Shown one piece after another: positions 1 to 64,000 of a stretch of DNA of 64,000 nt; position 1 is the first letter of the stretch; each line of letters opens with the position of its first letter. Origin of the DNA: Bacteroidales bacterium (GTDB taxonomy: Bacteria > Bacteroidota > Bacteroidia > Bacteroidales > UBA932); contig JAGBTG010000035.1 in NCBI GenBank assembly GCA_017631435.1, positions 1-64,000 of the forward strand. The letters run 5' to 3'. The notes under the pieces are model-generated. The model worked only from the letters and a program-made list of their open reading frames with translations, had not been told where the DNA came from and made no database searches. Both the position numbers and the translations under genes were made by a program.

Positions 1-2
1 AA

Positions 3-413
3 GATAAATACTATGCTGTTTTAGATACCAATGTCTTGATATCTGCAATATTGGGAGCATCCCGCATGTCTATACCTACAAAAGTTTTGAAGGCAGTTAC
101 TGAAGAAAAACTAGTCCCCCTATACAATGATGAGATAATTGATGAGTATAGAGAGGTATTGTTGCGAAAGAAATTTCATTTTGATCCAGAACTGATTGAG
201 ACAGTACTTAACACAATAGTTACTGATGGAATCTACATGGATAGAACCAAATCAATAGAGGAAATATTTCCAGATCCAAAGGATATTGTATTCTATGAAG
301 TTTCTCTCTCCAAAGAAGGATCATACCTTGTTACTGGTAACATCAAGCACTTTCCTCAGAAGAGCTTTGTTATTACACCAGCCGAGATGGTAAGACTATT
401 AGAAGAAATTTAA
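3..413 (+). CDS. PIN-domain putative toxin (5' end cut off)
   Basis: The frame is open from the first bases and reads DKYYAVLDTNVLISA, the classic first strand of a PIN nuclease with the metal-binding Asp, so the true start codon lies just left of the window. The remainder (about 136 residues visible) contains the EIIDEYREVL and VTGNIKHF stretches typical of the COG1569 'toxin-antitoxin component, PIN family' proteins; the second set of acidic residues is near the DPKD segment. PIN toxins are Mg-dependent ribonucleases usually paired with a small upstream antitoxin, which would be outside this window. A hairpin terminator follows the stop codon. Family fairly sure; toxin role inferred. Confidence 0.8.
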   Translation, partial: DKYYAVLDTNVLISAILGASRMSIPTKVLKAVTEEKLVPLYNDEIIDEYREVLLRKKFHFDPELIETVLNTIVTDGIYMDRTKSIEEIFPDPKDIVFYEVSLSKEGSYLVTGNIKHFPQKSFVITPAEMVRLLEEI

Positions 414-459
414 TCCCTTTGTAGCCGTAGCCTGTTGCCAGGCTGCATTGTTAACACTT

Positions 460-491
460 GGCGCTTTTCGTTAATTCGGAAGCGCCTTTTT
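460..491 (+). terminator. Rho-independent terminator after PIN gene
   Basis: Perfect 7-bp stem GGCGCTT / AAGCGCC around a 13-base loop, followed directly by six T. It ends the PIN-domain transcript and could also insulate the leftward RhuM remnant next to it. Confidence 0.8.
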
Positions 492-504
492 TGAATAGAT
501 AGGA

Positions 505-794
505 TTATTGTTGCATAGTAGAATTTAATGGATATTCCTCCGCAAATCTTGCGGATTCCGCGATTTTGCCTACGGACAAAAGAACTTGTGCAATTTTTGC
601 ACAGGTTGCCTCACGCTCCAATTCTTCAGACTTATAGATATTGTTTACATGACGTACTATTGATGTTCTGTCCGTCTGGAACAAGTCAGCCATCTGTGCT
701 TGTGTAAGCCACACTGTTTCATTCTCCATACGGACATCAATTTGGGTTTGTCCTCGGCAGTCTGATATATCACAATTTTATTATTCTGTTCCAT
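505..794 (-). pseudogene. RhuM-family fragment, frameshifted and 3'-truncated
   Basis: Starting from the ATG at 792-794 the frame reads MEQNNKIVIYQTAEDK and then shifts by one base near 757-762. In the other frame the expected continuation appears: TQIDVRMENETVWLTQ, then QMADLFQTDRTSIVRHVNNI and ATCAKIAQV, the N-terminal helix-turn-helix module of RhuM-type virulence proteins. The frame then runs into unrelated residues and stops, so only about 80 of the usual 330-350 residues remain. It belongs to a different RhuM subfamily from the intact gene at 3277-4317. Best read as a decayed leftover; a short DNA-binding product from the internal ATG at 729 cannot be excluded. Confidence 0.75.
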
Positions 795-916
795 ATTCCT
801 TTATATATGCTGGACATTAAAGGACGCAATTGAATTATATTCTTCCATATATCGCTGTCATAAAGACAGCCTTAAGATATTGCGCCCTTTTAAAAGGCAA
901 TTTGTCAAGCCTTTCC

Positions 917-1726
917 CTATGCCGCTATAGTGGCAAATTCCATTATATCCAGCATCTTGAACTGTACACCTGAAATCTCAGCATTCCAGGATTGGTGAAA
1001 ATGACCGTAATACCATCTGCAGAGGGGATTGCCGTCTGAGACCAGTTTATGGAAGATTGTATCCATAGTTTCCCTTTCTGTCTGTACATCTTTTATTAGA
1101 ACAGGGTCAAATTGCGCAAAATATTCAACCATCCCTTTTGATGTCAGTTCGCAGAAAGATGGCGCCGTATGTGAAACAACTGTATCAATTGAGTATTTCT
1201 TCCCGACAGATTCCAAAATTGTTTCATCAAACATAGGTGGCTCATCTTTCCAATAGAAATTTCTGGCAAACGGCGAATCGTCGGGAGTATGAAGAAATTC
1301 CCGATATTTATGACGATATTGTTTCCACTTCTCAATTCGTGGCACCCTGTCAATTGAGATTCCCCCTCCCACTCCAAGAATTGTTTTGTTGCAGGCTTGT
1401 ATTACAGTATAGTCCGGAACCGCAATGAATCTCTTGTATGCAAATGCTTTACTGTCAAAATATGCAGGATTATCGTGATTGCCACGTACGAATACTATCC
1501 AATTGTTCGCTTCAGACATCCGACGGCTGTTTTTCCTTACCATATTTTTGTAATATTCAGGCTTCTCAAAGCCGAATCCGCAATCTCCTGCTACAATCAG
1601 AAGAGTGTCTTGCATTTTGTACTGAACGCATAATTTATGAACCAGGGTGTTGAAATCCCCGTGGATATCCCCGCTGACAACAATGTGTTTTGCCGCAGGG
1701 ATACACAAATAGAATGGTGTCTCCAT
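917..1726 (-). CDS. Calcineurin-like metallophosphoesterase
   Basis: 269-residue cytoplasmic protein with the full set of dimetal phosphoesterase motifs in order: GDIHGD (about residue 20), AGDCGFG (about 47), VRGNHDN (about 80), VSHTAPS (about 185) and YYGHFHQS (about 240). Proteins of this type hydrolyse phosphodiesters or phosphomonoesters; the substrate cannot be told from sequence. No signal peptide. It is transcribed alone from a good Bacteroidetes promoter at 1806-1813. Its C-terminal KMLDIMEF octapeptide is also found, in frame, at the start of the unrelated gene ending at 5726, which hints at past recombination. Family sure, substrate unknown. Confidence 0.88.
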   Translation of the reverse strand: METPFYLCIPAAKHIVVSGDIHGDFNTLVHKLCVQYKMQDTLLIVAGDCGFGFEKPEYYKNMVRKNSRRMSEANNWIVFVRGNHDNPAYFDSKAFAYKRFIAVPDYTVIQACNKTILGVGGGISIDRVPRIEKWKQYRHKYREFLHTPDDSPFARNFYWKDEPPMFDETILESVGKKYSIDTVVSHTAPSFCELTSKGMVEYFAQFDPVLIKDVQTERETMDTIFHKLVSDGNPLCRWYYGHFHQSWNAEISGVQFKMLDIMEFATIAA

Positions 1727-1805
1727 AATCTTTTGATTAAATGTTGATTAAAACGGTTGTGTAAACCTCCATTTGATCGTGGATGGAGAACCAGAAGAAT
1801 ATTTA

Positions 1806-1813
1806 CAAAAGTA
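1806..1813 (-). promoter_or_regulatory. Bacteroidetes-type promoter -7 element for the phosphoesterase
   Basis: On the minus strand the sequence TACTTTTG matches TAnnTTTG, with a TTTG about 19 bases upstream in the -33 position. The predicted transcript has a leader of about 70 bases before the gene starting at 1726. Confidence 0.6.
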
Positions 1814-1868
1814 ACGATTTTATGATTCAAACAGAAAAAATAATTATAGATTATGGCTTAGATGTAAC

Positions 1869-2078
1869 CTATCGCAATGAACGGTTCCTTATCTCCAAAG
1901 TAATATCCATATAGCTCCGCTTGCCTTCAATGTAGTCGGCATAGAGCACTTCTGCATCCTTGCCTTTCAGGATGCGGCACTTGCCGCATGACTCGCAGTC
2001 GTGCAGGCATTTCCAGGCTTCCAGGACATAGGCCAGCCTCTCTTCTTTGGTTGAATCTTCTATTTTCGGCGGTTGCAT
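1869..2078 (-). CDS. Small cysteine-rich protein of unknown function
   Basis: 69 residues with a CxxDCxxCGKC-like cluster (CLHDCESCGKCRIL) in the middle, which could bind zinc or an iron-sulfur cluster. I do not recognise the family with certainty. It starts 12 bp after the stop of the alcohol dehydrogenase upstream of it, in the same direction, so the two are very probably cotranscribed. The reading frame is clean, and the N-terminus MQPPKIEDSTKEERLAYVLE looks like a normal helical start. No membrane segment. Confidence 0.65.
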   Translation of the reverse strand: MQPPKIEDSTKEERLAYVLEAWKCLHDCESCGKCRILKGKDAEVLYADYIEGKRSYMDITLEIRNRSLR

Positions 2079-2090
2079 ATTTTCTATATA

Positions 2091-3122
2091 TCAAACGATT
2101 GCCACCTTAATCACTCCATTCAACTTGTTCTCAAAAATGTGATAGGCTTCTTCAATCTCACTCAATGGGAAGCGATGTGTAATAAGTGGTGTAGTGTCTA
2201 TCATCCCTTGTTCAATCAGGCGGAGAACTTCTTTGCAATCGCATCCATCCACACCACCGGTTTTGAAGGTAAGGTTCTTTCCATACATATCAGGAAGAGG
2301 AAGGATTTGGGGCTGGTTATAAAGGGCAACCACCGTAACTATGGCATTCGGACGGGCGCATTCCCAGGCGAGGCGGAAGGTATCGTCGGAACCGGCAACT
2401 TCAAGGACCCTGTCGGCGCCGCCGTTTTCACTTGTCTTCCCGACAATTTCCTGGCATTCGTTGGGATGAACAACCTGAACTTGGGGGTAATGGGTGCGGA
2501 TGAAGTTTCTCCTTTCTTCTGATTTTTCGCAGAGGATTATGTGTTTTGGTTGCCTCAGCATCACGCACAGGAGGGTGCAGATTCCAGTGGGACCCCCTCC
2601 TATTATCAGTACGGTGTTGTCTTGGGATATTTCTGAAATTCTGGCTGCCCAAAAGCCTGTGGCAAGGACGTCGCCTACAAGCAACGCCTGTTCGTCTGAT
2701 ACACTATCGGGAATACGGTTGAGTCCTTGATTGGCTAGTGGTACACGTATATATTCTGTTTGGCCGCCATCTATTCGGCACCCTAAAGCCCAGCCGCCGT
2801 TGGGATGTGTACAGTTGTTCACGTAGCCGTTTTTACAGAAGAAGCATTCGCCGCAAAAGGTCTCCACATTTACGGTTACGCGGTCTCCCGGCTTTACTGC
2901 TGTTACGGCCGAGCCTATCTCCTCCACCACCCCTACCATTTCGTGTCCAACGGTTATGCCCGGCAATGCGCGGGGAACACTGCCGTGCTTTATGTGCAGG
3001 TCGCTTGAGCAGATGCTACCCATCGTCACACGAACAATGGCATCGGTAGGTTCCATCAACGTAGGCTTCGGTTTCTCCACCAAAGCAAACTTTCCTTTTT
3101 CTATGTATGTGTATGCTAGCAT
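2091..3122 (-). CDS. Zinc-dependent alcohol dehydrogenase (MDR family)
   Basis: 343-residue medium-chain dehydrogenase/reductase. Catalytic zinc ligands are visible in SICSSDLH (Cys about 38) and GHEMVGVVEE (His-Glu about 60); the structural zinc site is the four-Cys loop GECFFCKNGYVNNC (about 90-105); the Rossmann NAD-binding motif is IIGGGPTGI (about 172). Such enzymes oxidise secondary alcohols, polyols or threonine with NAD(P); the exact substrate is open. First gene of a two-gene unit with the small Cys-rich protein. A decayed paralogue lies at 8481-8626: its first 46 bp are identical to this gene, while its 3' part is a diverged relative. Confidence 0.88.
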   Translation of the reverse strand: MLAYTYIEKGKFALVEKPKPTLMEPTDAIVRVTMGSICSSDLHIKHGSVPRALPGITVGHEMVGVVEEIGSAVTAVKPGDRVTVNVETFCGECFFCKNGYVNNCTHPNGGWALGCRIDGGQTEYIRVPLANQGLNRIPDSVSDEQALLVGDVLATGFWAARISEISQDNTVLIIGGGPTGICTLLCVMLRQPKHIILCEKSEERRNFIRTHYPQVQVVHPNECQEIVGKTSENGGADRVLEVAGSDDTFRLAWECARPNAIVTVVALYNQPQILPLPDMYGKNLTFKTGGVDGCDCKEVLRLIEQGMIDTTPLITHRFPLSEIEEAYHIFENKLNGVIKVAIV

Positions 3123-3166
3123 AATTTTCTTTTATATCATCAACATAATCCGTCCTTCTGCCTTGA

Positions 3167-3174
3167 CAAACATA
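3167..3174 (-). promoter_or_regulatory. Candidate -7 element for the alcohol dehydrogenase
   Basis: Minus strand TATGTTTG fits TAnnTTTG about 45 bases upstream of the ADH start. A second candidate, TACATTTG, lies further up at 3262-3269 inside the 45-bp repeat. Which one is used cannot be decided by eye. Confidence 0.4.
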
Positions 3175-3227
3175 TCAGGGAAACGACAGATAACCGCATA
3201 AACCTGATTGGATGTAACCGGTTGCCC

Positions 3228-3272
3228 GATCGAGGATTGCGAACCTGAATCGTGTTTAATGCAAATGTAGAA
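3228..3272. repeat. 45-bp direct repeat, left copy
   Basis: Begins GATCGAGGATTGCGAACCTG and ends AATGCAAATGTAGAA. It matches the right copy at 6207-6251 in 44 of 45 positions (T versus C at position 30). The two copies bracket the three-gene segment 3277-6155. Each copy contains, on the minus strand, TACATTTG (here 3262-3269), a match to the Bacteroidetes -7 element, so each copy could be a promoter plus start of leader reading leftwards: the left copy towards the alcohol dehydrogenase, the right one towards the unknown genes. Could be the scar or attachment site of an insertion. Confidence 0.9.
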
Positions 3273-3276
3273 CTTG

Positions 3277-4317
3277 TCATTTATACTTCTGAGTTTCCTC
3301 CTCAAGAAGCAAAAACTTGTCAAAATCACTCATATAGAGCCTATCCTGCTCAATCCTATATTTCTCAAACTCTGCCTCTGCATGAGCTTTTGCCAATTCT
3401 GCAGTCACCTTGCCTGCATCCATTAAAACCTCACGGTCCATCAAGGATAAGAACCTATTAAGCCTCTTCTCCCAATCCTCCATCGTCATTGGAATCTGCC
3501 TTAGTGCCTGCATCTCAGCCATGTCCAAATAAGCAGAAACAATGCGTTGAAGCTGTTGCAGCTCATTCTCCGATAAATAATTCTTAGCAATAGACACATC
3601 GTATTTATGAATCTTGCTCTCAGGAGAACCATCCCAAGAAGTCAACCCCATATTCTCCTTTGAGGCATCAGCTCTCGTATAAATCAACTCTGCCGCTGTC
3701 TGACCATGCACACTGAAATGCATTTTATTTTGTACAGCAGCAAAAAATCTTTTAGTGGCAGGCGCAGAAGGATCATAATCAAGAGCAGTTGCATAAATAT
3801 CCGTAATCTTCTGATAAAACATTCTCTCGGACATCCTGATCTCTCTGATCTTCTCGAGCTGCTTCTCGAAATACTCCTTGGTTAGGATACTACCACCCTT
3901 CTTCAACCTTTCCTCATCCATCACCCATCCCTGGATAGTATAATCCTTCACTATAGAATTAGCCCAACGTCGGAACTGTACAGCTCTCTCATTATTCACC
4001 TTGAAGCCAACAGCAATAATCATCTGGAGATTGTAATGATCGACGGACCTAGAAACAGTACGTGAACCTTCATTTTGAACTATTAAGTATTTCTTAATAG
4101 TTGCCTCAGGCAATAGCTCACCATCTGCAAATATGGTTTTAATATGCTGATTTATATTGGCAACAGTTACATCATACAACTGAGCCATCATCTTCTGTGT
4201 AAGCCACACATTCTCATTCTCATACCTGATTTCAATTGCATCAGGTTGATCCCCAACAGCAGCCACATAAGTTAGATATTCAGCTGCAGAACTTCTTATC
4301 GTTATATCCTTCTTCAT
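3277..4317 (-). CDS. RhuM family protein
   Basis: 346 residues, full length for the RhuM ('virulence protein RhuM') family. The N-terminal part (about 25-90) holds the winged-helix-like module NENVWLTQKMMAQLYDVTVA followed by NINQHIKTIF, and the middle the family's VDHYNLQMIIAVGFKVN and RRWANSIVKDY segments. The C-terminal third (ASKENMGLTSWDGS, LSENELQQLQRIVSAYLDMAE) is the region conserved in the intact proteins. Function is not established; members often sit on genomic islands and near restriction or Fic genes. It ends 5 bp from the left 45-bp repeat and is the last gene of a segment bounded by that repeat, consistent with horizontal acquisition. Confidence 0.85.
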   Translation of the reverse strand: MKKDITIRSSAAEYLTYVAAVGDQPDAIEIRYENENVWLTQKMMAQLYDVTVANINQHIKTIFADGELLPEATIKKYLIVQNEGSRTVSRSVDHYNLQMIIAVGFKVNNERAVQFRRWANSIVKDYTIQGWVMDEERLKKGGSILTKEYFEKQLEKIREIRMSERMFYQKITDIYATALDYDPSAPATKRFFAAVQNKMHFSVHGQTAAELIYTRADASKENMGLTSWDGSPESKIHKYDVSIAKNYLSENELQQLQRIVSAYLDMAEMQALRQIPMTMEDWEKRLNRFLSLMDREVLMDAGKVTAELAKAHAEAEFEKYRIEQDRLYMSDFDKFLLLEEETQKYK

Positions 4318-4382
4318 AACAAATCTTCATCAAAGCAAAAATAGAAATAAATATTTTCGTAGACAAATGAGTAATAATATAG

Positions 4383-5726
4383 TCATTTGACCAGATTCCC
4401 AACTCCTTTGGATTTTACTTTTTCTAATTCTTTCCACTCGGCAAGAGAGATTATTTCATCATATTGAGCTCTTGTAAGTTCAGATTCAGGATCATCGTAT
4501 AGTTGGTATTCCCATGGTAACTCATATACTGTTCCCTCTTCGTGGTGATTCATATAGTCATGGAATGTGCGTGGTATAAGTCCAACATAGTCTTCCTCTT
4601 TGAGTATTTTCAATAATATTTCCGCATTTGATATTTCCAATGGTACTCCTGACTTGAAGAGAGCAGTAGCTACATCTATTGCAACATCAACGTTGGCTGA
4701 ATAACTATTATGTACCTCAATTACCCAACCCTTTCTTCTAAAGTTGGAAGCACAAATATCCAAGCGGGATAAACCCAATTCTCCATAGTGGTCCCTTGCG
4801 AACTTCTTAAAATCAGCTTCACTATCAAGATTGTATTGCTCATCTATGTGTTTAAATTCTGCTCTATTGTAATATGCTACATCTAAAAGTTCTTCTTGAG
4901 TATTTTTTAGAGTTGCAAATCTAGTATACTCTGGTGCTATCTTCTGAAAATGGCGTAGATAAGCTTCATGTCCTATCCTAAAATACTTGCAGTACTGTCT
5001 GATGGTCATTGTACTTAGAGGTTCTGCCATTTCATTTCGTACAGAGGCTTCCAATGCTTTTATAGCCCACTCATGGTCTTCAACCTTAATCTTGAAACGA
5101 GGTTCAATCCTGTTGAAATCTTTTCGAGCAATACGACCATATCGCAACTGATAAGGAAGATTGTTGGCTACATATTCATTATAACCATCGGGATTAGATA
5201 CTATTGCATCAATCAAGTTCTTTATGTATTTGAATATTTTAATCAAATATTCCTCATACCATTGACCATTTTGAAAGCCAGATCCTCGCATTGCATATGA
5301 TGACCGGTTGGTGATTATAAAATATTTAAATTTCTTGTTGCTGAATATCAAAGAACGATACTCATTATATCTCGCTACTCTTACATGAAACCAATAAGTT
5401 TCCATTGGATTATATGATTCCCAATCTTCGATATATTCCTCACGGTTTTTGTACTCACCATTAGCGATGAACTCTTCGCAGTTTCCCCATTCATCAGGAG
5501 TAGGACGAGGTAACTCTACATGGAAAGCTCTGAACTCGTCTTCACCCATAGCTTCCAAGCGTTCAACTTTGGACTGCACTTCAATAAGAATATCCAGCAA
5601 TTTATCGCCAACTACTATTTCATGGTTCTCTACTTCGGACAATTGTCTTATATGCGAGAAGTTCAGTTCTGCATCTTTTGCCAAATCAATGAAGAATTGT
5701 CTGTTAAATTCCATAATATCAAGCAT
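4383..5726 (-). CDS. Hypothetical protein, 447 residues
   Basis: I do not recognise this protein. It is soluble, acidic, without signal peptide or membrane segment, and rich in aromatic residues (WESYNPMETYWFHVRVARYN). The C-terminal half contains DICASNFRRKGWVIEVHNSY and SGVPLEISNAEILLKILKEE. Its start follows the stop of the 139-residue gene by 9 bp, so both are cotranscribed, and RhuM follows 65 bp later. The first eight codons with the preceding Lys codon (KMLDIMEF) match the C-terminus of the phosphoesterase at 917-1726 at DNA level, suggesting that the beginning of this gene sits on a remnant of a phosphoesterase gene; the next in-frame Met is at codon 5. Confidence 0.6.
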   Translation of the reverse strand: MLDIMEFNRQFFIDLAKDAELNFSHIRQLSEVENHEIVVGDKLLDILIEVQSKVERLEAMGEDEFRAFHVELPRPTPDEWGNCEEFIANGEYKNREEYIEDWESYNPMETYWFHVRVARYNEYRSLIFSNKKFKYFIITNRSSYAMRGSGFQNGQWYEEYLIKIFKYIKNLIDAIVSNPDGYNEYVANNLPYQLRYGRIARKDFNRIEPRFKIKVEDHEWAIKALEASVRNEMAEPLSTMTIRQYCKYFRIGHEAYLRHFQKIAPEYTRFATLKNTQEELLDVAYYNRAEFKHIDEQYNLDSEADFKKFARDHYGELGLSRLDICASNFRRKGWVIEVHNSYSANVDVAIDVATALFKSGVPLEISNAEILLKILKEEDYVGLIPRTFHDYMNHHEEGTVYELPWEYQLYDDPESELTRAQYDEIISLAEWKELEKVKSKGVGNLVK

Positions 5727-5735
5727 CTTAATTCA

Positions 5736-6155
5736 TTATGACATCATTTCATCCAAATCTATATTGATAGTTGGGATTGATCTGAAATCCAATCCTCTGG
5801 CCTTCATGCTTCGCATCATCATATCCATCATTGCTGACTCCAATGACTTTTTGTTGTCTTTAATTTCCCCTATTTGTATGCCAAGACTGTCCAAATAACT
5901 GCCTAGTGTGTTTCTTATCTGATATATTGACATGCATATTTCATCTGCATATTTTTTAGCTTCTGAAATATTGCTACAACATATTATTGCTTCAAGTCCA
6001 GTAGGGAATGATGAGTATCCTTTTGTTAAAATTTTAAATTGTGTGGACACTTTGATGGTTGTTTCAAGAAGAAAACTTTCACCATTAAAATCAGACGGGA
6101 ATAACGGGGTGCTGTCTACGGTTTTTATAGACACAATAAAGTGAATCTGCCTCAT
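5736..6155 (-). CDS. Hypothetical protein, 139 residues
   Basis: Unrecognised. Starts MRQIHFIVSIKTVDSTPLFP, has a Cys pair in the middle (AIICCSNISEAKKYADEICM) and a helical, Met-rich tail (ESAMMDMMMRSMKARG) ending in an acidic strand. No membrane segment. First gene of the three-gene leftward unit inside the repeat-bounded segment. The right copy of the 45-bp repeat, with a TACATTTG element, lies about 50 bp upstream and is its likely promoter. The tight spacing to the 447-residue gene suggests a two-protein functional pair. Confidence 0.55.
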   Translation of the reverse strand: MRQIHFIVSIKTVDSTPLFPSDFNGESFLLETTIKVSTQFKILTKGYSSFPTGLEAIICCSNISEAKKYADEICMSIYQIRNTLGSYLDSLGIQIGEIKDNKKSLESAMMDMMMRSMKARGLDFRSIPTINIDLDEMMS

Positions 6156-6206
6156 AATACAGTTATTTAAGCCAATAGGCGGTTAATAATTCAATAACTG
6201 CAATTT

Positions 6207-6251
6207 GATCGAGGATTGCGAACCTGAATCGTGTTCAATGCAAATGTAGAA
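6207..6251. repeat. 45-bp direct repeat, right copy
   Basis: Second copy of the repeat at 3228-3272, one mismatch. It is preceded by TTT, and the 12-mer TTTGATCGAGGA (6204-6215) recurs inverted at 6313-6324. A further imperfect inverted repeat (GCAAATGTAG / CTATATTTGC) spans 6240-6269. The concentration of short inverted repeats around this end and their absence at the left copy suggests that this is the ancestral site and that the left copy is a truncated duplicate. Confidence 0.88.
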
Positions 6252-6260
6252 AATATATAC

Positions 6261-6268
6261 TATATTTG
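6261..6268 (+). promoter_or_regulatory. Candidate -7 element for the tiny two-gene unit
   Basis: TATATTTG matches TAnnTTTG. It lies about 95 bp upstream of the gene at 6364 and would give a leader containing the ATTAAAG / CTTTAAT inverted repeat. Confidence 0.45.
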
Positions 6269-6363
6269 CAATTAAAGTACTCATTTGCTTTAATATACCT
6301 CAGGTTTTCCGTCCTCGATCAAACGGTGAAGAATGTTTATTGTTTTAATTTTAATGCCTGAGT

Positions 6364-6609
6364 ATGATGTCTGACAATATTATTCTTAATGTGAAAACAG
6401 TTCCCGCTTGGGACAGTGACGAAATGTGCTTCCATACAGCATACACCGTTTATACAATTATTAACGGTATGTATACGTACAGTTCTGGTTGGACCCTAAA
6501 AGATGCAATAGAGTTTTATGCACAGCAATATAACTGCTGTAGAGAGGCTGTACGTATAAAACGACCTTTCAAAAAGCAAATAATCAAAATCAATTCACAA
6601 ATACTATGA
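6364..6609 (+). CDS. Small hypothetical protein, 81 residues
   Basis: Unrecognised 81-residue protein (MMSDNIILNVKTVPAWDSDE..., internal CFHTAYTVYTIINGMYTYSS), with basic C-terminus RIKRPFKKQIIKINSQ. No signal peptide. It is supported as a real gene by its ATGA overlap with the next gene (its TGA stop at 6607-6609 overlaps the next ATG at 6606), an arrangement that usually means translational coupling. A second Met at codon 2 is an equally possible start. Confidence 0.55.
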   Translation: MMSDNIILNVKTVPAWDSDEMCFHTAYTVYTIINGMYTYSSGWTLKDAIEFYAQQYNCCREAVRIKRPFKKQIIKINSQIL

Positions 6610-6773
6610 ACAGATTCGAATTCAAGAAATCAGAAAGGGAAAGTTTTATGACTGATGCTACAATAATTGTAGATACCAAGACTGGTGTGAATTATCTTTT
6701 TGTAAGATCAGGTTATGGCGCTGGTTTGACTCCCCTACTTGATGCCGACGGCAAGCCTATCGTTTCAAGATAG
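6606..6773 (+). CDS. Short DUF6440-like protein, 55 residues
   Basis: Reads MNRFEFKKSERESF, then IIVDTKTGVNYLFVRSGYGA and GLTPLLDADGKPIVSR. The 'D-x-x-T-G-V-N-Y-L-F...G-x-G-L-T-P-L-L-D-x-D-G-K-P' pattern is that of small DUF6440 proteins, whose function is unknown. The ATG overlaps the stop of the 81-residue gene (ATGA), and its 3' end overlaps the converging esterase gene by 17 bp. No signal peptide. Good confidence as a gene because the motif fits; no functional statement possible. Confidence 0.75.
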   Translation: MNRFEFKKSERESFMTDATIIVDTKTGVNYLFVRSGYGAGLTPLLDADGKPIVSR

Positions 6774-8442
6774 GTTCCCCGTGATATATCAGTTTCTTAG
6801 TCTCCGGATCCCTTGAGAACATCTTGAAAAAGTCCCACATCATTTGGGCGCCTGGCATGAAGTTCCAGTGGCCGTAGTCTACAACGGCAACTATCTTTAT
6901 AAGGGGCATTTCCCCTTTGTAGAAATAGCCGGTAACTGCCTTGATGCCGTTGCCTTTGTTGGTTGTGATTGTCTGGCGGTCTGCCAGGTTGAGCCCCAGC
7001 AGGGTATCTGAAGCAAAATCAAGCTCTGAGGTTACTTCTATGCCGTTCAGTTGCTGGTATGTGTTCCAGGCGTTCACATAGCTGTTCCCTTTGTAATCGT
7101 CGGGAGTATAAAATGGGACAACTTTGTCTGCTGTTCCAATAATTGAGCAGTATGGCATCTCCACAAATCCCCTTTTCTGGGTGGCCTCTGCCCATAAGCC
7201 GGGTAAGTATGAGAACCTGCCGGTCTTGGCGCCAGTGTAGATTCCACCTCCGTAGCCACCTACTCCAGCAAACAGATATGATTTGCAGATGCCCAAAGCT
7301 GTTGCAGTTATTGCTCCGGCAGAGAGTCCTTGTGCATATATTCTCGACGGATCCAACTGTGGGTACTTCTCAAGAAGGATGTTTATCACCTTCTCAATTC
7401 CGTCATACCCCATAGCACTGTAATCCTTGCTGCCCTGCCATTCCATCTCCACAATAAAGAATCGCTCTTTGCCGGCTACCTGAATAAATCCTGAGGTCTC
7501 AGCTTGTGTTCGCGGGTCATTTGTATTTCCATGAAGTAGGACCATTACCGGTACGCTTCCAGCTGGAGCCCCTTCAATAAGCTCTTCCGGCCAATACTCA
7601 TACCATAGCCATGGAAGCCCTTTCTTCTGCTCCATAATCACCAGTTCCCTCTTTATTCCAAGAGATTCATGCACAGTGTATGGTTCAAGCTCATATGGTC
7701 CGTATTCGCCAAATTTGGCGCCATTGTAATGTGTATGCTTGTAGTTGTTGAATCTCAGATTCTTTGAGAACAGTTCATCCCAAGCCTTGTCAAATGTTTG
7801 GGCAAGAGTGGCATTGGAGTTCTCATCAACTATTACTGTAAGAAGTTCTTCCTCTTCATTTACATACTTGGAACCACATTGCACCCCCTTGTTCATTGCA
7901 ATGTAAGGTTTTGCAACCCTAACAGCATTCTTTCCTGCAATATATGCCGGTACACCCCAGGATTGTGCAGGATTTTTACCTGGCTTGCCATCAATTGAAA
8001 GTATTCCTGCAATATGTCCTGCAGCATCTGTAGGGGCAATTGCTGTGTTCACGAATGTGGCTCCGTTTCCTATACCAATTACCTTCAGATTTCCAGAGCT
8101 GGCTTTGTTGAATACCTCTTTAAACCCTTCAAAATCTGTCTCATTATTGTATTTCTCCCCTATAGGATTGATCACAAATACCTTCACGTGATTTTCAACA
8201 AGCACATCCTCCATCTCCATCTCTTCAACAAGCCTTTTGGCGCCTGCTTCATCCAGCTTTATATTGGGATAAATGAAGAAAGTGGGGGCATGATTGTTTG
8301 AGCGGCCGTCACGTTGTTGCAGGTCTAAATTGTACTCATAGTATATTACGTTTGCAGGCATCTGTACAGTAACACCTTTCTGCTGTGCAAATGTTGCAAT
8401 TGAAAAGCAAGCTGCAATAAATGCTAAGATTATCTTTTTCAT
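6757..8442 (-). CDS. Secreted alpha/beta-hydrolase esterase (PHB-depolymerase/feruloyl-esterase-like)
   Basis: 561 residues counted from the MKKIILAFIAACFS start, which gives a clean signal peptide ending TFA-QQ; an ATG 12 codons upstream would spoil it. The catalytic C-terminal half has the oxyanion loop VMVLLHGNTNDP (about 300), the nucleophile elbow YAQGLSAGAIT (Ser about 370), an acid in IIGTADKVVPF and the histidine in VDYGHWNFMPG, all as in secreted esterases of the PHB depolymerase/feruloyl esterase group. The N-terminal 250 residues form an extra domain I cannot name. Probably periplasmic or exported; the substrate could be an acylated polysaccharide. Single leftward gene. Confidence 0.8.
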   Translation of the reverse strand: MKKIILAFIAACFSIATFAQQKGVTVQMPANVIYYEYNLDLQQRDGRSNNHAPTFFIYPNIKLDEAGAKRLVEEMEMEDVLVENHVKVFVINPIGEKYNNETDFEGFKEVFNKASSGNLKVIGIGNGATFVNTAIAPTDAAGHIAGILSIDGKPGKNPAQSWGVPAYIAGKNAVRVAKPYIAMNKGVQCGSKYVNEEEELLTVIVDENSNATLAQTFDKAWDELFSKNLRFNNYKHTHYNGAKFGEYGPYELEPYTVHESLGIKRELVIMEQKKGLPWLWYEYWPEELIEGAPAGSVPVMVLLHGNTNDPRTQAETSGFIQVAGKERFFIVEMEWQGSKDYSAMGYDGIEKVINILLEKYPQLDPSRIYAQGLSAGAITATALGICKSYLFAGVGGYGGGIYTGAKTGRFSYLPGLWAEATQKRGFVEMPYCSIIGTADKVVPFYTPDDYKGNSYVNAWNTYQQLNGIEVTSELDFASDTLLGLNLADRQTITTNKGNGIKAVTGYFYKGEMPLIKIVAVVDYGHWNFMPGAQMMWDFFKMFSRDPETKKLIYHGEPILKR

Positions 8443-8480
8443 ATCTGTATATGTTATGGAAATGATGTATGACCACAATT

Positions 8481-8626
8481 TTATGGCTCCACTGCCACCT
8501 TAATCACCCCATCCAATTTGTTCTCAAAGATACGGTAGGCCTCCTCTATTTCACTTAACGGGAAACGGTGCGTGATCAGCGCACCAAAGCAAACTTTCCT
8601 TTTTCTATGTATGTGTATGCTAGCAT
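8481..8626 (-). pseudogene. Alcohol dehydrogenase remnant with internal deletion
   Basis: Begins with the same 46 bp as the ADH at 2091-3122 (MLAYTYIEKGKFAL), then jumps directly, in another frame, to the last 34 codons of an ADH (ALITHRFPLSEIEEAYRIFE ... GVIKVAVEP, stop at 8481). About 290 codons are missing. The 5' part is identical to the intact gene, while the 3' part differs at many positions (for example GVIKVAVEP against GVIKVAIV), so the scar seems to join pieces of two related genes. No product expected beyond a short peptide. Confidence 0.85.
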
Positions 8627-8840
8627 AAAAGTCCATTGTAGCTTATTTATAACACAAAACTACTCATTTCTTTTTTGTGGATAATATTTCTGTCAAATAA
8701 ATATGATTTGAAGGTCTGTTTCAGATCTTTTAATCATATGGTAGAAAAATCGTACCTTTGTACTTATAAAAAGATGTGAACTCCTGAATGGAATACTCAG
8801 TTTTTCCATGACTCAAAAGTTTACAAAAAAGTAGATATCA
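8627..8840. other. Intergenic region upstream of the acetyltransferase
   Basis: About 214 bp without a gene. Apart from the TACCTTTG promoter element at 8753-8760, nothing structured was seen; the DNA is AT-rich. Confidence 0.6.
8753..8760 (+). promoter_or_regulatory. Bacteroidetes-type -7 element for the acetyltransferase
   Basis: TACCTTTG, an exact TAnnTTTG match, 80 bp upstream of the start codon at 8841. Confidence 0.6.
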
Positions 8841-9473
8841 ATGAATTGCTATTCTATTCCTTCCTTAAAAGATTGTTACATCATGCAACATGGAGACATT
8901 CAGCGTTTTGCAAGCACGCTTGCTGATGGTTTCAGTCAATACAGCATGTTCAAGCACGTTTGCTGCGGAACATATGATCATGACATGATGCGTTTGTTTT
9001 GGGAGGTTTCTCTTGCTCTTCTCCCTGATAATGCCATCTGCATAGCCGACAGCAAGGATGTCAATTCTGTACTTGTCTATATCCCACCAAAAAGTAGAGA
9101 AGCTGGATTGCTTGATTATGTGAAAGTAGGCGGAGTGAAAATGTTGTTCAAGTTTGGCATCAGAAGAATTGTCAGGTTGATGCGTTTTAATTTTGAAATA
9201 GAACAAGTTGCAAAACAATATAGAGCCGCTGACGACGGCTATCTGATGGCCTTTGCTACATGTCTCGACAAACAAGGTCAGCACTATGGTAAACCTCTGA
9301 TCATGGCCCTCCTGGATTATCTCGATGTTTCGGGCGAGAGTTGTTATCTCGAAACTCTGGAAGCTAAAAATATAGCATTGTATCAACATTTCTCATTCCA
9401 GCTTGAAGGACAGATGGACAGCAAAATGGGAAATCTTACACTATTTGCGATGCGTCGTCACAGCAGAAAATGA
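8841..9473 (+). CDS. GNAT-like N-acetyltransferase
   Basis: 210 residues. The arrangement of strands and the segment YLMAFATCLDKQGQHYGKPL (acetyl-CoA pyrophosphate loop, Q/K-x-G-x-G-x-P variant) followed by SCYLETLEAKNIALYQHFSF is the GNAT motif A/B pattern (LETxxxxNxxLYxxxGF). The N-terminus HGDIQRFASTLADGFSQYSM is also typical of this subgroup. Cytoplasmic; substrate unknown. The Met at codon 15 is an alternative start. The crcB-DUF1294 pair begins 46 bp downstream and may be cotranscribed. Confidence 0.75.
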   Translation: MNCYSIPSLKDCYIMQHGDIQRFASTLADGFSQYSMFKHVCCGTYDHDMMRLFWEVSLALLPDNAICIADSKDVNSVLVYIPPKSREAGLLDYVKVGGVKMLFKFGIRRIVRLMRFNFEIEQVAKQYRAADDGYLMAFATCLDKQGQHYGKPLIMALLDYLDVSGESCYLETLEAKNIALYQHFSFQLEGQMDSKMGNLTLFAMRRHSRK

Positions 9474-9519
9474 AAAAGGTTGTAATTATAGATAGCGGCA
9501 GAAAATACCTTGAAATAAT

Positions 9520-9897
9520 ATGCTAAAACCGTTACTGATTGTTGGCGCCGGGAGTTTCATTGGAGGTGCCATGAGATATCTGCTCTCAACTTTAATGAAG
9601 AATGTCTGTGGCCAGGGATTCCCGTGGGGAACCTTGGCAGTCAATCTGTTGGGCTGCTTCCTGTTTGGGATTGTGTTTGCCATATTCAGCAAGAACAGTT
9701 CTGCAGACAACACTTTGTATCTGCTCCTTACCACTGGCGTTTGTGGCGGTTTCACTACATTCTCTACATTTGCCAATGAGAGTGTACAAATGTTGCAGCA
9801 TGGCAATATCTCAGGATTTATAGGCTATGTGGCAACGAGCGTTATAGCAGGATTTTTATTACTTTCCTTTGGCTATTGGATTGTAAAAGCATTATGA
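9520..9897 (+). CDS. crcB: Fluoride ion channel/exporter CrcB (Fluc)
   Basis: 125 residues with four hydrophobic segments, the usual length for a Fluc subunit. Diagnostic motifs are GGAMRYLLS (about 14-22), GTLAVNLLGCFLFG (about 37-50), and TTGVCGGFTTFSTFANE (about 71-87), with the conserved Asn and the TFSTF phenylalanine track that lines the fluoride pore. The protein dimerises in the inner membrane and lets fluoride leave the cell. I looked for a fluoride riboswitch in the 46 bp upstream and saw none. The stop overlaps the next start (ATGA). Confidence 0.93.
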   Translation: MLKPLLIVGAGSFIGGAMRYLLSTLMKNVCGQGFPWGTLAVNLLGCFLFGIVFAIFSKNSSADNTLYLLLTTGVCGGFTTFSTFANESVQMLQHGNISGFIGYVATSVIAGFLLLSFGYWIVKAL

Positions 9898-10154
9898 TTT
9901 TTTTGCAGTATTACCTCGTTCTTATCAATGTCATAACTTTTATGGTGTTTGGCATTGACAAATTCAAAGCCAAGAAAGGGAAATGGCGCATTCCGGAATC
10001 AACCCTGCTCCTGCTGGCCATTGTTGGCGGAAGCGTTGGGGCTTGGAGTGGCTTAAAAGTATGGCATCACAAGACCCAACACAAGAAGTTCAAATATGGT
10101 ATTCCTTTGATTATCATCATACAAATAGGACTTTGTCTCTATTTGATCAAATAA
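9894..10154 (+). CDS. DUF1294 small membrane protein
   Basis: 86 residues from the ATG that overlaps the crcB stop codon. Sequence MVFGIDKFKAKKGKWRIPES, then LLLLAIVGGSVGAW and WHHKTQHKKFKYGIP is the DUF1294 signature (D-K-x-x-A...R-x-P-E...G-G-x-x-G-A...H-K-T-x-K-x-x-F). Two to three membrane segments. Function unknown. Translational coupling with crcB is suggested by the overlap. Confidence 0.85.
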   Translation: MIFLQYYLVLINVITFMVFGIDKFKAKKGKWRIPESTLLLLAIVGGSVGAWSGLKVWHHKTQHKKFKYGIPLIIIIQIGLCLYLIK

Positions 10155-10160
10155 TGCTAT

Positions 10161-10559
10161 CTATTTTTCCTTTTTGCCGGCTTTAACCCAACTGACGGCA
10201 CAACCGATAACAGCTACCAACAGGATTACCGGTTCGGCCAGCATAAAGATTGGCATCGTTCCAGATGTAAGTGTTACCATTGTAGAAGAGAAGAGGATAA
10301 GACATATTCCCGATAACAAAATAACCAGGCCTCTCTGGAGTTTTTGCTTTTTACGGCCAAATATATAAGCGCTCAGGCAAATTATAGCACCTGCCAGAAT
10401 ATACAACAATAATATACTTCGCGGCATTGTTCCGCCTGCATTTCCTTGAAGGTCATAGTGTGCCGGAAGTATTTCAGGTAATGAACTCCATTGCAGAATT
10501 ATGGCTAAAGCATTCAATATCACTATTACAACAGGTATAAACCAACTATTTTTATTCAT
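10161..10559 (-). CDS. DUF1648 membrane protein
   Basis: 132 residues with four predicted membrane helices. The segment WSSLPEILPAHYDLQGNAGG matches the DUF1648 pattern (LPxxxPxHxDxxGxxG) found in SdpI-type immunity proteins and in other small membrane proteins. It lies 59 bp downstream of the cysteate synthase gene in the same direction, so it could be the last gene of the long operon above it, but the larger gap and a possible own promoter make this uncertain. Converges with the DUF1294 gene with only 6 bp between stops. Confidence 0.75.
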   Translation of the reverse strand: MNKNSWFIPVVIVILNALAIILQWSSLPEILPAHYDLQGNAGGTMPRSILLLYILAGAIICLSAYIFGRKKQKLQRGLVILLSGICLILFSSTMVTLTSGTMPIFMLAEPVILLVAVIGCAVSWVKAGKKEK

Positions 10560-10618
10560 ATCTGTAATTTTAATATTTTTTTGTCATCAAATGCAATTGT
10601 AAAGTAAAGCCTCTAATC

Positions 10619-11905
10619 CTAGAAGAGCCCCTCCACTGCCCTTACAATCTCCTCTGCAGGCAACTCAGGGTTAAGTACAAGGTGAGGTTTTGCATACACA
10701 ACCTGTTTCTCGCTCTTTGCAAGCAGTTCACCGCCACCGGTTATGTTAAGCATTATAACTTCATCTTTCTTTACAGTCCTTTCTGCAACAGCCTGTGCAA
10801 GTGACGCTGTAGCAACTGCTGCAGCATTGTGGATATCTATCCCCTCCAGTTCAAGGAATTTCTTTTTCCAAAGATTAAGAGAATCATTTGTAACCTTGAA
10901 CATGTCTCCACCTGCATCCTCCATTGCATCAAACAGTCCTCCCGACAGCGAATAAGGAGGTTTTCTGTTGGAAAGTACTTTGGCCTCAATCTCAGCCGCT
11001 GCTGCACGTGCCTGCTCAGGAGTCATTTCAACAAGAGCTCTCGAGTGCTGTTTCCAGCTGTCGTACATTATTGTGAACGGAGCATTTTGTGAAGGGTAAA
11101 GCTTCATCTTGTGGCTACCCCATCTTCCGTCTGCAATAAGGCGGAGGTTGTTCTCCCATACAGCAATGGCACCTGTACCGCTTCCAATTGCCTGGAAGTA
11201 CGCATCAGGAATTCTTCCTATATGTTCCACAGCAGAAAGGATGGTTGTTCCCATACCGTCTCTGCGGGCAACATTTTTTGCTCCACCTTCAGCCATAAAA
11301 CGTTCGCAGGTGCATACTTTGTCTGCAAGTGCAATCGCATCAAAATAATCTGATCCTGCAGGTGATGCAATTATCTTCACGCATTCATTCAGTGGCTTGC
11401 TGAACCACAATGCATCAATGTTGTCTTCCGGAATGGAGAGCAGCAATGGAATTCCATTGTCTGAACACACTTTGGCAAATGCCCTGGCTGTGTTTCCTGC
11501 AGATGCCACCACAAGAACCTTTCCGGAATCCTCAGGCAATCTTCCACATACAGAATATGCCTCGGTCTCCTTGAACGAGCATGTCTCCATATATGCACCC
11601 TTTTTCGGCCACCATCCCGAGAAAGTTATGTAAAGGTTCTCAAGTCCAAGTTCTGCAGCCAATGCTTCACTTTTGTAAGTTACCGGAGCGCACGAACCTT
11701 TGAGTGTCCTGCTTATTGGAAGCCAGTCTGCATATCTGTACAAACCTTCAAGGTCATTGCGGGGGTTAAACTTTTTCTGTTCATACTCTGCCCTTACAAG
11801 ACTTGGGTTTTTGCATTCAGGATCGGCAAGAGACCATCCCTTATCCTGGAAACTGTGTCCGTCTGCACAGCATACCAGCGAATATTTTGTTGGATTGAAT
11901 TTCAT
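10619..11905 (-). CDS. Cysteate synthase (threonine-synthase-like PLP enzyme)
   Basis: 428 residues. Predicted to make L-cysteate from O-phospho-L-serine and sulfite. The fold-type II PLP features are present: the Schiff-base lysine in METCSFKETEAYS (about 113), the substrate loop VVASAGNTARAFA (about 137), and the phosphate-binding glycine loop NITGGGE (about 395). The SFKETEA context and ITFSGWWPKKGAYME differ from ordinary threonine synthase and fit the archaeal/Bacteroidetes cysteate synthase group as I remember it. Last gene of the nine-gene operon, 9 bp after the Hdr-like membrane protein. The presence of the acyltransferase and reductase for sulfonolipid synthesis upstream supports this call over threonine synthase. 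Biochemical activity is inferred. Confidence 0.8.
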   Translation of the reverse strand: MKFNPTKYSLVCCADGHSFQDKGWSLADPECKNPSLVRAEYEQKKFNPRNDLEGLYRYADWLPISRTLKGSCAPVTYKSEALAAELGLENLYITFSGWWPKKGAYMETCSFKETEAYSVCGRLPEDSGKVLVVASAGNTARAFAKVCSDNGIPLLLSIPEDNIDALWFSKPLNECVKIIASPAGSDYFDAIALADKVCTCERFMAEGGAKNVARRDGMGTTILSAVEHIGRIPDAYFQAIGSGTGAIAVWENNLRLIADGRWGSHKMKLYPSQNAPFTIMYDSWKQHSRALVEMTPEQARAAAAEIEAKVLSNRKPPYSLSGGLFDAMEDAGGDMFKVTNDSLNLWKKKFLELEGIDIHNAAAVATASLAQAVAERTVKKDEVIMLNITGGGELLAKSEKQVVYAKPHLVLNPELPAEEIVRAVEGLF

Positions 11906-11914
11906 GATATACTC

Positions 11915-13735
11915 TTATTTTTCTTCTAATATAGCTCTATTTACAATTTCTGCAATGTCAAGAACAGGATTTGTTGCATATTTTGCAAATGTGTTCTTGC
12001 ACAACGGACATGCCGTTACCACAATATCTGCAGATGTGTCAGTGAGGTTGTTGAGTGCATTTTCTACCAATGGCTTGCGTTTGTCATAGCCAAGAGTCAG
12101 ACTGCCAAGACTTCCGCCACAGCAGATGCTCTCCTGTCTGTTCTTTTTACCTTCTACCAGTGTTCCTACGGATTCAACTACCCTTCTTGGCTCATCGTAG
12201 ATTCCGCAACCCCTTCCAAGTTCACAAGGGTCGTGATATGCATATTTTAAGCCAGATTTGCCCAGTTTTATCTTTCCATCTGAAATCAGACGGTAGATGT
12301 ACTCTGTATGGTGTAGCACCTCAATCCCTTCCAATGCATATTTCTCCTTAAAGATACGGTAACATATAGGACAACTCAGAAGCAGAACTGAAGCTCCGGA
12401 TTCTTTAATGATTGCAGTGTTCTTTTCTATCATCTGCTGTGCCGCTTCCTTCCTTCCGGCCATAAGCATAGGCCTTCCGCAACATATTCCGCCATCCTCA
12501 TCCATCATCTGCCACTGCTCACCTGCCTTGTTGAGCAGCGAAGTCATGGATTTTACTATTCCAGGAGTCAACGGAGACATACAGCCTGCAAAGTAGAGAA
12601 CTTTACGCCCCTTCTCAAGTTTGCCGGAAAGCTGTAATGTGTCAATTTGCGAATAGTCCGGTTCCAGAGAGTATTTTCTCACTGAGCGCTGGGCAATACG
12701 CAGCTTGTCACCTTCTACTCCTACAGGACATACTGCAGAACACTTTCCGCAAAGAAGGCATTTGTCACTTATCTCTTCAATGCGCTTTTCGTTCCTTCTT
12801 TTAATCTGGCGGTTGAGGTATACTGTTGTATCCTTTGTATTTATCTTGGTTGCGCTCATTGGACAGGCGTCAATGCACACTCCACATCCAGGGCAAGAGT
12901 ATACCTGGGCTCTAGAGTATCCCTTGCGGGTACTTTTTATCTTTATTCCGGCATTCCTCAGTGGAATAAGGAGTATTTCTGCCGGTATATGCATGTATCT
13001 GCTGAAAGGGAGGATGAACATGAACACTCCCAATGCCATTGAATATGCCCACCATGATGGCAATACATTCATTTCATTGCTGAAGAACAGATGCAGCAGC
13101 TGGTTGAGGCTTTTGGTAAGGAATGATCCGCCGCTGATGTCTGCAGTGAAACCTTCGGCCAACAGCCTTAACGGAAATATGGCCCACAGTGCATAAAGCC
13201 CTATAAGGTCTGTCAAACTTGGCCTTGTGGTACGCCGCATGCCAAAGAGTAATGACCACACTCTTTTAACCATTGCCAGAAGTACACCGCTGAGGATTAC
13301 GAGCAGGAAGAAATCCATTAGGAAAAAGAAGAATGACCCCTGCATTGTATTGTCGGCTATGGCTACGAAATACCTGAAAAAGATGGGATACCATACACGG
13401 TGGATCATGTCGGGAGTATAGAGAAATACCTCTATATGTCCTATTACAATTATCATGAACCAGCCGAATGCAATGCTGGAATGCATATAGCCCAGCAGTT
13501 TGTTCCGTTTCCACAATTTTACATGGAACAGGCAGTCGCAGAACCACTCCTTTATATTCTTTGCCATAATCTTGGGATTCAGAAGCGAGAGGAAGAATGT
13601 CTTTCTCTCCTTTGCATCCAATTCCATGATTATCCTTGCTGCACCTATTACGCACCAGCACAACACGAATGTCATTCCAAGCACAAAAGGAATGACAAAG
13701 GCATTGAATTCCATTGTATAGATATTCTTCATCAT
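11915..13735 (-). CDS. HdrD/DsrK-like iron-sulfur protein fused to a NarI/HdrE-like membrane domain
   Basis: 606 residues. The first about 280 residues carry about five membrane helices with histidines placed as in heme b cytochromes (IIVIGHIEVFLY). Then come two [4Fe-4S] motifs, CPGCGVCIDACPMSATK (about 300) and CLLCGKCSAVCPVGVEGD (about 340), and two CCG domains: AGCMSP...GGICCGRPM...SCPICYR and HDPCELGRGCG...ICCGGSLG...TACPLCKN. This is the HdrD/DsrK/HmcF layout with the quinone- or methanophenazine-facing subunit (HdrE/DsrM) fused on. Expected to exchange electrons between the membrane quinone pool and a soluble Hdr-like complex encoded by the four preceding genes. Its start overlaps the stop of the small ferredoxin gene (ATGA). 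Confidence 0.85.
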   Translation of the reverse strand: MMKNIYTMEFNAFVIPFVLGMTFVLCWCVIGAARIIMELDAKERKTFFLSLLNPKIMAKNIKEWFCDCLFHVKLWKRNKLLGYMHSSIAFGWFMIIVIGHIEVFLYTPDMIHRVWYPIFFRYFVAIADNTMQGSFFFFLMDFFLLVILSGVLLAMVKRVWSLLFGMRRTTRPSLTDLIGLYALWAIFPLRLLAEGFTADISGGSFLTKSLNQLLHLFFSNEMNVLPSWWAYSMALGVFMFILPFSRYMHIPAEILLIPLRNAGIKIKSTRKGYSRAQVYSCPGCGVCIDACPMSATKINTKDTTVYLNRQIKRRNEKRIEEISDKCLLCGKCSAVCPVGVEGDKLRIAQRSVRKYSLEPDYSQIDTLQLSGKLEKGRKVLYFAGCMSPLTPGIVKSMTSLLNKAGEQWQMMDEDGGICCGRPMLMAGRKEAAQQMIEKNTAIIKESGASVLLLSCPICYRIFKEKYALEGIEVLHHTEYIYRLISDGKIKLGKSGLKYAYHDPCELGRGCGIYDEPRRVVESVGTLVEGKKNRQESICCGGSLGSLTLGYDKRKPLVENALNNLTDTSADIVVTACPLCKNTFAKYATNPVLDIAEIVNRAILEEK

Positions 13736-14070
13736 TTATCCTCCTTCTTGCCGTATATCCGGCTTATGCAAAGTATCAGGTGTCTTGTATTTATCCCCCT
13801 TGGGCATACCATTGTACATTTTCCGCAGAGCATGCAGGCAGAAAGCAATTTTATGGCTTCATCTTCCCTCCCCCTTTGCAGGCAAAGCAGCACTTTCCTT
13901 AAACTCATCCCAGAAAATGGTGCTGCTGTGCAAGTTGCACTGCAGCTGCCGCAAGCCATACATCTTCTGGCATCAGGTTCCATTGAACACAATTGTTCAA
14001 ATTTGCTCCTGTCCATCTTGTCCAGATCTATGGTTGAACTGGCAGACAATCTGAATCCGAATCCTTTCAT
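13732..14070 (-). CDS. HdrC-like dicluster ferredoxin subunit (second C subunit)
   Basis: 112 residues. Two [4Fe-4S] motifs, CMACGSCSATC (about 37-47, followed by T-A-A-P) and CMLCGKCTMVCPRG (about 79-92), separated by the helical segment MSLRKVLLCLQRGREDEAIK, which is the classic HdrC pattern. Overlaps both neighbours by 4 bp (ATGA at each side), so it is made in step with the HdrA-like and HdrD-like proteins. Its likely job is electron transfer between the flavin subunit and the CCG domains of the membrane-anchored subunit. Confidence 0.85.
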   Translation of the reverse strand: MKGFGFRLSASSTIDLDKMDRSKFEQLCSMEPDARRCMACGSCSATCTAAPFSGMSLRKVLLCLQRGREDEAIKLLSACMLCGKCTMVCPRGINTRHLILCISRIYGKKEDK

Positions 14071-15086
14071 CCCTTTTCTGAAATAATGCTGTTGTGAATT
14101 TCCAGTACAGCAGATCTTGCTTCTGCCAATGTCTCAGGTACAGTCTTTGGTCCGGTGCAGGCTCCTGCATAGTATACCCCTTTCTTTGGTGAAGATGTTA
14201 TGTGCAGGATATTGTCGCTGCTTTGGAGGAACTTGTCTGAATCAATTGAAAGCCCCAATGAAGATGCCAAAGAAGAATCCTTGCAGCATGCCATTCCCGA
14301 CATCAGCACCAACAGGTCAAGGGTTACCCTTATAGGTCTTCCCGACAGTGTATCTTCTGCCTTTACCACAACTTTCCCTTCAATGTTTTCCCCAACTTCC
14401 GATACTCTTCCCCTTATGAAGTGAATTCCGTAATCACGTTGTGCTTTAGTGTAGAAATCCTCATATTTCTTTCCAAAGAGACGCAGGTCCATATAGAAGC
14501 AATAAACCTGTGAATTCGGATACATCTCCTTAAGTTCCATTGCCTGTTTTATGGCGGTGATGCAGCATACCTTTGAACATTGGGTATTGCCGGCCTTCTC
14601 GTCGCGGGATCCTACACAATGTACAAATCCCACCGAATTTATTGATGATGAATCTATCCTTTCATCACTATGGCCATTAAACCATTGTTCAAGATCTGCA
14701 TTTGTAATCACATGATTGTAAATGCCGTATCCGTATTCTTCCTTCTTGGAAGCGTCAAACAGTTCAAAACCTGTTGTAATGAGGATATACCTTGTACTAA
14801 CAGTAACTCCATTTGAAAGGATCAGGTTGTATCTGTCCTTAAGGCGGTTTATTGAGTATATTTCTGTGTTGAGGAATATATTGGCATCCCTACACGATTC
14901 ATATAGTGTACTGATAATATCCCCGGAAGGTGTCATATCCGGAAACAGACGGTGCCATTGGGCAACATTGCCTCCCAATTTATCGCTTTTCTCAATTAAA
15001 AAAGGGGTATATCCCAGTTTGAGCAGCTGTCCTGCGGCTTCCATTCCCGCTATTCCACCACCTATTATAACTACTATTTCATTCAT
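14067..15086 (-). CDS. HdrA-like FAD protein
   Basis: 339 residues, only the flavoprotein core of HdrA: FAD-binding VIIGGGIAGMEAAGQL at the N-terminus, the HdrA-specific FVHCVGSRDEKAGNTQCSKV (about 175-194) with the following CC, and the second nucleotide-binding stretch SSPKKGVYYAGACTGPKTVPE near the C-terminus. The extra ferredoxin domains and N-terminal thioredoxin-reductase-like insert of methanogen HdrA (about 650 residues) are absent, as in the short HdrA of sulfur-oxidising sHdr systems. Central redox subunit of the complex. Four bp separate it from the HdrB-like gene; it overlaps the next by ATGA. Confidence 0.85.
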   Translation of the reverse strand: MNEIVVIIGGGIAGMEAAGQLLKLGYTPFLIEKSDKLGGNVAQWHRLFPDMTPSGDIISTLYESCRDANIFLNTEIYSINRLKDRYNLILSNGVTVSTRYILITTGFELFDASKKEEYGYGIYNHVITNADLEQWFNGHSDERIDSSSINSVGFVHCVGSRDEKAGNTQCSKVCCITAIKQAMELKEMYPNSQVYCFYMDLRLFGKKYEDFYTKAQRDYGIHFIRGRVSEVGENIEGKVVVKAEDTLSGRPIRVTLDLLVLMSGMACCKDSSLASSLGLSIDSDKFLQSSDNILHITSSPKKGVYYAGACTGPKTVPETLAEARSAVLEIHNSIISEKG

Positions 15087-15090
15087 ATTT

Positions 15091-16161
15091 TTAGAAACAT
15101 TTTATTCCCTGTGGCAATTCAGGGCGCAACAAATCCTTCTTGTTGAGTCCCTTATATTTGTCTTCAGGAGAATATTCTATCCCTATCTTGTCCAAAAGAG
15201 GCTCAACGGCCACCTGATGGAGCTGCAGACCAAGATCCCATGGATTGTATCCCAATACTAGACCTGCAACCTCTTCATATGTAAATACCGGTATTCCAAA
15301 TCCGTTCTCTCCGTAGGTCTTCCCTTCCATTTCGGCTATTACATATTGCCATCTGTCAAGAAAATAAGGGCAGCCCGGACAATTGGTTATAATCATATCC
15401 GGCTTGTATGGTGCCATTGACTCAAATTTCTTGTGGGTATTGGAAATTGAGTATCCCCTGTTGGCTTTAACATGGTATTGGCGGAATCCGTATCCGCAGC
15501 AGTGTCTCCTCTCGGGATAATCTATCACATTACCTCCCCAAGATTCAACCATACCTGTAAGGACATAAGGATATTCTGCACCGCCAACCCCTTTAGAAGG
15601 GAACATTTTTGAATAGTGGCATCCTATATGTTCCACAACTCTCAACGGCTCACCGGTCTTCTGGTTTACAAGCCTGAATTTTGCCCTTTCGGCAATTTCG
15701 TTGCGGAACTTGAATATAAGGTCGCTTGAGTGGGCAAGGTATTTGGGTTTTTTGAACTCTTTCTTGCACGCTTTCCACAACAGTTCCCTTATCTTGGCCT
15801 CCAGTTCAGGATTCTCATGCCAAGTCTCAAGAATCTCTGTATAGTTGCCAAAGGAAGTTATACAGGAAGCAACATAGTTTTCGTATCCTGCTTCGGTCAT
15901 GAGTGCAAACTGTCTGGCCACAATTGTCATTGCGGTCTCCTGTGGTATTGTATCACAGTGGTATGCTATACCACCGCAGGTTGTGTGATGTTCATTCTCA
16001 TATATGTCTTTACCCAGCACATTCCTGCAGATTTCCATGAACATCTTTTCTGATGCCGGAAAGAAATTCTGCCTGATGCAACTGCGTACATAGTACCATT
16101 TGTCGTCTGGAATCTCCTTCTGGTACTCGCTCCATATTTTCTGTTTACCTTGGTAAATCAT
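15091..16161 (-). CDS. HdrB-like CCG-domain protein
   Basis: 356 residues. The C-terminal cysteine-rich (CCG) domain is intact: EHIGCHYSKMFPS (about 178), RRHCCGYGFRQY (about 219) and ITNCPGCPYFLDRW (about 258). The N-terminal CCG repeat is degenerate (TTCGGIAYHC, then ASCITSFGNY, with T in place of the first Cys), so one of the two noncubane cluster sites may be changed. HdrB-type subunits carry the active-site clusters that split disulfides or act on sulfur carriers. Cotranscribed directly behind the HdrC-like gene (5 bp gap). Confidence 0.85.
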   Translation of the reverse strand: MIYQGKQKIWSEYQKEIPDDKWYYVRSCIRQNFFPASEKMFMEICRNVLGKDIYENEHHTTCGGIAYHCDTIPQETAMTIVARQFALMTEAGYENYVASCITSFGNYTEILETWHENPELEAKIRELLWKACKKEFKKPKYLAHSSDLIFKFRNEIAERAKFRLVNQKTGEPLRVVEHIGCHYSKMFPSKGVGGAEYPYVLTGMVESWGGNVIDYPERRHCCGYGFRQYHVKANRGYSISNTHKKFESMAPYKPDMIITNCPGCPYFLDRWQYVIAEMEGKTYGENGFGIPVFTYEEVAGLVLGYNPWDLGLQLHQVAVEPLLDKIGIEYSPEDKYKGLNKKDLLRPELPQGIKCF

Positions 16162-16166
16162 TTCAG

Positions 16167-16862
16167 TTAATCGTTAAAATGATTGTCTGAACACTCTTCA
16201 AATGTATGTCTGAAATACTCCTCCATAGTCATACCCATCTCCTTAGCCTTTTCACGGGAGTATTTTTCTATTGTCTCTATCCTCTCTGTTCCGCCGGTTA
16301 CATCAAAGATGGCTTTCAATTCATCCAAGGATTCCTGAGGAATTTTTCGCAGAATTCCAGGGCCATCTCCCCTGAAGTTGGCTCCTTGCCTTGCGTAACT
16401 CTCCTCAAGGTGCTCGGTATGCCATTTCCATACCGGACCGGATTCCATGTGGTCTTCCCATGAAAAGCTGTCGGGATGAATGCAATAACCGTATTTGAGA
16501 ATGTTGCCGGTCATTATTTTTGTCAATGGATAGAGTTGCCGTCCCTTCTCGGATTCTACAAAGTATCCAAGGCGGGCAGAAAGGTTGCGCAGGGCCATTA
16601 TGACCAGTCCAGGGCCGTTTTTCCTCGGGCACCTGGTAAGGCAAGAAAGGCATTCTCCGCAATACCAGATAGTGTCGCTTTTGAGGAGTTTTTCAATTTC
16701 CTCTTCGTCGGCCCTTTGTACTGTATCCACAATTTTGCGGGGATCGTACTTGTAGAACTCTGCAGCAGGGCATATTGCTGTGCATGTGCCACAATTGATG
16801 CAGGTGTTCAGTCCGTCCTTTATGCGGTAGTCTTCCTTTAGAAGTTCATACAACTTTCCCAT
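16167..16862 (-). CDS. HdrC-like iron-sulfur subunit (first C subunit)
   Basis: 231 residues. Two [4Fe-4S] motifs: CINCGTCTAICPAAE (about 21) and CGECLSCLTRCPRKNGPG (about 69). Unlike HdrC of methanogens it has a long C-terminal extension (about 120 residues; HPDSFSWEDHMESGPVW, YARQGANFRGDGPGILRKIP). As far as I remember, C1 subunits of sulfur-oxidising Hdr-like systems have such an extension. First of the five redox genes, 21 bp after the short-chain reductase gene. Confidence 0.82.
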   Translation of the reverse strand: MGKLYELLKEDYRIKDGLNTCINCGTCTAICPAAEFYKYDPRKIVDTVQRADEEEIEKLLKSDTIWYCGECLSCLTRCPRKNGPGLVIMALRNLSARLGYFVESEKGRQLYPLTKIMTGNILKYGYCIHPDSFSWEDHMESGPVWKWHTEHLEESYARQGANFRGDGPGILRKIPQESLDELKAIFDVTGGTERIETIEKYSREKAKEMGMTMEEYFRHTFEECSDNHFND

Positions 16863-16883
16863 TGTCTTTAAATTTACATTTGG

Positions 16884-17669
16884 TTACATAGGCTTTATTT
16901 TCCTTGAAAGGCGTGCGCACAATCCCGGGAAGAAACGCTTTATGTATACCATTAGCAGTTCTTTTCTCCCTACCAGCACTTCCCTTTTCCCTTTTGCAAT
17001 CGCTTTGGTTATAATGCGTGCCGCAATGTCTGCAGGCATTCCGTTCTTCTGCCCCGGGTCAAGTTCTCCGTGCGGTTTGCCCCCCTTGTCAAGGGCGTAC
17101 ATGGATATGTTTGTACTTACCCTTCCCGGACATACTAGCGTTACCTTAATTCCGGCTTTGTGATATTCTGCAGCCAGGGTCTCAAAGAATCCGTACAATG
17201 CAAATTTGGAAGAGCTGTATCCGCATCTGAGCGGAAATCCGAACCGTCCTGCTATTGAAGTTGTTGCCGCAATGTGTCCACCGCCTCGGGCAATCATTCT
17301 GGGCAGTAGTTCCTTAGCTATTGCAACTGGAGCAAAATAGTTCACTTCCATTATTTTGCGTACCATTTCCATTGAAGTATCCTCCACGGTTGTACGCTGG
17401 CTAATGCCGGCATTGAGCATTGCAATGTCAATTCCGCCGGTTGCTTCCCAAGCCTTTTGAACCAGTCCGCCTATTCCGTCATTATTGTTGAAGTCATACG
17501 GGAGCACCACCACTTTGGTGGCACCCGTCGCATGACATTTTTCAGCAACTTTCTCCAGACGCTGTGCCGACGAGGAGGTGAGTACAAGACTCGCCCCCTG
17601 TGCAGCATATCTGTAGGCGCATGCCTCTCCTATTCCCGACGATGCACCTGTTATCCAAACGGACAGCAT
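16884..17669 (-). CDS. Short-chain dehydrogenase, candidate 3-ketocapnine reductase
   Basis: 261 residues, classical SDR. Cofactor motif ITGASSGIGEA at the N-terminus, NAGIS at about 92, catalytic Ser in AATTSIAGRFG and the YSSSK pair (about 154). The C-terminus is basic with a hydrophobic stretch (VYIKRFFPGLCARLSRKIK), consistent with membrane attachment, as for 3-ketosphinganine reductase-like enzymes. It begins 3 bp after the acyltransferase stop. Given that neighbour, the best guess is reduction of the 3-keto group of the condensed cysteate-acyl product to give capnine. Family sure; substrate inferred from context. Confidence 0.75.
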   Translation of the reverse strand: MLSVWITGASSGIGEACAYRYAAQGASLVLTSSSAQRLEKVAEKCHATGATKVVVLPYDFNNNDGIGGLVQKAWEATGGIDIAMLNAGISQRTTVEDTSMEMVRKIMEVNYFAPVAIAKELLPRMIARGGGHIAATTSIAGRFGFPLRCGYSSSKFALYGFFETLAAEYHKAGIKVTLVCPGRVSTNISMYALDKGGKPHGELDPGQKNGMPADIAARIITKAIAKGKREVLVGRKELLMVYIKRFFPGLCARLSRKIKPM

Positions 17670-17672
17670 AAA

Positions 17673-18938
17673 TTATTTTATAAGTGCCATGTTAGGCATT
17701 TCCTTGTCAAATTCTCCGCGGTCGAGCCTCTCCTTTATATCCTTGAATGCGGCAAGTGTCCTCTCCACATCTTCCATTGTGTGGGCTGCAGTAGGGATAA
17801 TTCTGAAAATTACCATACCTGGAGGGATAACCGGATAGATTACTACCGAACAGAATATATGATACTCCTCACGCAATGCAACTGCAATGTTTGATGCCTG
17901 GTTTACACCGGCTTTTACGTGTACCGGTGTTACGCATGCCTCTGCCGGACCTATTTCAAATCCCAAATCGCGGAATCCCTGCTGCAGACGTCTGGTTACC
18001 TTCCACAATTGTGCGCGGAGTGAATCACCCTCAGGGCTGTCAATTATGTCAAGTCTCTTCAAGCATCCTTCAACTATTGGCATAGGAAGTGATTTTGCAT
18101 AAATCTGCGATCTCATGTTGTATTTGAGATAATCAATGATATCCTTGTCGGCAGCAACAAAACCACCTATGATGGCCATGGATTTTGCATAAGCACCAAT
18201 GTAAATGTCAATCTCATCCATCACTCCAAAATGCTCAGATGTACCGCGTCCGTGCTCACCCATCACACCAAAGCCGTGGGCGTCATCAATCATAATGCGG
18301 AACTGGTATTTTTTCTTGAGTGCGGCAATCTGGTCCAAAATTCCAAGGGCACCTGTCATTCCAAATACTCCCTCTGTAATCAAAAGTACTCCACCACCTT
18401 TCTTGTCAGCCTCTTCGCATGCTTTTGCAAGCACTTTCTCACAATCCTTAATGTCGTTGTGGCGGAATTTGTATTTGCTTCCAATGTGAAGGCGGATTCC
18501 GTCGAGAAGACATGCATGGTCTTCTGCATCATATACTATTACATCGTGCCTTCCAACCAATGAATCGATTGTTGAAACTATACCCTGATATCCGAAGTTG
18601 AACTCGAATGCTGCTTCTTTTTTCTCAAATGCTGCAAGACGGCGCTCAAGTTCTTCATGCAGGTGTGTCTGACCGGTCATCATTCGGCTGCCCATAGGGT
18701 ATGCAAGGCCCCAACGTGCAGCAGCCTCTGCATCAGCTTTGCGGATCTCCGGATGGTTTGCAAGGCCAAGGTAGTTGTTGAGGCTCCAGCAGAGCACATC
18801 CTGGCCGTTGAATCTCATATTTGGTCCCAATTCGCCTTCAAGTTTTGGGAATGCGAAATAACCTTCTGCTTTCTCGCGGTACTGTCCTATAGGACCACCT
18901 GTTGATTTTCTGATTCTGTCAAAAATGTCTGTATACAT
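17673..18938 (-). CDS. Alpha-oxoamine synthase, probable cysteate fatty-acyltransferase
   Basis: 421 residues, PLP fold type I, the serine palmitoyltransferase/KBL/AONS family. Conserved parts: SLNNYLGLANHPEIRK, GSRMMTGQTHLHEELE, DDAHGFGVMGEHG (Asp and His that hold PLP) and the Schiff-base lysine in YIGAYAKSMAIIGGF. The start KAEGYFAFPKLEGELGPNM and the AKSMA lysine context resemble the Flavobacteria/Alistipes enzymes shown to join cysteate to an acyl thioester in sulfonolipid synthesis, more than Bacteroides serine palmitoyltransferase. It sits in one operon with cysteate synthase and a reductase. Bona fide SPT or 2-amino-3-ketobutyrate ligase is the main alternative. Confidence 0.78.
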   Translation of the reverse strand: MYTDIFDRIRKSTGGPIGQYREKAEGYFAFPKLEGELGPNMRFNGQDVLCWSLNNYLGLANHPEIRKADAEAAARWGLAYPMGSRMMTGQTHLHEELERRLAAFEKKEAAFEFNFGYQGIVSTIDSLVGRHDVIVYDAEDHACLLDGIRLHIGSKYKFRHNDIKDCEKVLAKACEEADKKGGGVLLITEGVFGMTGALGILDQIAALKKKYQFRIMIDDAHGFGVMGEHGRGTSEHFGVMDEIDIYIGAYAKSMAIIGGFVAADKDIIDYLKYNMRSQIYAKSLPMPIVEGCLKRLDIIDSPEGDSLRAQLWKVTRRLQQGFRDLGFEIGPAEACVTPVHVKAGVNQASNIAVALREEYHIFCSVVIYPVIPPGMVIFRIIPTAAHTMEDVERTLAAFKDIKERLDRGEFDKEMPNMALIK

Positions 18939-18965
18939 GTCAGTTACGTTTTAACCGTTAATATT

Positions 18966-20036
18966 TTATTTTATTTTTTCTCTTGAAACAAGTCCCATCA
19001 TTCTGAACAGGAATTTTGGAAGGGATTTTTTGGGGTCCCTTTCCTTCATGTTGAGGAACCATCCCATTTTCTTTACAATTGGAATTTTGTGTGTCTCCAC
19101 AAATTCTACCAATGTGCCGTCGGGATCCTCAATATATGTGAAATGGCCTGATGCATCTCCCATATCAAACTGTTCTCCTCCCGGACAACTGTCTACAGTG
19201 AAAGGGTGTCCCATATCTGCACAGAATTTGCCCAGTGCTTTCATGTTGCTTACATCAAAACAGATTTGGATGAATCCGGGATCTCCCCAATATCGTCCTT
19301 CATAAATTTTGCGCGGAGTGCGCTCCAATGCCTGTACAAGCTCTATTGTTGAGTCTCCAAACACCTCTGCAAAAGCACCTTTGCGTTTAGGTGCTGCAAG
19401 GATAACCCTGCGGTACTGTTTTTCTGAATCAGGCAATGGATTGTATTCGCTGAATTTTCCTGTTGTATCACTTTTAAGGATACTGTAACCGAGTATCTGG
19501 CTGTAGAACCTTACCGAGCGGTCCATATCTGTTACACCAATTACGGCACCCACCATTCCACCGGTAAGTTTGTTGTCATTTATATAAATGCTTTTGTCTT
19601 CTACCAGCTGGAAACAGTTGCCGTAAAGGTCCTTCATATAAAGGCATGGTGTTCCGTCGGGAAGAGTTTCAGGAGGAGTACATGAACTCCATTTGCCTGA
19701 GAACTTTTTGTAGAAAGCTGCCACATCCTTGCATTTGAGTTTTGCGGCAAAGATTCCCAAATCACCCACAGCTATTTCAAACGGGCATTCTGTAGGCTTA
19801 CGTTTTGAGTACTGCCAGATCTCAAAACCGCCTCCTCCCTGCAGGTTCAAGGCAATTCCGGCATGTCTTTGCTGAGGTTGTCCACCTGTATAAGGGAGCA
19901 TCCTTTCTGCTACTGTATCGTCTTCCAGAATTTTGATATCTGCCCCAAAATACTCTATGAACCAGTTCCAGGATTTCCTGAAATCTACAGTACCAACACC
20001 TATCTGTTGTATTCCTGCTATATTGTAGTCATTCAT
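18966..20036 (-). CDS. VOC-family protein related to 4-hydroxyphenylpyruvate dioxygenase
   Basis: 356 residues with two tandem VOC (vicinal oxygen chelate) modules, about 8-150 and 160-320, the size and layout of HPPD-like proteins. Metal-binding glutamates are suggested by GGFEIWQYS, TIELVQALE and GTLVEFVETH. However, positions where the first-strand histidines are expected read QQIGVGTVDF and GAVIGVTDMD, and the third site reads IQICFDV, so the usual His ligands are not obvious. First gene of the sulfonolipid/Hdr operon, 27 bp ahead of the acyltransferase. Role unknown; hydroxylation or another modification of the lipid, or a non-catalytic binding role, are guesses. Confidence 0.65.
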   Translation of the reverse strand: MNDYNIAGIQQIGVGTVDFRKSWNWFIEYFGADIKILEDDTVAERMLPYTGGQPQQRHAGIALNLQGGGGFEIWQYSKRKPTECPFEIAVGDLGIFAAKLKCKDVAAFYKKFSGKWSSCTPPETLPDGTPCLYMKDLYGNCFQLVEDKSIYINDNKLTGGMVGAVIGVTDMDRSVRFYSQILGYSILKSDTTGKFSEYNPLPDSEKQYRRVILAAPKRKGAFAEVFGDSTIELVQALERTPRKIYEGRYWGDPGFIQICFDVSNMKALGKFCADMGHPFTVDSCPGGEQFDMGDASGHFTYIEDPDGTLVEFVETHKIPIVKKMGWFLNMKERDPKKSLPKFLFRMMGLVSREKIK

Positions 20037-20092
20037 TTTTTTAATCTTTAAAATAGTATACGATTATATAGTAAAAGAGTTTACCAACGGTG

Positions 20093-20100
20093 CAAATGTA
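20093..20100 (-). promoter_or_regulatory. Predicted -7 element of the sulfonolipid/Hdr operon
   Basis: Minus strand TACATTTG fits TAnnTTTG about 57 bases upstream of the VOC gene. No other good element was seen between there and the last gene of the operon, so this is the likely single promoter for nine genes. It lies back to back with the chrA promoter at 20114-20121. Confidence 0.55.
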
Positions 20101-20113
20101 GTAAAAATATTGT

Positions 20114-20121
20114 TACCTTTG
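20114..20121 (+). promoter_or_regulatory. -7 element just upstream of chrA start
   Basis: TACCTTTG, an exact TAnnTTTG match, ends only 7 bp before the ATG at 20129. If used, the mRNA would start at or next to the start codon (leaderless). Confidence 0.5.
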
Positions 20122-20128
20122 CCGCCCT

Positions 20129-20677
20129 ATGGTAACCTTGTGGAAAATATTCTGGATATTTGCTAAGATTGGTGCCTTCACAATTGGAGGGGGTATTCCA
20201 ATGATTGTAGCCATTAAAAAGGAACTTGTGGAGAGGCAATGGCTCAATGATGAGGACTTTATTGATATCATTACTTTGGCCCAAACGGCACCGGGCCTTT
20301 TTGCCGTAAATATTGCAATCCTTACAGGTCACAAGCTCCGTGGAACCAAAGGAAGTGTTGTTGCAACAATTGCCAGTTGCCTCCCCCCTTTCCTTATAAT
20401 CCTGGCTGTGGCAATGTTCTTTACTTCGTTTAAGGACAATGAATATGTAATCAGGGCCTTCAAGGGAATAAGGCCCGTAGTTGTAGCCCTTATTGGTGTT
20501 CCAATGCTTGATATGATAAAGGCTACCAAAATGAGATGGTGGTCGTGGGCAGTTGTACTCAGTTCAATGGTACTGGTATGTTTCCTAAGCGTATCCCCTA
20601 TCTATATACTCATTTGTGTGATAGTTATGGCTGCCTTTATAAGTTGGTACATTAACAGAAAGGAGGTGTGCAAATGA
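20129..20677 (+). CDS. ChrA-family transporter, first half
   Basis: 182 residues, one CHR domain. Motifs: KIGAFTIGGGIPMI (about 12-25), ALAQTAPGLFAVN-like segment (TLAQTAPGLFAVNIAIL), and several hydrophobic helices. Short CHR proteins work as pairs that together equal one full-length ChrA; the second half follows with an ATGA overlap. The family exports chromate or moves sulfate-like oxyanions across the inner membrane. Diverges from the sulfonolipid operon and shares its promoter region, which hints at a sulfur oxyanion as the natural substrate (inference). Confidence 0.82.
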   Translation: MVTLWKIFWIFAKIGAFTIGGGIPMIVAIKKELVERQWLNDEDFIDIITLAQTAPGLFAVNIAILTGHKLRGTKGSVVATIASCLPPFLIILAVAMFFTSFKDNEYVIRAFKGIRPVVVALIGVPMLDMIKATKMRWWSWAVVLSSMVLVCFLSVSPIYILICVIVMAAFISWYINRKEVCK

Positions 20678-21222
20678 TTTACGCAGAACTTTTTGCCACC
20701 TTTTTCCTTATTGGAATGTTCACTATAGGAGGTGGATATGCTATGCTTTCCCTTATTCAGAATGAGGTTGTTACTGTTCACGGATGGATATCCGACACTA
20801 CTTTCACAGATATAGTTGCAATATCCCAGATGACTCCCGGCCCTATAGGAATCAACTCTGCCACTTATATTGGGTATGAGGTGCTGGCGCAGAGCGGTGC
20901 ATCTGAATTCATGAGCATACTCGGGTCATTCACAGCCACTTTTGCAGTTGTGCTCCCGTCATTCATAATTGTTCTCATGCTTTGTAAGGTGTATGAGAAA
21001 TGGAAGGAGCATTATATGTTCAAAGGAATAATGGCCGGCCTCAAACCTGCCACCCTCGGACTCATAGGAACAGCAGCCCTCACTCTTGCCACTCCCGACA
21101 ATTTCATTGACTGGAAGAGCTTTGTAATTTGCATAGTTGCCTTCCTGGCACTCCATTTCAAAAAAATAGGCCCATTTGCCATTATAGGACTCGGGGCCGT
21201 TGTGGGATTGCTTGTCTATTAG
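20674..21222 (+). CDS. ChrA-family transporter, second half
   Basis: 182 residues from the ATG at 20674, which overlaps the stop of the first half. Motifs FFLIGMFTIGGGYAMLSLIQ and AISQMTPGPIGINSATYIGY are the CHR-domain signatures (G-G-G-Y-A-M; M-T-P-G-P-x-x-x-x). About five to six membrane helices. An AGGAGGT stretch sits 6 bp upstream of the start, an unusually good Shine-Dalgarno for this phylum, perhaps by chance. Expected to form the inverted partner of the first half. Confidence 0.82.
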   Translation: MIYAELFATFFLIGMFTIGGGYAMLSLIQNEVVTVHGWISDTTFTDIVAISQMTPGPIGINSATYIGYEVLAQSGASEFMSILGSFTATFAVVLPSFIIVLMLCKVYEKWKEHYMFKGIMAGLKPATLGLIGTAALTLATPDNFIDWKSFVICIVAFLALHFKKIGPFAIIGLGAVVGLLVY

Positions 21223-21225
21223 TAT

Positions 21226-21233
21226 TATCTTTG
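21226..21233 (+). promoter_or_regulatory. -7 element for guanine deaminase
   Basis: TATCTTTG matches TAnnTTTG; 38 bp upstream of the ATG at 21272. Confidence 0.5.
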
Positions 21234-21271
21234 CACCGGAATGAAGTTATAATGAAATTGATAAATTGTTT

Positions 21272-21784
21272 ATGAGTACTCCCGACAAATCTCTTAAGGA
21301 AACATTTGATTATTCTGCACAGGACAGCAAATTTATGGAAATGGCCATCAATTTGTCTGTAGAGAATATAGACACAGGCGGAGGCCCTTTTGGTGCCGTT
21401 ATAGTTAAGGATGGAGAGGTTATTGCTACAGGTGCCAACCGTGTAGTGCCCAATTCAGATCCTACAGCTCATGCAGAAGTTATGGCTATCAGGAATGCAT
21501 GTTCAAAATTGGGAACATTCCAGCTCGATGGCTGTACTGTTTACAGTTCGTGTGAACCTTGTCCAATGTGTCTGAGTGCTCTTTATTGGGCTGGAGTGAG
21601 CAGAATCTGCTACGGCAATACCAAAGATGATGCAAAAGATATAAATTTTGATGATTCTTTCATATATGACCAGCTTGAATTGAAGTATGATGAGCGTTCC
21701 ATCAAATGTGAGCATTTCATGAGGCAGGAAGCTCTTAAAGCCTTCAGAAAGTGGGAAGAGAAAGAAGATAAAGTGGAATATTAA
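21272..21784 (+). CDS. guaD: Nucleoside/guanine deaminase (CDA fold)
   Basis: 170 residues from the ATG at 21272. Zinc-site motifs of the cytidine-deaminase fold: THAE-type PTAHAEVMAIRNAC (about 62-75) and SCEPCPMCLSALYWAG (about 92-107). The C-terminal SIKCEHFMRQEALKAF is like Bacillus GuaD, which converts guanine to xanthine. The xanthine/uracil-type permease 13 bp downstream fits this role in purine catabolism or salvage. A tRNA adenosine deaminase is less likely because of the C-terminal form and the neighbour. Confidence 0.8.
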   Translation: MSTPDKSLKETFDYSAQDSKFMEMAINLSVENIDTGGGPFGAVIVKDGEVIATGANRVVPNSDPTAHAEVMAIRNACSKLGTFQLDGCTVYSSCEPCPMCLSALYWAGVSRICYGNTKDDAKDINFDDSFIYDQLELKYDERSIKCEHFMRQEALKAFRKWEEKEDKVEY

Positions 21785-21797
21785 CCTAATTTTAACT

Positions 21798-23138
21798 ATG
21801 CATACAGAAAACGCAGAACTTGGGCAGAAACCCCAGGGGCTAATTTATGCCCTTGAAGACCGCCCGTCACTGAAAGAAACCTTATTTGCAGCACTACAGC
21901 ACCTTTTGGCTGTATTTGTTGCAATCATTACCCCTCCACTTATTATTGCAGGGGCACTTAACCTGGATCTTGAGACAACAGGTTACCTTGTGTCAATGGC
22001 CCTCTTTGTATCCGGAATAGCTACCTTTATACAGTGCCGCAAGTTCGGCCCTGTTGGCTGTGGTCTTCTATGTGTACAGGGAACCAGCTTTTCATTCATC
22101 GGACCCATCATTTCAGCGGGTCTTGCAGGTGGCCTTCCAATGATTTTTGGAGCTACAATTGCAGGTTCCGTTGTTGAGATGTTTGTGAGCCAGGTACTCA
22201 AATATACCCGTAAAATCATTACACCTCTTGTTTCGGGTATTGTAGTAACCTTGATTGGCTTAAGCCTTATAAGGGTTGCCATTACTGCTTGCGGTGGTGG
22301 CGAGGCAGCAAAAGCTGCAGGTACTTTCGGCTCTTTTGAGCACATTGGACTTGCTGCTTTGGTGCTTGTGCTCATCATATTCTTTAACCGTAGCCGTAAC
22401 CAGTACTTGAGAATGAGTTCAATTGTAATTGGCCTTATTGTAGGTTATATTGTTGCATGGGCAACAGGCGCAGTAAACTTCTCGGCACTCCGCAATTTCG
22501 GTTCATTCAATGTTCCAATTCCTTTCCGTTATGGAGTTTCGTTCAACTTGTCATCAATCATCTCGTTGGGACTTGTGTATCTGATTACTGCTATTGAGGC
22601 ATATGGTGACATTACTGCCAACTCAATGATTTCAGGCCAGGAAGTTGAGGGACCAAAATTCATGAAACGTGCTTCAGGCGGTATCCTTGCAGACGGATTC
22701 AATTCGGCGCTTGCAGGAGTTTTCAACTCATTCCCCAACTCCATTTTTGCACAGAACAACGGTATGATACAGCTTACCGGTGTTGCCAGCCGTTATGTTG
22801 GATATTTTATTGCAGGTATGCTCATTCTGTTGGGCTTGTTCCCTGTTGTGGGCCTTGTATTCTCACTTATGCCTGATCCTGTACTTGGTGGTGCAACATT
22901 GCTGATGTTCGGTACTGTAGCTGCTGCCGGTATCCGTATTATCGCATCGCAGAACATCAACAGAAAGGCAACACTTGTTATGGCAATAAGTTTCAGCTTT
23001 GGTTTGAGCGTTGAACTTGTTCCTGAGATTCTTCAGCAGTTGCCTGAAGGTGTGAGAAACATATTCTCGTCGGGAATAACAACTGGTGGTGTAATGGCAA
23101 TTTTGAGTAATGCCCTTATTCATATTAAAGAAGACTGA
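21798..23138 (+). CDS. NCS2-family purine (xanthine/uric acid-type) permease
   Basis: 446 residues, about 12-14 membrane helices. Family motifs: QHLLAVFVAIITPPLIIAGA (helix 1), CVQGTSFSFIGPIISAG (helix 3), AIEAYGDITANSMISGQE (the conserved substrate-binding Glu region) and NSFPNSIFAQNNGMIQLTGV (helix 10). The QN(N/G)G-x-x-x-x-T-G-V-x-S-R motif marks nucleobase transporters for xanthine/urate. Inner membrane proton or sodium symporter. Cotranscribed with the guanine deaminase; a strong terminator ends the unit. No purine riboswitch was seen upstream of either gene. Confidence 0.88.
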   Translation: MHTENAELGQKPQGLIYALEDRPSLKETLFAALQHLLAVFVAIITPPLIIAGALNLDLETTGYLVSMALFVSGIATFIQCRKFGPVGCGLLCVQGTSFSFIGPIISAGLAGGLPMIFGATIAGSVVEMFVSQVLKYTRKIITPLVSGIVVTLIGLSLIRVAITACGGGEAAKAAGTFGSFEHIGLAALVLVLIIFFNRSRNQYLRMSSIVIGLIVGYIVAWATGAVNFSALRNFGSFNVPIPFRYGVSFNLSSIISLGLVYLITAIEAYGDITANSMISGQEVEGPKFMKRASGGILADGFNSALAGVFNSFPNSIFAQNNGMIQLTGVASRYVGYFIAGMLILLGLFPVVGLVFSLMPDPVLGGATLLMFGTVAAAGIRIIASQNINRKATLVMAISFSFGLSVELVPEILQQLPEGVRNIFSSGITTGGVMAILSNALIHIKED

Positions 23139-23154
23139 TATTCCTCTTAAAATT

Positions 23155-23186
23155 AAAGCCGCGCCCTGATAAGGACGCGGCTTTTT
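23155..23186. terminator. Strong hairpin terminator, usable from both sides
   Basis: AAAGCCGCGCCC / GGACGCGGCTTT stem with one mismatch, 6-base loop, T5 on the plus side and A-rich on the other. Lies between the convergent permease and BspA-like genes. Confidence 0.85.
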
Positions 23187-23208
23187 ATATTGATTGATGT
23201 TTTAGGTA

Positions 23209-26200
23209 TTAATACGGGCCTGTAATAATTCTATTTCCGTATTCACCCCAGCCAAGGTCGTTGTCGGCTACCTTTTTCAGGAAATCATTGTACACACCTT
23301 CGCGTACCTTGATTTGTACAGTCTTGTCGCATTTGTCAAATACTCCAGTACCTATGCTGGGGAACTTGGTCAAGCCATCGTAGCCCAAGGTTATTGTGTT
23401 GAGGTTGTCACAGTTATAGAAAGCGTAGTTACCGATGCTTTCGATTGTGTTGGTGATCCACATATTTGAAACTGCAGTTTGGCTGAACATGTAAGGCAAG
23501 ATATTGCGTAGTCCTCCGCCAATGTTAATGGAGGTCAGGGTAGATGTTCCGCTGGAGAATATTCCCATATCCGGTGCGTCGAGTTGTTTTTCATAATCAG
23601 CGTCGAGTTCAAATTCGCGGTAGACATTAATCTGTGTCAAGGGCGAATAGTAGAAAGGCCCCACATCGTCACTACCAATATGGCAGCCTATCTTGAGTTT
23701 ATGTTCTCCCGACTCGAAGGTTAGGGTTGACAGTTTCTCGCATTTGTGAAACGCCTCCTTGTTAATCACAATTACACTGGATGGGATGGTTAAAGTCTTT
23801 ATGTTCAGATAGTTGAACATATGTTCACTTATATTTATTACATTACTTCCTATAGTGACACTTACCTCATCTACATTTTTATAGTGCTCATTGGCAAACA
23901 TCCCCTCATCCCACTCGTCCGGTATGAACAATGAACCGTACTGGGTAATATACTTTGTTGTGCGGCCAAGTTCTATATGCTTCAATGGTGAGTTATAGAA
24001 GGTGCCATAATCACTCTTTTGATTGGCAATATTCAAAACCTCATCGCTAGGGTTGATGATTACCGTGTGCAGCGCATTGCAATCGGTGAATGCATCGTGT
24101 CCAATGGTTGTTATAGACGAAGGGATAGTGATTGAGGTCAAGCCCGAATTGGCAAACGTATAATATGGGATCTCCTTCACCTGGCTACCGATGGTCACGC
24201 TGGTGAGGTTAGACTGGTCCTGGAAGAATCCTTCAGTTGCTTCACTGGCGTCGCCTCCATGCAAGGTGATTTCGCGGTTCCAGTCTACGAGCTCGAGCTT
24301 AGCATCATGGAAAGGGACTTGCTCATCGGACAGATATGACTGATAGTACATGATGAGCTTTGTTCCTGTCTGGCTAGGTTTAAAGGACACATACTTCAGT
24401 TCACCGCAGCTATAGAAGGCATCCATGCCGATGGTGTTCACTGTGCCCCTGATGGTAAGCGCCTCCAGTGCATCGCAGTCATAGAGCACACCTGCATCTA
24501 TCGTGCTGGCACCTAGATCGGCTTTTTGTAACGCATCGCAGTCATATAAAGCACCATAGTCGACAGTCTTTACCGTTGCCGGGATGTCTATTGACTCCAG
24601 TTTGTCGCAATCATAGAACGCATACTTGCCGATTGTGGTCACCGAGCCAGGGATAGAGACCGATGGTAATCCCGATTTGGCAAAGGTGTAGTGAGGTATG
24701 CCTGTTACCTGCTCTCCTATGGTCACATTGCTGAGGTTGGGGTTCTCTGAGAAGAGTCCCTCATTAATGGCGTCTATGCTGCCATCTTTTTCCAAGGCAT
24801 AGTTGAGGGCGCGATTCCAGTTCAATGTCTCAAGCGAGGCGTCATAGAAAGGACTCTGATCGTCAGTTCCGAATGTCTGATAACCCAAGGTGAGTGGTGT
24901 GCCAGTCGGACTTGGTTCTAAGGTCAACGACTTCAGGTTATCGCAGTTGTAGAATACGTCGTTCTCTATCTCCTCTACCGTGCCCAGGATAGTGACTGAC
25001 TCCAACCCTGTGCATTCATAGAAGCTGTTCTTAGCTACATGAGATGAGCCAATGACTACTGTCTTCACCTTATTGCTAAAGCAGAACGCATGTTCACCGA
25101 TAGCAGTCTGAGCTGAGGGGATGATTACCGTCTCCAGGTCGTCGCAGTTGAAGAAGGCATCCTTCCCAACAATGGTCACATTACTCGGGATATTGATTGA
25201 TTTGATATTCCTATATGCGAACATATAAGGGTAAATCTGGCTCAGCTTGGGCCCAATCTCCACCGTAACCTCATCAACGGTTCCAGGGCGATTAGCACCC
25301 GACTCAGAATCGGCACTCAAAGAGAATAGACCTTCATCTACATTTTCATAATAAAAGTCGCCTTCGGATATTTCATCATCAAAATGGTAATAGTCTCGAT
25401 AGTCGATATCTCTGTTGATAGATATATGGCGCAATGGAGAGAAACCAAACGGACCTCTTGCCGCAGATGAAGCGTTGGCCACTACCATGAGAGGCCCTTC
25501 TCCCTCGAGTATGGAGACGCGTTCCAGATTGCGGCATTCCCAAAAAGCGTAATAGCCCACCTGGGTCACATTGCCCGGGATGGTGAGTTCGCGAAGTGCA
25601 GTACCTGCAAAAGCAAATTTACCGATAGTGGTCAGACTCTTGGGGAAAATCACCGAGGTGATGTCGGTCACATTGGAAGGTTTGCTGTACCAACTGCCAA
25701 TAAGTTCAACAATCTTAGATCCACTGAAGGCATTGGCCTTGATGGTGGTAAGAGGTTTGTCAAACTCAATGACGAAGTGCTTCTTTTCCTTATCGTAGTA
25801 GTGCTTCGTGATGGTAGCATCAAAGGGGTTGGTTATCTCGCCCGAGAATACCAGCGGCTCTGTGCTGCTTGCACGGGTGTAGATGAGCTGATGATCACTC
25901 TGGGTGTTTGCTGTGAACTTGAGCGCAGCCATAGGCTGGATGTTGCGACGGGTAATTGTTACCTTCTTCGAAGTCTGCATTGTGAAAGCACCCCCTTCTG
26001 TTGGAGTAACCAGAATCTTGAGACCCTTCTCGAATGTCACAGGAGGCATGGCAAACCAAAACTCAGTAGCTTGCTCCGTACTGGTACCCAACTCCACTCC
26101 AGCACCACAGTTCAGAACAATTGTAGAGGTACCTTCATCAGTCATCGTCACCTCAGGGGCGGCATCGTAGTGAGGCTCGATAAATCCGTATCCTGCAATC

Positions 26201-26793
26201 TTCTCGCCACCAAGCGCAGTAACCTCAATCGTCTCCACTTTGGTGCCGGCTGCCCCATAGAGCTTGATGACGAGGTAGCCGCAGGTGTTGCGGAAGTAGA
26301 GGTCGGTGTCGGTGCTATGCTCTCCCACGGCTACCATTACATTGGCATCCTTGCCAAAGGAGTTGGGCGCATAGTCCTGATTTTCTGAAAAGTATAACCT
26401 AAGTTTCTCTATATTGTTTTCTTTCGTACAAGATCCTCCTGCTCCATAAGGGAACACAGCATAAGACTTGCTCACTTCGAAACCGACTTGGCTTGGTATG
26501 CCTTCTACCTTGTGGAACTCTGCTGTGGTGGCACCATCCTCACCATAGTACTTGTACTGCATACGGTGGTTTTGCCCCATATAGTACGATACGGCATCAC
26601 CGTTGTTCCAGTATATAGTAGTGCCATCTGTGTAGGCACGTGTCTCGTCATTGTTGCCTGCTACGGTAGCGTAGATAATCTCGGGGAGCTCGCCACTGGC
26701 TGTGCCACCCTGATTGAGCCGCTCAAACAACTCATCCTTCTCGCAACTGCTGAATAGCACCGTTGCGAATAATAAATAAATGAATTTCTTCAT
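23209..26793 (-). CDS. Large BspA-like leucine-rich-repeat surface lipoprotein
   Basis: 1194 residues. Signal peptide with lipobox LFSSC (Cys 17) followed by EKDE, which fits the acidic/Lys surface-export signal of Bacteroidetes lipoproteins. Residues about 35-290 look like a fimbrillin-type beta domain. From about 340 on come LRR_5 (BspA) repeats of the type IPGSVTTIGKYAFYDCDKLE, organised in longer modules of about 110-130 residues that each hold a non-LRR linker (SPFYDASLETLNWNR..., PFHDAKLELVDWNRE...) and a G-x-QV-x-x-IP-x-YTFA segment. Expected on the cell surface in adhesion. A 43-residue peptide gene directly precedes it. Confidence 0.85.
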   Translation of the reverse strand: MKKFIYLLFATVLFSSCEKDELFERLNQGGTASGELPEIIYATVAGNNDETRAYTDGTTIYWNNGDAVSYYMGQNHRMQYKYYGEDGATTAEFHKVEGIPSQVGFEVSKSYAVFPYGAGGSCTKENNIEKLRLYFSENQDYAPNSFGKDANVMVAVGEHSTDTDLYFRNTCGYLVIKLYGAAGTKVETIEVTALGGEKIAGYGFIEPHYDAAPEVTMTDEGTSTIVLNCGAGVELGTSTEQATEFWFAMPPVTFEKGLKILVTPTEGGAFTMQTSKKVTITRRNIQPMAALKFTANTQSDHQLIYTRASSTEPLVFSGEITNPFDATITKHYYDKEKKHFVIEFDKPLTTIKANAFSGSKIVELIGSWYSKPSNVTDITSVIFPKSLTTIGKFAFAGTALRELTIPGNVTQVGYYAFWECRNLERVSILEGEGPLMVVANASSAARGPFGFSPLRHISINRDIDYRDYYHFDDEISEGDFYYENVDEGLFSLSADSESGANRPGTVDEVTVEIGPKLSQIYPYMFAYRNIKSINIPSNVTIVGKDAFFNCDDLETVIIPSAQTAIGEHAFCFSNKVKTVVIGSSHVAKNSFYECTGLESVTILGTVEEIENDVFYNCDNLKSLTLEPSPTGTPLTLGYQTFGTDDQSPFYDASLETLNWNRALNYALEKDGSIDAINEGLFSENPNLSNVTIGEQVTGIPHYTFAKSGLPSVSIPGSVTTIGKYAFYDCDKLESIDIPATVKTVDYGALYDCDALQKADLGASTIDAGVLYDCDALEALTIRGTVNTIGMDAFYSCGELKYVSFKPSQTGTKLIMYYQSYLSDEQVPFHDAKLELVDWNREITLHGGDASEATEGFFQDQSNLTSVTIGSQVKEIPYYTFANSGLTSITIPSSITTIGHDAFTDCNALHTVIINPSDEVLNIANQKSDYGTFYNSPLKHIELGRTTKYITQYGSLFIPDEWDEGMFANEHYKNVDEVSVTIGSNVINISEHMFNYLNIKTLTIPSSVIVINKEAFHKCEKLSTLTFESGEHKLKIGCHIGSDDVGPFYYSPLTQINVYREFELDADYEKQLDAPDMGIFSSGTSTLTSINIGGGLRNILPYMFSQTAVSNMWITNTIESIGNYAFYNCDNLNTITLGYDGLTKFPSIGTGVFDKCDKTVQIKVREGVYNDFLKKVADNDLGWGEYGNRIITGPY

Positions 26794-26812
26794 ATTTCAT
26801 CCTATTACTTTT

Positions 26813-26944
26813 TTACCAATCCAAGTCCTCATACTTTTCTCCAACTGGCTCAATGCTTGCAGCAAAACCCTTCTCTACTTCTATTTTAATAACTTCTACT
26901 TTTGGAGCTTCGTAGGCTTCCATTATCATACTTGTTATGTTCAT
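26813..26944 (-). CDS. 43-residue peptide upstream of the BspA-like gene
   Basis: Reads MNITSMIMEAYEAPKVEVIK, then IEVEKGFAASIEPVGEKYED and LDW. Short acidic peptides with Y-E-x-P-x-V-E-V-x-x-x-E-x-E-x-G-F/V-x-A-S followed by a variable acidic, aromatic tail are common in Bacteroidales next to lipoprotein genes. There is no signal peptide. It starts at an ATG 43 bp after a good promoter element and ends 19 bp before the BspA-like start, so the two are cotranscribed. Function unknown; the conserved core plus variable tail recalls precursor or tag peptides. Confidence 0.7.
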   Translation of the reverse strand: MNITSMIMEAYEAPKVEVIKIEVEKGFAASIEPVGEKYEDLDW

Positions 26945-26986
26945 TTTATTTTTGTATTTAATATTAAAATTATTGCTAAAATTTTG

Positions 26987-26994
26987 CAAAAGTA
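26987..26994 (-). promoter_or_regulatory. -7 element for the peptide/BspA-like operon
   Basis: Minus strand TACTTTTG matches TAnnTTTG, with AATTTG just upstream. Leader of about 35 bases to the 43-residue peptide. Confidence 0.55.
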
Positions 26995-27070
26995 TTGCAA
27001 ATTGGCAAAAGAACCAAAGAATATCACCCTACATTTGGCAAACAATAAAACGAATAGTTTAATCGTAAAA

Positions 27071-27697
27071 TTACAAGAAAAGATGTGCTATTACCTTTTT
27101 CCAGTTCCCGTAGCCAAGGTCTGAAGGTTTCATCATAAGGTTCAGCTCACCATCAAATTCAATTGGAAAATTCTCTGCTGCTGTAAGTTGCAGAAGGCTC
27201 AACATGTCGGGATATTTCTGAGCAACTTCATTGTTTGACGGAGTGCCCAGAAGTTTGATGCATTTTTCGTCTGGATTACACTCGGAGAAGACAATCTCCA
27301 TCTCCTTTTCTGTAAGGGACTCATCATTGTTATCTACCATCATGAAGCTCTGGAAAGTTTCAAAGTTGATGCTTTTGGCGTATTTTACCACAAAGTGCCC
27401 TTTCGGCCACTCCCCTGTTCCATTCTGTGTTGGTGAATCGTAGCCTATCCATTTGTCTATTGCTGCAAAGAAGTACAGCATACCCTCATGTGGAAGAAGG
27501 TTTTCCTTGTCATAAGGTGCTATGTCATCGCAGTTTATCTGACAGATGAAAGTGAGTGGATAGTCAAATGTCTCCCCATCTTCCGTAACTTCAATTGTAG
27601 GGTATTGCATATTCTCCGGCATATCCGGATCACCCCACCATTTGCTTCCGCAGAACAGGATTCTTTCAGTTGGTTGTAGTGTGAGTTTTATTGCCAT
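27071..27697 (-). CDS. DUF1963 family protein
   Basis: 208 residues. Segments FCGSKWWGDPDMPENMQYPT, FICQINCDDIAPYD, GMLYFFAAIDKW and MMKPSDLGYGNWKKVIAHLF follow the DUF1963 (YwqG-like) pattern: GG-x-P-x-L-P...F-I-x-Q-I-x...L-Y-F-F...L-L-Q-x. Soluble; function unknown. Third gene of a leftward unit after the secreted nuclease/phosphatase and the flavin reductase, 16 bp behind the latter. Confidence 0.8.
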   Translation of the reverse strand: MAIKLTLQPTERILFCGSKWWGDPDMPENMQYPTIEVTEDGETFDYPLTFICQINCDDIAPYDKENLLPHEGMLYFFAAIDKWIGYDSPTQNGTGEWPKGHFVVKYAKSINFETFQSFMMVDNNDESLTEKEMEIVFSECNPDEKCIKLLGTPSNNEVAQKYPDMLSLLQLTAAENFPIEFDGELNLMMKPSDLGYGNWKKVIAHLFL

Positions 27698-27713
27698 GGT
27701 TATTGTGTTTAAT

Positions 27714-28295
27714 CTATAATTTTCTGCAAAGTGCCCTTCCCTTTTCGGTTGCTTTTGCCATTATTTCAGCAAGTTCTTCTGGAGTACACATGTCGGTTCC
27801 GGTTACAGCAAAAGTCTTCACTTGCGGTATTCCCCATAGCCAGCAGATGGCTTTCAGGTATGAAGTTCCCTGGTCGAGCCTTGAGCCGGTTTTGGTAAGG
27901 CCACCTCTGGTGGTAATGTAGAGCATTTTTTCTGCACGGCAGATTCCCTGATTGCTTCCGTCGGGATTATACTTGAAAGTGAGGCCCGGTGCACACATGT
28001 GTTCTATGAATGCTTTCAAAACTGCTGGAAAACTCATATCCCAGAATGGTGCTGCTACAACAATGAGGTCTGCTGTGGCTATCTTGTTGCCATACCTGAG
28101 GTCATCTTCCGGCAGCCCTATCTGTTGCCTTCTTTTGAATATATCTTCTGTTATGCATCCGGGATCATAATTGGAGAGGTCAATCTCTGTAATCTCATAC
28201 CTTTGAGCCAATTCATGCAGCATTGCCTCAGCCAGTTTGCGTGTGCGGGATTCTGCACCGCGGATGCATGCGTTTATGTATACAAGTTGCTTCAT
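27714..28295 (-). CDS. NAD(P)H-dependent FMN oxidoreductase (flavodoxin-like fold, AzoR type)
   Basis: 193 residues. N-terminal FMN loop YINACIRGAESRTRKLAEAM, the LIVVAAPFWDMSFPAVLKAF segment (about 86-105; P-F-x-x-x-x-P-A-x-L-K) and the ITTRGGL loop are the marks of NADH:quinone/azo reductases. Cytoplasmic enzyme reducing quinones or other xenobiotics with NAD(P)H; native substrate unknown. In an operon between the secreted fusion hydrolase (19 bp upstream) and the DUF1963 gene. Confidence 0.82.
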   Translation of the reverse strand: MKQLVYINACIRGAESRTRKLAEAMLHELAQRYEITEIDLSNYDPGCITEDIFKRRQQIGLPEDDLRYGNKIATADLIVVAAPFWDMSFPAVLKAFIEHMCAPGLTFKYNPDGSNQGICRAEKMLYITTRGGLTKTGSRLDQGTSYLKAICWLWGIPQVKTFAVTGTDMCTPEELAEIMAKATEKGRALCRKL

Positions 28296-28314
28296 TTCAT
28301 TGAATTGTAATTGT

Positions 28315-30141
28315 CTATTGTTTCCACTCGTTCATTATCTCTCCGGCTGTGTTTATGACCTTTACGCTAAGTTTCCCTTTGCTTTTGTGCACTACGAATA
28401 TCGTTGCGTTGTCCATGCTTTTCCCGCCCCCTATAAATACCGGATAGTTGTTCTCTGTGCTTTTCTCCGGATGGAATGCGTATTGGTGTGTATGGGCATT
28501 GAAAGCCACATCAAAAGGTGCCTTGTCAAGCATCGGACGCCATAGCGGTTCGCAAAGATTGCTTCCCTGCATACCGTAGATTGGAATATGGTGGAACAGG
28601 ATTCTCTTGTCTGCTTTTTTGAATGCTTTGGATGAGAGTTCCTCCTTAAGGAATTCAACCTGCTCTTCTCTAAGGCTTGTAAAGTCGTTCAACCCGGAGT
28701 ACTCCCTGTGGTCATCTTTTTTGTCTTCCCCGCAATCAAGGATTACTATGCGGGTATCACCCCAGTTGAATGCACTGTATGTTTTACCACCTGCGTATTC
28801 CAGATGCTTGCGCAACCCAATTGAGTAGGCATTGCGGATCTCGTGATTACCCCTTATAAAGATTGTAGGGATACTGCTTCCATTTACAGATTCAGTAAGA
28901 AATTTTAGGGTCCCACTTGCCTGGTTATGGTCTTTAGGATCATCAATGCAGTCTCCGTTGAACACCACAAAATCATAGTCCACATCCTTTACGTGCCTGT
29001 AAAGTGCTTCAAAAATATGTTTGCGTTGATGAATGTCGTTGAAAACAAGTGCTGTGAAGCTATCTGCATCATCCTGGGCAGTAACAAATGAATAGAATGG
29101 TGAAACGGCTGTGTTTCCAAAGATCTTATGATATCCTCCGTAATATAGAATTTCCTGTGAACAAACTCTGTAATAGTATTTTACACCCGGCTTCAACCCC
29201 TCCAGTCTTATTTTGTGCACAGATTCATTGAACTCAGCCTGGCCATCTACAAGGAGCCTTGCGCGTTCAAGTTGCGTTGTATCGGTGCCATATTCCACCC
29301 AGCTGTATGCAGGAATTATAGTCTCCCACATAATGGTCATTCCCCCGTTTGTGGGGTTCTGAAGATACGGCTTGGTGCGCATCAGCTCATTGGCCTCCAG
29401 TGCGGTCCTCAGTTTTACAACAACCGGTCTATGGTCAGACGCCATAGGTTCGTCAATAACCTCTTTGGAAACTATATCCAATTTAGGAGCTGTAGATTTC
29501 CAGACGGCAATATAATCCAATGTTCTGTCGGGATTAGGAGCTGGAAAAGTTTTGGACTCCAGCTTGTTGAGGATTCTGAAATTCTCCTGCAATGCCTTAA
29601 TGAACTGAGATCCGGGGATATCATTCAGGTCTCCGGCAAGGTAGAAAGGTTTGCTGCAGCCTTTTGCAATTTTCCCGATGGTTTCAAGTGATGCCATTCT
29701 GTCGGCCTCAGTGAGGGAAAGGTGGGTGCAGGCAAATACATACTCCTCAAATTCGGCCACAAGCAGTGCCCTCTCCTCTTCCCTTCCGGGAAGCGGATAC
29801 CCTTTTACGGCATGAGGCTTCTCCTTTGAAAGGATACCTATGCCATACTTGCCGCCATCGAATTCAATGGCCGGGAAATATTCAGCATTCATCCCTGCAT
29901 AATCTGCAATTTCTCCAAGAATGTACTTGCCTCCACTGCGTCTTGTCATGCTGTCAAGCTCCTGTACTGCCACTACATCCGGAGCCTGTGTGCGGATTAC
30001 AGCTGCTGCACGGCGGCAGTCCATAACATTGTCCATCCCTTTCGAATTGCGGACATTGTAGGTCATTATCTTCAAGTGCTCCTGTGCAAAAGCAGAAGCC
30101 GTACATATCATCAATAAGGTAAGGAAAGCTATTTTTTTCAT
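28315..30141 (-). CDS. Secreted EEP-family nuclease/phosphatase fused to a purple-acid-phosphatase-like domain
   Basis: 608 residues from MKKIAFLTLL, with signal peptide ending AFA. Residues about 20-245: endonuclease/exonuclease/phosphatase domain with LKIMTYNVRNS, VAVQELDSM, YLAGDLNDIPGS and SDHRPVVV. Residues about 255-355: fibronectin-like N domain of purple acid phosphatases (TIMWETIIPAYSWVEYGTDT). Residues about 360-590: calcineurin-like domain with FNDIHQ, NGDCIDD, RGNHEIR, HHIPIYG and NAHTHQY. Both active sites look complete. Likely periplasmic or surface enzyme that releases phosphate from nucleic acids, lipids or phosphosugars. An ATG six codons upstream is a poorer start. Confidence 0.85.
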   Translation of the reverse strand: MKKIAFLTLLMICTASAFAQEHLKIMTYNVRNSKGMDNVMDCRRAAAVIRTQAPDVVAVQELDSMTRRSGGKYILGEIADYAGMNAEYFPAIEFDGGKYGIGILSKEKPHAVKGYPLPGREEERALLVAEFEEYVFACTHLSLTEADRMASLETIGKIAKGCSKPFYLAGDLNDIPGSQFIKALQENFRILNKLESKTFPAPNPDRTLDYIAVWKSTAPKLDIVSKEVIDEPMASDHRPVVVKLRTALEANELMRTKPYLQNPTNGGMTIMWETIIPAYSWVEYGTDTTQLERARLLVDGQAEFNESVHKIRLEGLKPGVKYYYRVCSQEILYYGGYHKIFGNTAVSPFYSFVTAQDDADSFTALVFNDIHQRKHIFEALYRHVKDVDYDFVVFNGDCIDDPKDHNQASGTLKFLTESVNGSSIPTIFIRGNHEIRNAYSIGLRKHLEYAGGKTYSAFNWGDTRIVILDCGEDKKDDHREYSGLNDFTSLREEQVEFLKEELSSKAFKKADKRILFHHIPIYGMQGSNLCEPLWRPMLDKAPFDVAFNAHTHQYAFHPEKSTENNYPVFIGGGKSMDNATIFVVHKSKGKLSVKVINTAGEIMNEWKQ

Positions 30142-30232
30142 AATTTGTAAAGTTAGCAATAATTGGTGATATACGTTTTTTTATCTTAAATTCGTGTCAT
30201 AATCATTTCATCATATAGAAAAGTGTGCAATT

Positions 30233-32380
30233 ATGGAGAAAGATGCAATTTTTGAGACGGCAGAGAGGTATGTCAGGTACACCGGAAAGTCAATTTTCCT
30301 TACAGGAAGGGCAGGTACGGGAAAGACCACATTTCTCAAGTACATTGCGCAGTCAATCTCCAAAAGGTTTGTCATCCTTGCTCCAACAGGTGTGGCGGCC
30401 ATAAATGCAGGGGGATCCACCATCCACTCCTTCTTTCAGCTGCCCCTTTGTCCTTATCTGCCTGATGTAAAAGAACTTGTTACTGAATATCAGACTCCCG
30501 ACAGATACCGAAGCCTCCGCAAGGAACGCATAAAGATTATCCGCACATTAGACCTCCTTATCATTGATGAAATCTCAATGGTGAGGGCAGACCTGCTTGA
30601 TGCAGTTGATATGACCTTGAGAAAGTATCGCCGCAATGACCTCCCTTTTGGAGGGGTGCAGCTGCTGATGATTGGAGACATCCACCAGCTCTCACCTGTG
30701 GTAAAGGAGAGTGAAAGGCAATATATTTCACAGGTTTATCCTTCTCCTTACTTTTTCCATTCAAAAGCATTGGGGAAGATGGATTATATAACCATTGAGC
30801 TTCAGAAGGTGTACAGGCAGAAGGATGCAGAATTTATTGGGATACTTAATGCTGTACGTGACAATAAAGTGACTCCTGAGGTTCTGGAAAAACTCAATTC
30901 CAGGGTTGGTGCACCCCAAGATATGGATGAGGTTGTGCGGCTTACTACCCATAATGCCCAGGCAGATAATATCAACGCATTGGAACTGGTAAAGCTGTCG
31001 GGAAAACCGGAGGTGTTTACAGCCAGGATTGAAGGGGATTTTCCTTCAAACAACTACCCCGCAGATGAGTTCCTGAGTCTCAAGGAGGGTGCCAGAGTGA
31101 TGTTTGTCCGTAACGATCCACAGGGCAAATATTATAATGGAAAAATGGGAACTGTGCTGGAGATTTCTGCAGCAGGGAATGTGCTTGTTGAGGATTTTGA
31201 GGGAGGGCTTGTTGAGGTTGAGCCTGTTGTGTGGGAGAATATTCAGTATGAGATAGACCAGCAGACATCAGAGATTGTTCCTGTTGTGGTGGGCAAGTTC
31301 CGCCAATTGCCGCTTAGAATTGCGTGGGCTGTAACTATACACAAGAGTCAGGGACTCACCTTTGACAAGGTTATTATTGATGCTGGAGCAGCATTTGCTT
31401 TTGGTCAGGTTTATGTGGCACTTTCAAGATGCCGTACACTAGAGGGGATATCCCTTGAGACCCCAATTTCTGCTTCTTCCCTCTATAATGATTCACATAT
31501 TTCCCGTTTCAATGAAGCGGTTTCCCCTTTTGCAATTGTGCAGTCTTCTCTAGGCAGTGCAGAGAGGGCCCACAGGTTCAATGTTCTGAGGGAGATTTTC
31601 AATTTTGAGCCTGTTGTGAGGACTTATGGATGGCATATGAAAAACTGGCGTGCCGGATATGAGCAGTTATATCCAGCTGATACACAGACTCTCCTCTCCC
31701 ATCAGAATACACTTTTTGAGCTAAGGAAAACAGCAGACACTTTTTCCCGACAGTTAACCCATATTGAAACTTCTGGCGCCACTGACGAATACCTCACAGA
31801 ACGTCTTGAAAAGGCTTCCGGATATTTCCTTCCTTATTTTGGGCAGATGAGAGAATGCTGCAATGCTGTTGCAGACCTTGAAATTGACAACAAAGAGGTC
31901 AAGAAGAAAGCAAAGGACTCATGGGTTGAACTGATGATTCTGCTTGATATCATTTGCGGTGTGCTTGAAGCCATTTCCGGTGGTACTTTTTCTATTGAGA
32001 ACTACTCCAGATTAAAAACTGAGAGTCAGCTCAAAGATAGAAGTGCAGTTTCTCGCAAGAAAAAAGCACTGAAGATAGAAGTTGACGCCAATGCATCACC
32101 TGTTCAGGTGAATGAACAGCTTAAACAATTGCTTCAGCAATGGCGTACTGAACGGTTCAAAAAAGATAATGTGCCGGCTTATACCATCATCCATCAGAGT
32201 ACATTGTTTGAAATTGCATCAAAGATTCCGCAAAACATGTATGAACTTGGCAATATCAAGGGGATGGGTAAAGCCAAATGCAAGAAATATGGGGCCGAAA
32301 TATTGGCAATTACAGTAAAATTTGCCGCTTTTTCCACAAAAGACGATGGCTCTGGCCAGATTCAGGACAATTTGTTCTAG
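30233..32380 (+). CDS. PIF1/RecD-like DNA helicase with HRDC domain
   Basis: 715 residues. Superfamily-1B helicase: Walker [19 protein letters not shown] (about 20), Walker [17 protein letters not shown] (about 107), motif [13 protein letters not shown], motif [23 protein letters not shown] and [14 protein letters not shown]. After about residue 430 there is a Bacteroidetes-type extension ending in an HRDC-like module ([29 protein letters not shown]). 5'-3' helicases of this group resolve G-quadruplexes and stalled forks. Cytoplasmic. The start at 30233 is the first ATG after the divergent neighbour. Confidence 0.88.
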
Positions 32381-32399
32381 TTGTGAGCACTCAATTTCA

Positions 32400-32407
32400 T
32401 ATATTTG
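32400..32407 (+). promoter_or_regulatory. -7 element for xpt operon
   Basis: TATATTTG matches TAnnTTTG; 23 bp upstream of the xpt ATG. Confidence 0.55.
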
Positions 32408-32430
32408 TAAAAGACTTAACATATACAACA

Positions 32431-32997
32431 ATGCAGATACTTAAAGAAAGAATATTGAAGGACGGCAAGTGCTTTCCCGGTGGCATCCTTAAAGTGGACA
32501 GTTTTATAAATCATCAGATGGATCCAGTGCTTATGGAAGCAATGGCTGAAGAGTTTGTAAAGCGTTTTGAAGGTTCCGGCATAAACAAAATACTTACTGT
32601 AGAGGCCAGTGGTATAGCCCCTGCCATTATGGTTGGTTATCTGATGAAGTTGCCGGTTGTTTTTGCCAAGAAAAACAAACCGTCAACAATGGAGAATATG
32701 CTGGTAACTGAAGTGTTTTCGTTTACCAAGAACAAGACCTATACTGTATGTGCCAGCAAAGACTACATCAGTGAGGGAGACAAGATACTTTTCATAGATG
32801 ATTTTCTTGCCAATGGCAATGCGGGACTTGGAATGATTGATCTTGTAAAACAGGCAGGCGCAGAAATGGCTGGAATGGGTTTTCTTATAGAAAAGGAATT
32901 CCAGGGCGGTGCTGTAAAACTACGCAATGAAGGAGTGAGGGTTGAATCACTTGCTGTGATTGAGAGCCTTGATAATTGTACAATTACGCTAAAATAA
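32431..32997 (+). CDS. xpt: Xanthine phosphoribosyltransferase
   Basis: 188 residues, the normal length for Xpt. It joins xanthine to PRPP to give XMP. Visible motifs are [18 protein letters not shown] (adenine-PRT-like base-side region), the PRPP-binding loop [16 protein letters not shown] (about 128-143) and [12 protein letters not shown]. The leader sequence shows no guanine riboswitch. First gene of an operon with the GH84 hydrolase (11 bp) and a GNAT enzyme (5 bp), an unexpected combination. Functionally it complements the guanine deaminase and purine permease at 21-23 kb. Confidence 0.92.
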
Positions 32998-33008
32998 AAC
33001 CATAACTT

Positions 33009-34991
33009 ATGAATCGTACGGTTATTATCATGTTTCTTGCCATTTTCATGGCATGCAATTCTGTATTGGCACAAAATGCCTATACAATTTATCCTGTACC
33101 GCAGGAACAGAAGACATTGAAAGGAAAATCTTCCTTCACGCTGAAAGTTTGTGTTGTAGCGGAGCCTGGAATTGACAAATATACCCTTGACCGTGCATTG
33201 CAGGTACTCAAGGCCAAAGGTTTGGATGCGTCAATTGCTGATAAACCACAATCAGGAAAATCAACTGTGTACCTTGGTATAAATGGGTCAAAAGGTACGG
33301 CCGACCGTAAGGCTTCAGGCCTTAAACTTAAGAGGGATATTTTCAGCCAGCCCAAATATGACCGCCATATTGTAAGCCTTTCATCAAACGGAGGCAAGGC
33401 TCAGGTGGTTATACTTGGCGAGAATACTGATGCTGTATTCTACGGCCTGGCTACTTTGGAGCAGATGTTGGACAATGGAACTGACAATCTTTCAAATGTT
33501 GTTTTCTACGATTTTGCTGATGTCAAATACCGTGGAGTGATTGAGGGTTATTATGGAGTTCCTTATAGCATGGAGGTTACACAGGACCTTTTCCGCTTTA
33601 TGGCCCGCTATAAATTGAATATGTACATGTACGGTGCAAAGAGCGACCCTTACCATACCCGTTACTGGGATAAGGCATATCCTGAGAAGATTACCGACAA
33701 CGAGAAGAGATTTGGTCTTATGACACAGGATATGATGAAACAGCTTACCCAAACTGCTCATGAGTGCAAGGTGAATTTCATCTGGGCAATCCATCCGGGC
33801 CAGACATTTACTGCCCTTGGAGAATCAGATGTACTTGACAGGATTATGGGCAAGTTTGAACTTATGTACGGTCTAGGTGTGCGTCAGTTTGGAGTGTTTG
33901 TTGATGATTGCGGTGTGCCTTATGATGATCCATCATTGAAACAGTGTGCAGACCGCCTTTCAGACCTTCAGAATATGATTGATGCCAAATGGAACGGTGC
34001 CGGTGTTGCAGCAGCAGATACCGTTAAGCCATTGCAGTATGTTCCGCAGTTATATGCCTACAGTTGGGCAAAACCGGAGCTTGCCCGCAAGTTCTGGAGT
34101 TCATTGAATCCTGTCCCAAGTAAGGTAAATATCTATACAACCGGTAAAAATGTCTGGTCGGTACCTAATGGAAAAGACCTTGAAGTGCTCAATGATTACC
34201 TGGGACGCGAGGTTTCATGGTGGTGGAACTACCCTTGTAACGATGTTGATGTTACCAAGATTTTTGTAGCTGACACATACACCAACTTTGCAGATGAGAC
34301 ACATATCCATTTCAGTGGAGAACTGGAGAAAGACCTTCAGGTAAAGACCATTATAATTAACCCTATGCAACAGGGCGCACTTTCTAAGATTCCTTTGTTT
34401 GGGGTTGCAGACTATACCTGGAATATGGATTCCTTCAACAATATGGAGAACTGGAAAGCATCCCTTCCTGCTGTTGTTGGTAAAGTGAATGCACAGGATT
34501 TTGAGACAATTGTCCCATACTTGCGTTACTATGATTCATTGTCTCCACTTGCTGGTCTTATCAATGAGTTCAAGGCGGCTTACAAACAGAATCCTTCTCA
34601 GGTTTCTGCGGATGCCCTTAAGGCTGAACTTGCAAAAATTTCCAAGGCATGTGAAATTGTCGGGAAGATGAAGGAGTCTGAAAATGAGAGTGATACATTG
34701 TTTTATGCCGATTTGAGGCCGTTTTTGCTCAAACTTCAGGTTATGGCTCAGACTGCTGAGTTTATGGTTGATGCCCTTACTTCAGAGAACTTGCAGGGAA
34801 TTGATGCTGTTGGGTTTGCTAAATGCTGGAGTGCAATTGAGGGTATAGACAAGAATGATAATCATCGTTTTGATATCTTGCGAGGTATGGGCAATGAGAT
34901 TACCCTTCAGGTGAAGACAGCAGAGCCTGCTGCACAGGTTTTGAGGCCATTCCTTGATTGGCTGCTTGAAGAACTGGACATTAAATTTTAA
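33009..34991 (+). CDS. Secreted GH84 beta-N-acetylglucosaminidase (O-GlcNAcase/hyaluronidase-like)
   Basis: 660 residues; signal peptide MNRTVIIMFLAIFMACNSVL-AQ. An N-terminal GH20b-like domain (about 25-150) is followed by the GH84 barrel: KYRGVIEGYYGVPYSMEV (about 172), KLNMYMYGAKSDPYHTRYW, FIWAIHPG and the catalytic aspartate pair in FGVFVDDCGVPYDD (about 297), with WNYPCNDVD further on. These residues match the Bacteroides enzyme used as a model of human O-GlcNAcase. Removes terminal GlcNAc from glycoproteins or glycosaminoglycans, probably in the periplasm. C-terminal 200 residues helical, as usual in the family. Confidence 0.92.
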   Translation: MNRTVIIMFLAIFMACNSVLAQNAYTIYPVPQEQKTLKGKSSFTLKVCVVAEPGIDKYTLDRALQVLKAKGLDASIADKPQSGKSTVYLGINGSKGTADRKASGLKLKRDIFSQPKYDRHIVSLSSNGGKAQVVILGENTDAVFYGLATLEQMLDNGTDNLSNVVFYDFADVKYRGVIEGYYGVPYSMEVTQDLFRFMARYKLNMYMYGAKSDPYHTRYWDKAYPEKITDNEKRFGLMTQDMMKQLTQTAHECKVNFIWAIHPGQTFTALGESDVLDRIMGKFELMYGLGVRQFGVFVDDCGVPYDDPSLKQCADRLSDLQNMIDAKWNGAGVAAADTVKPLQYVPQLYAYSWAKPELARKFWSSLNPVPSKVNIYTTGKNVWSVPNGKDLEVLNDYLGREVSWWWNYPCNDVDVTKIFVADTYTNFADETHIHFSGELEKDLQVKTIIINPMQQGALSKIPLFGVADYTWNMDSFNNMENWKASLPAVVGKVNAQDFETIVPYLRYYDSLSPLAGLINEFKAAYKQNPSQVSADALKAELAKISKACEIVGKMKESENESDTLFYADLRPFLLKLQVMAQTAEFMVDALTSENLQGIDAVGFAKCWSAIEGIDKNDNHRFDILRGMGNEITLQVKTAEPAAQVLRPFLDWLLEELDIKF

Positions 34992-34996
34992 AATAT

Positions 34997-35461
34997 ATGA
35001 ATAACAGAATCAATTATCAGATTACTACCGGAACCAAAGAAGATATTAACGCAATTGCGCAGTTCCAGGTAGACATGGCAGCAGAGTCTGAGGGTACTAC
35101 CCTGGACATTGCCCGCGTAACCCCAGGCGTAGCAGCCGTAATGGACGACCCATACAAAGGCACATATATCATTGCCCGTGCAGACGGCCAGACAATTGGC
35201 AGCCTGATGCTAACCCGCGAGTGGAGCGACTGGACCAACCGCTGGTACTGGTGGATCCAGAGCGTATACGTAAGACCAGAATACCGCGGCAAAGGCGCCT
35301 ACAGAGCCATGTACGCCAAAATCAAAGAAATGGCCCACGAACAAGGCGTAACCCAGGTCCGCCTATATGTAGACAAAACAAACTACAGAGCCCAGCAGGT
35401 ATACAAGAAATTGGGAATGGATGAGTGCCACTACCTTATGTATGAAGAGGTTCTTGGATAG
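34997..35461 (+). CDS. GNAT family N-acetyltransferase
   Basis: 154 residues, single GNAT domain: IQSVYVRPEYRGKGAYRAMY (acetyl-CoA loop R-G-K-G-A, about 90-110) and LYVDKTNYRAQQVYKKLGM (motif B). Substrate unknown. Starts 5 bp after the GH84 gene, so it is the last gene of the xpt operon. Codon use is strikingly richer in C-ending codons (GCC, CGC, GGC, ACC) than in its neighbours over about 35060-35420, which could mean a separate origin or strong codon selection. A bidirectional terminator follows. Confidence 0.85.
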   Translation: MNNRINYQITTGTKEDINAIAQFQVDMAAESEGTTLDIARVTPGVAAVMDDPYKGTYIIARADGQTIGSLMLTREWSDWTNRWYWWIQSVYVRPEYRGKGAYRAMYAKIKEMAHEQGVTQVRLYVDKTNYRAQQVYKKLGMDECHYLMYEEVLG

Positions 35462-35482
35462 CTATTGGTAATTTGCATTATA

Positions 35483-35529
35483 GAAACAGAGGTTGATTGC
35501 AGTTTGCATTCAACCTCTGTTTCCTTTTT
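35483..35529. terminator. Long bidirectional hairpin terminator
   Basis: GAAACAGAGGTTGA / TCAACCTCTGTTTC, a 14-bp perfect stem with a 13-base loop, followed by CC and five T. Separates the convergent GNAT and PH-domain genes. Confidence 0.85.
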
Positions 35530-35546
35530 ATGAAGGCATCTCTTTT

Positions 35547-35930
35547 TTATTTCAATGCATATATTGAAATTATACGGCTGATATCCAGAATGTCTGAAGC
35601 CCCGCGGAACTCAAATCTTATACGCCCTACTCCGCTGAAATAAAGGTCAAGTTCACTGTCAAAATCAAGCAATCCCGAAGTTTCAACCGAAAAAACTGAA
35701 ATCTTTGAATAAGGCATAATTGTGAAATCCTTCTTTTTCCCGGTCAATCCCTGAACATTTACAGCAATGATTCGCTTGTCTGTAAATATCACATGATCCC
35801 GCACATCCTTATAGCAGCCAAGTACTGTTTCTCCAGGAACCATTATAGGTTCCAATTCTTTTGCAAATTTATCATCATCGACCTTCTTAAGTTTGAAGAT
35901 GCTTCCATTTTCAAAATCTATCATATACAA
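35547..35930 (-). CDS. Bacterial PH-domain protein
   Basis: 127 residues. ETVLGCYKDVRDHVIFTDKR and IIAVNVQGLTGKKKDFTIMP, then YSKISVFSVETSG..DFDSEL, are the repeated strands of a bacterial pleckstrin-homology domain (bPH_1-like: 'T-D-x-R-I-I..Q-G-x-x-G-K-K'). Soluble, function unknown. Met codons at positions 1 and 3 are both possible starts. Single gene with a TAACTTTG promoter element at 35941-35948. Confidence 0.8.
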   Translation of the reverse strand: MYMIDFENGSIFKLKKVDDDKFAKELEPIMVPGETVLGCYKDVRDHVIFTDKRIIAVNVQGLTGKKKDFTIMPYSKISVFSVETSGLLDFDSELDLYFSGVGRIRFEFRGASDILDISRIISIYALK

Positions 35931-35940
35931 ATCATTTTCC

Positions 35941-35948
35941 CAAAGTTA
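35941..35948 (-). promoter_or_regulatory. -7 element for the PH-domain gene
   Basis: Minus strand TAACTTTG fits TAnnTTTG, immediately upstream of the start codon region (10-17 bp), so the leader would be very short. Confidence 0.4.
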
Positions 35949-36093
35949 ACAAATTTTGATAAGAGCATGGAGTTAGAGTAAATTTTTTTTAGAAAAAAGC
36001 AAAAATCAAATCTATATATAAATTTTTGCTTTTTCAGGCATGATAACAATAAGTTTCCTGATAGTTTTACTTCTGAAAATTTTTAACAAAGTT

Positions 36094-37059
36094 ATGTCAC
36101 TTAATTTGTCGAGAAAAATACCGCAAGTGCAAGGGGAAGAGTGCAAGGCGGGTAAGATTATGGACCCTTTTGTAGATTGGGGATTCAAACGTTTGTTCGG
36201 CTCAGAAGAACACAAGGATAATCTCATTGGTTTCCTGAATCTTCTTCTTGAACCTAAATCTAAAATTGAGAGTATAAGTTATGTAAACACCGAGTTTATT
36301 CCAGATCAACAGGACCAGAAAAGATGTTATTTTGATCTTATATGCGTGAACTCTGATGGTGTGAGATTCCTTGTTGAGATGCAAAATTGTTCCAAGAGCA
36401 ATTTTAATGACAGGATTCTTTATTACACATGCTCTCTTATTACCAAGATGGGAAAAAGAGGTAAAGATTGGGATTATGCAGATATCAAGAAAGTCTATTC
36501 AATATGCCTTATGAACTTTAAATTCGGCAATAACCCTTCTTTGCGAAAAGATTATGCTCTCTATGATGCCATTAATAAAGATTTGTTCTCAGACAAATTG
36601 AATATCATTATGTTGCAAATCCCATGTCTGGAAGCAGAATCCATATCAGACTGCTCAGAAGAATATGAATTTTTGTTATATTTGCTGAACCATATGCATA
36701 AAAATATGAAGACAATTGAGCAATTGAAAAAAGAGGTTGAGCAAACTAATCTTCCCGATGATAAAAAAGAACTTTTTTACAAAGTCCTTGATACAGCCGA
36801 TGTTGAGTCTCTATCTGAAAAAGAAAGATTCCAATATGAAGCTGAATTGAAGTATTACCGTGACACTATGAATGAATATATGTGGCAAAGAACGGAAGGT
36901 AGAAGAGAAGGACGCGAAGAAGGAAGAGCAGAAGGACGTGCAGAAGGACGTGCAGAAGGAATAAAAGAGGTAGCAGCTTCAATGAAGCAATCTGGCGCAA
37001 CAGTTGACTATATAGCTCAAGTAACCAAGCTTTCCGTACAGGAAATAGAACAACTGTAA
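36094..37059 (+). CDS. Rpn/PDDEXK-family nuclease (labelled 'PD-(D/E)XK transposase')
   Basis: 321 residues from the ATG at 36094; an ATG 18 codons upstream would add a hydrophobic stretch that does not belong to the family. KIMDPFVDWGFKRLFGSEEH at the N-terminus and the nuclease core CYFDLICVNSDGVRFLVEMQ (D...ExQ) identify the Rpn family, DNA endonucleases that promote recombination; they are not true transposases. C-terminus holds a run of E-G-R-(R/E/A) repeats (about 268-292) likely forming a charged helix. Such genes are often gained and lost. The DUF1653 gene follows after 5 bp. Confidence 0.85.
   Translation: MSLNLSRKIPQVQGEECKAGKIMDPFVDWGFKRLFGSEEHKDNLIGFLNLLLEPKSKIESISYVNTEFIPDQQDQKRCYFDLICVNSDGVRFLVEMQNCSKSNFNDRILYYTCSLITKMGKRGKDWDYADIKKVYSICLMNFKFGNNPSLRKDYALYDAINKDLFSDKLNIIMLQIPCLEAESISDCSEEYEFLLYLLNHMHKNMKTIEQLKKEVEQTNLPDDKKELFYKVLDTADVESLSEKERFQYEAELKYYRDTMNEYMWQRTEGRREGREEGRAEGRAEGRAEGIKEVAASMKQSGATVDYIAQVTKLSVQEIEQL
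36895..36966 (+). repeat. 12-bp tandem repeat inside the Rpn-like gene
   Basis: Six tandem units related to GAAGGACGTGCA (two exact copies at 36931-36954), translating as E-G-R-x units. Repeat number is likely to vary between strains by slippage in steps of four codons. Confidence 0.85.
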
Positions 37060-37064
37060 ATTTT

Positions 37065-37295
37065 ATGAGCCAATACTACAGACACTTCAAAGGCAATATC
37101 TATAAAGTTCTCCTAGTAGCAAAACATTCAGAAACGCTGGAGGACTTTATAGTCTACCAGGCAATGTACGGAGAACATGGCATTTGGGTTCGCCCCAAAG
37201 CCATGTTTGAAGAAACCATCACCAGAGAGGGCCAGACTTTCAGGCGGTTCTCTCCAATATCTGATGAGGAAGCTTTGAAATATTTGGCAGATTGA
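37065..37295 (+). CDS. DUF1653 family protein
   Basis: 76 residues: YYRHFKGNIYKVLLVAKHSE, then FIVYQAMYGEHGIWVRPKAM and F-x-E-T-I-x-x-x-G-x-x-x-x-R-F, the complete DUF1653 pattern. Soluble, function unknown; related domains resemble RNA-binding or deaminase-associated folds. Shares a transcript with the Rpn-like gene. Confidence 0.88.
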   Translation: MSQYYRHFKGNIYKVLLVAKHSETLEDFIVYQAMYGEHGIWVRPKAMFEETITREGQTFRRFSPISDEEALKYLAD

Positions 37296-37323
37296 TTATT
37301 CCCTGCAGATTCCTCCTCATCCC

Positions 37324-37713
37324 CTACCCAAGAAGCACTTGTATCTGAGGAATCAGTCCCTCATCAGCCGGCAGCCATTTGACGTTATGTAAAGACTTTG
37401 CGTTAAGCCACGCATCAGCCTCATGCTCATTAAGTTGAAGCGTGTCAGACAATAAAGAACACACAAAACAATGCATAGTAAGGTGGAAATTTGGATAATC
37501 CCACTCAACAGTATCCAACAACTCCACCACCTCTATCTCAGCATCCAGTTCCTCTTTTATCTCACGCTTGAGTGCATCTTCCAAGCTCTCCCCAGCCTCA
37601 GTCTTACCGCCCGGAAACTCCCACCATCCCTTAAAATCACCGTACCCGCGCCGTGTAGCGTAGACCATACCGTCTTTTATGATTATTGCTGCTACTACTT
37701 CTATGATTTTCAT
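37324..37713 (-). CDS. Nudix hydrolase, MutT-like (8-oxo-dGTP diphosphatase)
   Basis: 129 residues, normal MutT size. Nudix box GGKTEAGESLEDALKREIKE followed by EL (about 36-57, G-x5-E-x7-R-E-x-x-E-E). The N-terminus EVVAAIIIKDGMVYATRRGY and the FPGGK context are those of (deoxy)nucleoside triphosphate pyrophosphohydrolases that remove oxidised dGTP. Single leftward gene converging on the DUF1653 gene. Confidence 0.87.
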   Translation of the reverse strand: MKIIEVVAAIIIKDGMVYATRRGYGDFKGWWEFPGGKTEAGESLEDALKREIKEELDAEIEVVELLDTVEWDYPNFHLTMHCFVCSLLSDTLQLNEHEADAWLNAKSLHNVKWLPADEGLIPQIQVLLG

Positions 37714-37776
37714 AGTTATATACTAGTCAATATTAGTGTTTGAGTTTTAAAGATAGCTAAAATAAATCTTATTTTG

Positions 37777-37784
37777 TATATTTG
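37777..37784 (+). promoter_or_regulatory. -7 element for the gene at 37817
   Basis: TATATTTG matches TAnnTTTG; 32 bp upstream of the start codon. Confidence 0.5.
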
Positions 37785-37816
37785 AGATTCTGTAATTACT
37801 CTATTGATTACTGCAT

Positions 37817-38554
37817 ATGAAAACTTTTCTTAAACATTATTGGTTATCATTACCGGTTTTCCTTGCAGTGCTTTTGTGTCTGGGTATATTGCTCATGCTT
37901 GGCTATCCCACTTCCCTTGATTTGTTAGTGGGCCTGCTTGAATTGTTGGTGATCCTGGCATTGCCGGTTTCATGGTTCTTCCTCACAAGGAAGAAAGAAT
38001 GGAAGAAATTTGCAGTTTCTTTCGGATTATCGGCATTTGTAGTTTTAACCTTATGTGTGTTTTCAACAATTGTTTCAATGAGTAGTCCCGACGGTTTTGG
38101 CCGTTCTCACCCTATTCCCCCAGATTTACAGTACGATATTCCCCTAAAGAGCAGTGATCCTTTTATATACGAATCTAAGGATCAGACTGCACAAGTTGAC
38201 AGTACCGATTTAAACACTTGGCTGCAGATTTGGGACAATCCTGGACAAGGCGGCATCTATAAATATGATTTCCATTATGGCACCCTTCCAGCAGGTGAAA
38301 TCTTCCTGAAATGTTATGAGGTTACTGATAACATCCGTTTGTCTGAAGACAGTTTGTCCGTCAAGAGTAAAGTTGCTGTTCCTGCAAATCATTCTTTTTC
38401 AAAAATTGTCGGGAAACAGGAATTTATAATCTACGAGGGCGATTTTGGTGATTATTATGCTGCAAGGATTGAGGTTTGGTTCCGTGATGTGGAAACTGGA
38501 GCTGAATGTAAACTTCTAGAGAAGATTTATCGTGTGGATGGGTGGATGAGATAA
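37817..38554 (+). CDS. Hypothetical membrane-anchored protein
   Basis: 245 residues. Three hydrophobic segments in the first 100 residues (LPVFLAVLLCLGILLML, LVGLLELLVILALPVSWFFL, FGLSAFVVLTLCVFSTIV) and then a soluble, probably periplasmic domain of about 140 residues (PDLQYDIPLKSSDPF...GDFGDYYAARIEVWFRDVET). I do not recognise the family. It stands alone with its own promoter and is followed by the MscS gene with a separate promoter. Confidence 0.6.
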   Translation: MKTFLKHYWLSLPVFLAVLLCLGILLMLGYPTSLDLLVGLLELLVILALPVSWFFLTRKKEWKKFAVSFGLSAFVVLTLCVFSTIVSMSSPDGFGRSHPIPPDLQYDIPLKSSDPFIYESKDQTAQVDSTDLNTWLQIWDNPGQGGIYKYDFHYGTLPAGEIFLKCYEVTDNIRLSEDSLSVKSKVAVPANHSFSKIVGKQEFIIYEGDFGDYYAARIEVWFRDVETGAECKLLEKIYRVDGWMR

Positions 38555-38577
38555 TATGATTTATTGAAATTATATCT

Positions 38578-38585
38578 TATTTTTG
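38578..38585 (+). promoter_or_regulatory. -7 element for the MscS operon
   Basis: TATTTTTG matches TAnnTTTG; 18 bp upstream of the ATG at 38604. Confidence 0.5.
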
Positions 38586-38603
38586 CACAAAACACATGAA
38601 ATT

Positions 38604-39782
38604 ATGAATTTGATAAATACTGAACTTGTACAGTGGCTTCAGCAGTTGGGTATTGCTGAAGGCTATGTTGATTTGGTGGTTACGGCAACTTCCATTTTTG
38701 TTATTCTCCTGGTTGCTTTCATTCTAGACAAAATCTGCCGCAGGATTATAACTCCATTAATCCGCAAGGTTACCAGCAAGACCGGCAATTCATGGGATGA
38801 CCATATTCTTAGCGATGAAGTACTTGATAATGTATGTAAACTTATTCCTCCTATTGTTGTTTCGGCATTGCTCCCACTTGCGCTCCATAGCATGCCAGTG
38901 TTGCTTTCGTGGTCTTTGAGGATTATCTGGATTTACATTATCATTATTGCAGTAAAGCTCGTTTGTGCATTCATTTCGTCGATTTATGCAATTTCATGCG
39001 AGAACGAGAAGTATAAAGGGCAGTCTCTTAAAGGATTTTACCAGATGTTGAAACTTGTGGTAATCTGTATAGGAGCCATCATAATAATAAGTGCATTGTT
39101 GGACAAGAATCCGTTGGTAATCCTTACTGGTTTGGGTGCCGGTACAGCAGTGCTGATGTTGGTTTTCCAGGATACCATTAAAGGACTTGTTGCAGGAATA
39201 CAGCTCAGTGCCAATGATATGCTCCGTCCGGGGGACTGGATCTCAATGCCTAAATATGGTGCAGACGGTGATGTGATTGAGGTTACCCTTACAACTGTAA
39301 AGGTACGTAACTGGGACAAGACCATCACCACTATCCCACCCTATGCACTGGTAAATGATTCTTTCCAGAACTGGAGAGGAATGTTTGATGAAGGTGGAAG
39401 ACGTATCAAGCGTTCTATCAATATTGACATGAATACCGTCCGTTTCTGTACTAAAGAGGAACTTGATTACTTCAAGCAGCAGCCGTGGATGGAGGGTTTT
39501 GAGCCGTCAGGTACAGATGAGGTAAATCTTTATATCTTCCGCCACTATATGGACTGGTATTTGAAGAACCACCCCGAGGTGCATAAAGGAATGACAATCC
39601 TTGTGCGCCAGATGCAGCCTACATCAGAAGGTATGCCTATAGAACTTTATTTCTTCTCTGCAGATACAGCATGGCTAAGATATGAGCATCTTCAGGGAGA
39701 GGTGTTTGACCATCTTCTTGCAGTTCTTCATTCTTTTGATTTGAGGGTATTCCAAAGGTCATCATCAGCTACAACCAAATAG
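38604..39782 (+). CDS. MscS-family mechanosensitive channel (YbdG-like)
   Basis: 392 residues from the ATG at 38604. Four to five membrane helices, then the pore-lining TM3 and beta domain: ILTGLGAGTAVLMLVFQDTI (about 165-185), GLVAGIQLSANDMLRPGDWI, ADGDVIEVTLTTVKVRNWDK and TTIPPYALVNDSFQNWRGM. The long insertion after the beta domain fits the YbdG/miniconductance group. Inner-membrane channel that opens under hypo-osmotic shock. First gene of an operon with a lipoprotein and a DUF1232 membrane protein. Confidence 0.9.
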   Translation: MNLINTELVQWLQQLGIAEGYVDLVVTATSIFVILLVAFILDKICRRIITPLIRKVTSKTGNSWDDHILSDEVLDNVCKLIPPIVVSALLPLALHSMPVLLSWSLRIIWIYIIIIAVKLVCAFISSIYAISCENEKYKGQSLKGFYQMLKLVVICIGAIIIISALLDKNPLVILTGLGAGTAVLMLVFQDTIKGLVAGIQLSANDMLRPGDWISMPKYGADGDVIEVTLTTVKVRNWDKTITTIPPYALVNDSFQNWRGMFDEGGRRIKRSINIDMNTVRFCTKEELDYFKQQPWMEGFEPSGTDEVNLYIFRHYMDWYLKNHPEVHKGMTILVRQMQPTSEGMPIELYFFSADTAWLRYEHLQGEVFDHLLAVLHSFDLRVFQRSSSATTK

Positions 39783-39794
39783 CATTACCTGCAT

Positions 39795-40502
39795 ATGTTT
39801 TTTCATCGTCACTTTTTCATAGTTTTGTTGGTGGTTACACTCAGTTCATGTTCCGGTACAACTGACTGCAAATATGACGTTAAGGAGACCAGAGTTACGC
39901 GAGAGGAATTCCTGGAAGCCTATCATCGCAGACCCGAGTATAATCTTGTTGCGGACACTGCTGTCAACTGGCCAGATAATAAGAGAATTGAGTATGCTGT
40001 TTTCTGTTCTCTTAAAGAAGAAGAGAAGGAAAGGTACATCTGGGACAATTTGGAAATTAACAATATCCACCGTTACCCTACTGGTGAGTATGTGGCTGGG
40101 ATATCAGATGATGTTTGGATGTACAAAGAAGTCTTTCTTAATGATAAATTTGAGCCGGATACAACTGTAATTGAAGGTGCCATGTTTGCGGTTTATTCTA
40201 CTTCCGGCATTTATGCAGGTTGTGAATCATTTGATTGTGACAGTCATGCACTAATTCATTTTTATTCAAACAAAGGGAGTGAAAAAGGCAGAATGGAAGA
40301 AATTGCATTCTATAAGAATATCAATTGGAGACTGGAGTGGTTTGAAATGTTTCCGGAATTGGAAGGAATTGATTACAACCAATGCGTTGTCTGGTATAAA
40401 GATGCTTTATATTGTGCTGCTCAAGAGAATTGTTATGATGAAAATGGGAATTGGTTTACCAGACCCTATTTTGTGAAACTTGAACTTGTGGAAAACAAAT
40501 AA
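39795..40502 (+). CDS. Hypothetical lipoprotein
   Basis: 235 residues; signal peptide FFIVLLVVTLSSC with Cys about 20 as the lipidation site. The mature part is rich in Trp, Tyr and acidic residues (EKERYIWDNLEINNIHRYPT, AGCESFDCDSHALIHFYS). No family recognised. Located 12 bp behind MscS and 8 bp before the DUF1232 gene, so it is probably expressed together with the channel. Confidence 0.65.
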   Translation: MFFHRHFFIVLLVVTLSSCSGTTDCKYDVKETRVTREEFLEAYHRRPEYNLVADTAVNWPDNKRIEYAVFCSLKEEEKERYIWDNLEINNIHRYPTGEYVAGISDDVWMYKEVFLNDKFEPDTTVIEGAMFAVYSTSGIYAGCESFDCDSHALIHFYSNKGSEKGRMEEIAFYKNINWRLEWFEMFPELEGIDYNQCVVWYKDALYCAAQENCYDENGNWFTRPYFVKLELVENK

Positions 40503-40510
40503 TTGTACTT

Positions 40511-40771
40511 ATGGGAATTTTCAAGTCCATTAAATATAACTTCTTCCTTTTGCGTTATGTTCTCTCTTCAAAAAGCACGTCGCTGAAGAAGAAATTTCTC
40601 ATTGTAGGAACAATTGCCTACTTTATTCTTCCAACAGATTTTATTCCGGAACTGGTGCCATTTTTAGGCATAACAGATGATGCGGCAGCTTTGGTTGCCT
40701 GCATTTCTGCAATCACATCTTCTGTTACACCTGAAATTAAAGAGAAGGCACTTAAAAGGATTGGCGGCTGA
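40511..40771 (+). CDS. YkvA/DUF1232 small membrane protein
   Basis: 86 residues with the DUF1232 core: LIVGTIAYFILPTDFIPELV (Y-x-x-x-P-x-D-x-I-P), then PFLGITDDAAALVACI. One or two membrane segments; function unknown. Last gene of the MscS operon; its stop is only 9 bp from the converging AlaX-like gene. Confidence 0.88.
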   Translation: MGIFKSIKYNFFLLRYVLSSKSTSLKKKFLIVGTIAYFILPTDFIPELVPFLGITDDAAALVACISAITSSVTPEIKEKALKRIGG

Positions 40772-40780
40772 TGCAGGAAG

Positions 40781-41245
40781 TTATCCTGCCACCACTTTCC
40801 ATCTGAGTCTCCAGATGCCGTTTTCGTATGAATGGCTGATAATCTTGAATGTTCCCACCTCTGAGGTGTTCTTCACATGAGCTCCAATGCATGCGCAGAT
40901 GTCGTAGTCCCCTATTTTTACCAGGCGGAGGGTATCAGATGCATCGTCGGGAAGCTTGCTCAAGTCTACTAGTGCTGCAGCCTTCTCTTTTGCAATGAAG
41001 TCTATAGTCACATCCAGGTTGCTTGAGATAACCTCATTCACTTTTGCCTCAATGGCTGCTACCTGCTCTGCGGTAGGTTCTGCATCCAGAATGTAATCAC
41101 ATTTTGATTTTCTCTTCTCAACGTGGGCATTCCTTGAACGCGGGCATCCGAACATCTTGACCATAGTTGCATTGAGGATGTGTTCTGCTGTATGGGCAGG
41201 CTCAAACTCCTGCTTGTTGTGTGTATTGAGTTGTGGCGTTTCCAT
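40781..41245 (-). CDS. AlaX-like alanyl-tRNA editing domain protein
   Basis: 154 residues. Zinc-site residues of the editing fold are present: HTAEHILNATMVK (HxxxH, about 18-22) and DICACIGAHVKNTSEVG (CxxxH, about 122-126). Free-standing editing domains hydrolyse Ser-tRNA(Ala) or Gly-tRNA(Ala). The protein is short and lacks the OB-fold part of longer AlaX proteins. The family call is good; whether it edits tRNA(Ala) or another tRNA is inferred. Confidence 0.78.
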   Translation of the reverse strand: METPQLNTHNKQEFEPAHTAEHILNATMVKMFGCPRSRNAHVEKRKSKCDYILDAEPTAEQVAAIEAKVNEVISSNLDVTIDFIAKEKAAALVDLSKLPDDASDTLRLVKIGDYDICACIGAHVKNTSEVGTFKIISHSYENGIWRLRWKVVAG

Positions 41246-41298
41246 ATAAATTTGTATCTTTACTTGGGACTAAGTTAGTTAATTTTGGAGAATAAAAT

Positions 41299-42330
41299 AT
41301 GAATGAACTAGAAAACAGGCACAGGAAATATCTTGGTTTGGATTTGGTGCAGGATTCTTGGATAAGACTTGAAGTTTGTGGAGTTGTGCTGTATCACGAT
41401 GGTGAATTTGTCCGTAAGCAGATAACCTCTGAGTTTGGAAATTATTCTGAGTGTGATTTGTGTGCCCCTGTTCCACCTAAATACAATAAGGGAATCATAA
41501 ATAAGTTCAAAGAGAAGAACGGGCTCTATTTCTATCATTCCAAATACAGCAATAATTCCGGATTTTACATTAAGATAGGCAATACCATATCTCAAAGGAC
41601 TTTCATAGAAGATTATACCCACAATCTTGAGCAATGGCTGGACCAATGGGTTGCTGATTCCACTGATAATGATTTGGCCGATATTGAGGACTTTAAAACC
41701 TGCCCGAGAGTTCACCAGAAATTCAAGGAAGGAGATTTTTTTGCATTTAAGATAAGCAGAAGGAATTGGGGATTCGGGCGTATCTTGTACGATATTCATA
41801 ATCGCAGAAAGTCATCTGAATTTAAAGCTGGAATAAACCAGGGACTTGTGAATCTCCTTGGCCATGCTTTGATTGTTCAGGTGTACCACTATATTTCGCT
41901 AACGAAAGTGGTAGATATTAATTTCCTCAAGACAAGAATGAGTTTGCCTTCGCAGCCAATTTTTCACAACAGATTTTTTTATGGTGATTATCTTGTCATT
42001 GGAAATTCCCCAATTGAAGAATCTGAAATAACTCCCATGCTATCATTCGGCAAAAGATATGAGTGCCAAAAGCCGGTTGCATCATATCTCCAATATGGAC
42101 TCTCTTACTTTGAAAGTGACATTTTGGAAATTGACGGGAACTACAGCAGAGAAAGTGTAGGATTTGGTTTGGATGTTAATGAAGCCATACTCAAAGAATG
42201 CATATCAGCCAATAGCAATGACCCTTTTTGGGAGTCGTCATTGACATATACAATCAAACAAGATTTGAGGAATCCAGCCAATGCTGATGTGCGCCGGAAG
42301 ATATTCAATCATTTTGGAGTGAAATTATAA
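41299..42330 (+). CDS. Hypothetical protein with a possible Imm26-like module
   Basis: 343 residues, soluble. The middle segment VHQKFKEGDFFAFKISRRNW followed by GFGRILYD resembles the start of Imm26-type immunity domains (K-x-G-D-x-F-x-I-x-L...G-Y-G-R-I-L), found next to polymorphic toxins; the match is by eye and weak. The rest (CDLCAPVPPKYNKGIINKF, SRESVGFGLDVNEAILKECI) is not recognised. Single gene; no toxin gene next to it. Confidence 0.5.
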   Translation: MNELENRHRKYLGLDLVQDSWIRLEVCGVVLYHDGEFVRKQITSEFGNYSECDLCAPVPPKYNKGIINKFKEKNGLYFYHSKYSNNSGFYIKIGNTISQRTFIEDYTHNLEQWLDQWVADSTDNDLADIEDFKTCPRVHQKFKEGDFFAFKISRRNWGFGRILYDIHNRRKSSEFKAGINQGLVNLLGHALIVQVYHYISLTKVVDINFLKTRMSLPSQPIFHNRFFYGDYLVIGNSPIEESEITPMLSFGKRYECQKPVASYLQYGLSYFESDILEIDGNYSRESVGFGLDVNEAILKECISANSNDPFWESSLTYTIKQDLRNPANADVRRKIFNHFGVKL

Positions 42331-42336
42331 TTTGCT

Positions 42337-42344
42337 TATTTTTG
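42337..42344 (+). promoter_or_regulatory. -7 element for nitroreductase
   Basis: TATTTTTG matches TAnnTTTG; 21 bp upstream of the ATG at 42366. Confidence 0.5.
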
Positions 42345-42365
42345 GAACAATAAACATTTGACAAT

Positions 42366-42992
42366 ATGAAGCCAGTAAAATTACTTTTATCAGTTATTCT
42401 TGCAAGTGCCATGATTTCCTGCGCACCTGCAACTGAAAATCAAAACGAGAAAAAAGAGAACGCCATGAATCCAGTAATTGAAAACATTATGGCTCGCAGA
42501 AGTATCCGTCAGTACAAGCCTGAGCCTGTAAAGAGAGAGACAATGGATGTTATCCTGAATTGCGGCATCAATGCTCCAAGCGGAATGAACAGACAGTCAT
42601 GGGAGGTGAAGGTGCTCGACAAACCTGAGGTTATCTCAAAGCTTAAAGCCGCTATGGTTTCAGCCAATCCAAACTCTAAGCCTGAGAATGTTGAAGGATG
42701 CTTCAGGGGTGCCCCTACCCTTGTATTTGTTGCAGCAGACCAGGGCTATGACTTTTCAACCATTGATTGTGGTTTGCTTTCACAGAACATCATGCTCTCA
42801 GCTTGGTCACTTGGCGTTGGCTCAGTATGCCTGGGCAGCCCTATAAGATTCCTAATGGAATCACCTGAGGCACTTGCAATCTTGGGCTTCAGTGAAGGTT
42901 ACAAGCCTGTAATCTGTATAGGTCTCGGTTATGCAAATGAATCTCCAGAAGCTAAACCAAGAGATATCTCAAAAGTAAAATATGTTGAGTAA
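42366..42992 (+). CDS. Nitroreductase-family lipoprotein
   Basis: 208 residues. An N-terminal lipoprotein signal (LLLSVILASAMISC, Cys 19) is followed by a normal nitroreductase domain: IMARRSIRQYKPEPV (R-R-S-I-R, FMN phosphate contacts), NAPSGMNRQSWEVKV (about 70) and GVGSVCLGSPIRFL, PVICIGLGYAN. Uses FMN and NAD(P)H in relatives; finding it as a membrane-tethered, exported form is unusual because FMN and NAD(P)H are cytoplasmic. An internal Met (residue 34, MNPVIENIM) could give a cytoplasmic version. Ends at a bidirectional terminator. Confidence 0.85.
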   Translation: MKPVKLLLSVILASAMISCAPATENQNEKKENAMNPVIENIMARRSIRQYKPEPVKRETMDVILNCGINAPSGMNRQSWEVKVLDKPEVISKLKAAMVSANPNSKPENVEGCFRGAPTLVFVAADQGYDFSTIDCGLLSQNIMLSAWSLGVGSVCLGSPIRFLMESPEALAILGFSEGYKPVICIGLGYANESPEAKPRDISKVKYVE

Positions 42993-43015
42993 GAGTATTT
43001 TCTTCCCGACAAAAG

Positions 43016-43050
43016 AAGAGGTGGTTCGCAAACCACCTCTTTATATTTTA
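43016..43050. terminator. Bidirectional hairpin terminator
   Basis: AAGAGGTGGTT / AACCACCTCTT, 11-bp perfect stem with a 4-base loop (CGCA), followed by TATATTTT; A-rich on the other side. Between the convergent nitroreductase and FNT genes. Confidence 0.85.
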
Positions 43051-43058
43051 CAGTTTTA

Positions 43059-43658
43059 TCAATTTGCCTCAAACAACTCTCCCATAAACCATCGTGGAAG
43101 ATTGCAACCTATGTAGTTACCGAGAATTGCCCATCCCCATGCAGGAAGTATCCACCATTCCCAATTGCCTTGGATAGCAGCCAATGCATAGTAGTATGCA
43201 TCTGCTACGCAGTGGGGCAATCCACAAAGTATAAATACCGGCACACCGAACAACAATGGAAGATAATGTTTCTTCCTGGCTCCATATACTGCAAGAGTCA
43301 TTATCATACCTGTTCCGGCTGATGTTACCAGTAGCGAGTGCCAGCTGGCTGCACTTCTGGCATTCAGTATACCTGCAAGATTAGTGGCAACATTATCATT
43401 GGAAACATATCTTGCAACGAATGCTGCAATCAGACATCCTACTGCATTCAAAAGAATCATAAGAACAAGTTTTGGCCACTCTTTATAAGGTAAAAAGCCT
43501 GACTTCCCAGTAAAAAGCTGTGCTCCGCACATTACAACACTCAAGAGGCCAAATGCAAACATTGTTGCACCTACAGGACCACCAACTCTCAAATAAACAG
43601 TACCGCCAACACCAATAAGCAAGCCGGCGAAAATAGCCATTAACGTAAATCTTTTCAT
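43059..43658 (-). CDS. Formate/nitrite transporter (FNT) family protein
   Basis: 199 residues from the ATG at 43658 (MKRFTLMAIFAGLLIGVGGT). Six hydrophobic segments; FAGLLIGVGGTVYL, LFTGKSGFLPYKEW, and the ...WWILPAWGWAILGNYIGCNL tail correspond to FNT helices 1, 3 and 6. It is shorter than FocA/NirC (about 260-280 residues) and the family's GGxxFxxG-type helix breaks are only partly visible, so it is a divergent member. Inner-membrane channel for small monovalent anions such as formate, nitrite or hydrosulfide; the substrate is not predictable here. Confidence 0.7.
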   Translation of the reverse strand: MKRFTLMAIFAGLLIGVGGTVYLRVGGPVGATMFAFGLLSVVMCGAQLFTGKSGFLPYKEWPKLVLMILLNAVGCLIAAFVARYVSNDNVATNLAGILNARSAASWHSLLVTSAGTGMIMTLAVYGARKKHYLPLLFGVPVFILCGLPHCVADAYYYALAAIQGNWEWWILPAWGWAILGNYIGCNLPRWFMGELFEAN

Positions 43659-43707
43659 ATAGGCAAAAATATGTAAAAATGTTTTGTAAAAAAACAGCAA
43701 TAATTGT

Positions 43708-43715
43708 TAATTTTG
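43708..43715 (+). promoter_or_regulatory. -7 element for pyrophosphatase
   Basis: TAATTTTG matches TAnnTTTG; 18 bp upstream of the ATG at 43734. Confidence 0.5.
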
Positions 43716-43733
43716 TTCAAAATTATACCTGAC

Positions 43734-44351
43734 ATGAAAAATTTGACTCATAAAGCCCATCCATGGCATGGAATCAAACAGGGCGAGAACTTCCCTGAGG
43801 AAGTAAGAGCTTTCATTGAAATTGTACCTACTGATACAGTAAAATATGAGGTTGACAAGGAGAGCGGTTATCTTTCATTGGACAGACCACAAAAGTTCTC
43901 CAACATCGTTCCCTCGCTTTATGGATTCCTCCCTAGAACCTATTGCGGACCTAAAATGGCTGAACTTACAAACAAGGCTTTGGTAAGAACAGATGTAGAT
44001 GGTGACGGTGATCCTCTTGATATCTGTATCCTTACAGAGAAGGACGTTACCCACGGTGATATTATAGTTAACGCAAGACCTATTGGTGGTTTGAGACTAT
44101 TGGACCACAACCAGGCAGATGACAAGATCATTGCAGTTCTTAAAAGTGATGCAGTATACGGCCACATGACAGATATTGACCAGGTTCCAATGGACATCAT
44201 CCGCCGTCTGATCCACTACTTCAGTACATACAAGGATATTCCAGGTGAGCACACCAGCCGTATGAATTTCATTTCAATCTACGGTCCTGAGGTTGCAAAG
44301 GATGTTATTCTCCGTTCAACTGAAGATTATACAGATTTGATTGAGAAATAG
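43734..44351 (+). CDS. ppa: Inorganic pyrophosphatase, family I
   Basis: 205 residues from MKNLTHKAHPWHG. Hydrolyses pyrophosphate to drive biosynthesis. Metal-binding signature DGDGDPLDICIL (D-x-D-x-D-P-x-D, about 93-104), substrate residues in YEVDKESGYLSLDR (K and R) and the LPRTYCGP segment. The spacing and C-terminus follow the Bacteroidetes family-I enzyme. Single gene with its own promoter and a terminator. Confidence 0.93.
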   Translation: MKNLTHKAHPWHGIKQGENFPEEVRAFIEIVPTDTVKYEVDKESGYLSLDRPQKFSNIVPSLYGFLPRTYCGPKMAELTNKALVRTDVDGDGDPLDICILTEKDVTHGDIIVNARPIGGLRLLDHNQADDKIIAVLKSDAVYGHMTDIDQVPMDIIRRLIHYFSTYKDIPGEHTSRMNFISIYGPEVAKDVILRSTEDYTDLIEK

Positions 44352-44425
44352 ACAGTTATATGGAGTGGCTAAAAGGTCACTCCTTTTTGTTATATATTCA
44401 TCCGTATCCCTAACTTATCCATAAA

Positions 44426-44452
44426 AAAGGACTCCACTGACGGAGTCCTTTT
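44426..44452. terminator. Bidirectional hairpin terminator
   Basis: AAAAGGACTCC / GGAGTCCTTTT, 11-bp stem with a 5-base loop. Between the convergent ppa and desulfoferrodoxin genes. Confidence 0.85.
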
Positions 44453-44481
44453 CCAACTATTAAACTTAACTATATCTTATT

Positions 44482-44856
44482 TTACAACTCTGTCTTCCAT
44501 AGACCGTGCAGGTTGCAGTACTCATAAACTGCCACTGGTTTGTCAGAGCATGTGCAGAATGTAGCCTCAGGTTTATCTTTAAGGTTGATCTTCATTCCAC
44601 CGTTCTCTGTCTCTACGTAGATGAATGAGATGTGGTGCTCAGGAAGCATTGGGTGCTCTACGCTGCCTACCTGTACTTTAATTGTGCAGTCGTCAACTTT
44701 AGTTACCACTGGAACATGTTTCTCAGTGCTTGCATCAACTGTATTTGCAACAAGCTCCTGCATTTTCTCGCCGCAGCATACTACTGGAACTTTAGAATCA
44801 ACGTGTTTCTCAATTACATTACCGCAATGATTGCATCTGTAGAATTTTGTAGCCAT
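44482..44856 (-). CDS. dfx: Desulfoferrodoxin (superoxide reductase)
   Basis: 124 residues from MATKFYRCNHCG. N-terminal desulforedoxin-type centre: CNHCG (about 8-12) and CCG (about 28-30). The catalytic superoxide-reductase site is formed by EKHVPVV (His), VEHPMLPEHHISFIYVE (two to three His) and the C-terminal YCNLHGLW (Cys and His). Reduces superoxide to hydrogen peroxide without making oxygen, a typical anaerobe defence. Single gene with promoter element at 44941-44948. The upstream ATG would add 14 non-conserved residues. Confidence 0.93.
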   Translation of the reverse strand: MATKFYRCNHCGNVIEKHVDSKVPVVCCGEKMQELVANTVDASTEKHVPVVTKVDDCTIKVQVGSVEHPMLPEHHISFIYVETENGGMKINLKDKPEATFCTCSDKPVAVYEYCNLHGLWKTEL

Positions 44857-44940
44857 ATCTTTAAATGTTTTTATGTTTATAATCTTTTTATCTAACAAGG
44901 TTCTTAACCGTTTGTTGTGGTTTCATCCCCTTTTCTGATG

Positions 44941-44948
44941 CAAAAATA
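44941..44948 (-). promoter_or_regulatory. -7 element for desulfoferrodoxin
   Basis: Minus strand TATTTTTG matches TAnnTTTG; gives a leader of about 80 bases. Confidence 0.5.
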
Positions 44949-44993
44949 GTTATTATTTTCTAAATTACAAATATTCTAAACAAATAATTAATA

Positions 44994-46022
44994 TTATTTA
45001 TAAAAATTTTTCACAAAAGCAGCATAATTCCTGTTTCCAAGGATGCAGATGTTCCACCATCCGGCCAAAAGTCCGCTTCCGTATCCTGTCAACTGTACAA
45101 AAGAGGTACATACTGAACAGAGCCCTACCGCCAATGTTCCTTTTCTTAATGTTGCATCAAGAGCAATTACAGCAGCAAGCAGCAATAACGGTGAAATGCA
45201 TATAAGTGATATTTCCCATGCAAATATTATTCCCGACAATAATGCACATACAATGAGAGCAGCCTCCCCCACTGTGAATACACCGGGAAGCAGATGTACA
45301 AGTTTCAATGAGCCGGGATGCCTTTTTGTAAGATGTATTCTTGCAATGCCTGAGTTGAATACCTGCTTGAAGAAAGTTCTGAAGGTGTTTCTTCTTTTGT
45401 GGTATACCCATCCATCTATAAACAGTTTGCTAGTGTATCCTCCCTCCTTTACCTTATAGCTGAAATCAACATCTTCTCCAAAACGCATGTTTGAGAAACC
45501 TCCAATCTTTTCAAACACATCTTTACGTATTCCCATATTGAATGTACGGGGATAGAACTTGTCTGCACTTTTCCTGTTGCCCCTGATTCCTCCTGTAGTT
45601 ATCATGGAGGTCATTGAGTAATCTATTGCCTTCTGCAGTGTGGTAAATGACGGATGTGATCTGTCGGGACCACCAAAAAGTGAGAAATCACCCCTCTCCA
45701 CCTCTTTAGTGGCATTGCTGAAATAGTGCTCAGGTATGATACAGTCTGAATCAAAGAAGACAATCCATTCTCCGCAGGCCTTTTCAGCACCGTAGTTTCT
45801 TGCCTGGGCAGGACCGCCGTTCTCCTTATAATAATATAGAATGTTCAACTGGGGGTATTTCTTGCATACCTCATCACAGCGCAAAGATGAACCGTCTTCT
45901 ACAATTATTGTCTCAAAGTTCCTCACAGTTTGTGTGCAAAGGCTTGCAAGAAGTTCATCAACCTCCTGTGGTCTGTTGTAGACAGGTATAATTACGGAAA
46001 AAAGTGGTCTCTGTGGTATCAT
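44994..46022 (-). CDS. Family 2 glycosyltransferase with C-terminal membrane helices
   Basis: 342 residues. GT-A domain: LFSVIIPVYNRPQEVDELLA at the N-terminus, ETIIVEDGSS, GEWIVFFDSDCIIP (D-x-D metal site, about 92) and GGFSNMRFGEDVDFSYKVKE (E-D acceptor motif, about 185). Three hydrophobic segments follow residue 260. Inner-membrane enzyme adding a sugar to a lipid-linked or surface glycan; donor and acceptor unknown. No other glycan genes nearby, so no pathway can be assigned. Confidence 0.87.
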   Translation of the reverse strand: MIPQRPLFSVIIPVYNRPQEVDELLASLCTQTVRNFETIIVEDGSSLRCDEVCKKYPQLNILYYYKENGGPAQARNYGAEKACGEWIVFFDSDCIIPEHYFSNATKEVERGDFSLFGGPDRSHPSFTTLQKAIDYSMTSMITTGGIRGNRKSADKFYPRTFNMGIRKDVFEKIGGFSNMRFGEDVDFSYKVKEGGYTSKLFIDGWVYHKRRNTFRTFFKQVFNSGIARIHLTKRHPGSLKLVHLLPGVFTVGEAALIVCALLSGIIFAWEISLICISPLLLLAAVIALDATLRKGTLAVGLCSVCTSFVQLTGYGSGLLAGWWNICILGNRNYAAFVKNFYK

Positions 46023-46039
46023 AAGTTGATTTTCTCAAG

Positions 46040-46047
46040 CAAATTTA
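46040..46047 (-). promoter_or_regulatory. -7 element for the glycosyltransferase
   Basis: Minus strand TAAATTTG matches TAnnTTTG; 18 bp from the start codon. Confidence 0.4.
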
Positions 46048-46105
46048 CTTATTGTTTGTTGTTGTTCCAAACTATTGTTAACTTCACAAGCAAAATGATA
46101 TTTCT

Positions 46106-46534
46106 ATGAAAAAGTTATTTGTATTCATAATTCTTGCTGCATTTGCAATATCATGCGGCAATGGCAAATCGGGCAAGAACTCCAGTGGCTCTGCAACAGT
46201 AAAAATGAACGGTGTATGGAAGGGTGTCCTGCCCGCAGCCGACTGTTCCGGCATTGAGTATATCCTAAAACTGGAACCACAGGGTACATATGATTTGACT
46301 GTCACTTATATAGATGGAGAGGGTGATGGCGTTGATGCTGTCTTTACATCTGAAGGCAAAGTTGTGAGGGTAACAAGGGAAGATGGCGAGTATCTGAGGC
46401 TTCTCCCCCCTCCGGGCAATGATACTGTATATTTCAAGACAGTTTCAAAGGACAGGCTCCGTCTTGTAAGCCATCTTTCAAATCTTCCGGATGCCCTTGC
46501 ACCGGAGCGTTATGAGATTGTAAAGGAAAAATAA
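46106..46534 (+). CDS. NlpE-like lipoprotein
   Basis: 142 residues. Signal peptide KLFVFIILAAFAISC, Cys 17 as lipid anchor. The core GVWKGVLPAADCSGIEYILK (W-x-G-x-L-P-C-A-D-C-x-G-I-like, here with A in place of the first Cys) and Y-x-L-x-x-x-Y are those of the copper-resistance/NlpE N-terminal domain. NlpE relatives sense envelope stress or bind copper; with one Cys of the usual CxxC replaced (PAADC), metal binding may be lost. An acidic hypothetical protein follows after 12 bp. Confidence 0.78.
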   Translation: MKKLFVFIILAAFAISCGNGKSGKNSSGSATVKMNGVWKGVLPAADCSGIEYILKLEPQGTYDLTVTYIDGEGDGVDAVFTSEGKVVRVTREDGEYLRLLPPPGNDTVYFKTVSKDRLRLVSHLSNLPDALAPERYEIVKEK

Positions 46535-46546
46535 GATACACACACC

Positions 46547-46930
46547 ATGAAAAACATTAAAAAAGCAGAAAAATTCCTTAAGGAGGCACTTGCCCCTTTC
46601 ATTGATGAAAGCGGTCACATAGACTCCTTAAATTACATGGAAATTATTCCGGAAGATTTTGATCTTGATGAGTTTGAATGCAAGATTGAAGAACTTGAAC
46701 TTTCAATTTCTGATGTCTACCCTGCCACTCCGTACTATGTTTATCTTATGGCACTCATCAATAAAATTAAAGAGTTGTACCGTATAGATGAGGAGAATAT
46801 AGATGAAGACTACCTTCTTCCCGACGAAGATTTTGTACTTGATTTCCCGCAGGAGGAGATGACTCAGGAGGATATTGATTTCCAGGAACAGGACGATGAC
46901 TGTCTGGAGTATCTTTTTGATGAGGAATAA
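46547..46930 (+). CDS. Acidic hypothetical protein, 127 residues
   Basis: Unrecognised. Very acidic C-terminus (EENIDEDYLLPDEDFVLDFP, QEEMTQEDIDFQEQDDD), helical N-terminus with AEKFLKEALAPFIDESGHID. No signal peptide or membrane segment. Cotranscribed with the NlpE-like gene. The composition suggests a cytoplasmic protein that binds basic partners, but nothing firmer can be said. Confidence 0.55.
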   Translation: MKNIKKAEKFLKEALAPFIDESGHIDSLNYMEIIPEDFDLDEFECKIEELELSISDVYPATPYYVYLMALINKIKELYRIDEENIDEDYLLPDEDFVLDFPQEEMTQEDIDFQEQDDDCLEYLFDEE

Positions 46931-46982
46931 CATTATCAGGTGAACCCATTGGGGTATTCTGTTGTTGAACAAATAAAAAAAT

Positions 46983-47450
46983 ATGAATGCAACAGATATT
47001 ACCCCAAAGACAAGCCATCAGAAAACAATACAGGATTTTGATATAAGCAAATATATGGGTCTGTGGTACGAAGTTGCCAGATATGACAATATATTTGAAC
47101 GTGGTCTTGTAGATGTAAAGGCGAAGTATACACTTATGCCTGACAATACCGTAAAAGTAGAGAACCGTGGGCGCAATCCATATGGCAAGATAAAGACCTT
47201 ATATGGTACGGCTTACCAACCTTCGGCCTTACGCCCTGGACATCTTAGGGTAAGTTTCTTCTTTTGGTTTTCGTCTGATTACAATATAATAATGCTCGCC
47301 CCTGATTATTCATATTCTGTTGTGAGCGGCAGAAACGGCAAGTTGCTTTGGATTTTGGCACGCCAGAAATTCTTGGATAGCAAGACTTTGGATGTTATAT
47401 TCCAGTTCATGCGTGCAAGGGGTTTCAATCCGGGCAAACTGATTTTTTAA
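46983..47450 (+). CDS. Lipocalin family protein (Blc-like)
   Basis: 155 residues. Lipocalin signature FDISKYMGLWYEVARYDNIF (G-x-W-Y-E-x-A-R, about 22-31), then V-x-N-x-G-R-N and S-F-F-x-W-F-x-x-D-Y-N-I-I, and the C-terminal SYSVVSGRNGKLLWILARQK as in bacterial Blc. No lipoprotein signal is visible, unlike E. coli Blc, so it may stay in the cytoplasm. Binds lipids or lysophospholipids in relatives. Its last 4 bp overlap the 3' end of the converging MBL gene. Confidence 0.87.
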   Translation: MNATDITPKTSHQKTIQDFDISKYMGLWYEVARYDNIFERGLVDVKAKYTLMPDNTVKVENRGRNPYGKIKTLYGTAYQPSALRPGHLRVSFFFWFSSDYNIIMLAPDYSYSVVSGRNGKLLWILARQKFLDSKTLDVIFQFMRARGFNPGKLIF

Positions 47451-48244
47451 AAAGTGTACAGTTCGGATGTACTCCTTCTTGGAAGGCATGAGAGTTTCAC
47501 ATCCTTGCCTGCAGTTACATTAATGCTCCTGAGTGCTTTGGTTATACAGGCCATTGCCACGTCGGGAGTATTGTTGTTTTCACTCAGATGGCAAAGGAAG
47601 ATGTGCTTGAGTCCCTTGTGATAAAATCTCTTTATGGCAGATGCAGTCTGTTCATTGCTCAAGTGGCCGTTTCCGTGCATTATCCTGGCTTTGAGTTCGG
47701 GTGTATATGATCCGGTAAGGAGCATGTCAATGTCGTAGTTGCTTTCAAATATTACTACATCAGACTTTCTGCAGTATTCTATCACCTCATCTGTCACTTC
47801 ACCCAAGTCTGTGAGAAATGTGAGCCGTTTGTCCTCTATCTCAATATGATATCCTACTGTTTCCGTAGCATCATGGGGCACAATGAACGGTGTGAACTTT
47901 ATATCTTCATACACGCTTGCCTCCCCTGCAACAGTCTTGCGCACGCTCCCCTTCAGGCGGCACCTTGTGCATGGATGGTTATCAAGTGAAGCGTGCAGCA
48001 CAGCTGTAGCATATACAGGTTTTGAATATTTCTCGGCAAGGATGCCAAGCCCTTTGATATGGTCTATATGGTCGTGTGAGACAAGTATAAAGGAGATATC
48101 ATCTATATCTATACCATGCTCCATAAGCCTTTTCTTTACTGTCCTTGGCCCTATACCGGCATCTATCAGAAATCCTCCCTTCCCGTTCCCTATGTAGTAG
48201 CAGTTGCCGTTGCTGCCGCTGCTGAGGCTGAAAAACTTTACCAT
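47447..48244 (-). CDS. MBL-fold metallohydrolase (YycJ/WalJ-like)
   Basis: 265 residues. Beta-lactamase-fold motif LVSHDHIDHIKGLGIL (H-x-H-x-D-H, about 54-60), N-terminal FFSLSSGSNGNCYYIG and the later ESNYDIDMLLTGSY, HGNGHLSNEQTASAI and LCHLSENNNTP match the YycJ/WalJ group of 5'-3' exonuclease-like MBL proteins. Probably a cytoplasmic DNA or RNA phosphodiesterase. Last of the mtaD-pnp-HAD-MBL operon; its start overlaps the HAD gene by 7 bp. Confidence 0.87.
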   Translation of the reverse strand: MVKFFSLSSGSNGNCYYIGNGKGGFLIDAGIGPRTVKKRLMEHGIDIDDISFILVSHDHIDHIKGLGILAEKYSKPVYATAVLHASLDNHPCTRCRLKGSVRKTVAGEASVYEDIKFTPFIVPHDATETVGYHIEIEDKRLTFLTDLGEVTDEVIEYCRKSDVVIFESNYDIDMLLTGSYTPELKARIMHGNGHLSNEQTASAIKRFYHKGLKHIFLCHLSENNNTPDVAMACITKALRSINVTAGKDVKLSCLPRRSTSELYTF

Positions 48245-48879
48245 TCCTCCCCAAGCTCCTTAAGTTTGTTTGCAACCTCTTCCTCAAGGTTTTTGGTTAC
48301 ATCATAGTACAACGTGTTGAGTCCCATCTGTAATCCTGCCTCAATGTTGGCCTGGGAGTCATCAATGAACAGTGTTTCTGCCGGATTGATTCCTGAATCG
48401 TTTATCAGATGCTCATATATCTCTTTGCCCGGTTTTGATGCGTTGACCTTAAATGAAAGGTACAGTTTCTCAAATACATCCTCAATATCTATTCCGTTGG
48501 CATCATAGAACAGTTCGCAGCATTTGCCCCATCCAATGGGGTTTACATTGCTCAGCAGCAGAAGGTGGTATTTCTTCTTCAGTTCCATCAGCAGTTTCAC
48601 CTTGTATGTATCCACGTGTGTGAGGAATGTAAAAAATGCCTGGTCTATATCTTCATCCTGCACATTTTCTTTTGTGCACCGTTTCCTTATCTCATCCCTG
48701 AATTCAACAGAATCAATATCTCCGTTCTCGTATTTTGCAAAGAACCCTTTCTGCGCATATGCATTAAGGTAATCTCCAAAGTTGTCAAATCCCAGATCCC
48801 TGGAGAAGTTTTCAAGGCATTTCTCCCTGTCAAGGGATACAAGTACTCCTCCCAAATCAAATATTATTGTCTTTATCAT
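48238..48879 (-). CDS. HAD-superfamily hydrolase (subfamily IA)
   Basis: 213 residues from MIKTIIFDLGGVL; the start lies 4 bp after the stop of the phosphorylase gene. HAD motifs: I FDLGGVLVSLDRE (nucleophile Asp, usually D-x-D/G), II LLLLSNVNPIG (Ser), III K in NASKPGKEIYE, IV LFIDDSQANIEA. The second motif-I residue is Gly instead of Asp, as in epoxide-hydrolase/YihX-like phosphatases. Likely removes phosphate from a sugar phosphate or nucleotide, fitting a purine-salvage operon. Confidence 0.87.
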   Translation of the reverse strand: MIKTIIFDLGGVLVSLDREKCLENFSRDLGFDNFGDYLNAYAQKGFFAKYENGDIDSVEFRDEIRKRCTKENVQDEDIDQAFFTFLTHVDTYKVKLLMELKKKYHLLLLSNVNPIGWGKCCELFYDANGIDIEDVFEKLYLSFKVNASKPGKEIYEHLINDSGINPAETLFIDDSQANIEAGLQMGLNTLYYDVTKNLEEEVANKLKELGEEW

Positions 48880-48883
48880 ATTG

Positions 48884-49711
48884 TTACAGTTGTCCAATTA
48901 TCCTTTCAAACAGCAGGTTCATCTTCTCTGCTGCTGCATTTGCCGCGCGCACCACATCATCTCCGTCATTTTCATAATCAGGAGCGTAATCGTCATGCGC
49001 CTCATTTGTTATTACAGATATTCCAAATACCGGTATACTGCTGTGTCTTGCTACTATTACTTCCGGAATTGTAGACATTCCCACTGCGTCTGCCCCTATT
49101 GTACGGAAATATTTGTACTCCGCAGGAGTTTCGTATGTAGGACCTGTGCTGGCAAGGTATGTTCCCTCCTTCAGTTCAATTCCCTCCTGTGCTGCAATTT
49201 CTTTTGCTGCCGCAATCAGTTGTGGTGAGTAAGGTCTGGTCATATCGGGAAAACGGGGACCGAATTCCTCCATATTGGGTCCAATCAGAGGATTTGGCAA
49301 CAGGTTGATATGGTCCTTTATAATCATAAGGTCTCCTATCTTGAACCCGAAGTTTACACCTCCTGCGGCGTTAGATACAAAGAGATGCTCTATGCCAAGA
49401 ACTTTCATTACCCTTATTGGGAGTGTTACATACTCCATTGTGTACCCCTCATAATAGTGGAATCTTCCCTGCATTGCCACAACAAATTTCCCTCCCAGTT
49501 TACCTGCAATGAAATTTCCCTTATGTCCCACCGCTGTAGATGCCGGGAAATGAGGTATATCCTTGTACGGTACAAGGATGGGGTTTCCAATTTTGTCTGC
49601 AAGTTTTCCAAGTCCGCTTCCAAGTACAATGCCGGCTACAGGTTTCCTGTCTCCAATCATTTTTTTGATATAATCCGCTGCAGCGTATATTTTTTCAATT
49701 CTTGTATCCAT
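48884..49711 (-). CDS. Purine-nucleoside phosphorylase (trimeric type)
   Basis: 275 residues. Splits inosine/guanosine into base and ribose-1-phosphate. Motifs: [14 protein letters not shown] (phosphate loop, about 28), [17 protein letters not shown] (about 82), [20 protein letters not shown] (about 112), [19 protein letters not shown] and [13 protein letters not shown] with [12 protein letters not shown] near the C-terminus. The family II (PunA/DeoD2) pattern is complete. Sits between mtaD and the HAD gene; together they handle adenosine- and methylthioadenosine-derived purines. Confidence 0.92.
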
Positions 49712-49722
49712 AATTGCATCAT

Positions 49723-50985
49723 TTAGTTGTTGTATAATTTATTGCATATTCTGCGGGCATTCTCAAGAATTTCCTTTTCATCCGGTACAACCCTGTTCTC
49801 CATAACAATTTCGCCATTGCAGATAACAGTATCAACGCATGAAGAGTTTGCTGAGTAGACAAAATTTGATACAAGATCAAGCTGCGGTACAAATGCATAA
49901 TTGTCTGTATCAACCAGAATCAGGTCAGCCAGTTTGCCAACCGCTAGCTCTCCTGCATCAAGGCCAAGAGCTTCTGCTCCGCTGGCAGTTGCTGCCTGCA
50001 TCAGTTCCTGCAGCTTGAATGCAGATGGATCCCTTCTCCAACCTTTCTGAAGCAACGCTGCAGTTTTCATTGTCTCCCTCATGTCAAGATTGTTGGAAGA
50101 ACCGCACCCGTCTGTGCCAAGGCATACCCTCACCCCTTTGTCCCTCAATTCATTGTACAGGAATCTGCTTCCCGACGCCAACTTGAGGTTTGAGTTGATG
50201 TTGTGTACAGCAGTTACCCCATATTTGGCCATAATGTTGATGTCATTTTCACTCAACCATACACAATGTGCTGCAATTACCTCCGGCCCAAGAACTCCCA
50301 GTCTCTCAAGATGTTCAAATGGTGAGCATCCGTTCAGGTTTTGGGAATCAATGTTCTCCTGTTCGGTTTCCGACATGTGGATATGTACAGTGAGCCCTTT
50401 CTCCCTTGCAAAACTGCTGCACCACTGTATAAGTTCATCAGATACTGTGTATGGGGCATGTACCCCTACAGACATCCTGCATCTTTCATTCCATTTTTGG
50501 GATCTTTCATATGCTGCAATTATCTCCTCCTTAATGGCCTGGCTTCTGCTTTCGTCCTTAAGGTTGAGTGCCACACAGGCATGCCAGCCCCTTATCCCCA
50601 TCTCCTCTACAGCCTTAACGGCAGAATCTATCATCCAGTATTGGTCATAGAATGAGGTTGTTCCGGTCTTTATCATCTCCAGGCAGGCAAGTTTGGTTCC
50701 CCAATAGATAGCCTCCTCATCCATTTTTGCCTCCACTTTCCATATTTCCTGTAACCATTCCTGAAGGCTGGTATCCTCCTTGTATCCCCTGGTAAGGGTC
50801 ATGGCAGAGTGGGTATGCATGTTTACAAATCCCGGAAATACTGCTTTTGAAGTACCGTCAATAGTCCTGCAATTGTCGGGAATAGAATCCAGTTTGTCTT
50901 CTATTGCTGCTATTTTGTTTCCCTCAATGAGGATATCCTTAATTTCTTTCCCTAAGGTTACCCCTTTAATGTAAATTGTGCTCAT
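49723..50985 (-). CDS. mtaD: 5-methylthioadenosine/S-adenosylhomocysteine deaminase-type amidohydrolase
   Basis: 420 residues from [12 protein letters not shown]. Amidohydrolase metal site: [17 protein letters not shown] (H-x-H, about 55-57), [11 protein letters not shown] (His about 234) and [14 protein letters not shown] (Asp about 288); the MSETEQE segment holds the catalytic Glu region. Deaminates MTA, SAH or adenosine to the inosine analogue, which suits the phosphorylase encoded 11 bp downstream. First gene of the operon. Guanine or other deaminases of the TrzN/AtzB group are the alternative. Confidence 0.87.
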
Positions 50986-51075
50986 AATTGCGCTTTGTAG
51001 ACTTGTAAAGATACTCAATATTTCTGAAGGATATTGCAGAATTTGTTGTATTTTGGCATTTAAAATTGGTTTGAC

Positions 51076-52797
51076 ATGAATTTCATTTGGTTAGATATAA
51101 ATGCATCCTGGTCGCATTCTTCCCTTGCTTTGCCGGCACTCCATGCAAATCTCTCTCCTGCTGTGGCACAAGCATGCAATATGCAAGTTGTGCGGGGTAC
51201 AATAAAGAGTCCTGTATCACAGATTGTTCAGGATGTTGCACGGCTTGAGCCCTCGTATATTTTTGCAACAGGTTGGCTTTTCAATATCAATTACCTCAAT
51301 GAAGTCCTTTCAAGGGTTTCAGCCCTCTGTTCCCCTCTTGGCATTTTTCTGGGCGGCCCCGAGTTTTTGGGAGACAATTATGGCTTCCTCAGCACCCATA
51401 AGCATATCACTGCAGTTTTTAAAGGTGAAGGCGAAGAGATGTTTGAGGATTTTATCACCTCTTTGCTCCGCCAGGATTCTGCATGGATGAAGATACCGGG
51501 ATTTGAATATCTTCTTCCCGACAATTCTTCCTGCAATGCTCAAACATCCGCTTCATACCGCTCCAGCAGTGCTGTTACAGTAAAGAAATTCAGTGATATC
51601 CATTTTCCTGAGGAGTCTCCCCTTTTCAGTTGGGACAAGTCCTTTGTGCAGATAGAGACCTCACGAGGGTGTTTCAACAGTTGCCGGTTCTGCGTAAGTG
51701 GAATAGAGAAATGTCCAATTCAGGATATTCCCATAGAAGGACTGCGTTCCCGGTTGCAGAATATATATAACCATGGCGTGCACCAGATAAGGGTGCTGGA
51801 CCGAACCTTCAATGGCAATCCCCGCAGGGCTTTGCAGTTGCTGGTACTGTTCAGGGAATTTGCCGGTAAACTTAATTTTCATCTTGAGGTGCATCCTGCC
51901 TTGCTGTTTCCTGCAAATGAATCAGATTCTGTCGGGAAACTTAGGGATACCCTTCTGCAGATGCCTGCAGGTCTTCTGCATCTTGAGGCGGGAATCCAGA
52001 CTCTCCGCCAGCCGGTGCTGGATATGTGTGCCAGAAAAGGCTCCTGTGCTCAGGCTGTTGAAGGACTGAAGCATCTTTGTGGTTCCTCTGCATTTGAGGT
52101 GCATGCAGATCTTATTGCCGGGTTACCAGGTTATACATATCAGCAACTGGTTGAAGATACTTTGGAACTCATGCGCATATGTCCGGGTGAGATACAGTTG
52201 GAGTCTTTGAAATTGCTTCCAGGTACCTGGTTTCGCCAGAACGCCGCTGATTTGGGTATCAGATATTCCCCTATACCGCCCTACGAAGTACTGCAGACCC
52301 CTGCAATTTCGTATGAGCAGCTGGGCAAGGCTATGACCCTTTCAAAAATTCTGGATTTGTGGTATAATGATGCCAAGTGGAGGGAACCGTTCAGTGCGCT
52401 ATTTGCTGATCCGCTGCAGAATAGAGCTGCAGACTCGGGTCTGGCACTTCTTGAAAAACTTATAGAGGATCTGCATGGCACTGATTACATAACACAGCCT
52501 CTCAGTCTTGAGAACAAAGGTATTCTGCTATACCGTTTCTGCTGCAAATACTCCCCTTCGCTTGCACCGCTTGTGTCGTTGCAATGGGTCCGCAACGGCC
52601 TTTCAATAAAGAAAGAGCCTGCAGAAAACTTTGTAAAATGGGATTTCAAATCCGGTATACCAAATCCTTTGTTGGTAGAGAATGACCCACGCTATAAATA
52701 TGCCTATCTCGATTGCAATGGAGTAAGGTTCTGGTTCTCATTTAATAAGGAGATAGAAAGGGTAGCTCCGTGCAGTTCCTTTGCGCAGACACTCTAG
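51076..52797 (+). CDS. B12-binding-domain radical SAM protein with DUF4080-like tail
   Basis: 573 residues. N-terminal cobalamin-type domain (NFIWLDINASWSHSSLALPA; IFLGGPEFLGDN), then the radical SAM cluster motif QIETSRGCFNSCRFCVSGIE (C-x3-C-x2-C, about 200), VHQIRVLDRTFNGNPRRALQ and FEVHADLIAGLPGYTY. The C-terminal about 180 residues look like DUF4080. Bacterial proteins with this layout are of unknown function; methyl transfer or tRNA/lipid modification are possible. Single gene with a terminator that overlaps the neighbour's stop codon. Confidence 0.85.
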   Translation: MNFIWLDINASWSHSSLALPALHANLSPAVAQACNMQVVRGTIKSPVSQIVQDVARLEPSYIFATGWLFNINYLNEVLSRVSALCSPLGIFLGGPEFLGDNYGFLSTHKHITAVFKGEGEEMFEDFITSLLRQDSAWMKIPGFEYLLPDNSSCNAQTSASYRSSSAVTVKKFSDIHFPEESPLFSWDKSFVQIETSRGCFNSCRFCVSGIEKCPIQDIPIEGLRSRLQNIYNHGVHQIRVLDRTFNGNPRRALQLLVLFREFAGKLNFHLEVHPALLFPANESDSVGKLRDTLLQMPAGLLHLEAGIQTLRQPVLDMCARKGSCAQAVEGLKHLCGSSAFEVHADLIAGLPGYTYQQLVEDTLELMRICPGEIQLESLKLLPGTWFRQNAADLGIRYSPIPPYEVLQTPAISYEQLGKAMTLSKILDLWYNDAKWREPFSALFADPLQNRAADSGLALLEKLIEDLHGTDYITQPLSLENKGILLYRFCCKYSPSLAPLVSLQWVRNGLSIKKEPAENFVKWDFKSGIPNPLLVENDPRYKYAYLDCNGVRFWFSFNKEIERVAPCSSFAQTL

Positions 52798-52803
52798 GTT
52801 TGG

Positions 52804-52838
52804 GTGCCCATTGGGACGACGTCCTAAAGGGCACTTTT
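52804..52838 (+). terminator. Possible terminator of the radical SAM gene
   Basis: GTGCCC / GGGCAC outer stem with an inner GGAC / GTCC stem, followed by TTTT. It overlaps the stop codon of the converging phzF-like gene. Confidence 0.5.
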
Positions 52839-53678
52839 AATATTCAGTTTGCCTGATGTGAGGATATGGCTGTTGCCACCTACATATACTTTTTCCCCTT
52901 TTTCTATTATAGTTTCCACAACCGAAGGACGCTTCATTGCCTCTCCCTGCATAAATTTGCAATAATCATCAGCGGCTATGATTCCTTGTTTGTACAGGTA
53001 ATATGTAAGTGCCGCATTTGCTGTGCCTGTGGCAGACTCCTCAGGTATATCATAAAGTGGGGCAAAATTCCTTACATGTGCAGTGAATCCGTCATTGCTG
53101 AGGGCAAATGCATGTACTCCCACAACCTTTAAATCTTCACTGAATTTGCTCAAGGATTCCATATCAGGTGTAAGGGCATTCAACTCCTCAATGCTTCCAA
53201 CCGGGAAGATGATGTCGGGAAGACCTGTAGACACAATCAGTGTTGGAAGTGTATCTGGAGTTTTACCGTTCATTATCTGCTCAAGGCTTCCGGTATCCTC
53301 AATTTTCCCGACAATTTCTGGTGTTGCCATTTCCATGAGGATTTTCTTACCCACAAATATCTCCAAATCCCCGGCCTTGGTGTGGTTCATGCAGTTTGTT
53401 CCCTCTTTTGCAATTCCCTCTTCCCTCAATACCGAGAATGCAGCAATTGTTGCGTGGCCGCAAAGTTCTACCTCAGCTGCTGGGGTAAAATACCTTACAG
53501 TAAACTCTTCTGGGCCGTTCTGCTGTACAAACGCTGTCTCTGAATAGCGCATCTCTGCGGCTATCTTCCTCATTATTTCATCTTCCGGAAAAGGAGTGTT
53601 TCCATTCAGCAGTACCACTCCTGCAGGGTTGCCGCCAAACGGCTCCTGAGCAAATGCATCAACTGTAAAGTATCTCAT
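52824..53678 (-). CDS. PhzF-family isomerase
   Basis: 284 residues, the family length. MRYFTVDAFAQEPFGGNPAG, EMRYSETAFVQ (catalytic Glu near residue 45), AAEVELCGHATIAAFSVL (about 70-87) and DIPEESATGTANAALTYYLY (about 212) are the PhzF hallmarks. The fold resembles diaminopimelate epimerase; the substrate in Bacteroidales is unknown and no phenazine genes are nearby. Single gene with promoter element at 53695-53702. Confidence 0.92.
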   Translation of the reverse strand: MRYFTVDAFAQEPFGGNPAGVVLLNGNTPFPEDEIMRKIAAEMRYSETAFVQQNGPEEFTVRYFTPAAEVELCGHATIAAFSVLREEGIAKEGTNCMNHTKAGDLEIFVGKKILMEMATPEIVGKIEDTGSLEQIMNGKTPDTLPTLIVSTGLPDIIFPVGSIEELNALTPDMESLSKFSEDLKVVGVHAFALSNDGFTAHVRNFAPLYDIPEESATGTANAALTYYLYKQGIIAADDYCKFMQGEAMKRPSVVETIIEKGEKVYVGGNSHILTSGKLNIKSAL

Positions 53679-53694
53679 ATTTTGTAAGTTTTTT

Positions 53695-53702
53695 CAAAGA
53701 TA
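53695..53702 (-). promoter_or_regulatory. -7 element for phzF-like gene
   Basis: Minus strand TATCTTTG matches TAnnTTTG; 17 bp from the start codon. Confidence 0.5.
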
Positions 53703-53736
53703 GATAAAATCTCCTCCTTTTGTTAATATAATTTGT

Positions 53737-53744
53737 TATATTTG
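53737..53744 (+). promoter_or_regulatory. -7 element of the acyl-CoA synthetase/VOR operon
   Basis: TATATTTG matches TAnnTTTG; 23 bp upstream of the ATG at 53768. Probably drives six genes up to 58711. Confidence 0.55.
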
Positions 53745-53767
53745 TTATGATTTTAAACCTAAATCTA

Positions 53768-55831
53768 ATGATTACAAAAGAATTGATATCTCCCAAGAGC
53801 ATAGTTGTGGTTGGTGGATCTGATGATTCATCCAAACCAGGAGGTAATGCACTGAGAAATCTCATAGAAACCGGATATTCCGGACACTTGTATGTAGTCA
53901 ATCCTAAAAGTGCAGAGGTCCAAGGGATTAAGGCTCATGCTCATGTACAGGACTTGCCTCAGGTGGATTGTGCAATTCTTGCAATAGCTGCAAAACTTTG
54001 TCCTCAGACTGTAGAGGTACTTTGTAGAGACAAAGGTTGCAAGGCTGTAATTATCTTCTCAGCAGGTTTCCATGAGGATGGACCGGAAGGGGCACTTCTT
54101 GAAAAGCGCATTGCAGACACGGTAAACAAATATGGCGCCTCACTTATAGGACCCAATTGCATTGGTGTGATTACCAACCATTATGCAGGTGTCTTTACCA
54201 AACCTGTATCCAATTTGTCACCAAAGGGAATTGACATAATTTCCGGCTCCGGTGCAACAGTAGTTTTCATTATGGAGGAGGCAGTGCGCAGGGGACTCTC
54301 CTTTTCACATGTCTTTTCAGTTGGAAACTGTGCGCAGATTGGTGTGGAAGAATGTCTGGAATACCTTGATGAAACATATGTCCACGGAGAGAGTTCTCCT
54401 GTAAAACTTCTTTACATTGAGAGTATTAACGACCCTCAGAAATTATACAGGCATGCCCGTTCGCTCACACTCAAAGGGGCACGCATTGCAGCAATTAAAG
54501 CGGGATACAGCGAGGAAGGAAGCCGGGCGGCAACATCACATACGGGAGCGCTTGCCACTCCGGATGAAGCAGTGAAAGCACTTTTTGCAAAGGCGGGCAT
54601 AGTGAGGGTGTATAACCGTACCGAGTTGGTTGATATGGCCTCAATTTTCTCTCTTCCAGCCCCTAAGGGACACAATATTGCAATTATAACTCACGCTGGA
54701 GGGCCTGCTGTGATGCTTACTGATGTGCTCAGCAGCCATGGCATAAAGATACCTCATCTTAAAGGTCCAAAGGCAGATGCCCTTCTGGACAAACTTTATC
54801 ACGGATCATCTGTTTCAAATCCTATAGATTGCCTTGCAACAGGTACCAAAGAGCAGTTGGGTCATATAATTGATGCATGCAACAACGATTTTGATGAGAT
54901 AGATTCCATGGCAATCATATTTGGAAGTCCAGGACTCACAGATATGACAGATACATACAATTTCATTCGGGAGAAGATGCTCACTTCGCGCAAGCCAATC
55001 TACCCCATCCTCACCTCTGTACTGAATGCCGGCGATGCAATCAGGAAATTCAGGGCAGACGGGGGAATCTGTTTTGTATACGAGTGTGCCTTTGCAGAGG
55101 CATTTGTAAGGATGTGCAAAATGTATGAAGGATTTTCTGATGATTTTCTTCATCCCGACATCAACTACCCTCTCATCCTGGAAACAATAAATTCTGCTCC
55201 CGACGGCTATCTTCCACCTGAACAGGTGCAGAAACTCCTCGATGCAGCAGGAATCAACAGGGCTAAGGAGAGGGTTGTCACCACCCTGGAAGATGCAGAA
55301 ATGGCTGCAGATGATATAGGATACCCACTTGTTATGAAGGTTGTGGGGCCTGTTCACAAGACTGATGTAGGTGGAGTTGCACTTGGAGTGAAAGATGTAA
55401 AATCCCTTAGAGGTGAATTCGGCAGAATGATGAGAATTGATAATGTTACCGGGATACTGTTGCAGCCGTATCTGTCGGGAAGAGAAATTTTCATTGGGGC
55501 CAAGAAGGATGGAGGATTTGGAACTGTAGTGATGTGTGGCTTGGGTGGCATTTTTGTGGAGGCTTTGGGAGATGTTGTTTCCGCAATGGCACCGTTCTCC
55601 CCAACTTTTGCCGGCGAAATGATAAAAAAACTCAGGGGGTACAAAATTATTCAGGGAATTAGAGGAGAAGAAGGGGTAAATGAAGTTATATTTGCAGAAA
55701 TGGTCTCCCGTGTTGCTACGCTTTGCCATTACGCACCCGAGATTGTTGAGATGGATATAAACCCTCTATTGGGAAACAGTGTAAATTTGACGGCAGTTGA
55801 TGCAAGAATAAGGATTAAAAGAAATGATTAA
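53768..55831 (+). CDS. ADP-forming acyl-CoA synthetase (acetate/branched-acid:CoA ligase), fused subunits
   Basis: 687 residues from MITKELISPKSIVV. The alpha part has a CoA-binding Rossmann domain (VVVGGSDDSSKPGGNALRNL), a succinyl-CoA-ligase-like segment with the phospho-histidine loop SRAATSHTGALATPDEA (about 255), and the beta part (from about 470) is an ATP-grasp domain (GYPLVMKVVGPVHKTDVGGV, GILLQPYLSGREIFIGAKKD, EMDINPLLG). Converts acyl-CoA, ADP and phosphate to acid, CoA and ATP, giving substrate-level phosphorylation. Lies directly upstream of a 2-oxoacid:ferredoxin oxidoreductase, so its substrate is probably a product of that enzyme. Confidence 0.9.
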   Translation: MITKELISPKSIVVVGGSDDSSKPGGNALRNLIETGYSGHLYVVNPKSAEVQGIKAHAHVQDLPQVDCAILAIAAKLCPQTVEVLCRDKGCKAVIIFSAGFHEDGPEGALLEKRIADTVNKYGASLIGPNCIGVITNHYAGVFTKPVSNLSPKGIDIISGSGATVVFIMEEAVRRGLSFSHVFSVGNCAQIGVEECLEYLDETYVHGESSPVKLLYIESINDPQKLYRHARSLTLKGARIAAIKAGYSEEGSRAATSHTGALATPDEAVKALFAKAGIVRVYNRTELVDMASIFSLPAPKGHNIAIITHAGGPAVMLTDVLSSHGIKIPHLKGPKADALLDKLYHGSSVSNPIDCLATGTKEQLGHIIDACNNDFDEIDSMAIIFGSPGLTDMTDTYNFIREKMLTSRKPIYPILTSVLNAGDAIRKFRADGGICFVYECAFAEAFVRMCKMYEGFSDDFLHPDINYPLILETINSAPDGYLPPEQVQKLLDAAGINRAKERVVTTLEDAEMAADDIGYPLVMKVVGPVHKTDVGGVALGVKDVKSLRGEFGRMMRIDNVTGILLQPYLSGREIFIGAKKDGGFGTVVMCGLGGIFVEALGDVVSAMAPFSPTFAGEMIKKLRGYKIIQGIRGEEGVNEVIFAEMVSRVATLCHYAPEIVEMDINPLLGNSVNLTAVDARIRIKRND

Positions 55832-55988
55832 GGAAAATTTTGCTAAATTAGCACAATGGTATAAGGAACTTACCCCTACAGCAAAAAGTATGGTGGTTCT
55901 CTGCATCCTTCTGATTATTGGTATCATTATAAGATGGGATGCAACAATGGAAGGGATTGAAAAAGGTTTCAGTTTCTTCAAGAAATAG
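55824..55988 (+). CDS. 54-residue single-pass membrane protein
   Basis: Reads MIKENFAKLAQWYKELTPTA, then KSMVVLCILLIIGIIIRWDA and TMEGIEKGFSFFKK. One membrane helix in the middle with a basic-flanked N-side. The ATG lies 8 bp inside the end of the acyl-CoA synthetase gene, and the ferredoxin gene follows after 24 bp, so it belongs to the operon. Not recognised as a known family; it might attach the oxidoreductase complex to the membrane (inference only). Confidence 0.75.
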   Translation: MIKENFAKLAQWYKELTPTAKSMVVLCILLIIGIIIRWDATMEGIEKGFSFFKK

Positions 55989-56012
55989 AATAATCAATTA
56001 AAAATCAAGAAT

Positions 56013-56234
56013 ATGGCAGTAAAAGGAGCTATTGTAGTAGATACAGACAAATGCAAAGGCTGCGGTGTTTGCGCTGCAAATTGTCCTACTCAGACAATTG
56101 CATTGTCCAAGCAGGTGAACGGTAAGGGATACAACTTTGCCTATATGGAGAATCCCGATAATTGTACAGGATGTACAAATTGTGCAACAGTATGTCCTGA
56201 TGCCGTTATAACAGTATACAGAGTGAAAATATAA
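56013..56234 (+). CDS. 2-Oxoacid:ferredoxin oxidoreductase, ferredoxin (delta) subunit
   Basis: 73 residues with two [4Fe-4S] motifs: CKGCGVCAANCPTQTI (about 14-29) and CTGCTNCATVCPDAVI (about 51-66). The position just before the alpha, beta and gamma subunit genes and its length identify it as the delta subunit of a VOR/KOR-type enzyme. Transfers electrons from the thiamine-bound intermediate to external ferredoxin. Confidence 0.9.
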   Translation: MAVKGAIVVDTDKCKGCGVCAANCPTQTIALSKQVNGKGYNFAYMENPDNCTGCTNCATVCPDAVITVYRVKI

Positions 56235-56246
56235 AAAATTGAGGAT

Positions 56247-57326
56247 ATGGCTGAAAAGATTCTTATGAAAGGTAACGAGGCCATTGCCCACGGTGCTATC
56301 CGCTGTGGAGCAGACGGCTATTTCGGCTACCCTATTACTCCACAATCTGAGGTTATGGAGACCCTTATGGAGGAAAAACCTTGGGAAACAACTGGAATGG
56401 TTGTCCTTCAAGCCGAGAGCGAGACCTCATCCATCAATATGGTGTATGGCGGAGCAACTACCGGAAAGAAAGTTATGACTTCATCCAGCAGCTTGGGTAT
56501 AAGCCTTATGGCAGAAGGCTTGAGCTATCTTGCCGGTGCGGAACTTCCATGTGTAGTTGTTAATGTAATGCGTGGAGGTCCTGGCCTTGGTACAATCCAG
56601 CCAGGACAGGCAGACTATTTCCAGGCTGTTAAAGGTGGTGGCCACGGAGACTACAAGATGATTGTACTTGCTCCCGCATCTGCACAGGATATGTATGATT
56701 TTGTAGGATTGGGTTTTGATCTTGCATTCAAATACCGTATACCTGCAATGATACTTTCAGATGGTGTAATAGGTCAGATGATGGAGAAAGTTGAGCTTGG
56801 AGAGATGAAACCAAGGAGAACGGCAGAGGAGATCAGGGAGCAATGTCCTTGGGCCCTTACCGGTAAAACTTCAGACAGGAACAGGAATATTATCACATCA
56901 CTTGCCCTTGATCCTAATGTTCAGGAGAGAACCAATATCAGACTCCAGGAGAAATATAAGGCAATACAGGAAAATGAGGTGCGTTATACCACATACATGG
57001 TTGAAGATGCAGAGTATCTGTTTGTAGCCTACGGAAGTATGTCGCGTATTTGTGAAGCTGCAGTTGACCAGGCGCGTGAAGCAGGCTATAAAGTTGGACT
57101 GTTAAGACCTGTAACCCTTTTCCCTTATCCTGAAAAACAAATTTGTGACCTTGTACCTCAATTGAAGGGTATCCTTACAGTTGAAATGAGTGCAGGCCAG
57201 ATGGTGGAGGATGTCAGACTTGCTGTGAACGGTAAAGTGCCTGTAGAGTTCTTTGGCAGAAACGGCGGTATAGTCCCTTCTCCAGATGAGGTATATGAAG
57301 CTTTTGTAAAATTATTCAATAAATGA
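56247..57326 (+). CDS. vorB: 2-Oxoacid:ferredoxin oxidoreductase alpha subunit (VorB type)
   Basis: 359 residues. Pyrimidine-binding domain of the thiamine-diphosphate enzyme: KILMKGNEAIAHGAIRCGAD, GYPITPQSEVMETL, LQAESETSSINMVYGGATTG (Glu that activates thiamine) and VMRGGPGLGTIQPGQADYFQ. Annotated relatives are called 3-methyl-2-oxobutanoate dehydrogenase VorB; 2-oxoglutarate or indolepyruvate as substrate cannot be excluded from sequence. Together with the acyl-CoA synthetase upstream it would turn 2-oxoisovalerate into isobutyrate, reduced ferredoxin and ATP. Confidence 0.88.
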   Translation: MAEKILMKGNEAIAHGAIRCGADGYFGYPITPQSEVMETLMEEKPWETTGMVVLQAESETSSINMVYGGATTGKKVMTSSSSLGISLMAEGLSYLAGAELPCVVVNVMRGGPGLGTIQPGQADYFQAVKGGGHGDYKMIVLAPASAQDMYDFVGLGFDLAFKYRIPAMILSDGVIGQMMEKVELGEMKPRRTAEEIREQCPWALTGKTSDRNRNIITSLALDPNVQERTNIRLQEKYKAIQENEVRYTTYMVEDAEYLFVAYGSMSRICEAAVDQAREAGYKVGLLRPVTLFPYPEKQICDLVPQLKGILTVEMSAGQMVEDVRLAVNGKVPVEFFGRNGGIVPSPDEVYEAFVKLFNK

Positions 57327-57335
57327 TAGAGAGTT

Positions 57336-58097
57336 ATGGACGTAAATGATATTATCAGACCGGAGAATATGGTATATGCCAAAACTCCTATTCTTACTGA
57401 TACAGTAATGCATTATTGTCCGGGTTGTCCTCACGGCACAGTTCACAAAGTTATTGCAGAGGTGATTGAGGAGATGGGCATTCAGGACAAGACCATTGGT
57501 ATTTCACCAGTAGGATGTGCAGTTCTTGCATACAACTACATTGATATAGACTGGGAGCAGGCTGCCCACGGACGTGCACCTGCACTTGCAACAGCAACCA
57601 AACGTCTTAATCCCGACAAATATGTCTTTACTTACCAGGGCGATGGAGACCTTGCATCAATTGGAACAGCAGAGGTAATGCATGCATGCAACAGAGGTGA
57701 AAACATTGTTGTAATTTTCATTAACAATGCCATTTATGGTATGACTGGAGGCCAGATGGCCCCTACTACCCTTCTTGGTCAGAAAACAGCAACTACACCA
57801 TACGGAAGGGATGCCAAACTGAACGGTTATCCTTTGAAGATTACAGAGCTTATAGCGCAGCTTGAGGGTACATGTTATGTTACAAGACAGTCTGCCCACA
57901 ATCCTGCCGCTGTAAGAAAACTGAAGAAAGCGGTAAGAAAAGCTTTTGAGAACTCAATGATGGATAAGGGTACCTCATTTGTGGAGGTAGTGAGTACCTG
58001 TAATTCCGGATGGAAACTTTCACCAGTGCAGGCAAATAAATGGATGGAGGAGAATATGTTCCCATTCTACCAGCTTGGTGATTTGAAAGACAGGTAA
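57336..58097 (+). CDS. 2-Oxoacid:ferredoxin oxidoreductase beta subunit (thiamine-diphosphate binding)
   Basis: 253 residues. MHYCPGCPHGTVHKVIAEVI at the N-terminus, the thiamine-diphosphate/Mg motif in YQGDGDLASIGTAEVMHACN (G-D-G-D, about 105-109) and VIFINNAIYGMTGGQMAPTT (N-N). Follows the alpha gene after 9 bp and is followed by the gamma subunit. No own [4Fe-4S] cluster beyond the CPGC pair. Confidence 0.9.
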   Translation: MDVNDIIRPENMVYAKTPILTDTVMHYCPGCPHGTVHKVIAEVIEEMGIQDKTIGISPVGCAVLAYNYIDIDWEQAAHGRAPALATATKRLNPDKYVFTYQGDGDLASIGTAEVMHACNRGENIVVIFINNAIYGMTGGQMAPTTLLGQKTATTPYGRDAKLNGYPLKITELIAQLEGTCYVTRQSAHNPAAVRKLKKAVRKAFENSMMDKGTSFVEVVSTCNSGWKLSPVQANKWMEENMFPFYQLGDLKDR

Positions 58098-58159
58098 AAT
58101 CCGTTGAAGTGTTAATAATCCCCGTTCAGTTTTCTGTCGGGATGAAAAAATGGACAAAA

Positions 58160-58711
58160 ATGAAAGTAGAATTGATTATAGCAGGTTTTGGAGGTCAGGG
58201 AGTTTTGTCAATGGGCAAGATTTTGGCTTATTCCGGAATTATGCAGGATATGGAGGTTAGCTGGATGCCTTCTTATGGCCCCGAGATGCGTGGCGGAACA
58301 GCCAATGTTACCGTTATTCTTAGCGACAAGAAGATAGGTTCCCCTATTTTGGGCAAATGTGACACTGTTATTGTACTCAACCAGCAGTCTATGGACAAGT
58401 TTGAGAGTTATGTAAAACCGGGCGGACTTCTCCTTTATGATCCCAACGGAATTACAAGACACCCGCAGCGCAAGGATATAAATGTATGTTCAATTGATGC
58501 TGCCGAGGAGAGTGCGCGTATGGGCAATCTCAAAGCATTCAATATGATAGTTCTTGGAGCATTCCTTAAAAAGAATCCTGTGGTTTCTTTGGAGAGTGTT
58601 GTTAAAGGTTTGCAGAAATCTCTTCCACAAAGACATCATCACCTTATTCCAATGAATGAAGAGGCGATTAAAGTGGGTATGGATAAAGTAGTGGATGTAA
58701 ACGTTTTATAG
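58160..58711 (+). CDS. 2-Oxoacid:ferredoxin oxidoreductase gamma subunit
   Basis: 183 residues from MKVELIIAGFGGQGVLSMGK; in-frame Met codons at 58142 and further upstream would add residues unlike the family. GFGGQG, SYGPEMRGGTANVTVILSD and LNQQSMDKFESYVKPGG are the gamma-domain hallmarks. The region between the beta stop and this start (58098-58159) holds one copy of the GTCGGGA motif. Last gene of the operon, followed by a hairpin terminator. Confidence 0.88.
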   Translation: MKVELIIAGFGGQGVLSMGKILAYSGIMQDMEVSWMPSYGPEMRGGTANVTVILSDKKIGSPILGKCDTVIVLNQQSMDKFESYVKPGGLLLYDPNGITRHPQRKDINVCSIDAAEESARMGNLKAFNMIVLGAFLKKNPVVSLESVVKGLQKSLPQRHHHLIPMNEEAIKVGMDKVVDVNVL

Positions 58712-58736
58712 TAAAACATAAATTAATGTAAAAAAA

Positions 58737-58764
58737 GTCTCTGCGTTTTTGCAGGGGCTTTTTT
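58737..58764 (+). terminator. Terminator of the VOR operon
   Basis: GTCTCTGC / GCAGGGGC stem (with G-U pairs), 6-base T-rich loop, followed by six T; preceded by A6. Confidence 0.8.
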
Positions 58765-58784
58765 ATTTTATTGAAAAATATTGT

Positions 58785-58792
58785 TATATTTG
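58785..58792 (+). promoter_or_regulatory. -7 element for the coiled-coil/zapA operon
   Basis: TATATTTG matches TAnnTTTG; 19 bp upstream of the start at 58812. Confidence 0.5.
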
Positions 58793-58811
58793 TTGATGCA
58801 ATTGTTTTAAA

Positions 58812-59105
58812 ATGGGAACAGAAAGTCAAATAGTGGTTGGAAATCTCAAAGCTCACATTGAACAGATAATTTCCAAATATGAAGTTGCTTTGTCTGAAAA
58901 CATATCATTGAAGAAGCAGTTGCAGATGGCATTGGAGGAGAATGAGGAGAAGGAAGATAAAATAAAGACTTTGGAGCAGAAGGTTGAGCAGATGGAGCTT
59001 GCAGATGCATTCAGTGTTTCTGCCGGCGATGCGAAGGAGGCGAAGAAGAGGATTGGGAAGATAGTGAAAGAGATTGACAAGTGTATTTCAATGTTAAATG
59101 ACTGA
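58812..59105 (+). CDS. Small coiled-coil protein, ZapB-like by position
   Basis: 97 residues, almost entirely a coiled coil (EVALSENISLKKQLQMALEE, NEEKEDKIKTLEQKVEQMEL) with a short C-terminal helical tail (AKKRIGKIVKEIDKCISMLN). Located 2 bp upstream of zapA. Sequence conservation in the family is low, but the same arrangement is common in Bacteroidetes and suggests a division-related partner of ZapA (inference). Confidence 0.75.
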   Translation: MGTESQIVVGNLKAHIEQIISKYEVALSENISLKKQLQMALEENEEKEDKIKTLEQKVEQMELADAFSVSAGDAKEAKKRIGKIVKEIDKCISMLND

Positions 59106-59107
59106 TA

Positions 59108-59410
59108 ATGGAACAAGAAAAACAGAGGATAAAAATTACAATTGCCGACAGGCAATATCCGCTGACAATCCATCCGTCTGAGGAAGAGCATATGCGAATT
59201 GCTGTAGGAAGGATAAGGACTATGGTAGAGTCCTACAAGGCAAAGTTCGCAGGAAGGGATTTTCAGGATGCATTATCAATGTCATTGTTGCAGTTTGCAG
59301 TCAAATGTGTCAAGTATGAGGAAGATAAGGAACTTGGCAATTTGGTTGAAGACCTTAAAGTTCTGGACAAGCAGTTGGATGAGTATATTGCTTCTACAGA
59401 CAAATATTGA
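59108..59410 (+). CDS. zapA: Cell division protein ZapA
   Basis: 100 residues. KITIADRQYPLTIHPSEEEH (the ZapA N-terminal beta hairpin: I-x-x-x-x-Y-x-x-x-x-x-x-E-E), followed by AVGRIRTMVESYKAKFAGRD and the helical, dimer-forming tail (LSMSLLQFAVKCVKYEEDKE). Binds FtsZ and bundles its filaments at the division site. Just before a 6S-like RNA, as zapA and ssrS are linked in many bacteria. Confidence 0.88.
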   Translation: MEQEKQRIKITIADRQYPLTIHPSEEEHMRIAVGRIRTMVESYKAKFAGRDFQDALSMSLLQFAVKCVKYEEDKELGNLVEDLKVLDKQLDEYIASTDKY

Positions 59411-59431
59411 CATACTTTATTTTTGTATATT
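59411..59431 (+). promoter_or_regulatory. Promoter region of the 6S-like RNA
   Basis: TATTTTTG at 59418-59425 matches the TAnnTTTG -7 element, about 6 bp before the predicted RNA start. Confidence 0.5.
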
Positions 59432-59604
59432 CTTTTAGCCGTTGGATTACAGCTCTTTGCGAAAATCAACACTATAAACCAGAACCGAGTGACCAACAGA
59501 CAAAAACAGGCCTAGGTGACCCTTAGGGGGATTCCGTATATCGGGACGTTGGAAGTTTGCGGCTATCATTGGAGCTCAAATCTTACTATTTAAGATTTTT
59601 CTGA
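59432..59604 (+). ncRNA. ssrS: 6S-like RNA candidate (SsrS)
   Basis: A non-coding stretch of about 173 bp between zapA and rny, bounded by a TAnnTTTG promoter and a hairpin terminator. The ends pair: TAGCCG (59436-59441) with CGGCTA (59560-59565), and an inner CCAAC / GTTGG stem (about 59494 and 59548) follows, with a CCTAGG...TTAGG hairpin in the middle. A long rod with a central bubble is the 6S plan. The zapA context, the length and the structure support 6S RNA, which binds RNA polymerase; the fold is by eye only. Confidence 0.6.
59578..59600 (+). terminator. Terminator of the 6S-like RNA
   Basis: AAATCTTA / TAAGATTT perfect 8-bp stem, 5-base loop CTATT, with trailing T. Confidence 0.8.
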
Positions 59605-59733
59605 AAACAGCGGGTCCAGCGGCTTTTTTCATATTCTGCAGTCTTTTTTCATACCTCTCCCCCCCTTGCATGTATTTAAGAAACTTAAACACTTAATACA
59701 TTATATTTAATTTTTAGATAACAGATAGAAGAG
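59605..59733. other. Intergenic stretch between 6S-like RNA and rny
   Basis: About 129 bp. Holds a TTTAAG-AAA-CTTAAA inverted repeat (about 59668-59682) and a C-rich run, then an AT-rich, possible promoter zone (TATATTTA). No reading frame of interest. Confidence 0.6.
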
Positions 59734-61278
59734 ATGGAAACAATGACAATTGCAATTTTGTCCCTATGTGGTGCCATTGCCGGATTTGTTGCCGCCTACG
59801 TTATTGTCAATAACGTTGTTCTTAAAAAGAGAAAGGAACAGATTCTGAAGGAGGCGGAGACCGAGGGAGAAAATATCAAAAAAGAGAAGATTTTTCAGGC
59901 AAAGGAGAAGTTCCTGCAGCTTAAGAGCGAGCATGAGCAGTTCATAAATGAGAAAAACAGCCAGATCCAGCAGCTTGAAAATAAAGTAAAACAGAAAGAG
60001 ATTGTCCTTAACCAGCAGAACCAGGAGCTTTCAAAAAAACAGAAAGAGGTTGATGCAATTAAGGAGAATCTGAAGAATCAGGTTGAGATTGTGAACAGAA
60101 AGAGCGAGGAGTGTGACAAACTTAAACAGGAGGCTATTGAGAAGATTGAGAGCATTGCCGGCATGACAGCAGCTGAGGCCAAGGCACAGCTTGTTGAGAC
60201 TATGAAAGATGAGGCCAAGACACAGGCAATGTCCTATATCAATGATGTTATGGATGAGGCAAGACTTACAGCTTCCAAAGAGGCAAAGAGAATTGTAATC
60301 AATACTATCCAGAGAACTGCTCCTGAGACTGCAATTGAGAATGCTGTTACTGTATTCCATATTGAGTCGGATGAGATCAAAGGAAGAATCATTGGTAGAG
60401 AGGGTAGAAATATCCGTGCTTTGGAGGCTGCTACAGGTGTTGAGATTGTAGTTGATGATACTCCTGAGGCAATTCTCCTTTCTGCATTTGACCCTGTAAG
60501 AAGGGAGGTTGCAAGACTTGCACTTCACCAGCTTGTTACTGATGGCCGTATCCATCCTGCAAGAATTGAGGAGGTTGTAGCCAAAGTTCAGAAACAGCTT
60601 GAGGAGGAGATTCTTGAAACAGGTAAGAGAACATGTATTGATTTGGGTATTCATGGCCTTCACATAGAGCTTATCAAGCTTATTGGTAGAATGAAATACC
60701 GTTCATCTTACGGCCAGAACCTGTTGCAGCATGCAAGGGAGGTTGCCAATATCTGTGCTATTATGGCATCTGAGTTGGGCTTGAACCCTAAGGCTGCAAA
60801 AAGAGCCGGTCTTTTGCATGATATTGGAAAAGTTTCAGATGAGGATCCTGAGCTTCCACATGCAATTCTTGGTATGAAACTGGCAGAGAAGTACAAGGAG
60901 AAACCGGAGATCTGCAATGCTATTGGAGCTCACCATGAAGAGGTTGAGATGAGTTCTCTCCTATCGCCTCTTGTTTTGGTTGGTGATGCTATATCAGGTG
61001 CAAGACCAGGTGCAAGACGCGAGGTTATTGAGTCATACATCAAGAGACTTCAGGATATGGAGAACATTGCACTTTCTTACCCTGGCGTTACCAAAACTTA
61101 CGCTATTCAGGCTGGAAGGGAGTTGCGTGTAATTGTAGGCAGTGAGCAGGTTACCGACCAGCAGGCTGAGCAGTTGTCAATTGACATTGCCAAGAAGATC
61201 CAGGATGAAATGGTTTACCCAGGTCAGGTTAAGATTACTGTAATCCGCGAGACCAGATCTGTGAGCTTTGCAAAATAA
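59734..61278 (+). CDS. rny: Ribonuclease Y
   Basis: 514 residues, standard length. N-terminal membrane helix [20 protein letters not shown], then a long coiled coil (about 30-190), a KH domain ([20 protein letters not shown], about 215-235), and an HD domain ([22 protein letters not shown] about 350) with [11 protein letters not shown]. Membrane-anchored endoribonuclease that starts mRNA decay. Highly C/U-like codon use for a well-expressed gene. Confidence 0.95.
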
Positions 61279-61301
61279 TTGCATCACAGCATATAAATAT
61301 G

Positions 61302-61335
61302 AAGGTGTCCATCACTGCAATGGACACCTTTTTTT
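61302..61335. terminator. Bidirectional hairpin terminator
   Basis: AAGGTGTCCAT / ATGGACACCTT 11-bp stem, 7-base loop, then T5 after the stem. Between the convergent rny and BamA/TamA-like genes. Confidence 0.87.
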
Positions 61336-61356
61336 GTGTGTTCATGAAGCAAATTC

Positions 61357-63666
61357 CTAGAATGGATAACCTACACCAAACTGCAATGCATAATTGCCTT
61401 TTCTGAGCATGGTTTTAGGCCCTTTCCAGTCATTTGTTGACGGATCGTACAGTTTGATTCCCAAATCTAGACGAAGCAGTACAAAACTCAAATCCAGTCT
61501 GAGACCTGTGCCCCAATCCAAGGCAATATGGCGGTAGAAATTGTTGAAATTGAATAAGCCTTCGCGGGTCTCGTCTGTACTGTCATTGTCTTTTATGTTC
61601 CATACATTACCCGCATCTACAAATAGCGCACCCTCAAAGTTCCAGAACAGCGGGTAACGGTATTCTATATTTGCCTCAAGTCTCATGTCACCTGTCTGGT
61701 TAGGAATGGTAAATGTAGTGTCAATCTGTGCATAACCGGGCCCTATTGTCCTTGCTTGCCATCCTCTGAGGCTGTAAGCTCCACCAGCCCAGAAAAGTTT
61801 CTCAAATGGAAGTGAAACCGAGTTTCCGTAGCCGAACCCGAATCCACCAAGGAATCTTGCAGCAATTGAGTGCCTCTCCTTCTTGCCAAGCCGCCATGTG
61901 TACACTGTTGTAAGTTCTGTACGGTAGTACTGGGAGTATGGAGATTGCCAGATCAGCCTCTCTCCATTTTCATTCTCAGGCATATGTCTGTTGAAAGCAC
62001 TCAACATATTTCCCGACAGGTCATTCTGCCATCTCATGTAGAAATAGCTGTGCTGTGGTCTTGGAGATGGATCGCTCGTATAATAATAGTTAGTTCCCAA
62101 ACCCAAGTCAAAGTGGTCTTTATAGGAGTTTATAAGGAAAGGGTCCTTAAGGCTCTCATAAAAGTCTGGCTTGAGATTTTTAAGCTTGACAACATTCAGC
62201 TGTATTGGAGAAACTTTGAAGAAATGTCTGTCATTTTTGCTCCATACATAGCTGAAACTGCTCGAAACTATATTTCGCGTGTATTCAGGCCTTTTCTGAT
62301 AGTTGTATGATATTGCATACTCAGTTCTTGGAATACTGGTAGATTTGAACAGTTTGTTTGGAAGAAGGACGAATTTTGGAGTGCTTATAGATGTTGATGC
62401 TCCAAACTCCGTTGCCCTCTTGTTGTTGTTGAAACCGAACTGGAAATCACCCATAAGGTTGACACTGAAGAGCTCAGCCCCTTTGAACAGATTCTTGTGA
62501 TAATAGGAAACTGTAGGAGATATTCCCAACATGCCTGTTGAATTTATTGAACTCTGCAGACCAAGTTTGTATCCCTGGAGTTCCGATGCTGTGAGCTTGA
62601 TTGTACAATCTACAGTATTGGTGTCTTTCTGGTCCATCTGAATGTTCACACTGCTGAACATATTCAGGTTTGAGAAACGGGAATATGTGTTTGAAACCTG
62701 CTTTTCACTGTATGTATCTCCAGGCTGTACCTGATTTACCCTTGTTACCAGTCCCCTTCTGAGCAAAAGTTCATTCCTGAACTGGATATCAATGTTCCTG
62801 TATGAAGTGGAATCATTGAGGGTGTTGAGATTCATTGCTGGAATTGCTATCACCGAGTCTCCCACAAAACTGTATACCAATGGATTTGAAGGCTTTCTAA
62901 GCTCCTGTACTGTAACTTTTCCGTATTTGAACACCCTGTGAGGTTTGGCATCTTTAGGCTGCTCGTTTCTTGTATAGTCCCTTATATCTACATTTAATGT
63001 AGCCAGTCCGTTTTTTCCTATGGTATCTGCAGAGAAGAAAAGGTAATTTTTGGTAAATCCGTAATAGCCTTTGTCTCTCAATGCTTTTGCAATTGATTCT
63101 GATGCATCATTGAGATTAGCCTCAGACAACGGCATGCCATCTGCAATTGCTTTCTGCAGGGAATCTGCGTAGAATGCCTTCTCAAGCCCTTTTGAATCTA
63201 TCTGCCATTTGACAGAATCAATCAGGTATTGTTTCCCTAGTTCCACGTTGTAGTACACAGTTGTAATCTTTTTCCTTGTAACTATGGAATCCCTGACTTT
63301 TGAATTGTAATATCCCTGATATGTGAGGTGGTTAAGGATGTTTTTCTTTGAATCGGATACAAGAGAAGGATTAAATACAACTGGGGCCTGTCCTATTTTC
63401 TCTACAAACTTGTCCCATCCTTTTCCCTTGCCGTTCTCCCAATTGTAGAGGTTTATGAAAGGGTTCCATCCCCAGAAGAAATATGTATTGGGTTTCTGTT
63501 TCAGGTATGGTTCAAGTTCAGATGCCTGATAGGTTCTTGAATTCAGAATTTTGATCTCATTTTCCTTCAGTCGCGATTCTCCTGCAGGAATTACCTTTGT
63601 AGTGGAACACCCTGCAATTATTGCAGCCACAAGCAACAGAATATATTTGGATACTTTTTCCAACAT
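61357..63666 (-). CDS. BamA/TamA-type outer-membrane protein with lipoprotein signal
   Basis: 769 residues from MLEKVSKYILLLVAAIIAGC, which gives a lipobox (IIAGC, Cys 20); upstream Met codons give no sensible signal. The first about 350 residues hold POTRA-like domains (NILNHLTYQGYYNSKVRDSI; QVSNTYSRFSNLNMFSSVNI), the rest is an Omp85 beta barrel (FWAGGAYSLRGWQARTIGPG, the R-G-x lid-lock motif; SFVLLRLDLGIKLYDPSTND) ending in aromatic GVGYPF. Likely role: insertion or export of outer-membrane or surface proteins. The lipid anchor on a barrel protein is a Bacteroidetes feature (TamL-like). Confidence 0.87.
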   Translation of the reverse strand: MLEKVSKYILLLVAAIIAGCSTTKVIPAGESRLKENEIKILNSRTYQASELEPYLKQKPNTYFFWGWNPFINLYNWENGKGKGWDKFVEKIGQAPVVFNPSLVSDSKKNILNHLTYQGYYNSKVRDSIVTRKKITTVYYNVELGKQYLIDSVKWQIDSKGLEKAFYADSLQKAIADGMPLSEANLNDASESIAKALRDKGYYGFTKNYLFFSADTIGKNGLATLNVDIRDYTRNEQPKDAKPHRVFKYGKVTVQELRKPSNPLVYSFVGDSVIAIPAMNLNTLNDSTSYRNIDIQFRNELLLRRGLVTRVNQVQPGDTYSEKQVSNTYSRFSNLNMFSSVNIQMDQKDTNTVDCTIKLTASELQGYKLGLQSSINSTGMLGISPTVSYYHKNLFKGAELFSVNLMGDFQFGFNNNKRATEFGASTSISTPKFVLLPNKLFKSTSIPRTEYAISYNYQKRPEYTRNIVSSSFSYVWSKNDRHFFKVSPIQLNVVKLKNLKPDFYESLKDPFLINSYKDHFDLGLGTNYYYTSDPSPRPQHSYFYMRWQNDLSGNMLSAFNRHMPENENGERLIWQSPYSQYYRTELTTVYTWRLGKKERHSIAARFLGGFGFGYGNSVSLPFEKLFWAGGAYSLRGWQARTIGPGYAQIDTTFTIPNQTGDMRLEANIEYRYPLFWNFEGALFVDAGNVWNIKDNDSTDETREGLFNFNNFYRHIALDWGTGLRLDLSFVLLRLDLGIKLYDPSTNDWKGPKTMLRKGNYALQFGVGYPF

Positions 63667-63682
63667 TACAATTTTATTTCCA

Positions 63683-63690
63683 CAAATATA
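63683..63690 (-). promoter_or_regulatory. -7 element for the BamA/TamA-like gene
   Basis: Minus strand TATATTTG matches TAnnTTTG; 17 bp from the start codon. Only 2 bp from the opposite -7 element at 63693-63700. Confidence 0.5.
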
Positions 63691-63692
63691 GA

Positions 63693-63700
63693 TATATTTG
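63693..63700 (+). promoter_or_regulatory. -7 element for the RNA methyltransferase gene
   Basis: TATATTTG matches TAnnTTTG; 19 bp upstream of the start at 63719. Confidence 0.5.
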
Positions 63701-63718
63701 TACAAACAACTGAATGAT

Positions 63719-64000
63719 ATGGCTGTTCTGTCTGCAAATAAAATAAAATTCATCCGTTCCCTCTCACAGAAAAAATTCAGGGAGGAACATGGACTGTTTA
63801 TAGCTGAAGGAGAAAAGATTGTACAGGAAGCTCTCAACTCCGGCTACAATGTTAAGGAGGTCTTCTATGAGAAGGAAATTGGCAGTGAGGCAATGGGCAG
63901 GATTACTTGTCTGAACTCACCTTCTCCAGTCCTTGCAGTAATAGAGAAGCCTGATTTTACTCCCGACAGCATTTTAGAGTCTATCTCTTCCAAGGAGAAT
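63719..64000 (+). CDS. SpoU/TrmH-family RNA 2'-O-methyltransferase (3' end cut off)
   Basis: 94 residues are visible before the window ends, frame open. MAVLSANKIKFIRSLSQKKF, then REEHGLFIAEGEKIVQEALN and YNVKEVFYEKEI match the N-terminal L30e-like substrate-binding domain of SpoU-type 2'-O-ribose methyltransferases (K-x-R-x-x-x-G-x-F-x-x-E-G-x-x). The catalytic knot domain lies outside the window. Modifies rRNA or tRNA; target unknown. Confidence 0.82.
   Translation, partial: MAVLSANKIKFIRSLSQKKFREEHGLFIAEGEKIVQEALNSGYNVKEVFYEKEIGSEAMGRITCLNSPSPVLAVIEKPDFTPDSILESISSKEN

Follow-up and report, generated by a model that had tools for sequence, protein, structure and literature searches.

Known Hdr-like complexes and sulfonolipid synthesis

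The sHdr system is encoded in the gene order HdrC-HdrB-HdrA-HdrC-HdrB/D-like. In Hyphomicrobium, it produces sulfite in the cytoplasm, and YeiH has been called the exporter of this sulfite (PMC12423496; this and the other PMC papers are cited from excerpts of their text). Known sHdr systems need the protein LbpA, which has been described as "inevitably associated" with them (PMC6067878), and in Salmonella YeiH is the main sulfite-resistance factor (PMC12880088).

Sulfonolipids of gut Bacteroidota have been reported to be immunomodulatory (PMC11211663), and an archaeal-type cysteate synthase was previously noted in Alistipes and Odoribacter (PMC10191378). The origin of the sulfonate sulfur is not addressed in the excerpts of open-licence PMC literature consulted. 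Among the matches listed there, no paper was found that joins Hdr with sulfonolipids; term searches gave no such link in the excerpts of PMC9304779 and PMC13232883, and in that of PMC11129491 hdr genes and capnine lipids are named separately.

A nine-gene operon with lipid-route and Hdr-like genes

The window (the whole stretch of DNA analysed, 64,000 nucleotides) comes from a Bacteroidales bacterium whose nearest relatives are from animal guts. Nine open reading frames lie on the (-) strand in 10619..20036, given here in the order of transcription after a candidate promoter element:

20093..20100, (-): candidate Bacteroidota -7 box TAnnTTTG, about 60 bp before gene 1, found by eye
18966..20036, (-): gene 1, double-domain VOC/glyoxalase-superfamily protein, 356 aa (glyoxalase/VOC match)
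17673..18938, (-): gene 2, cysteate fatty acyltransferase (CFAT, SulA/CapB type), 421 aa (PDB scores)
16884..17669, (-): gene 3, short-chain dehydrogenase (SDR), 261 aa (PF00106; PRK06181)
16167..16862, (-): gene 4, HdrC-like two-cluster ferredoxin (C1), 231 aa (HdrC 83 bits, below cut-off)
15091..16161, (-): gene 5, HdrB-like protein, 356 aa (profile match, CCG motifs)
14067..15086, (-): gene 6, short HdrA-like FAD/[4Fe-4S] protein, 339 aa (profile match, Cys alignment)
13732..14070, (-): gene 7, small HdrC-like ferredoxin (C2), 112 aa (profile match)
11915..13735, (-): gene 8, HdrE/D-like fusion, 606 aa (domains, invariant residues, fold match)
10619..11905, (-): gene 9, cysteate synthase (CS), 428 aa (TIGR03844)

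The genes are spaced by 27, 3, 21, 5, 4, -4, -4 and 9 bp in the direction of transcription, and the leftward operon described in the initial annotation is borne out in its positions, its tight spacing and its family assignments. The absence of an internal terminator, also claimed there, agrees with our counts: since terminator-like sites are not enriched in the region (11 versus a mean of 9.6 in shuffles), and the sole one on the (-) strand falls within the CFAT gene, nothing points to such a terminator. The TAnnTTTG at 20093..20100, which we take to be the Bacteroidota -7 box consensus, is a possible promoter element and a lead only; no -33 box paired with it was seen, and a sigma-70 scan of the region gave no excess of sites. 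Upstream of the operon there is a chromate-transporter pair, found in none of the 100 other loci compared.

The alpha-oxoamine synthase of gene 2 reaches 545 bits with PDB 7u7h, which we take to be the Alistipes finegoldii enzyme, and 529 bits with 28eh ("Cysteate-C-fatty acyltransferase"), as opposed to 236 bits with the best serine palmitoyltransferase, and is thus nearer to the solved CFAT. Gene 9 matches TIGR03844 with 459 bits, above the curated cut-off of 324.9. The SDR scores 215.7 bits with PRK06181 (cut-off 215) and is predicted from its position to be the 3-ketocapnine reductase, and for the VOC protein (predicted model, pLDDT 90.7) the best structural matches are in the glyoxalase superfamily (1zsw, GLOD4), beyond which the structure narrows no further. 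The view that the operon holds the whole headgroup route is fair with respect to CFAT, SDR and CS, but the operon has no N-acyltransferase.

The products of genes 4 to 8 are Hdr-like at some distance from the methanogen proteins, as HdrA, HdrB and HdrC score 248, 129.5 and 83 bits with the NCBIfam models and all miss the methanogen equivalog cut-offs of 1100, 450 and 350. A search with the HdrB-like protein yielded 2687 relatives, and the names seen among the best 120 were general Hdr names. This protein has a full CCG motif (C181, C221, C222, C261, C264) and a degenerate second one (C28, C62, C100), and scores up to 114 bits with solved methanogen chains. In the HdrA-like protein, C157, C170, C174 and C175 are invariant (23 relatives); it aligns to 6tjr, presumably sHdrA, with 186 bits in a single stretch (5-329 on 4-335 of 349), and to methanogen HdrA cores in two stretches with slightly higher scores (203-210 bits). 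The fusion protein has a membrane part with no Pfam match, followed by two ferredoxin clusters and two CCG domains. Its H71, H85 and H249 and 18 motif cysteines, namely eight of the ferredoxin type and those of two complete CCG motifs, are invariant (32 relatives), and its top Foldseek match is the EtfD 9ojn (TMq 0.72, E 2.9e-20). It is thus EtfD-like, with ferredoxin and CCG domains attached to a membrane domain of the heme-b type, and is predicted to bind heme and quinone. A profile search detected no LbpA among the nine genes; one PF01597 match exists in the same genome on a different contig, and in G757, another cassette carrier, there is no GcvH/LbpA-family match in the genome. Given the lack of LbpA in the operon, membership in sHdr was rejected.

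Exchange of the cassette and a YeiH-family transporter

Of the 80 closest CFAT loci, 25 have the complete nine-gene order; the 80 are the best of 232 relatives and, with CFAT identities of 81-97%, a sample of near kin (L118 and L122 stem from one assembly), and this recurrence puts the order beyond chance. CFAT and CS adjoin or nearly adjoin without the cassette in 21 of the 80, and 11 loci have VOC-CFAT-SDR-CS in a row without it. Judged from gene content, the five hdr-like genes are present or absent as a block, in the manner of a single exchangeable cassette.

The gene after CS is of the PF03601/YeiH family in 17 of 19 cassette-less loci versus 4 of 32 cassette loci (Fisher 5e-8), a count that includes the window, four own-family loci and L098 besides the loci of the CFAT scan, and omits loci without a CS match of more than 250 residues (L116, L118 and L120 at contig ends, L194 with another PLP enzyme) and loci with less than 1.5 kb downstream (L124, L166, L160). 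The CFAT-scan loci alone give 17/18 versus 4/27. The transporter matches PF03601 with 168.7 bits (gathering 24.5) and remains, with 87 bits, under the TIGR00698 cut-off of 232.6. There are four operons with cassette and transporter together and two loci with neither, L119 and L098, both in genomes with HdrB elsewhere; HdrB is also found elsewhere in the genomes of the transporter-type loci L125 and L131. Three loci, L105, L109 and L194, link the cassette to CFAT and have a threonine-synthase-like PLP enzyme where CS would stand.

On the CFAT tree, the cassette state changes at least 12 times, and in independent pairs the transporter differs in the opposite way in about five, in the same way in none and not at all in about two (p 0.0625). 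On the CS tree there are 6 changes, and loci whose CFAT places them close together (100/99) have CS on the two sides of a 100/100 branch, which separates the cassette type from the transporter type; an AU test of this conflict gave p 8.8e-6 for a clade that was named after the trees were seen. L117 has a cassette-type CS but a transporter. At the level of these gene trees, the CS gene is shown to be exchanged together with its module, be it cassette or transporter.

These data bear on the initial proposal of a redox complex dedicated to the sulfonolipid route, which in its strict form means a complex that performs or powers an obligate step. The position between the SDR and CS genes and the conserved synteny speak for it, and the tie to the pathway is real in view of this synteny, the association of HdrB with CFAT given below and the exchange together with CS. 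An obligate role was nevertheless rejected because otherwise identical operons exist without the cassette, including those with VOC-CFAT-SDR-CS in a row. The assumption that CS and acyltransferase always come with hdr-like genes fails at the 21 loci mentioned and in 59 of 99 Bacteroidales genomes that have CFAT and TIGR03844 and no strong HdrB match, and the complex is therefore neither an obligate nor a dedicated lipid-route enzyme. Ketoreductases have moreover been found active in E. coli with CFAT alone (PMC11211663, excerpt), and the obligate step has to be considered highly improbable. The cassette rather looks like one of several exchangeable sulfite sources.

Genome-wide co-occurrence

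Among 393 genomes, 119 have both HdrB and CFAT, 8 only HdrB, 160 only CFAT and 106 neither (p 2e-13, with twelve HdrB matches of E 1e-8 to 1e-12 scored absent); with about one genome per family, by the family codes of G395-G511, the numbers are 37/1/51/28 (p 5.5e-5). Co-occurrence of TIGR03844 and Hdr is weak (p 0.03; about one genome per family p 0.51), and a strict one was rejected. Of the 43 genomes of the order sample that have HdrB and CS, 4 have the two no more than 12 kb apart, and these 4 belong to the own family; a CS that close to CFAT occurs in 1 of 54, which is the own genome.

In most distant genomes looked at, the five-gene block stands alone, and at these stand-alone loci no neighbouring gene besides Hdr genes and CS occurs in more than two. 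HdrB has no CFAT within 12 kb in 72 of the 80 genomes with both places listed; the remaining 8/80 are a partial count, as CFAT places are listed for part of 279 genomes. Such a distribution would suit a general quinone-linked thiol/disulfide oxidoreductase, for instance for sulfide detoxification or redox balance, which would sit in the operon through shared regulation or by a chance linkage, and a Black Sea study assigns hdr genes to sulfide detoxification, albeit unproven (PMC11129491, excerpt). Also the CysH/CysD family, which is mostly retained in Hdr carriers across the order, fits a general function. It is less compatible with this that HdrB nearly implies CFAT (119/127), that the linkage to CFAT occurs in six families and even with other PLP enzymes for CS (L105, L109, L194), that a sulfite-family transporter serves as replacement, and that the cassette is exchanged together with CS, which makes a general oxidoreductase a rather doubtful explanation.

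Of 56 genomes that carry such operons, 53 have no member of the CysH/CysD family (PF01507), including the own genome and four more of its family, which are 99-100% complete. When random CFAT genomes of the order were compared, strong PF01507 matches were present in 30 of 40 with Hdr and 36 of 40 without (p 0.14; matches weaker than 1e-20, in G428, G505 and G773, scored absent). Most Hdr carriers of the order are thus not short of sulfate reduction, and Hdr as a plain substitute for it finds no support at this level. PF03601 is present in 14/40 with Hdr versus 3/40 without (p 0.005), the reverse of the operon pattern; a genome-wide mutual exclusion has accordingly no support, and the enrichment could mean an export of Hdr-made sulfite.

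A possible sulfite source for cysteate synthase

We give about an even chance to the idea that the cassette in the sulfonolipid operon encodes a membrane-linked complex that forms sulfite by oxidising reduced sulfur and thereby supplies the CS of the same operon. The five Hdr-like proteins would form a single complex, sHdr-like without a lipoate-binding partner and with an EtfD-like heme/quinone subunit, for which we infer substrate, direction and product as follows. Sulfane or persulfide sulfur would bind to non-cubane clusters in HdrB, in the D domain or in both, and electrons would pass from the FAD of HdrA via the HdrC clusters and the D domain to heme b and menaquinone and, in an anaerobe, probably on to fumarate. 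CS would convert the sulfite and phosphoserine to cysteate, from which CFAT and then the SDR would form capnine, and cassette-less lineages may import external sulfite through the YeiH-family carrier. That sulfite is formed from sulfane sulfur is suggested by the exchange with the YeiH-family gene and the missing CysH/CysD; a sulfur carrier or substrate of the complex was not identified in this analysis.

The nine-gene order in 25/80 loci, the swap of cassette and transporter, the exchange of CS together with its module, the missing PF01507 (53/56) and the EtfD match count for sulfite formation, as do the sulfite made by sHdr in Hyphomicrobium, the tie of YeiH to sulfite there and in Salmonella, and the end-to-end alignment of HdrA with 6tjr. 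Against it count the PF01507 (30/40) and PF03601 (14/40 versus 3/40) data of order-wide Hdr carriers, the four operons with cassette and transporter, HdrB elsewhere in L125 and L131, the mismatch of L117, the absence of LbpA, the slightly greater nearness of HdrA to methanogen cores, and a transporter that is under the TIGR00698 cut-off and to whose known family members a role in export or resistance is ascribed. This role (PMC12880088; PMC12423496; excerpts), the mutual replacement of cassette and transporter and the reductase nature of methanogen Hdr proteins would be in line with a disposal of toxic sulfite, lowered alternatively by CS, by an Hdr complex that reduces sulfite or a sulfite adduct with menaquinol electrons, or by a YeiH exporter, the lipid being partly a sink. 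However, CS requires sulfite, and as the CysH/CysD family is missing from 53 of the 56 operon-bearing genomes, a sulfite-removing module beside CS would starve the lipid route, and an EtfD-like membrane quinone arm feeds electrons into the quinone pool, EtfD handing them to menaquinone (PMC13083937, excerpt). Sulfite disposal is thus distinctly unlikely.

Should sulfite formation be confirmed, these anaerobes would oxidise sulfur of the sulfide level to sulfite with neither oxygen nor nitrate nor a lipoate protein, luminal sulfide chemistry would be joined to a bioactive lipid, Hdr-like complexes would gain a use in lipid biosynthesis, and the cassette or the YeiH-family gene would be a genetic marker that predicts sulfite making or import for each strain. 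More tentatively, and with more doubt than confidence, we propose for anaerobic gut Bacteroidales a lipoate-protein-independent route from sulfide-level sulfur to sulfite that passes electrons to menaquinone and feeds a lipid head group, with an Hdr-or-YeiH supply that is plugged in and swapped together with CS, by which gut sulfide could end up in immunoactive sulfonolipids.

Comparison with known systems

With methanogen HdrABC, the CoB-CoM heterodisulfide reductase, the cassette shares the HdrA core (203-210 bits) and HdrB (up to 114 bits), but equivalog cut-offs are far from reached and the additional domains seen in the 643-671 aa chains are missing from its HdrA. The operon has CFAT, SDR and cysteate synthase in common with the known sulfonolipid (capnine/sulfobacin) pathway of Bacteroidota. 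The predicted reductase gene lies here in the CFAT/CS operon, whereas in A. finegoldii the ketoreductase genes lie apart from cfat and Cys (PMC11211663, excerpt), and, unlike in this operon, no redox complex or sulfite source was found in the excerpts of open-licence PMC papers on the pathway. To known YeiH/PF03601 members a role in export or resistance is ascribed, whereas import would be the function here.

EtfD/HdrDE and the fusion share the membrane part, two ferredoxin clusters and two CCG domains, and the spacing of His85/His249, compared without residue alignment, resembles that of the EtfD heme ligands His78/His241 (PMC13083937, excerpt); according to the same paper, EtfD holds a single linear [3Fe-4S] and its clusters are shielded, whereas the fusion keeps five cysteines in both CCG motifs, and ETF genes are absent from the operon. 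From sHdr the cassette differs in that genes for LbpA, lipoate ligase, DsrE and TusA are not among the nine, in the membrane HdrE/D fusion that stands in place of the second B subunit, and in its setting, which is a lipid-synthesis operon with anaerobic relatives instead of a lithotrophy locus. Common to both are the short HdrA without methanogen extra domains, aligning end to end with 6tjr, a similar gene make-up, and a YeiH family tied to sulfite, in Hyphomicrobium denitrificans as around the cassette.

Gene content of the operon

The region concerned comprises the following features:
10619-20036, minus strand: nine ORFs of the sulfonolipid operon, separated by 27 bp or less
20129-21222, plus strand: two chromate-transporter genes (PF02417), divergent from the operon and 92 bp from it
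23209-26793, minus strand: BspA-type leucine-rich-repeat protein of 1194 aa with six PF13306 copies

The nine ORFs lie exactly where the initial annotation had placed them, and in family searches they match a VOC protein, an alpha-oxoamine synthase, an SDR, HdrC-, HdrB-, short HdrA- and HdrC-like proteins, a membrane/ferredoxin/CCG fusion protein, and cysteate synthase (CS, TIGR03844). The alpha-oxoamine synthase reaches 545 bits against the solved chain 7u7h, 529 bits against 28eh and 236 bits against serine palmitoyltransferase, and by this similarity is a predicted cysteate fatty acyltransferase (CFAT). The chromate-transporter pair beside the operon is found in 0 of the 100 other loci compared.

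Occurrence of the cassette

The initial annotation had read the five hdr-like genes (the cassette), placed between the reductase and CS genes, as a redox complex dedicated to the pathway, and this stands in part. Among the best 80 of 232 CFAT relatives from a scan of named genomes (81-97% CFAT identity, most of them MAGs of Bacteroidales from herbivore guts), 25 carry all nine genes in order, but 21 have CFAT and CS without the cassette, with VOC, CFAT, SDR and CS consecutive in 11 of them. Loci L128, L165, L177 and L195, which carry both cassette and CS, lack one other gene, in L194 the cassette is accompanied by a threonine-synthase-like enzyme in place of CS, and L116 is a cut locus; this enzyme occurs without the cassette in 12 loci, and 16 have neither it nor CS within the compared stretch. 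The threonine-synthase-like PLP enzyme adjoins CFAT and cassette, with no TIGR03844 gene, in L105:15450-16670, L109:11412-12641 and L194 (at about 11276), and with 120 and 108 bits against TIGR03844, under the cut-off, it may represent a third type of cysteate synthase. L118 and L122 are two CFAT operons of apparently one assembly (CFAT identity 96% and 94%). In L110:5564-11609, a VOC gene (59% identity) adjoins the Hdr block in a stretch without CFAT and SDR, so the VOC protein may act in sulfur chemistry and not in that of the lipid.

Of 393 Bacteroidales genomes, 103 have a TIGR03844 match over the cut-off, 279 have CFAT (E<=1e-90), and 127 have a strong match to HdrB of the window's kind (139 at E<=1e-8, with twelve weak matches counted as absent). 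HdrB and CFAT are associated (both 119, HdrB only 8, CFAT only 160, neither 106; p 2e-13), also at about one genome per family (117 genomes, 37/1/51/28, p 5.5e-5), but the association of HdrB with TIGR03844 is weak (43/61/84/205, p 0.03; p 0.51 at about one genome per family). Of the 80 genomes for which both places are listed, eight, from six families, have HdrB and CFAT no more than 12 kb apart, and in distant genomes the five-gene block is often free-standing. Beyond the order, a sample of 395 from the phylum has nine genomes with TIGR03844 over the cut-off, the window's own and eight from one distant family. G518, a genome of the window's family (1.5 Mb, 99% complete), has no TIGR03844, HdrB or CFAT match, the whole pathway being jointly absent.

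Supply of sulfite

Sulfite is a substrate of cysteate synthase. Of 56 genomes that carry either the cassette or a CFAT-CS operon lacking it (47 via the 80 loci, the window's own, four of its family and four others), 53 have no PF01507 (CysH/CysD), among them the window's own (88% complete) and the four of its family (99-100% complete); PF01507 is present in 11 of 14 control genomes. By the redox potentials of sulfite/sulfide (about -116 mV) and menaquinone (about -74 mV), it is slightly downhill for menaquinone to oxidise sulfide to sulfite, and cysteate synthesis would pull the reaction forward.

In operons without the cassette, a gene of the YeiH family (PF03601) follows CS. Counting only loci in which CS is followed by 1.5 kb of sequence, this transporter is found in 17 of 19 loci without and 4 of 32 with the cassette (Fisher 5e-8), the two occurring together in four operons. 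L119 and L098, which have neither, carry HdrB elsewhere in their genomes; an HdrB match is absent from 16 of the 19 genomes with cassette-less operons, and two of the other three (L125, L131) carry the transporter too. PF03601 is absent from 27 of 37 cassette genomes, the window's own included. Sulfite resistance of Salmonella is described as depending mainly on YeiH (PMC12880088), and in Hyphomicrobium YeiH is named as exporter of the sulfite made by the Hdr-like sulfur-oxidising system (sHdr) (PMC12423496).

Further genes accompany these operons. In L093 (12876-14651), from a cassette-bearing genome of the window's family, a SulP-family permease follows CS (TIGR00815, 401.6 bits; cut-off 380.45). 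A gene for a MarR-family regulator (PF01047), which may control the sulfite module, often stands beside the operon after CS, e.g. L144:16144-16632, or before hdrC1 in L093 (6302-6745) and L096. A second HdrC1-HdrB pair without the remaining hdr genes (L095:3279-10052, L094:9105-11581), whose neighbours we take by eye to be NifX-type, Mrp-type ATPase and CoA-disulfide-reductase/rhodanese look-alikes, is possibly another sulfur-handling cluster.

In a random draw of 40 CFAT genomes with and 40 without Hdr from the order sample, PF01507 is strongly matched in 30 and 36, respectively, so most Hdr carriers of this draw do not lack sulfate reduction. PF03601 is found in 14 of 40 with Hdr versus 3 of 40 without, opposite to the operon pattern, which weakens a simple either-or of cassette and transporter; in the genomes with both, YeiH may export Hdr-made sulfite. 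It is also possible that the Hdr proteins work reductively and, together with an exporter, serve sulfite disposal.

Exchange of cysteate synthase together with its module

On the tree of CFAT (49 rows), at least 12 changes between presence and absence of the cassette are counted, and in independent pairs on well supported branches the transporter changes the same way as the cassette in 0 and oppositely in about five, while in about two it shows no difference (p 0.0625, the lowest reachable with five pairs). The CS tree (54 rows) has six cassette changes. The window's near kin form one clade by CFAT (100/99), but on the CS tree a 100/100 branch divides them into the CS of cassette operons, plus L117 with the transporter, and that of the other operons (L119, L121, L122, L125, L131). 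Forcing these kin together, a group chosen after the trees were seen, costs 189 log units (AU p 8.8e-6). Cysteate synthase is thus exchanged jointly with its module, and this ties the cassette to the sulfite-using step and not to the acyltransferase.

Comparison with known systems

The alignment of HdrA with the sHdrA chain 6tjr (349 aa) runs from end to end at 186 bits, though methanogen HdrA cores score higher, at 203-210 bits, in two stretches. HdrB has one complete and one degenerate CCG motif (27 sequences). Across 32 sequences of the fusion protein, the membrane part has three invariant His, and eight ferredoxin Cys and two CCG motifs, both complete, are retained. The model of the fusion (pLDDT 88.9) best matches EtfD of M. 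smegmatis (TMq 0.72), in which heme b is bound by His78 and His241 with menaquinone adjacent (PMC13083937); the spacing of His85 and His249 in the fusion is almost that of this pair. LbpA is absent from the nine-gene operon; the window's genome has one GcvH-family match, on a different contig, and G757, a genome with the cassette, has none. Archaeal-type cysteate synthase in Alistipes and Odoribacter (PMC10191378) is already known, and CFAT and ketoreductases are already characterised (PMC11211663; PMC9304779). Searches of open-licence PMC turned up no paper that links Hdr-like genes with sulfonolipids. The reading proposed here is a complex resembling sHdr, but with a quinone arm like that of EtfD and no lipoate protein, which would serve lipid biosynthesis as a swappable sulfite source.
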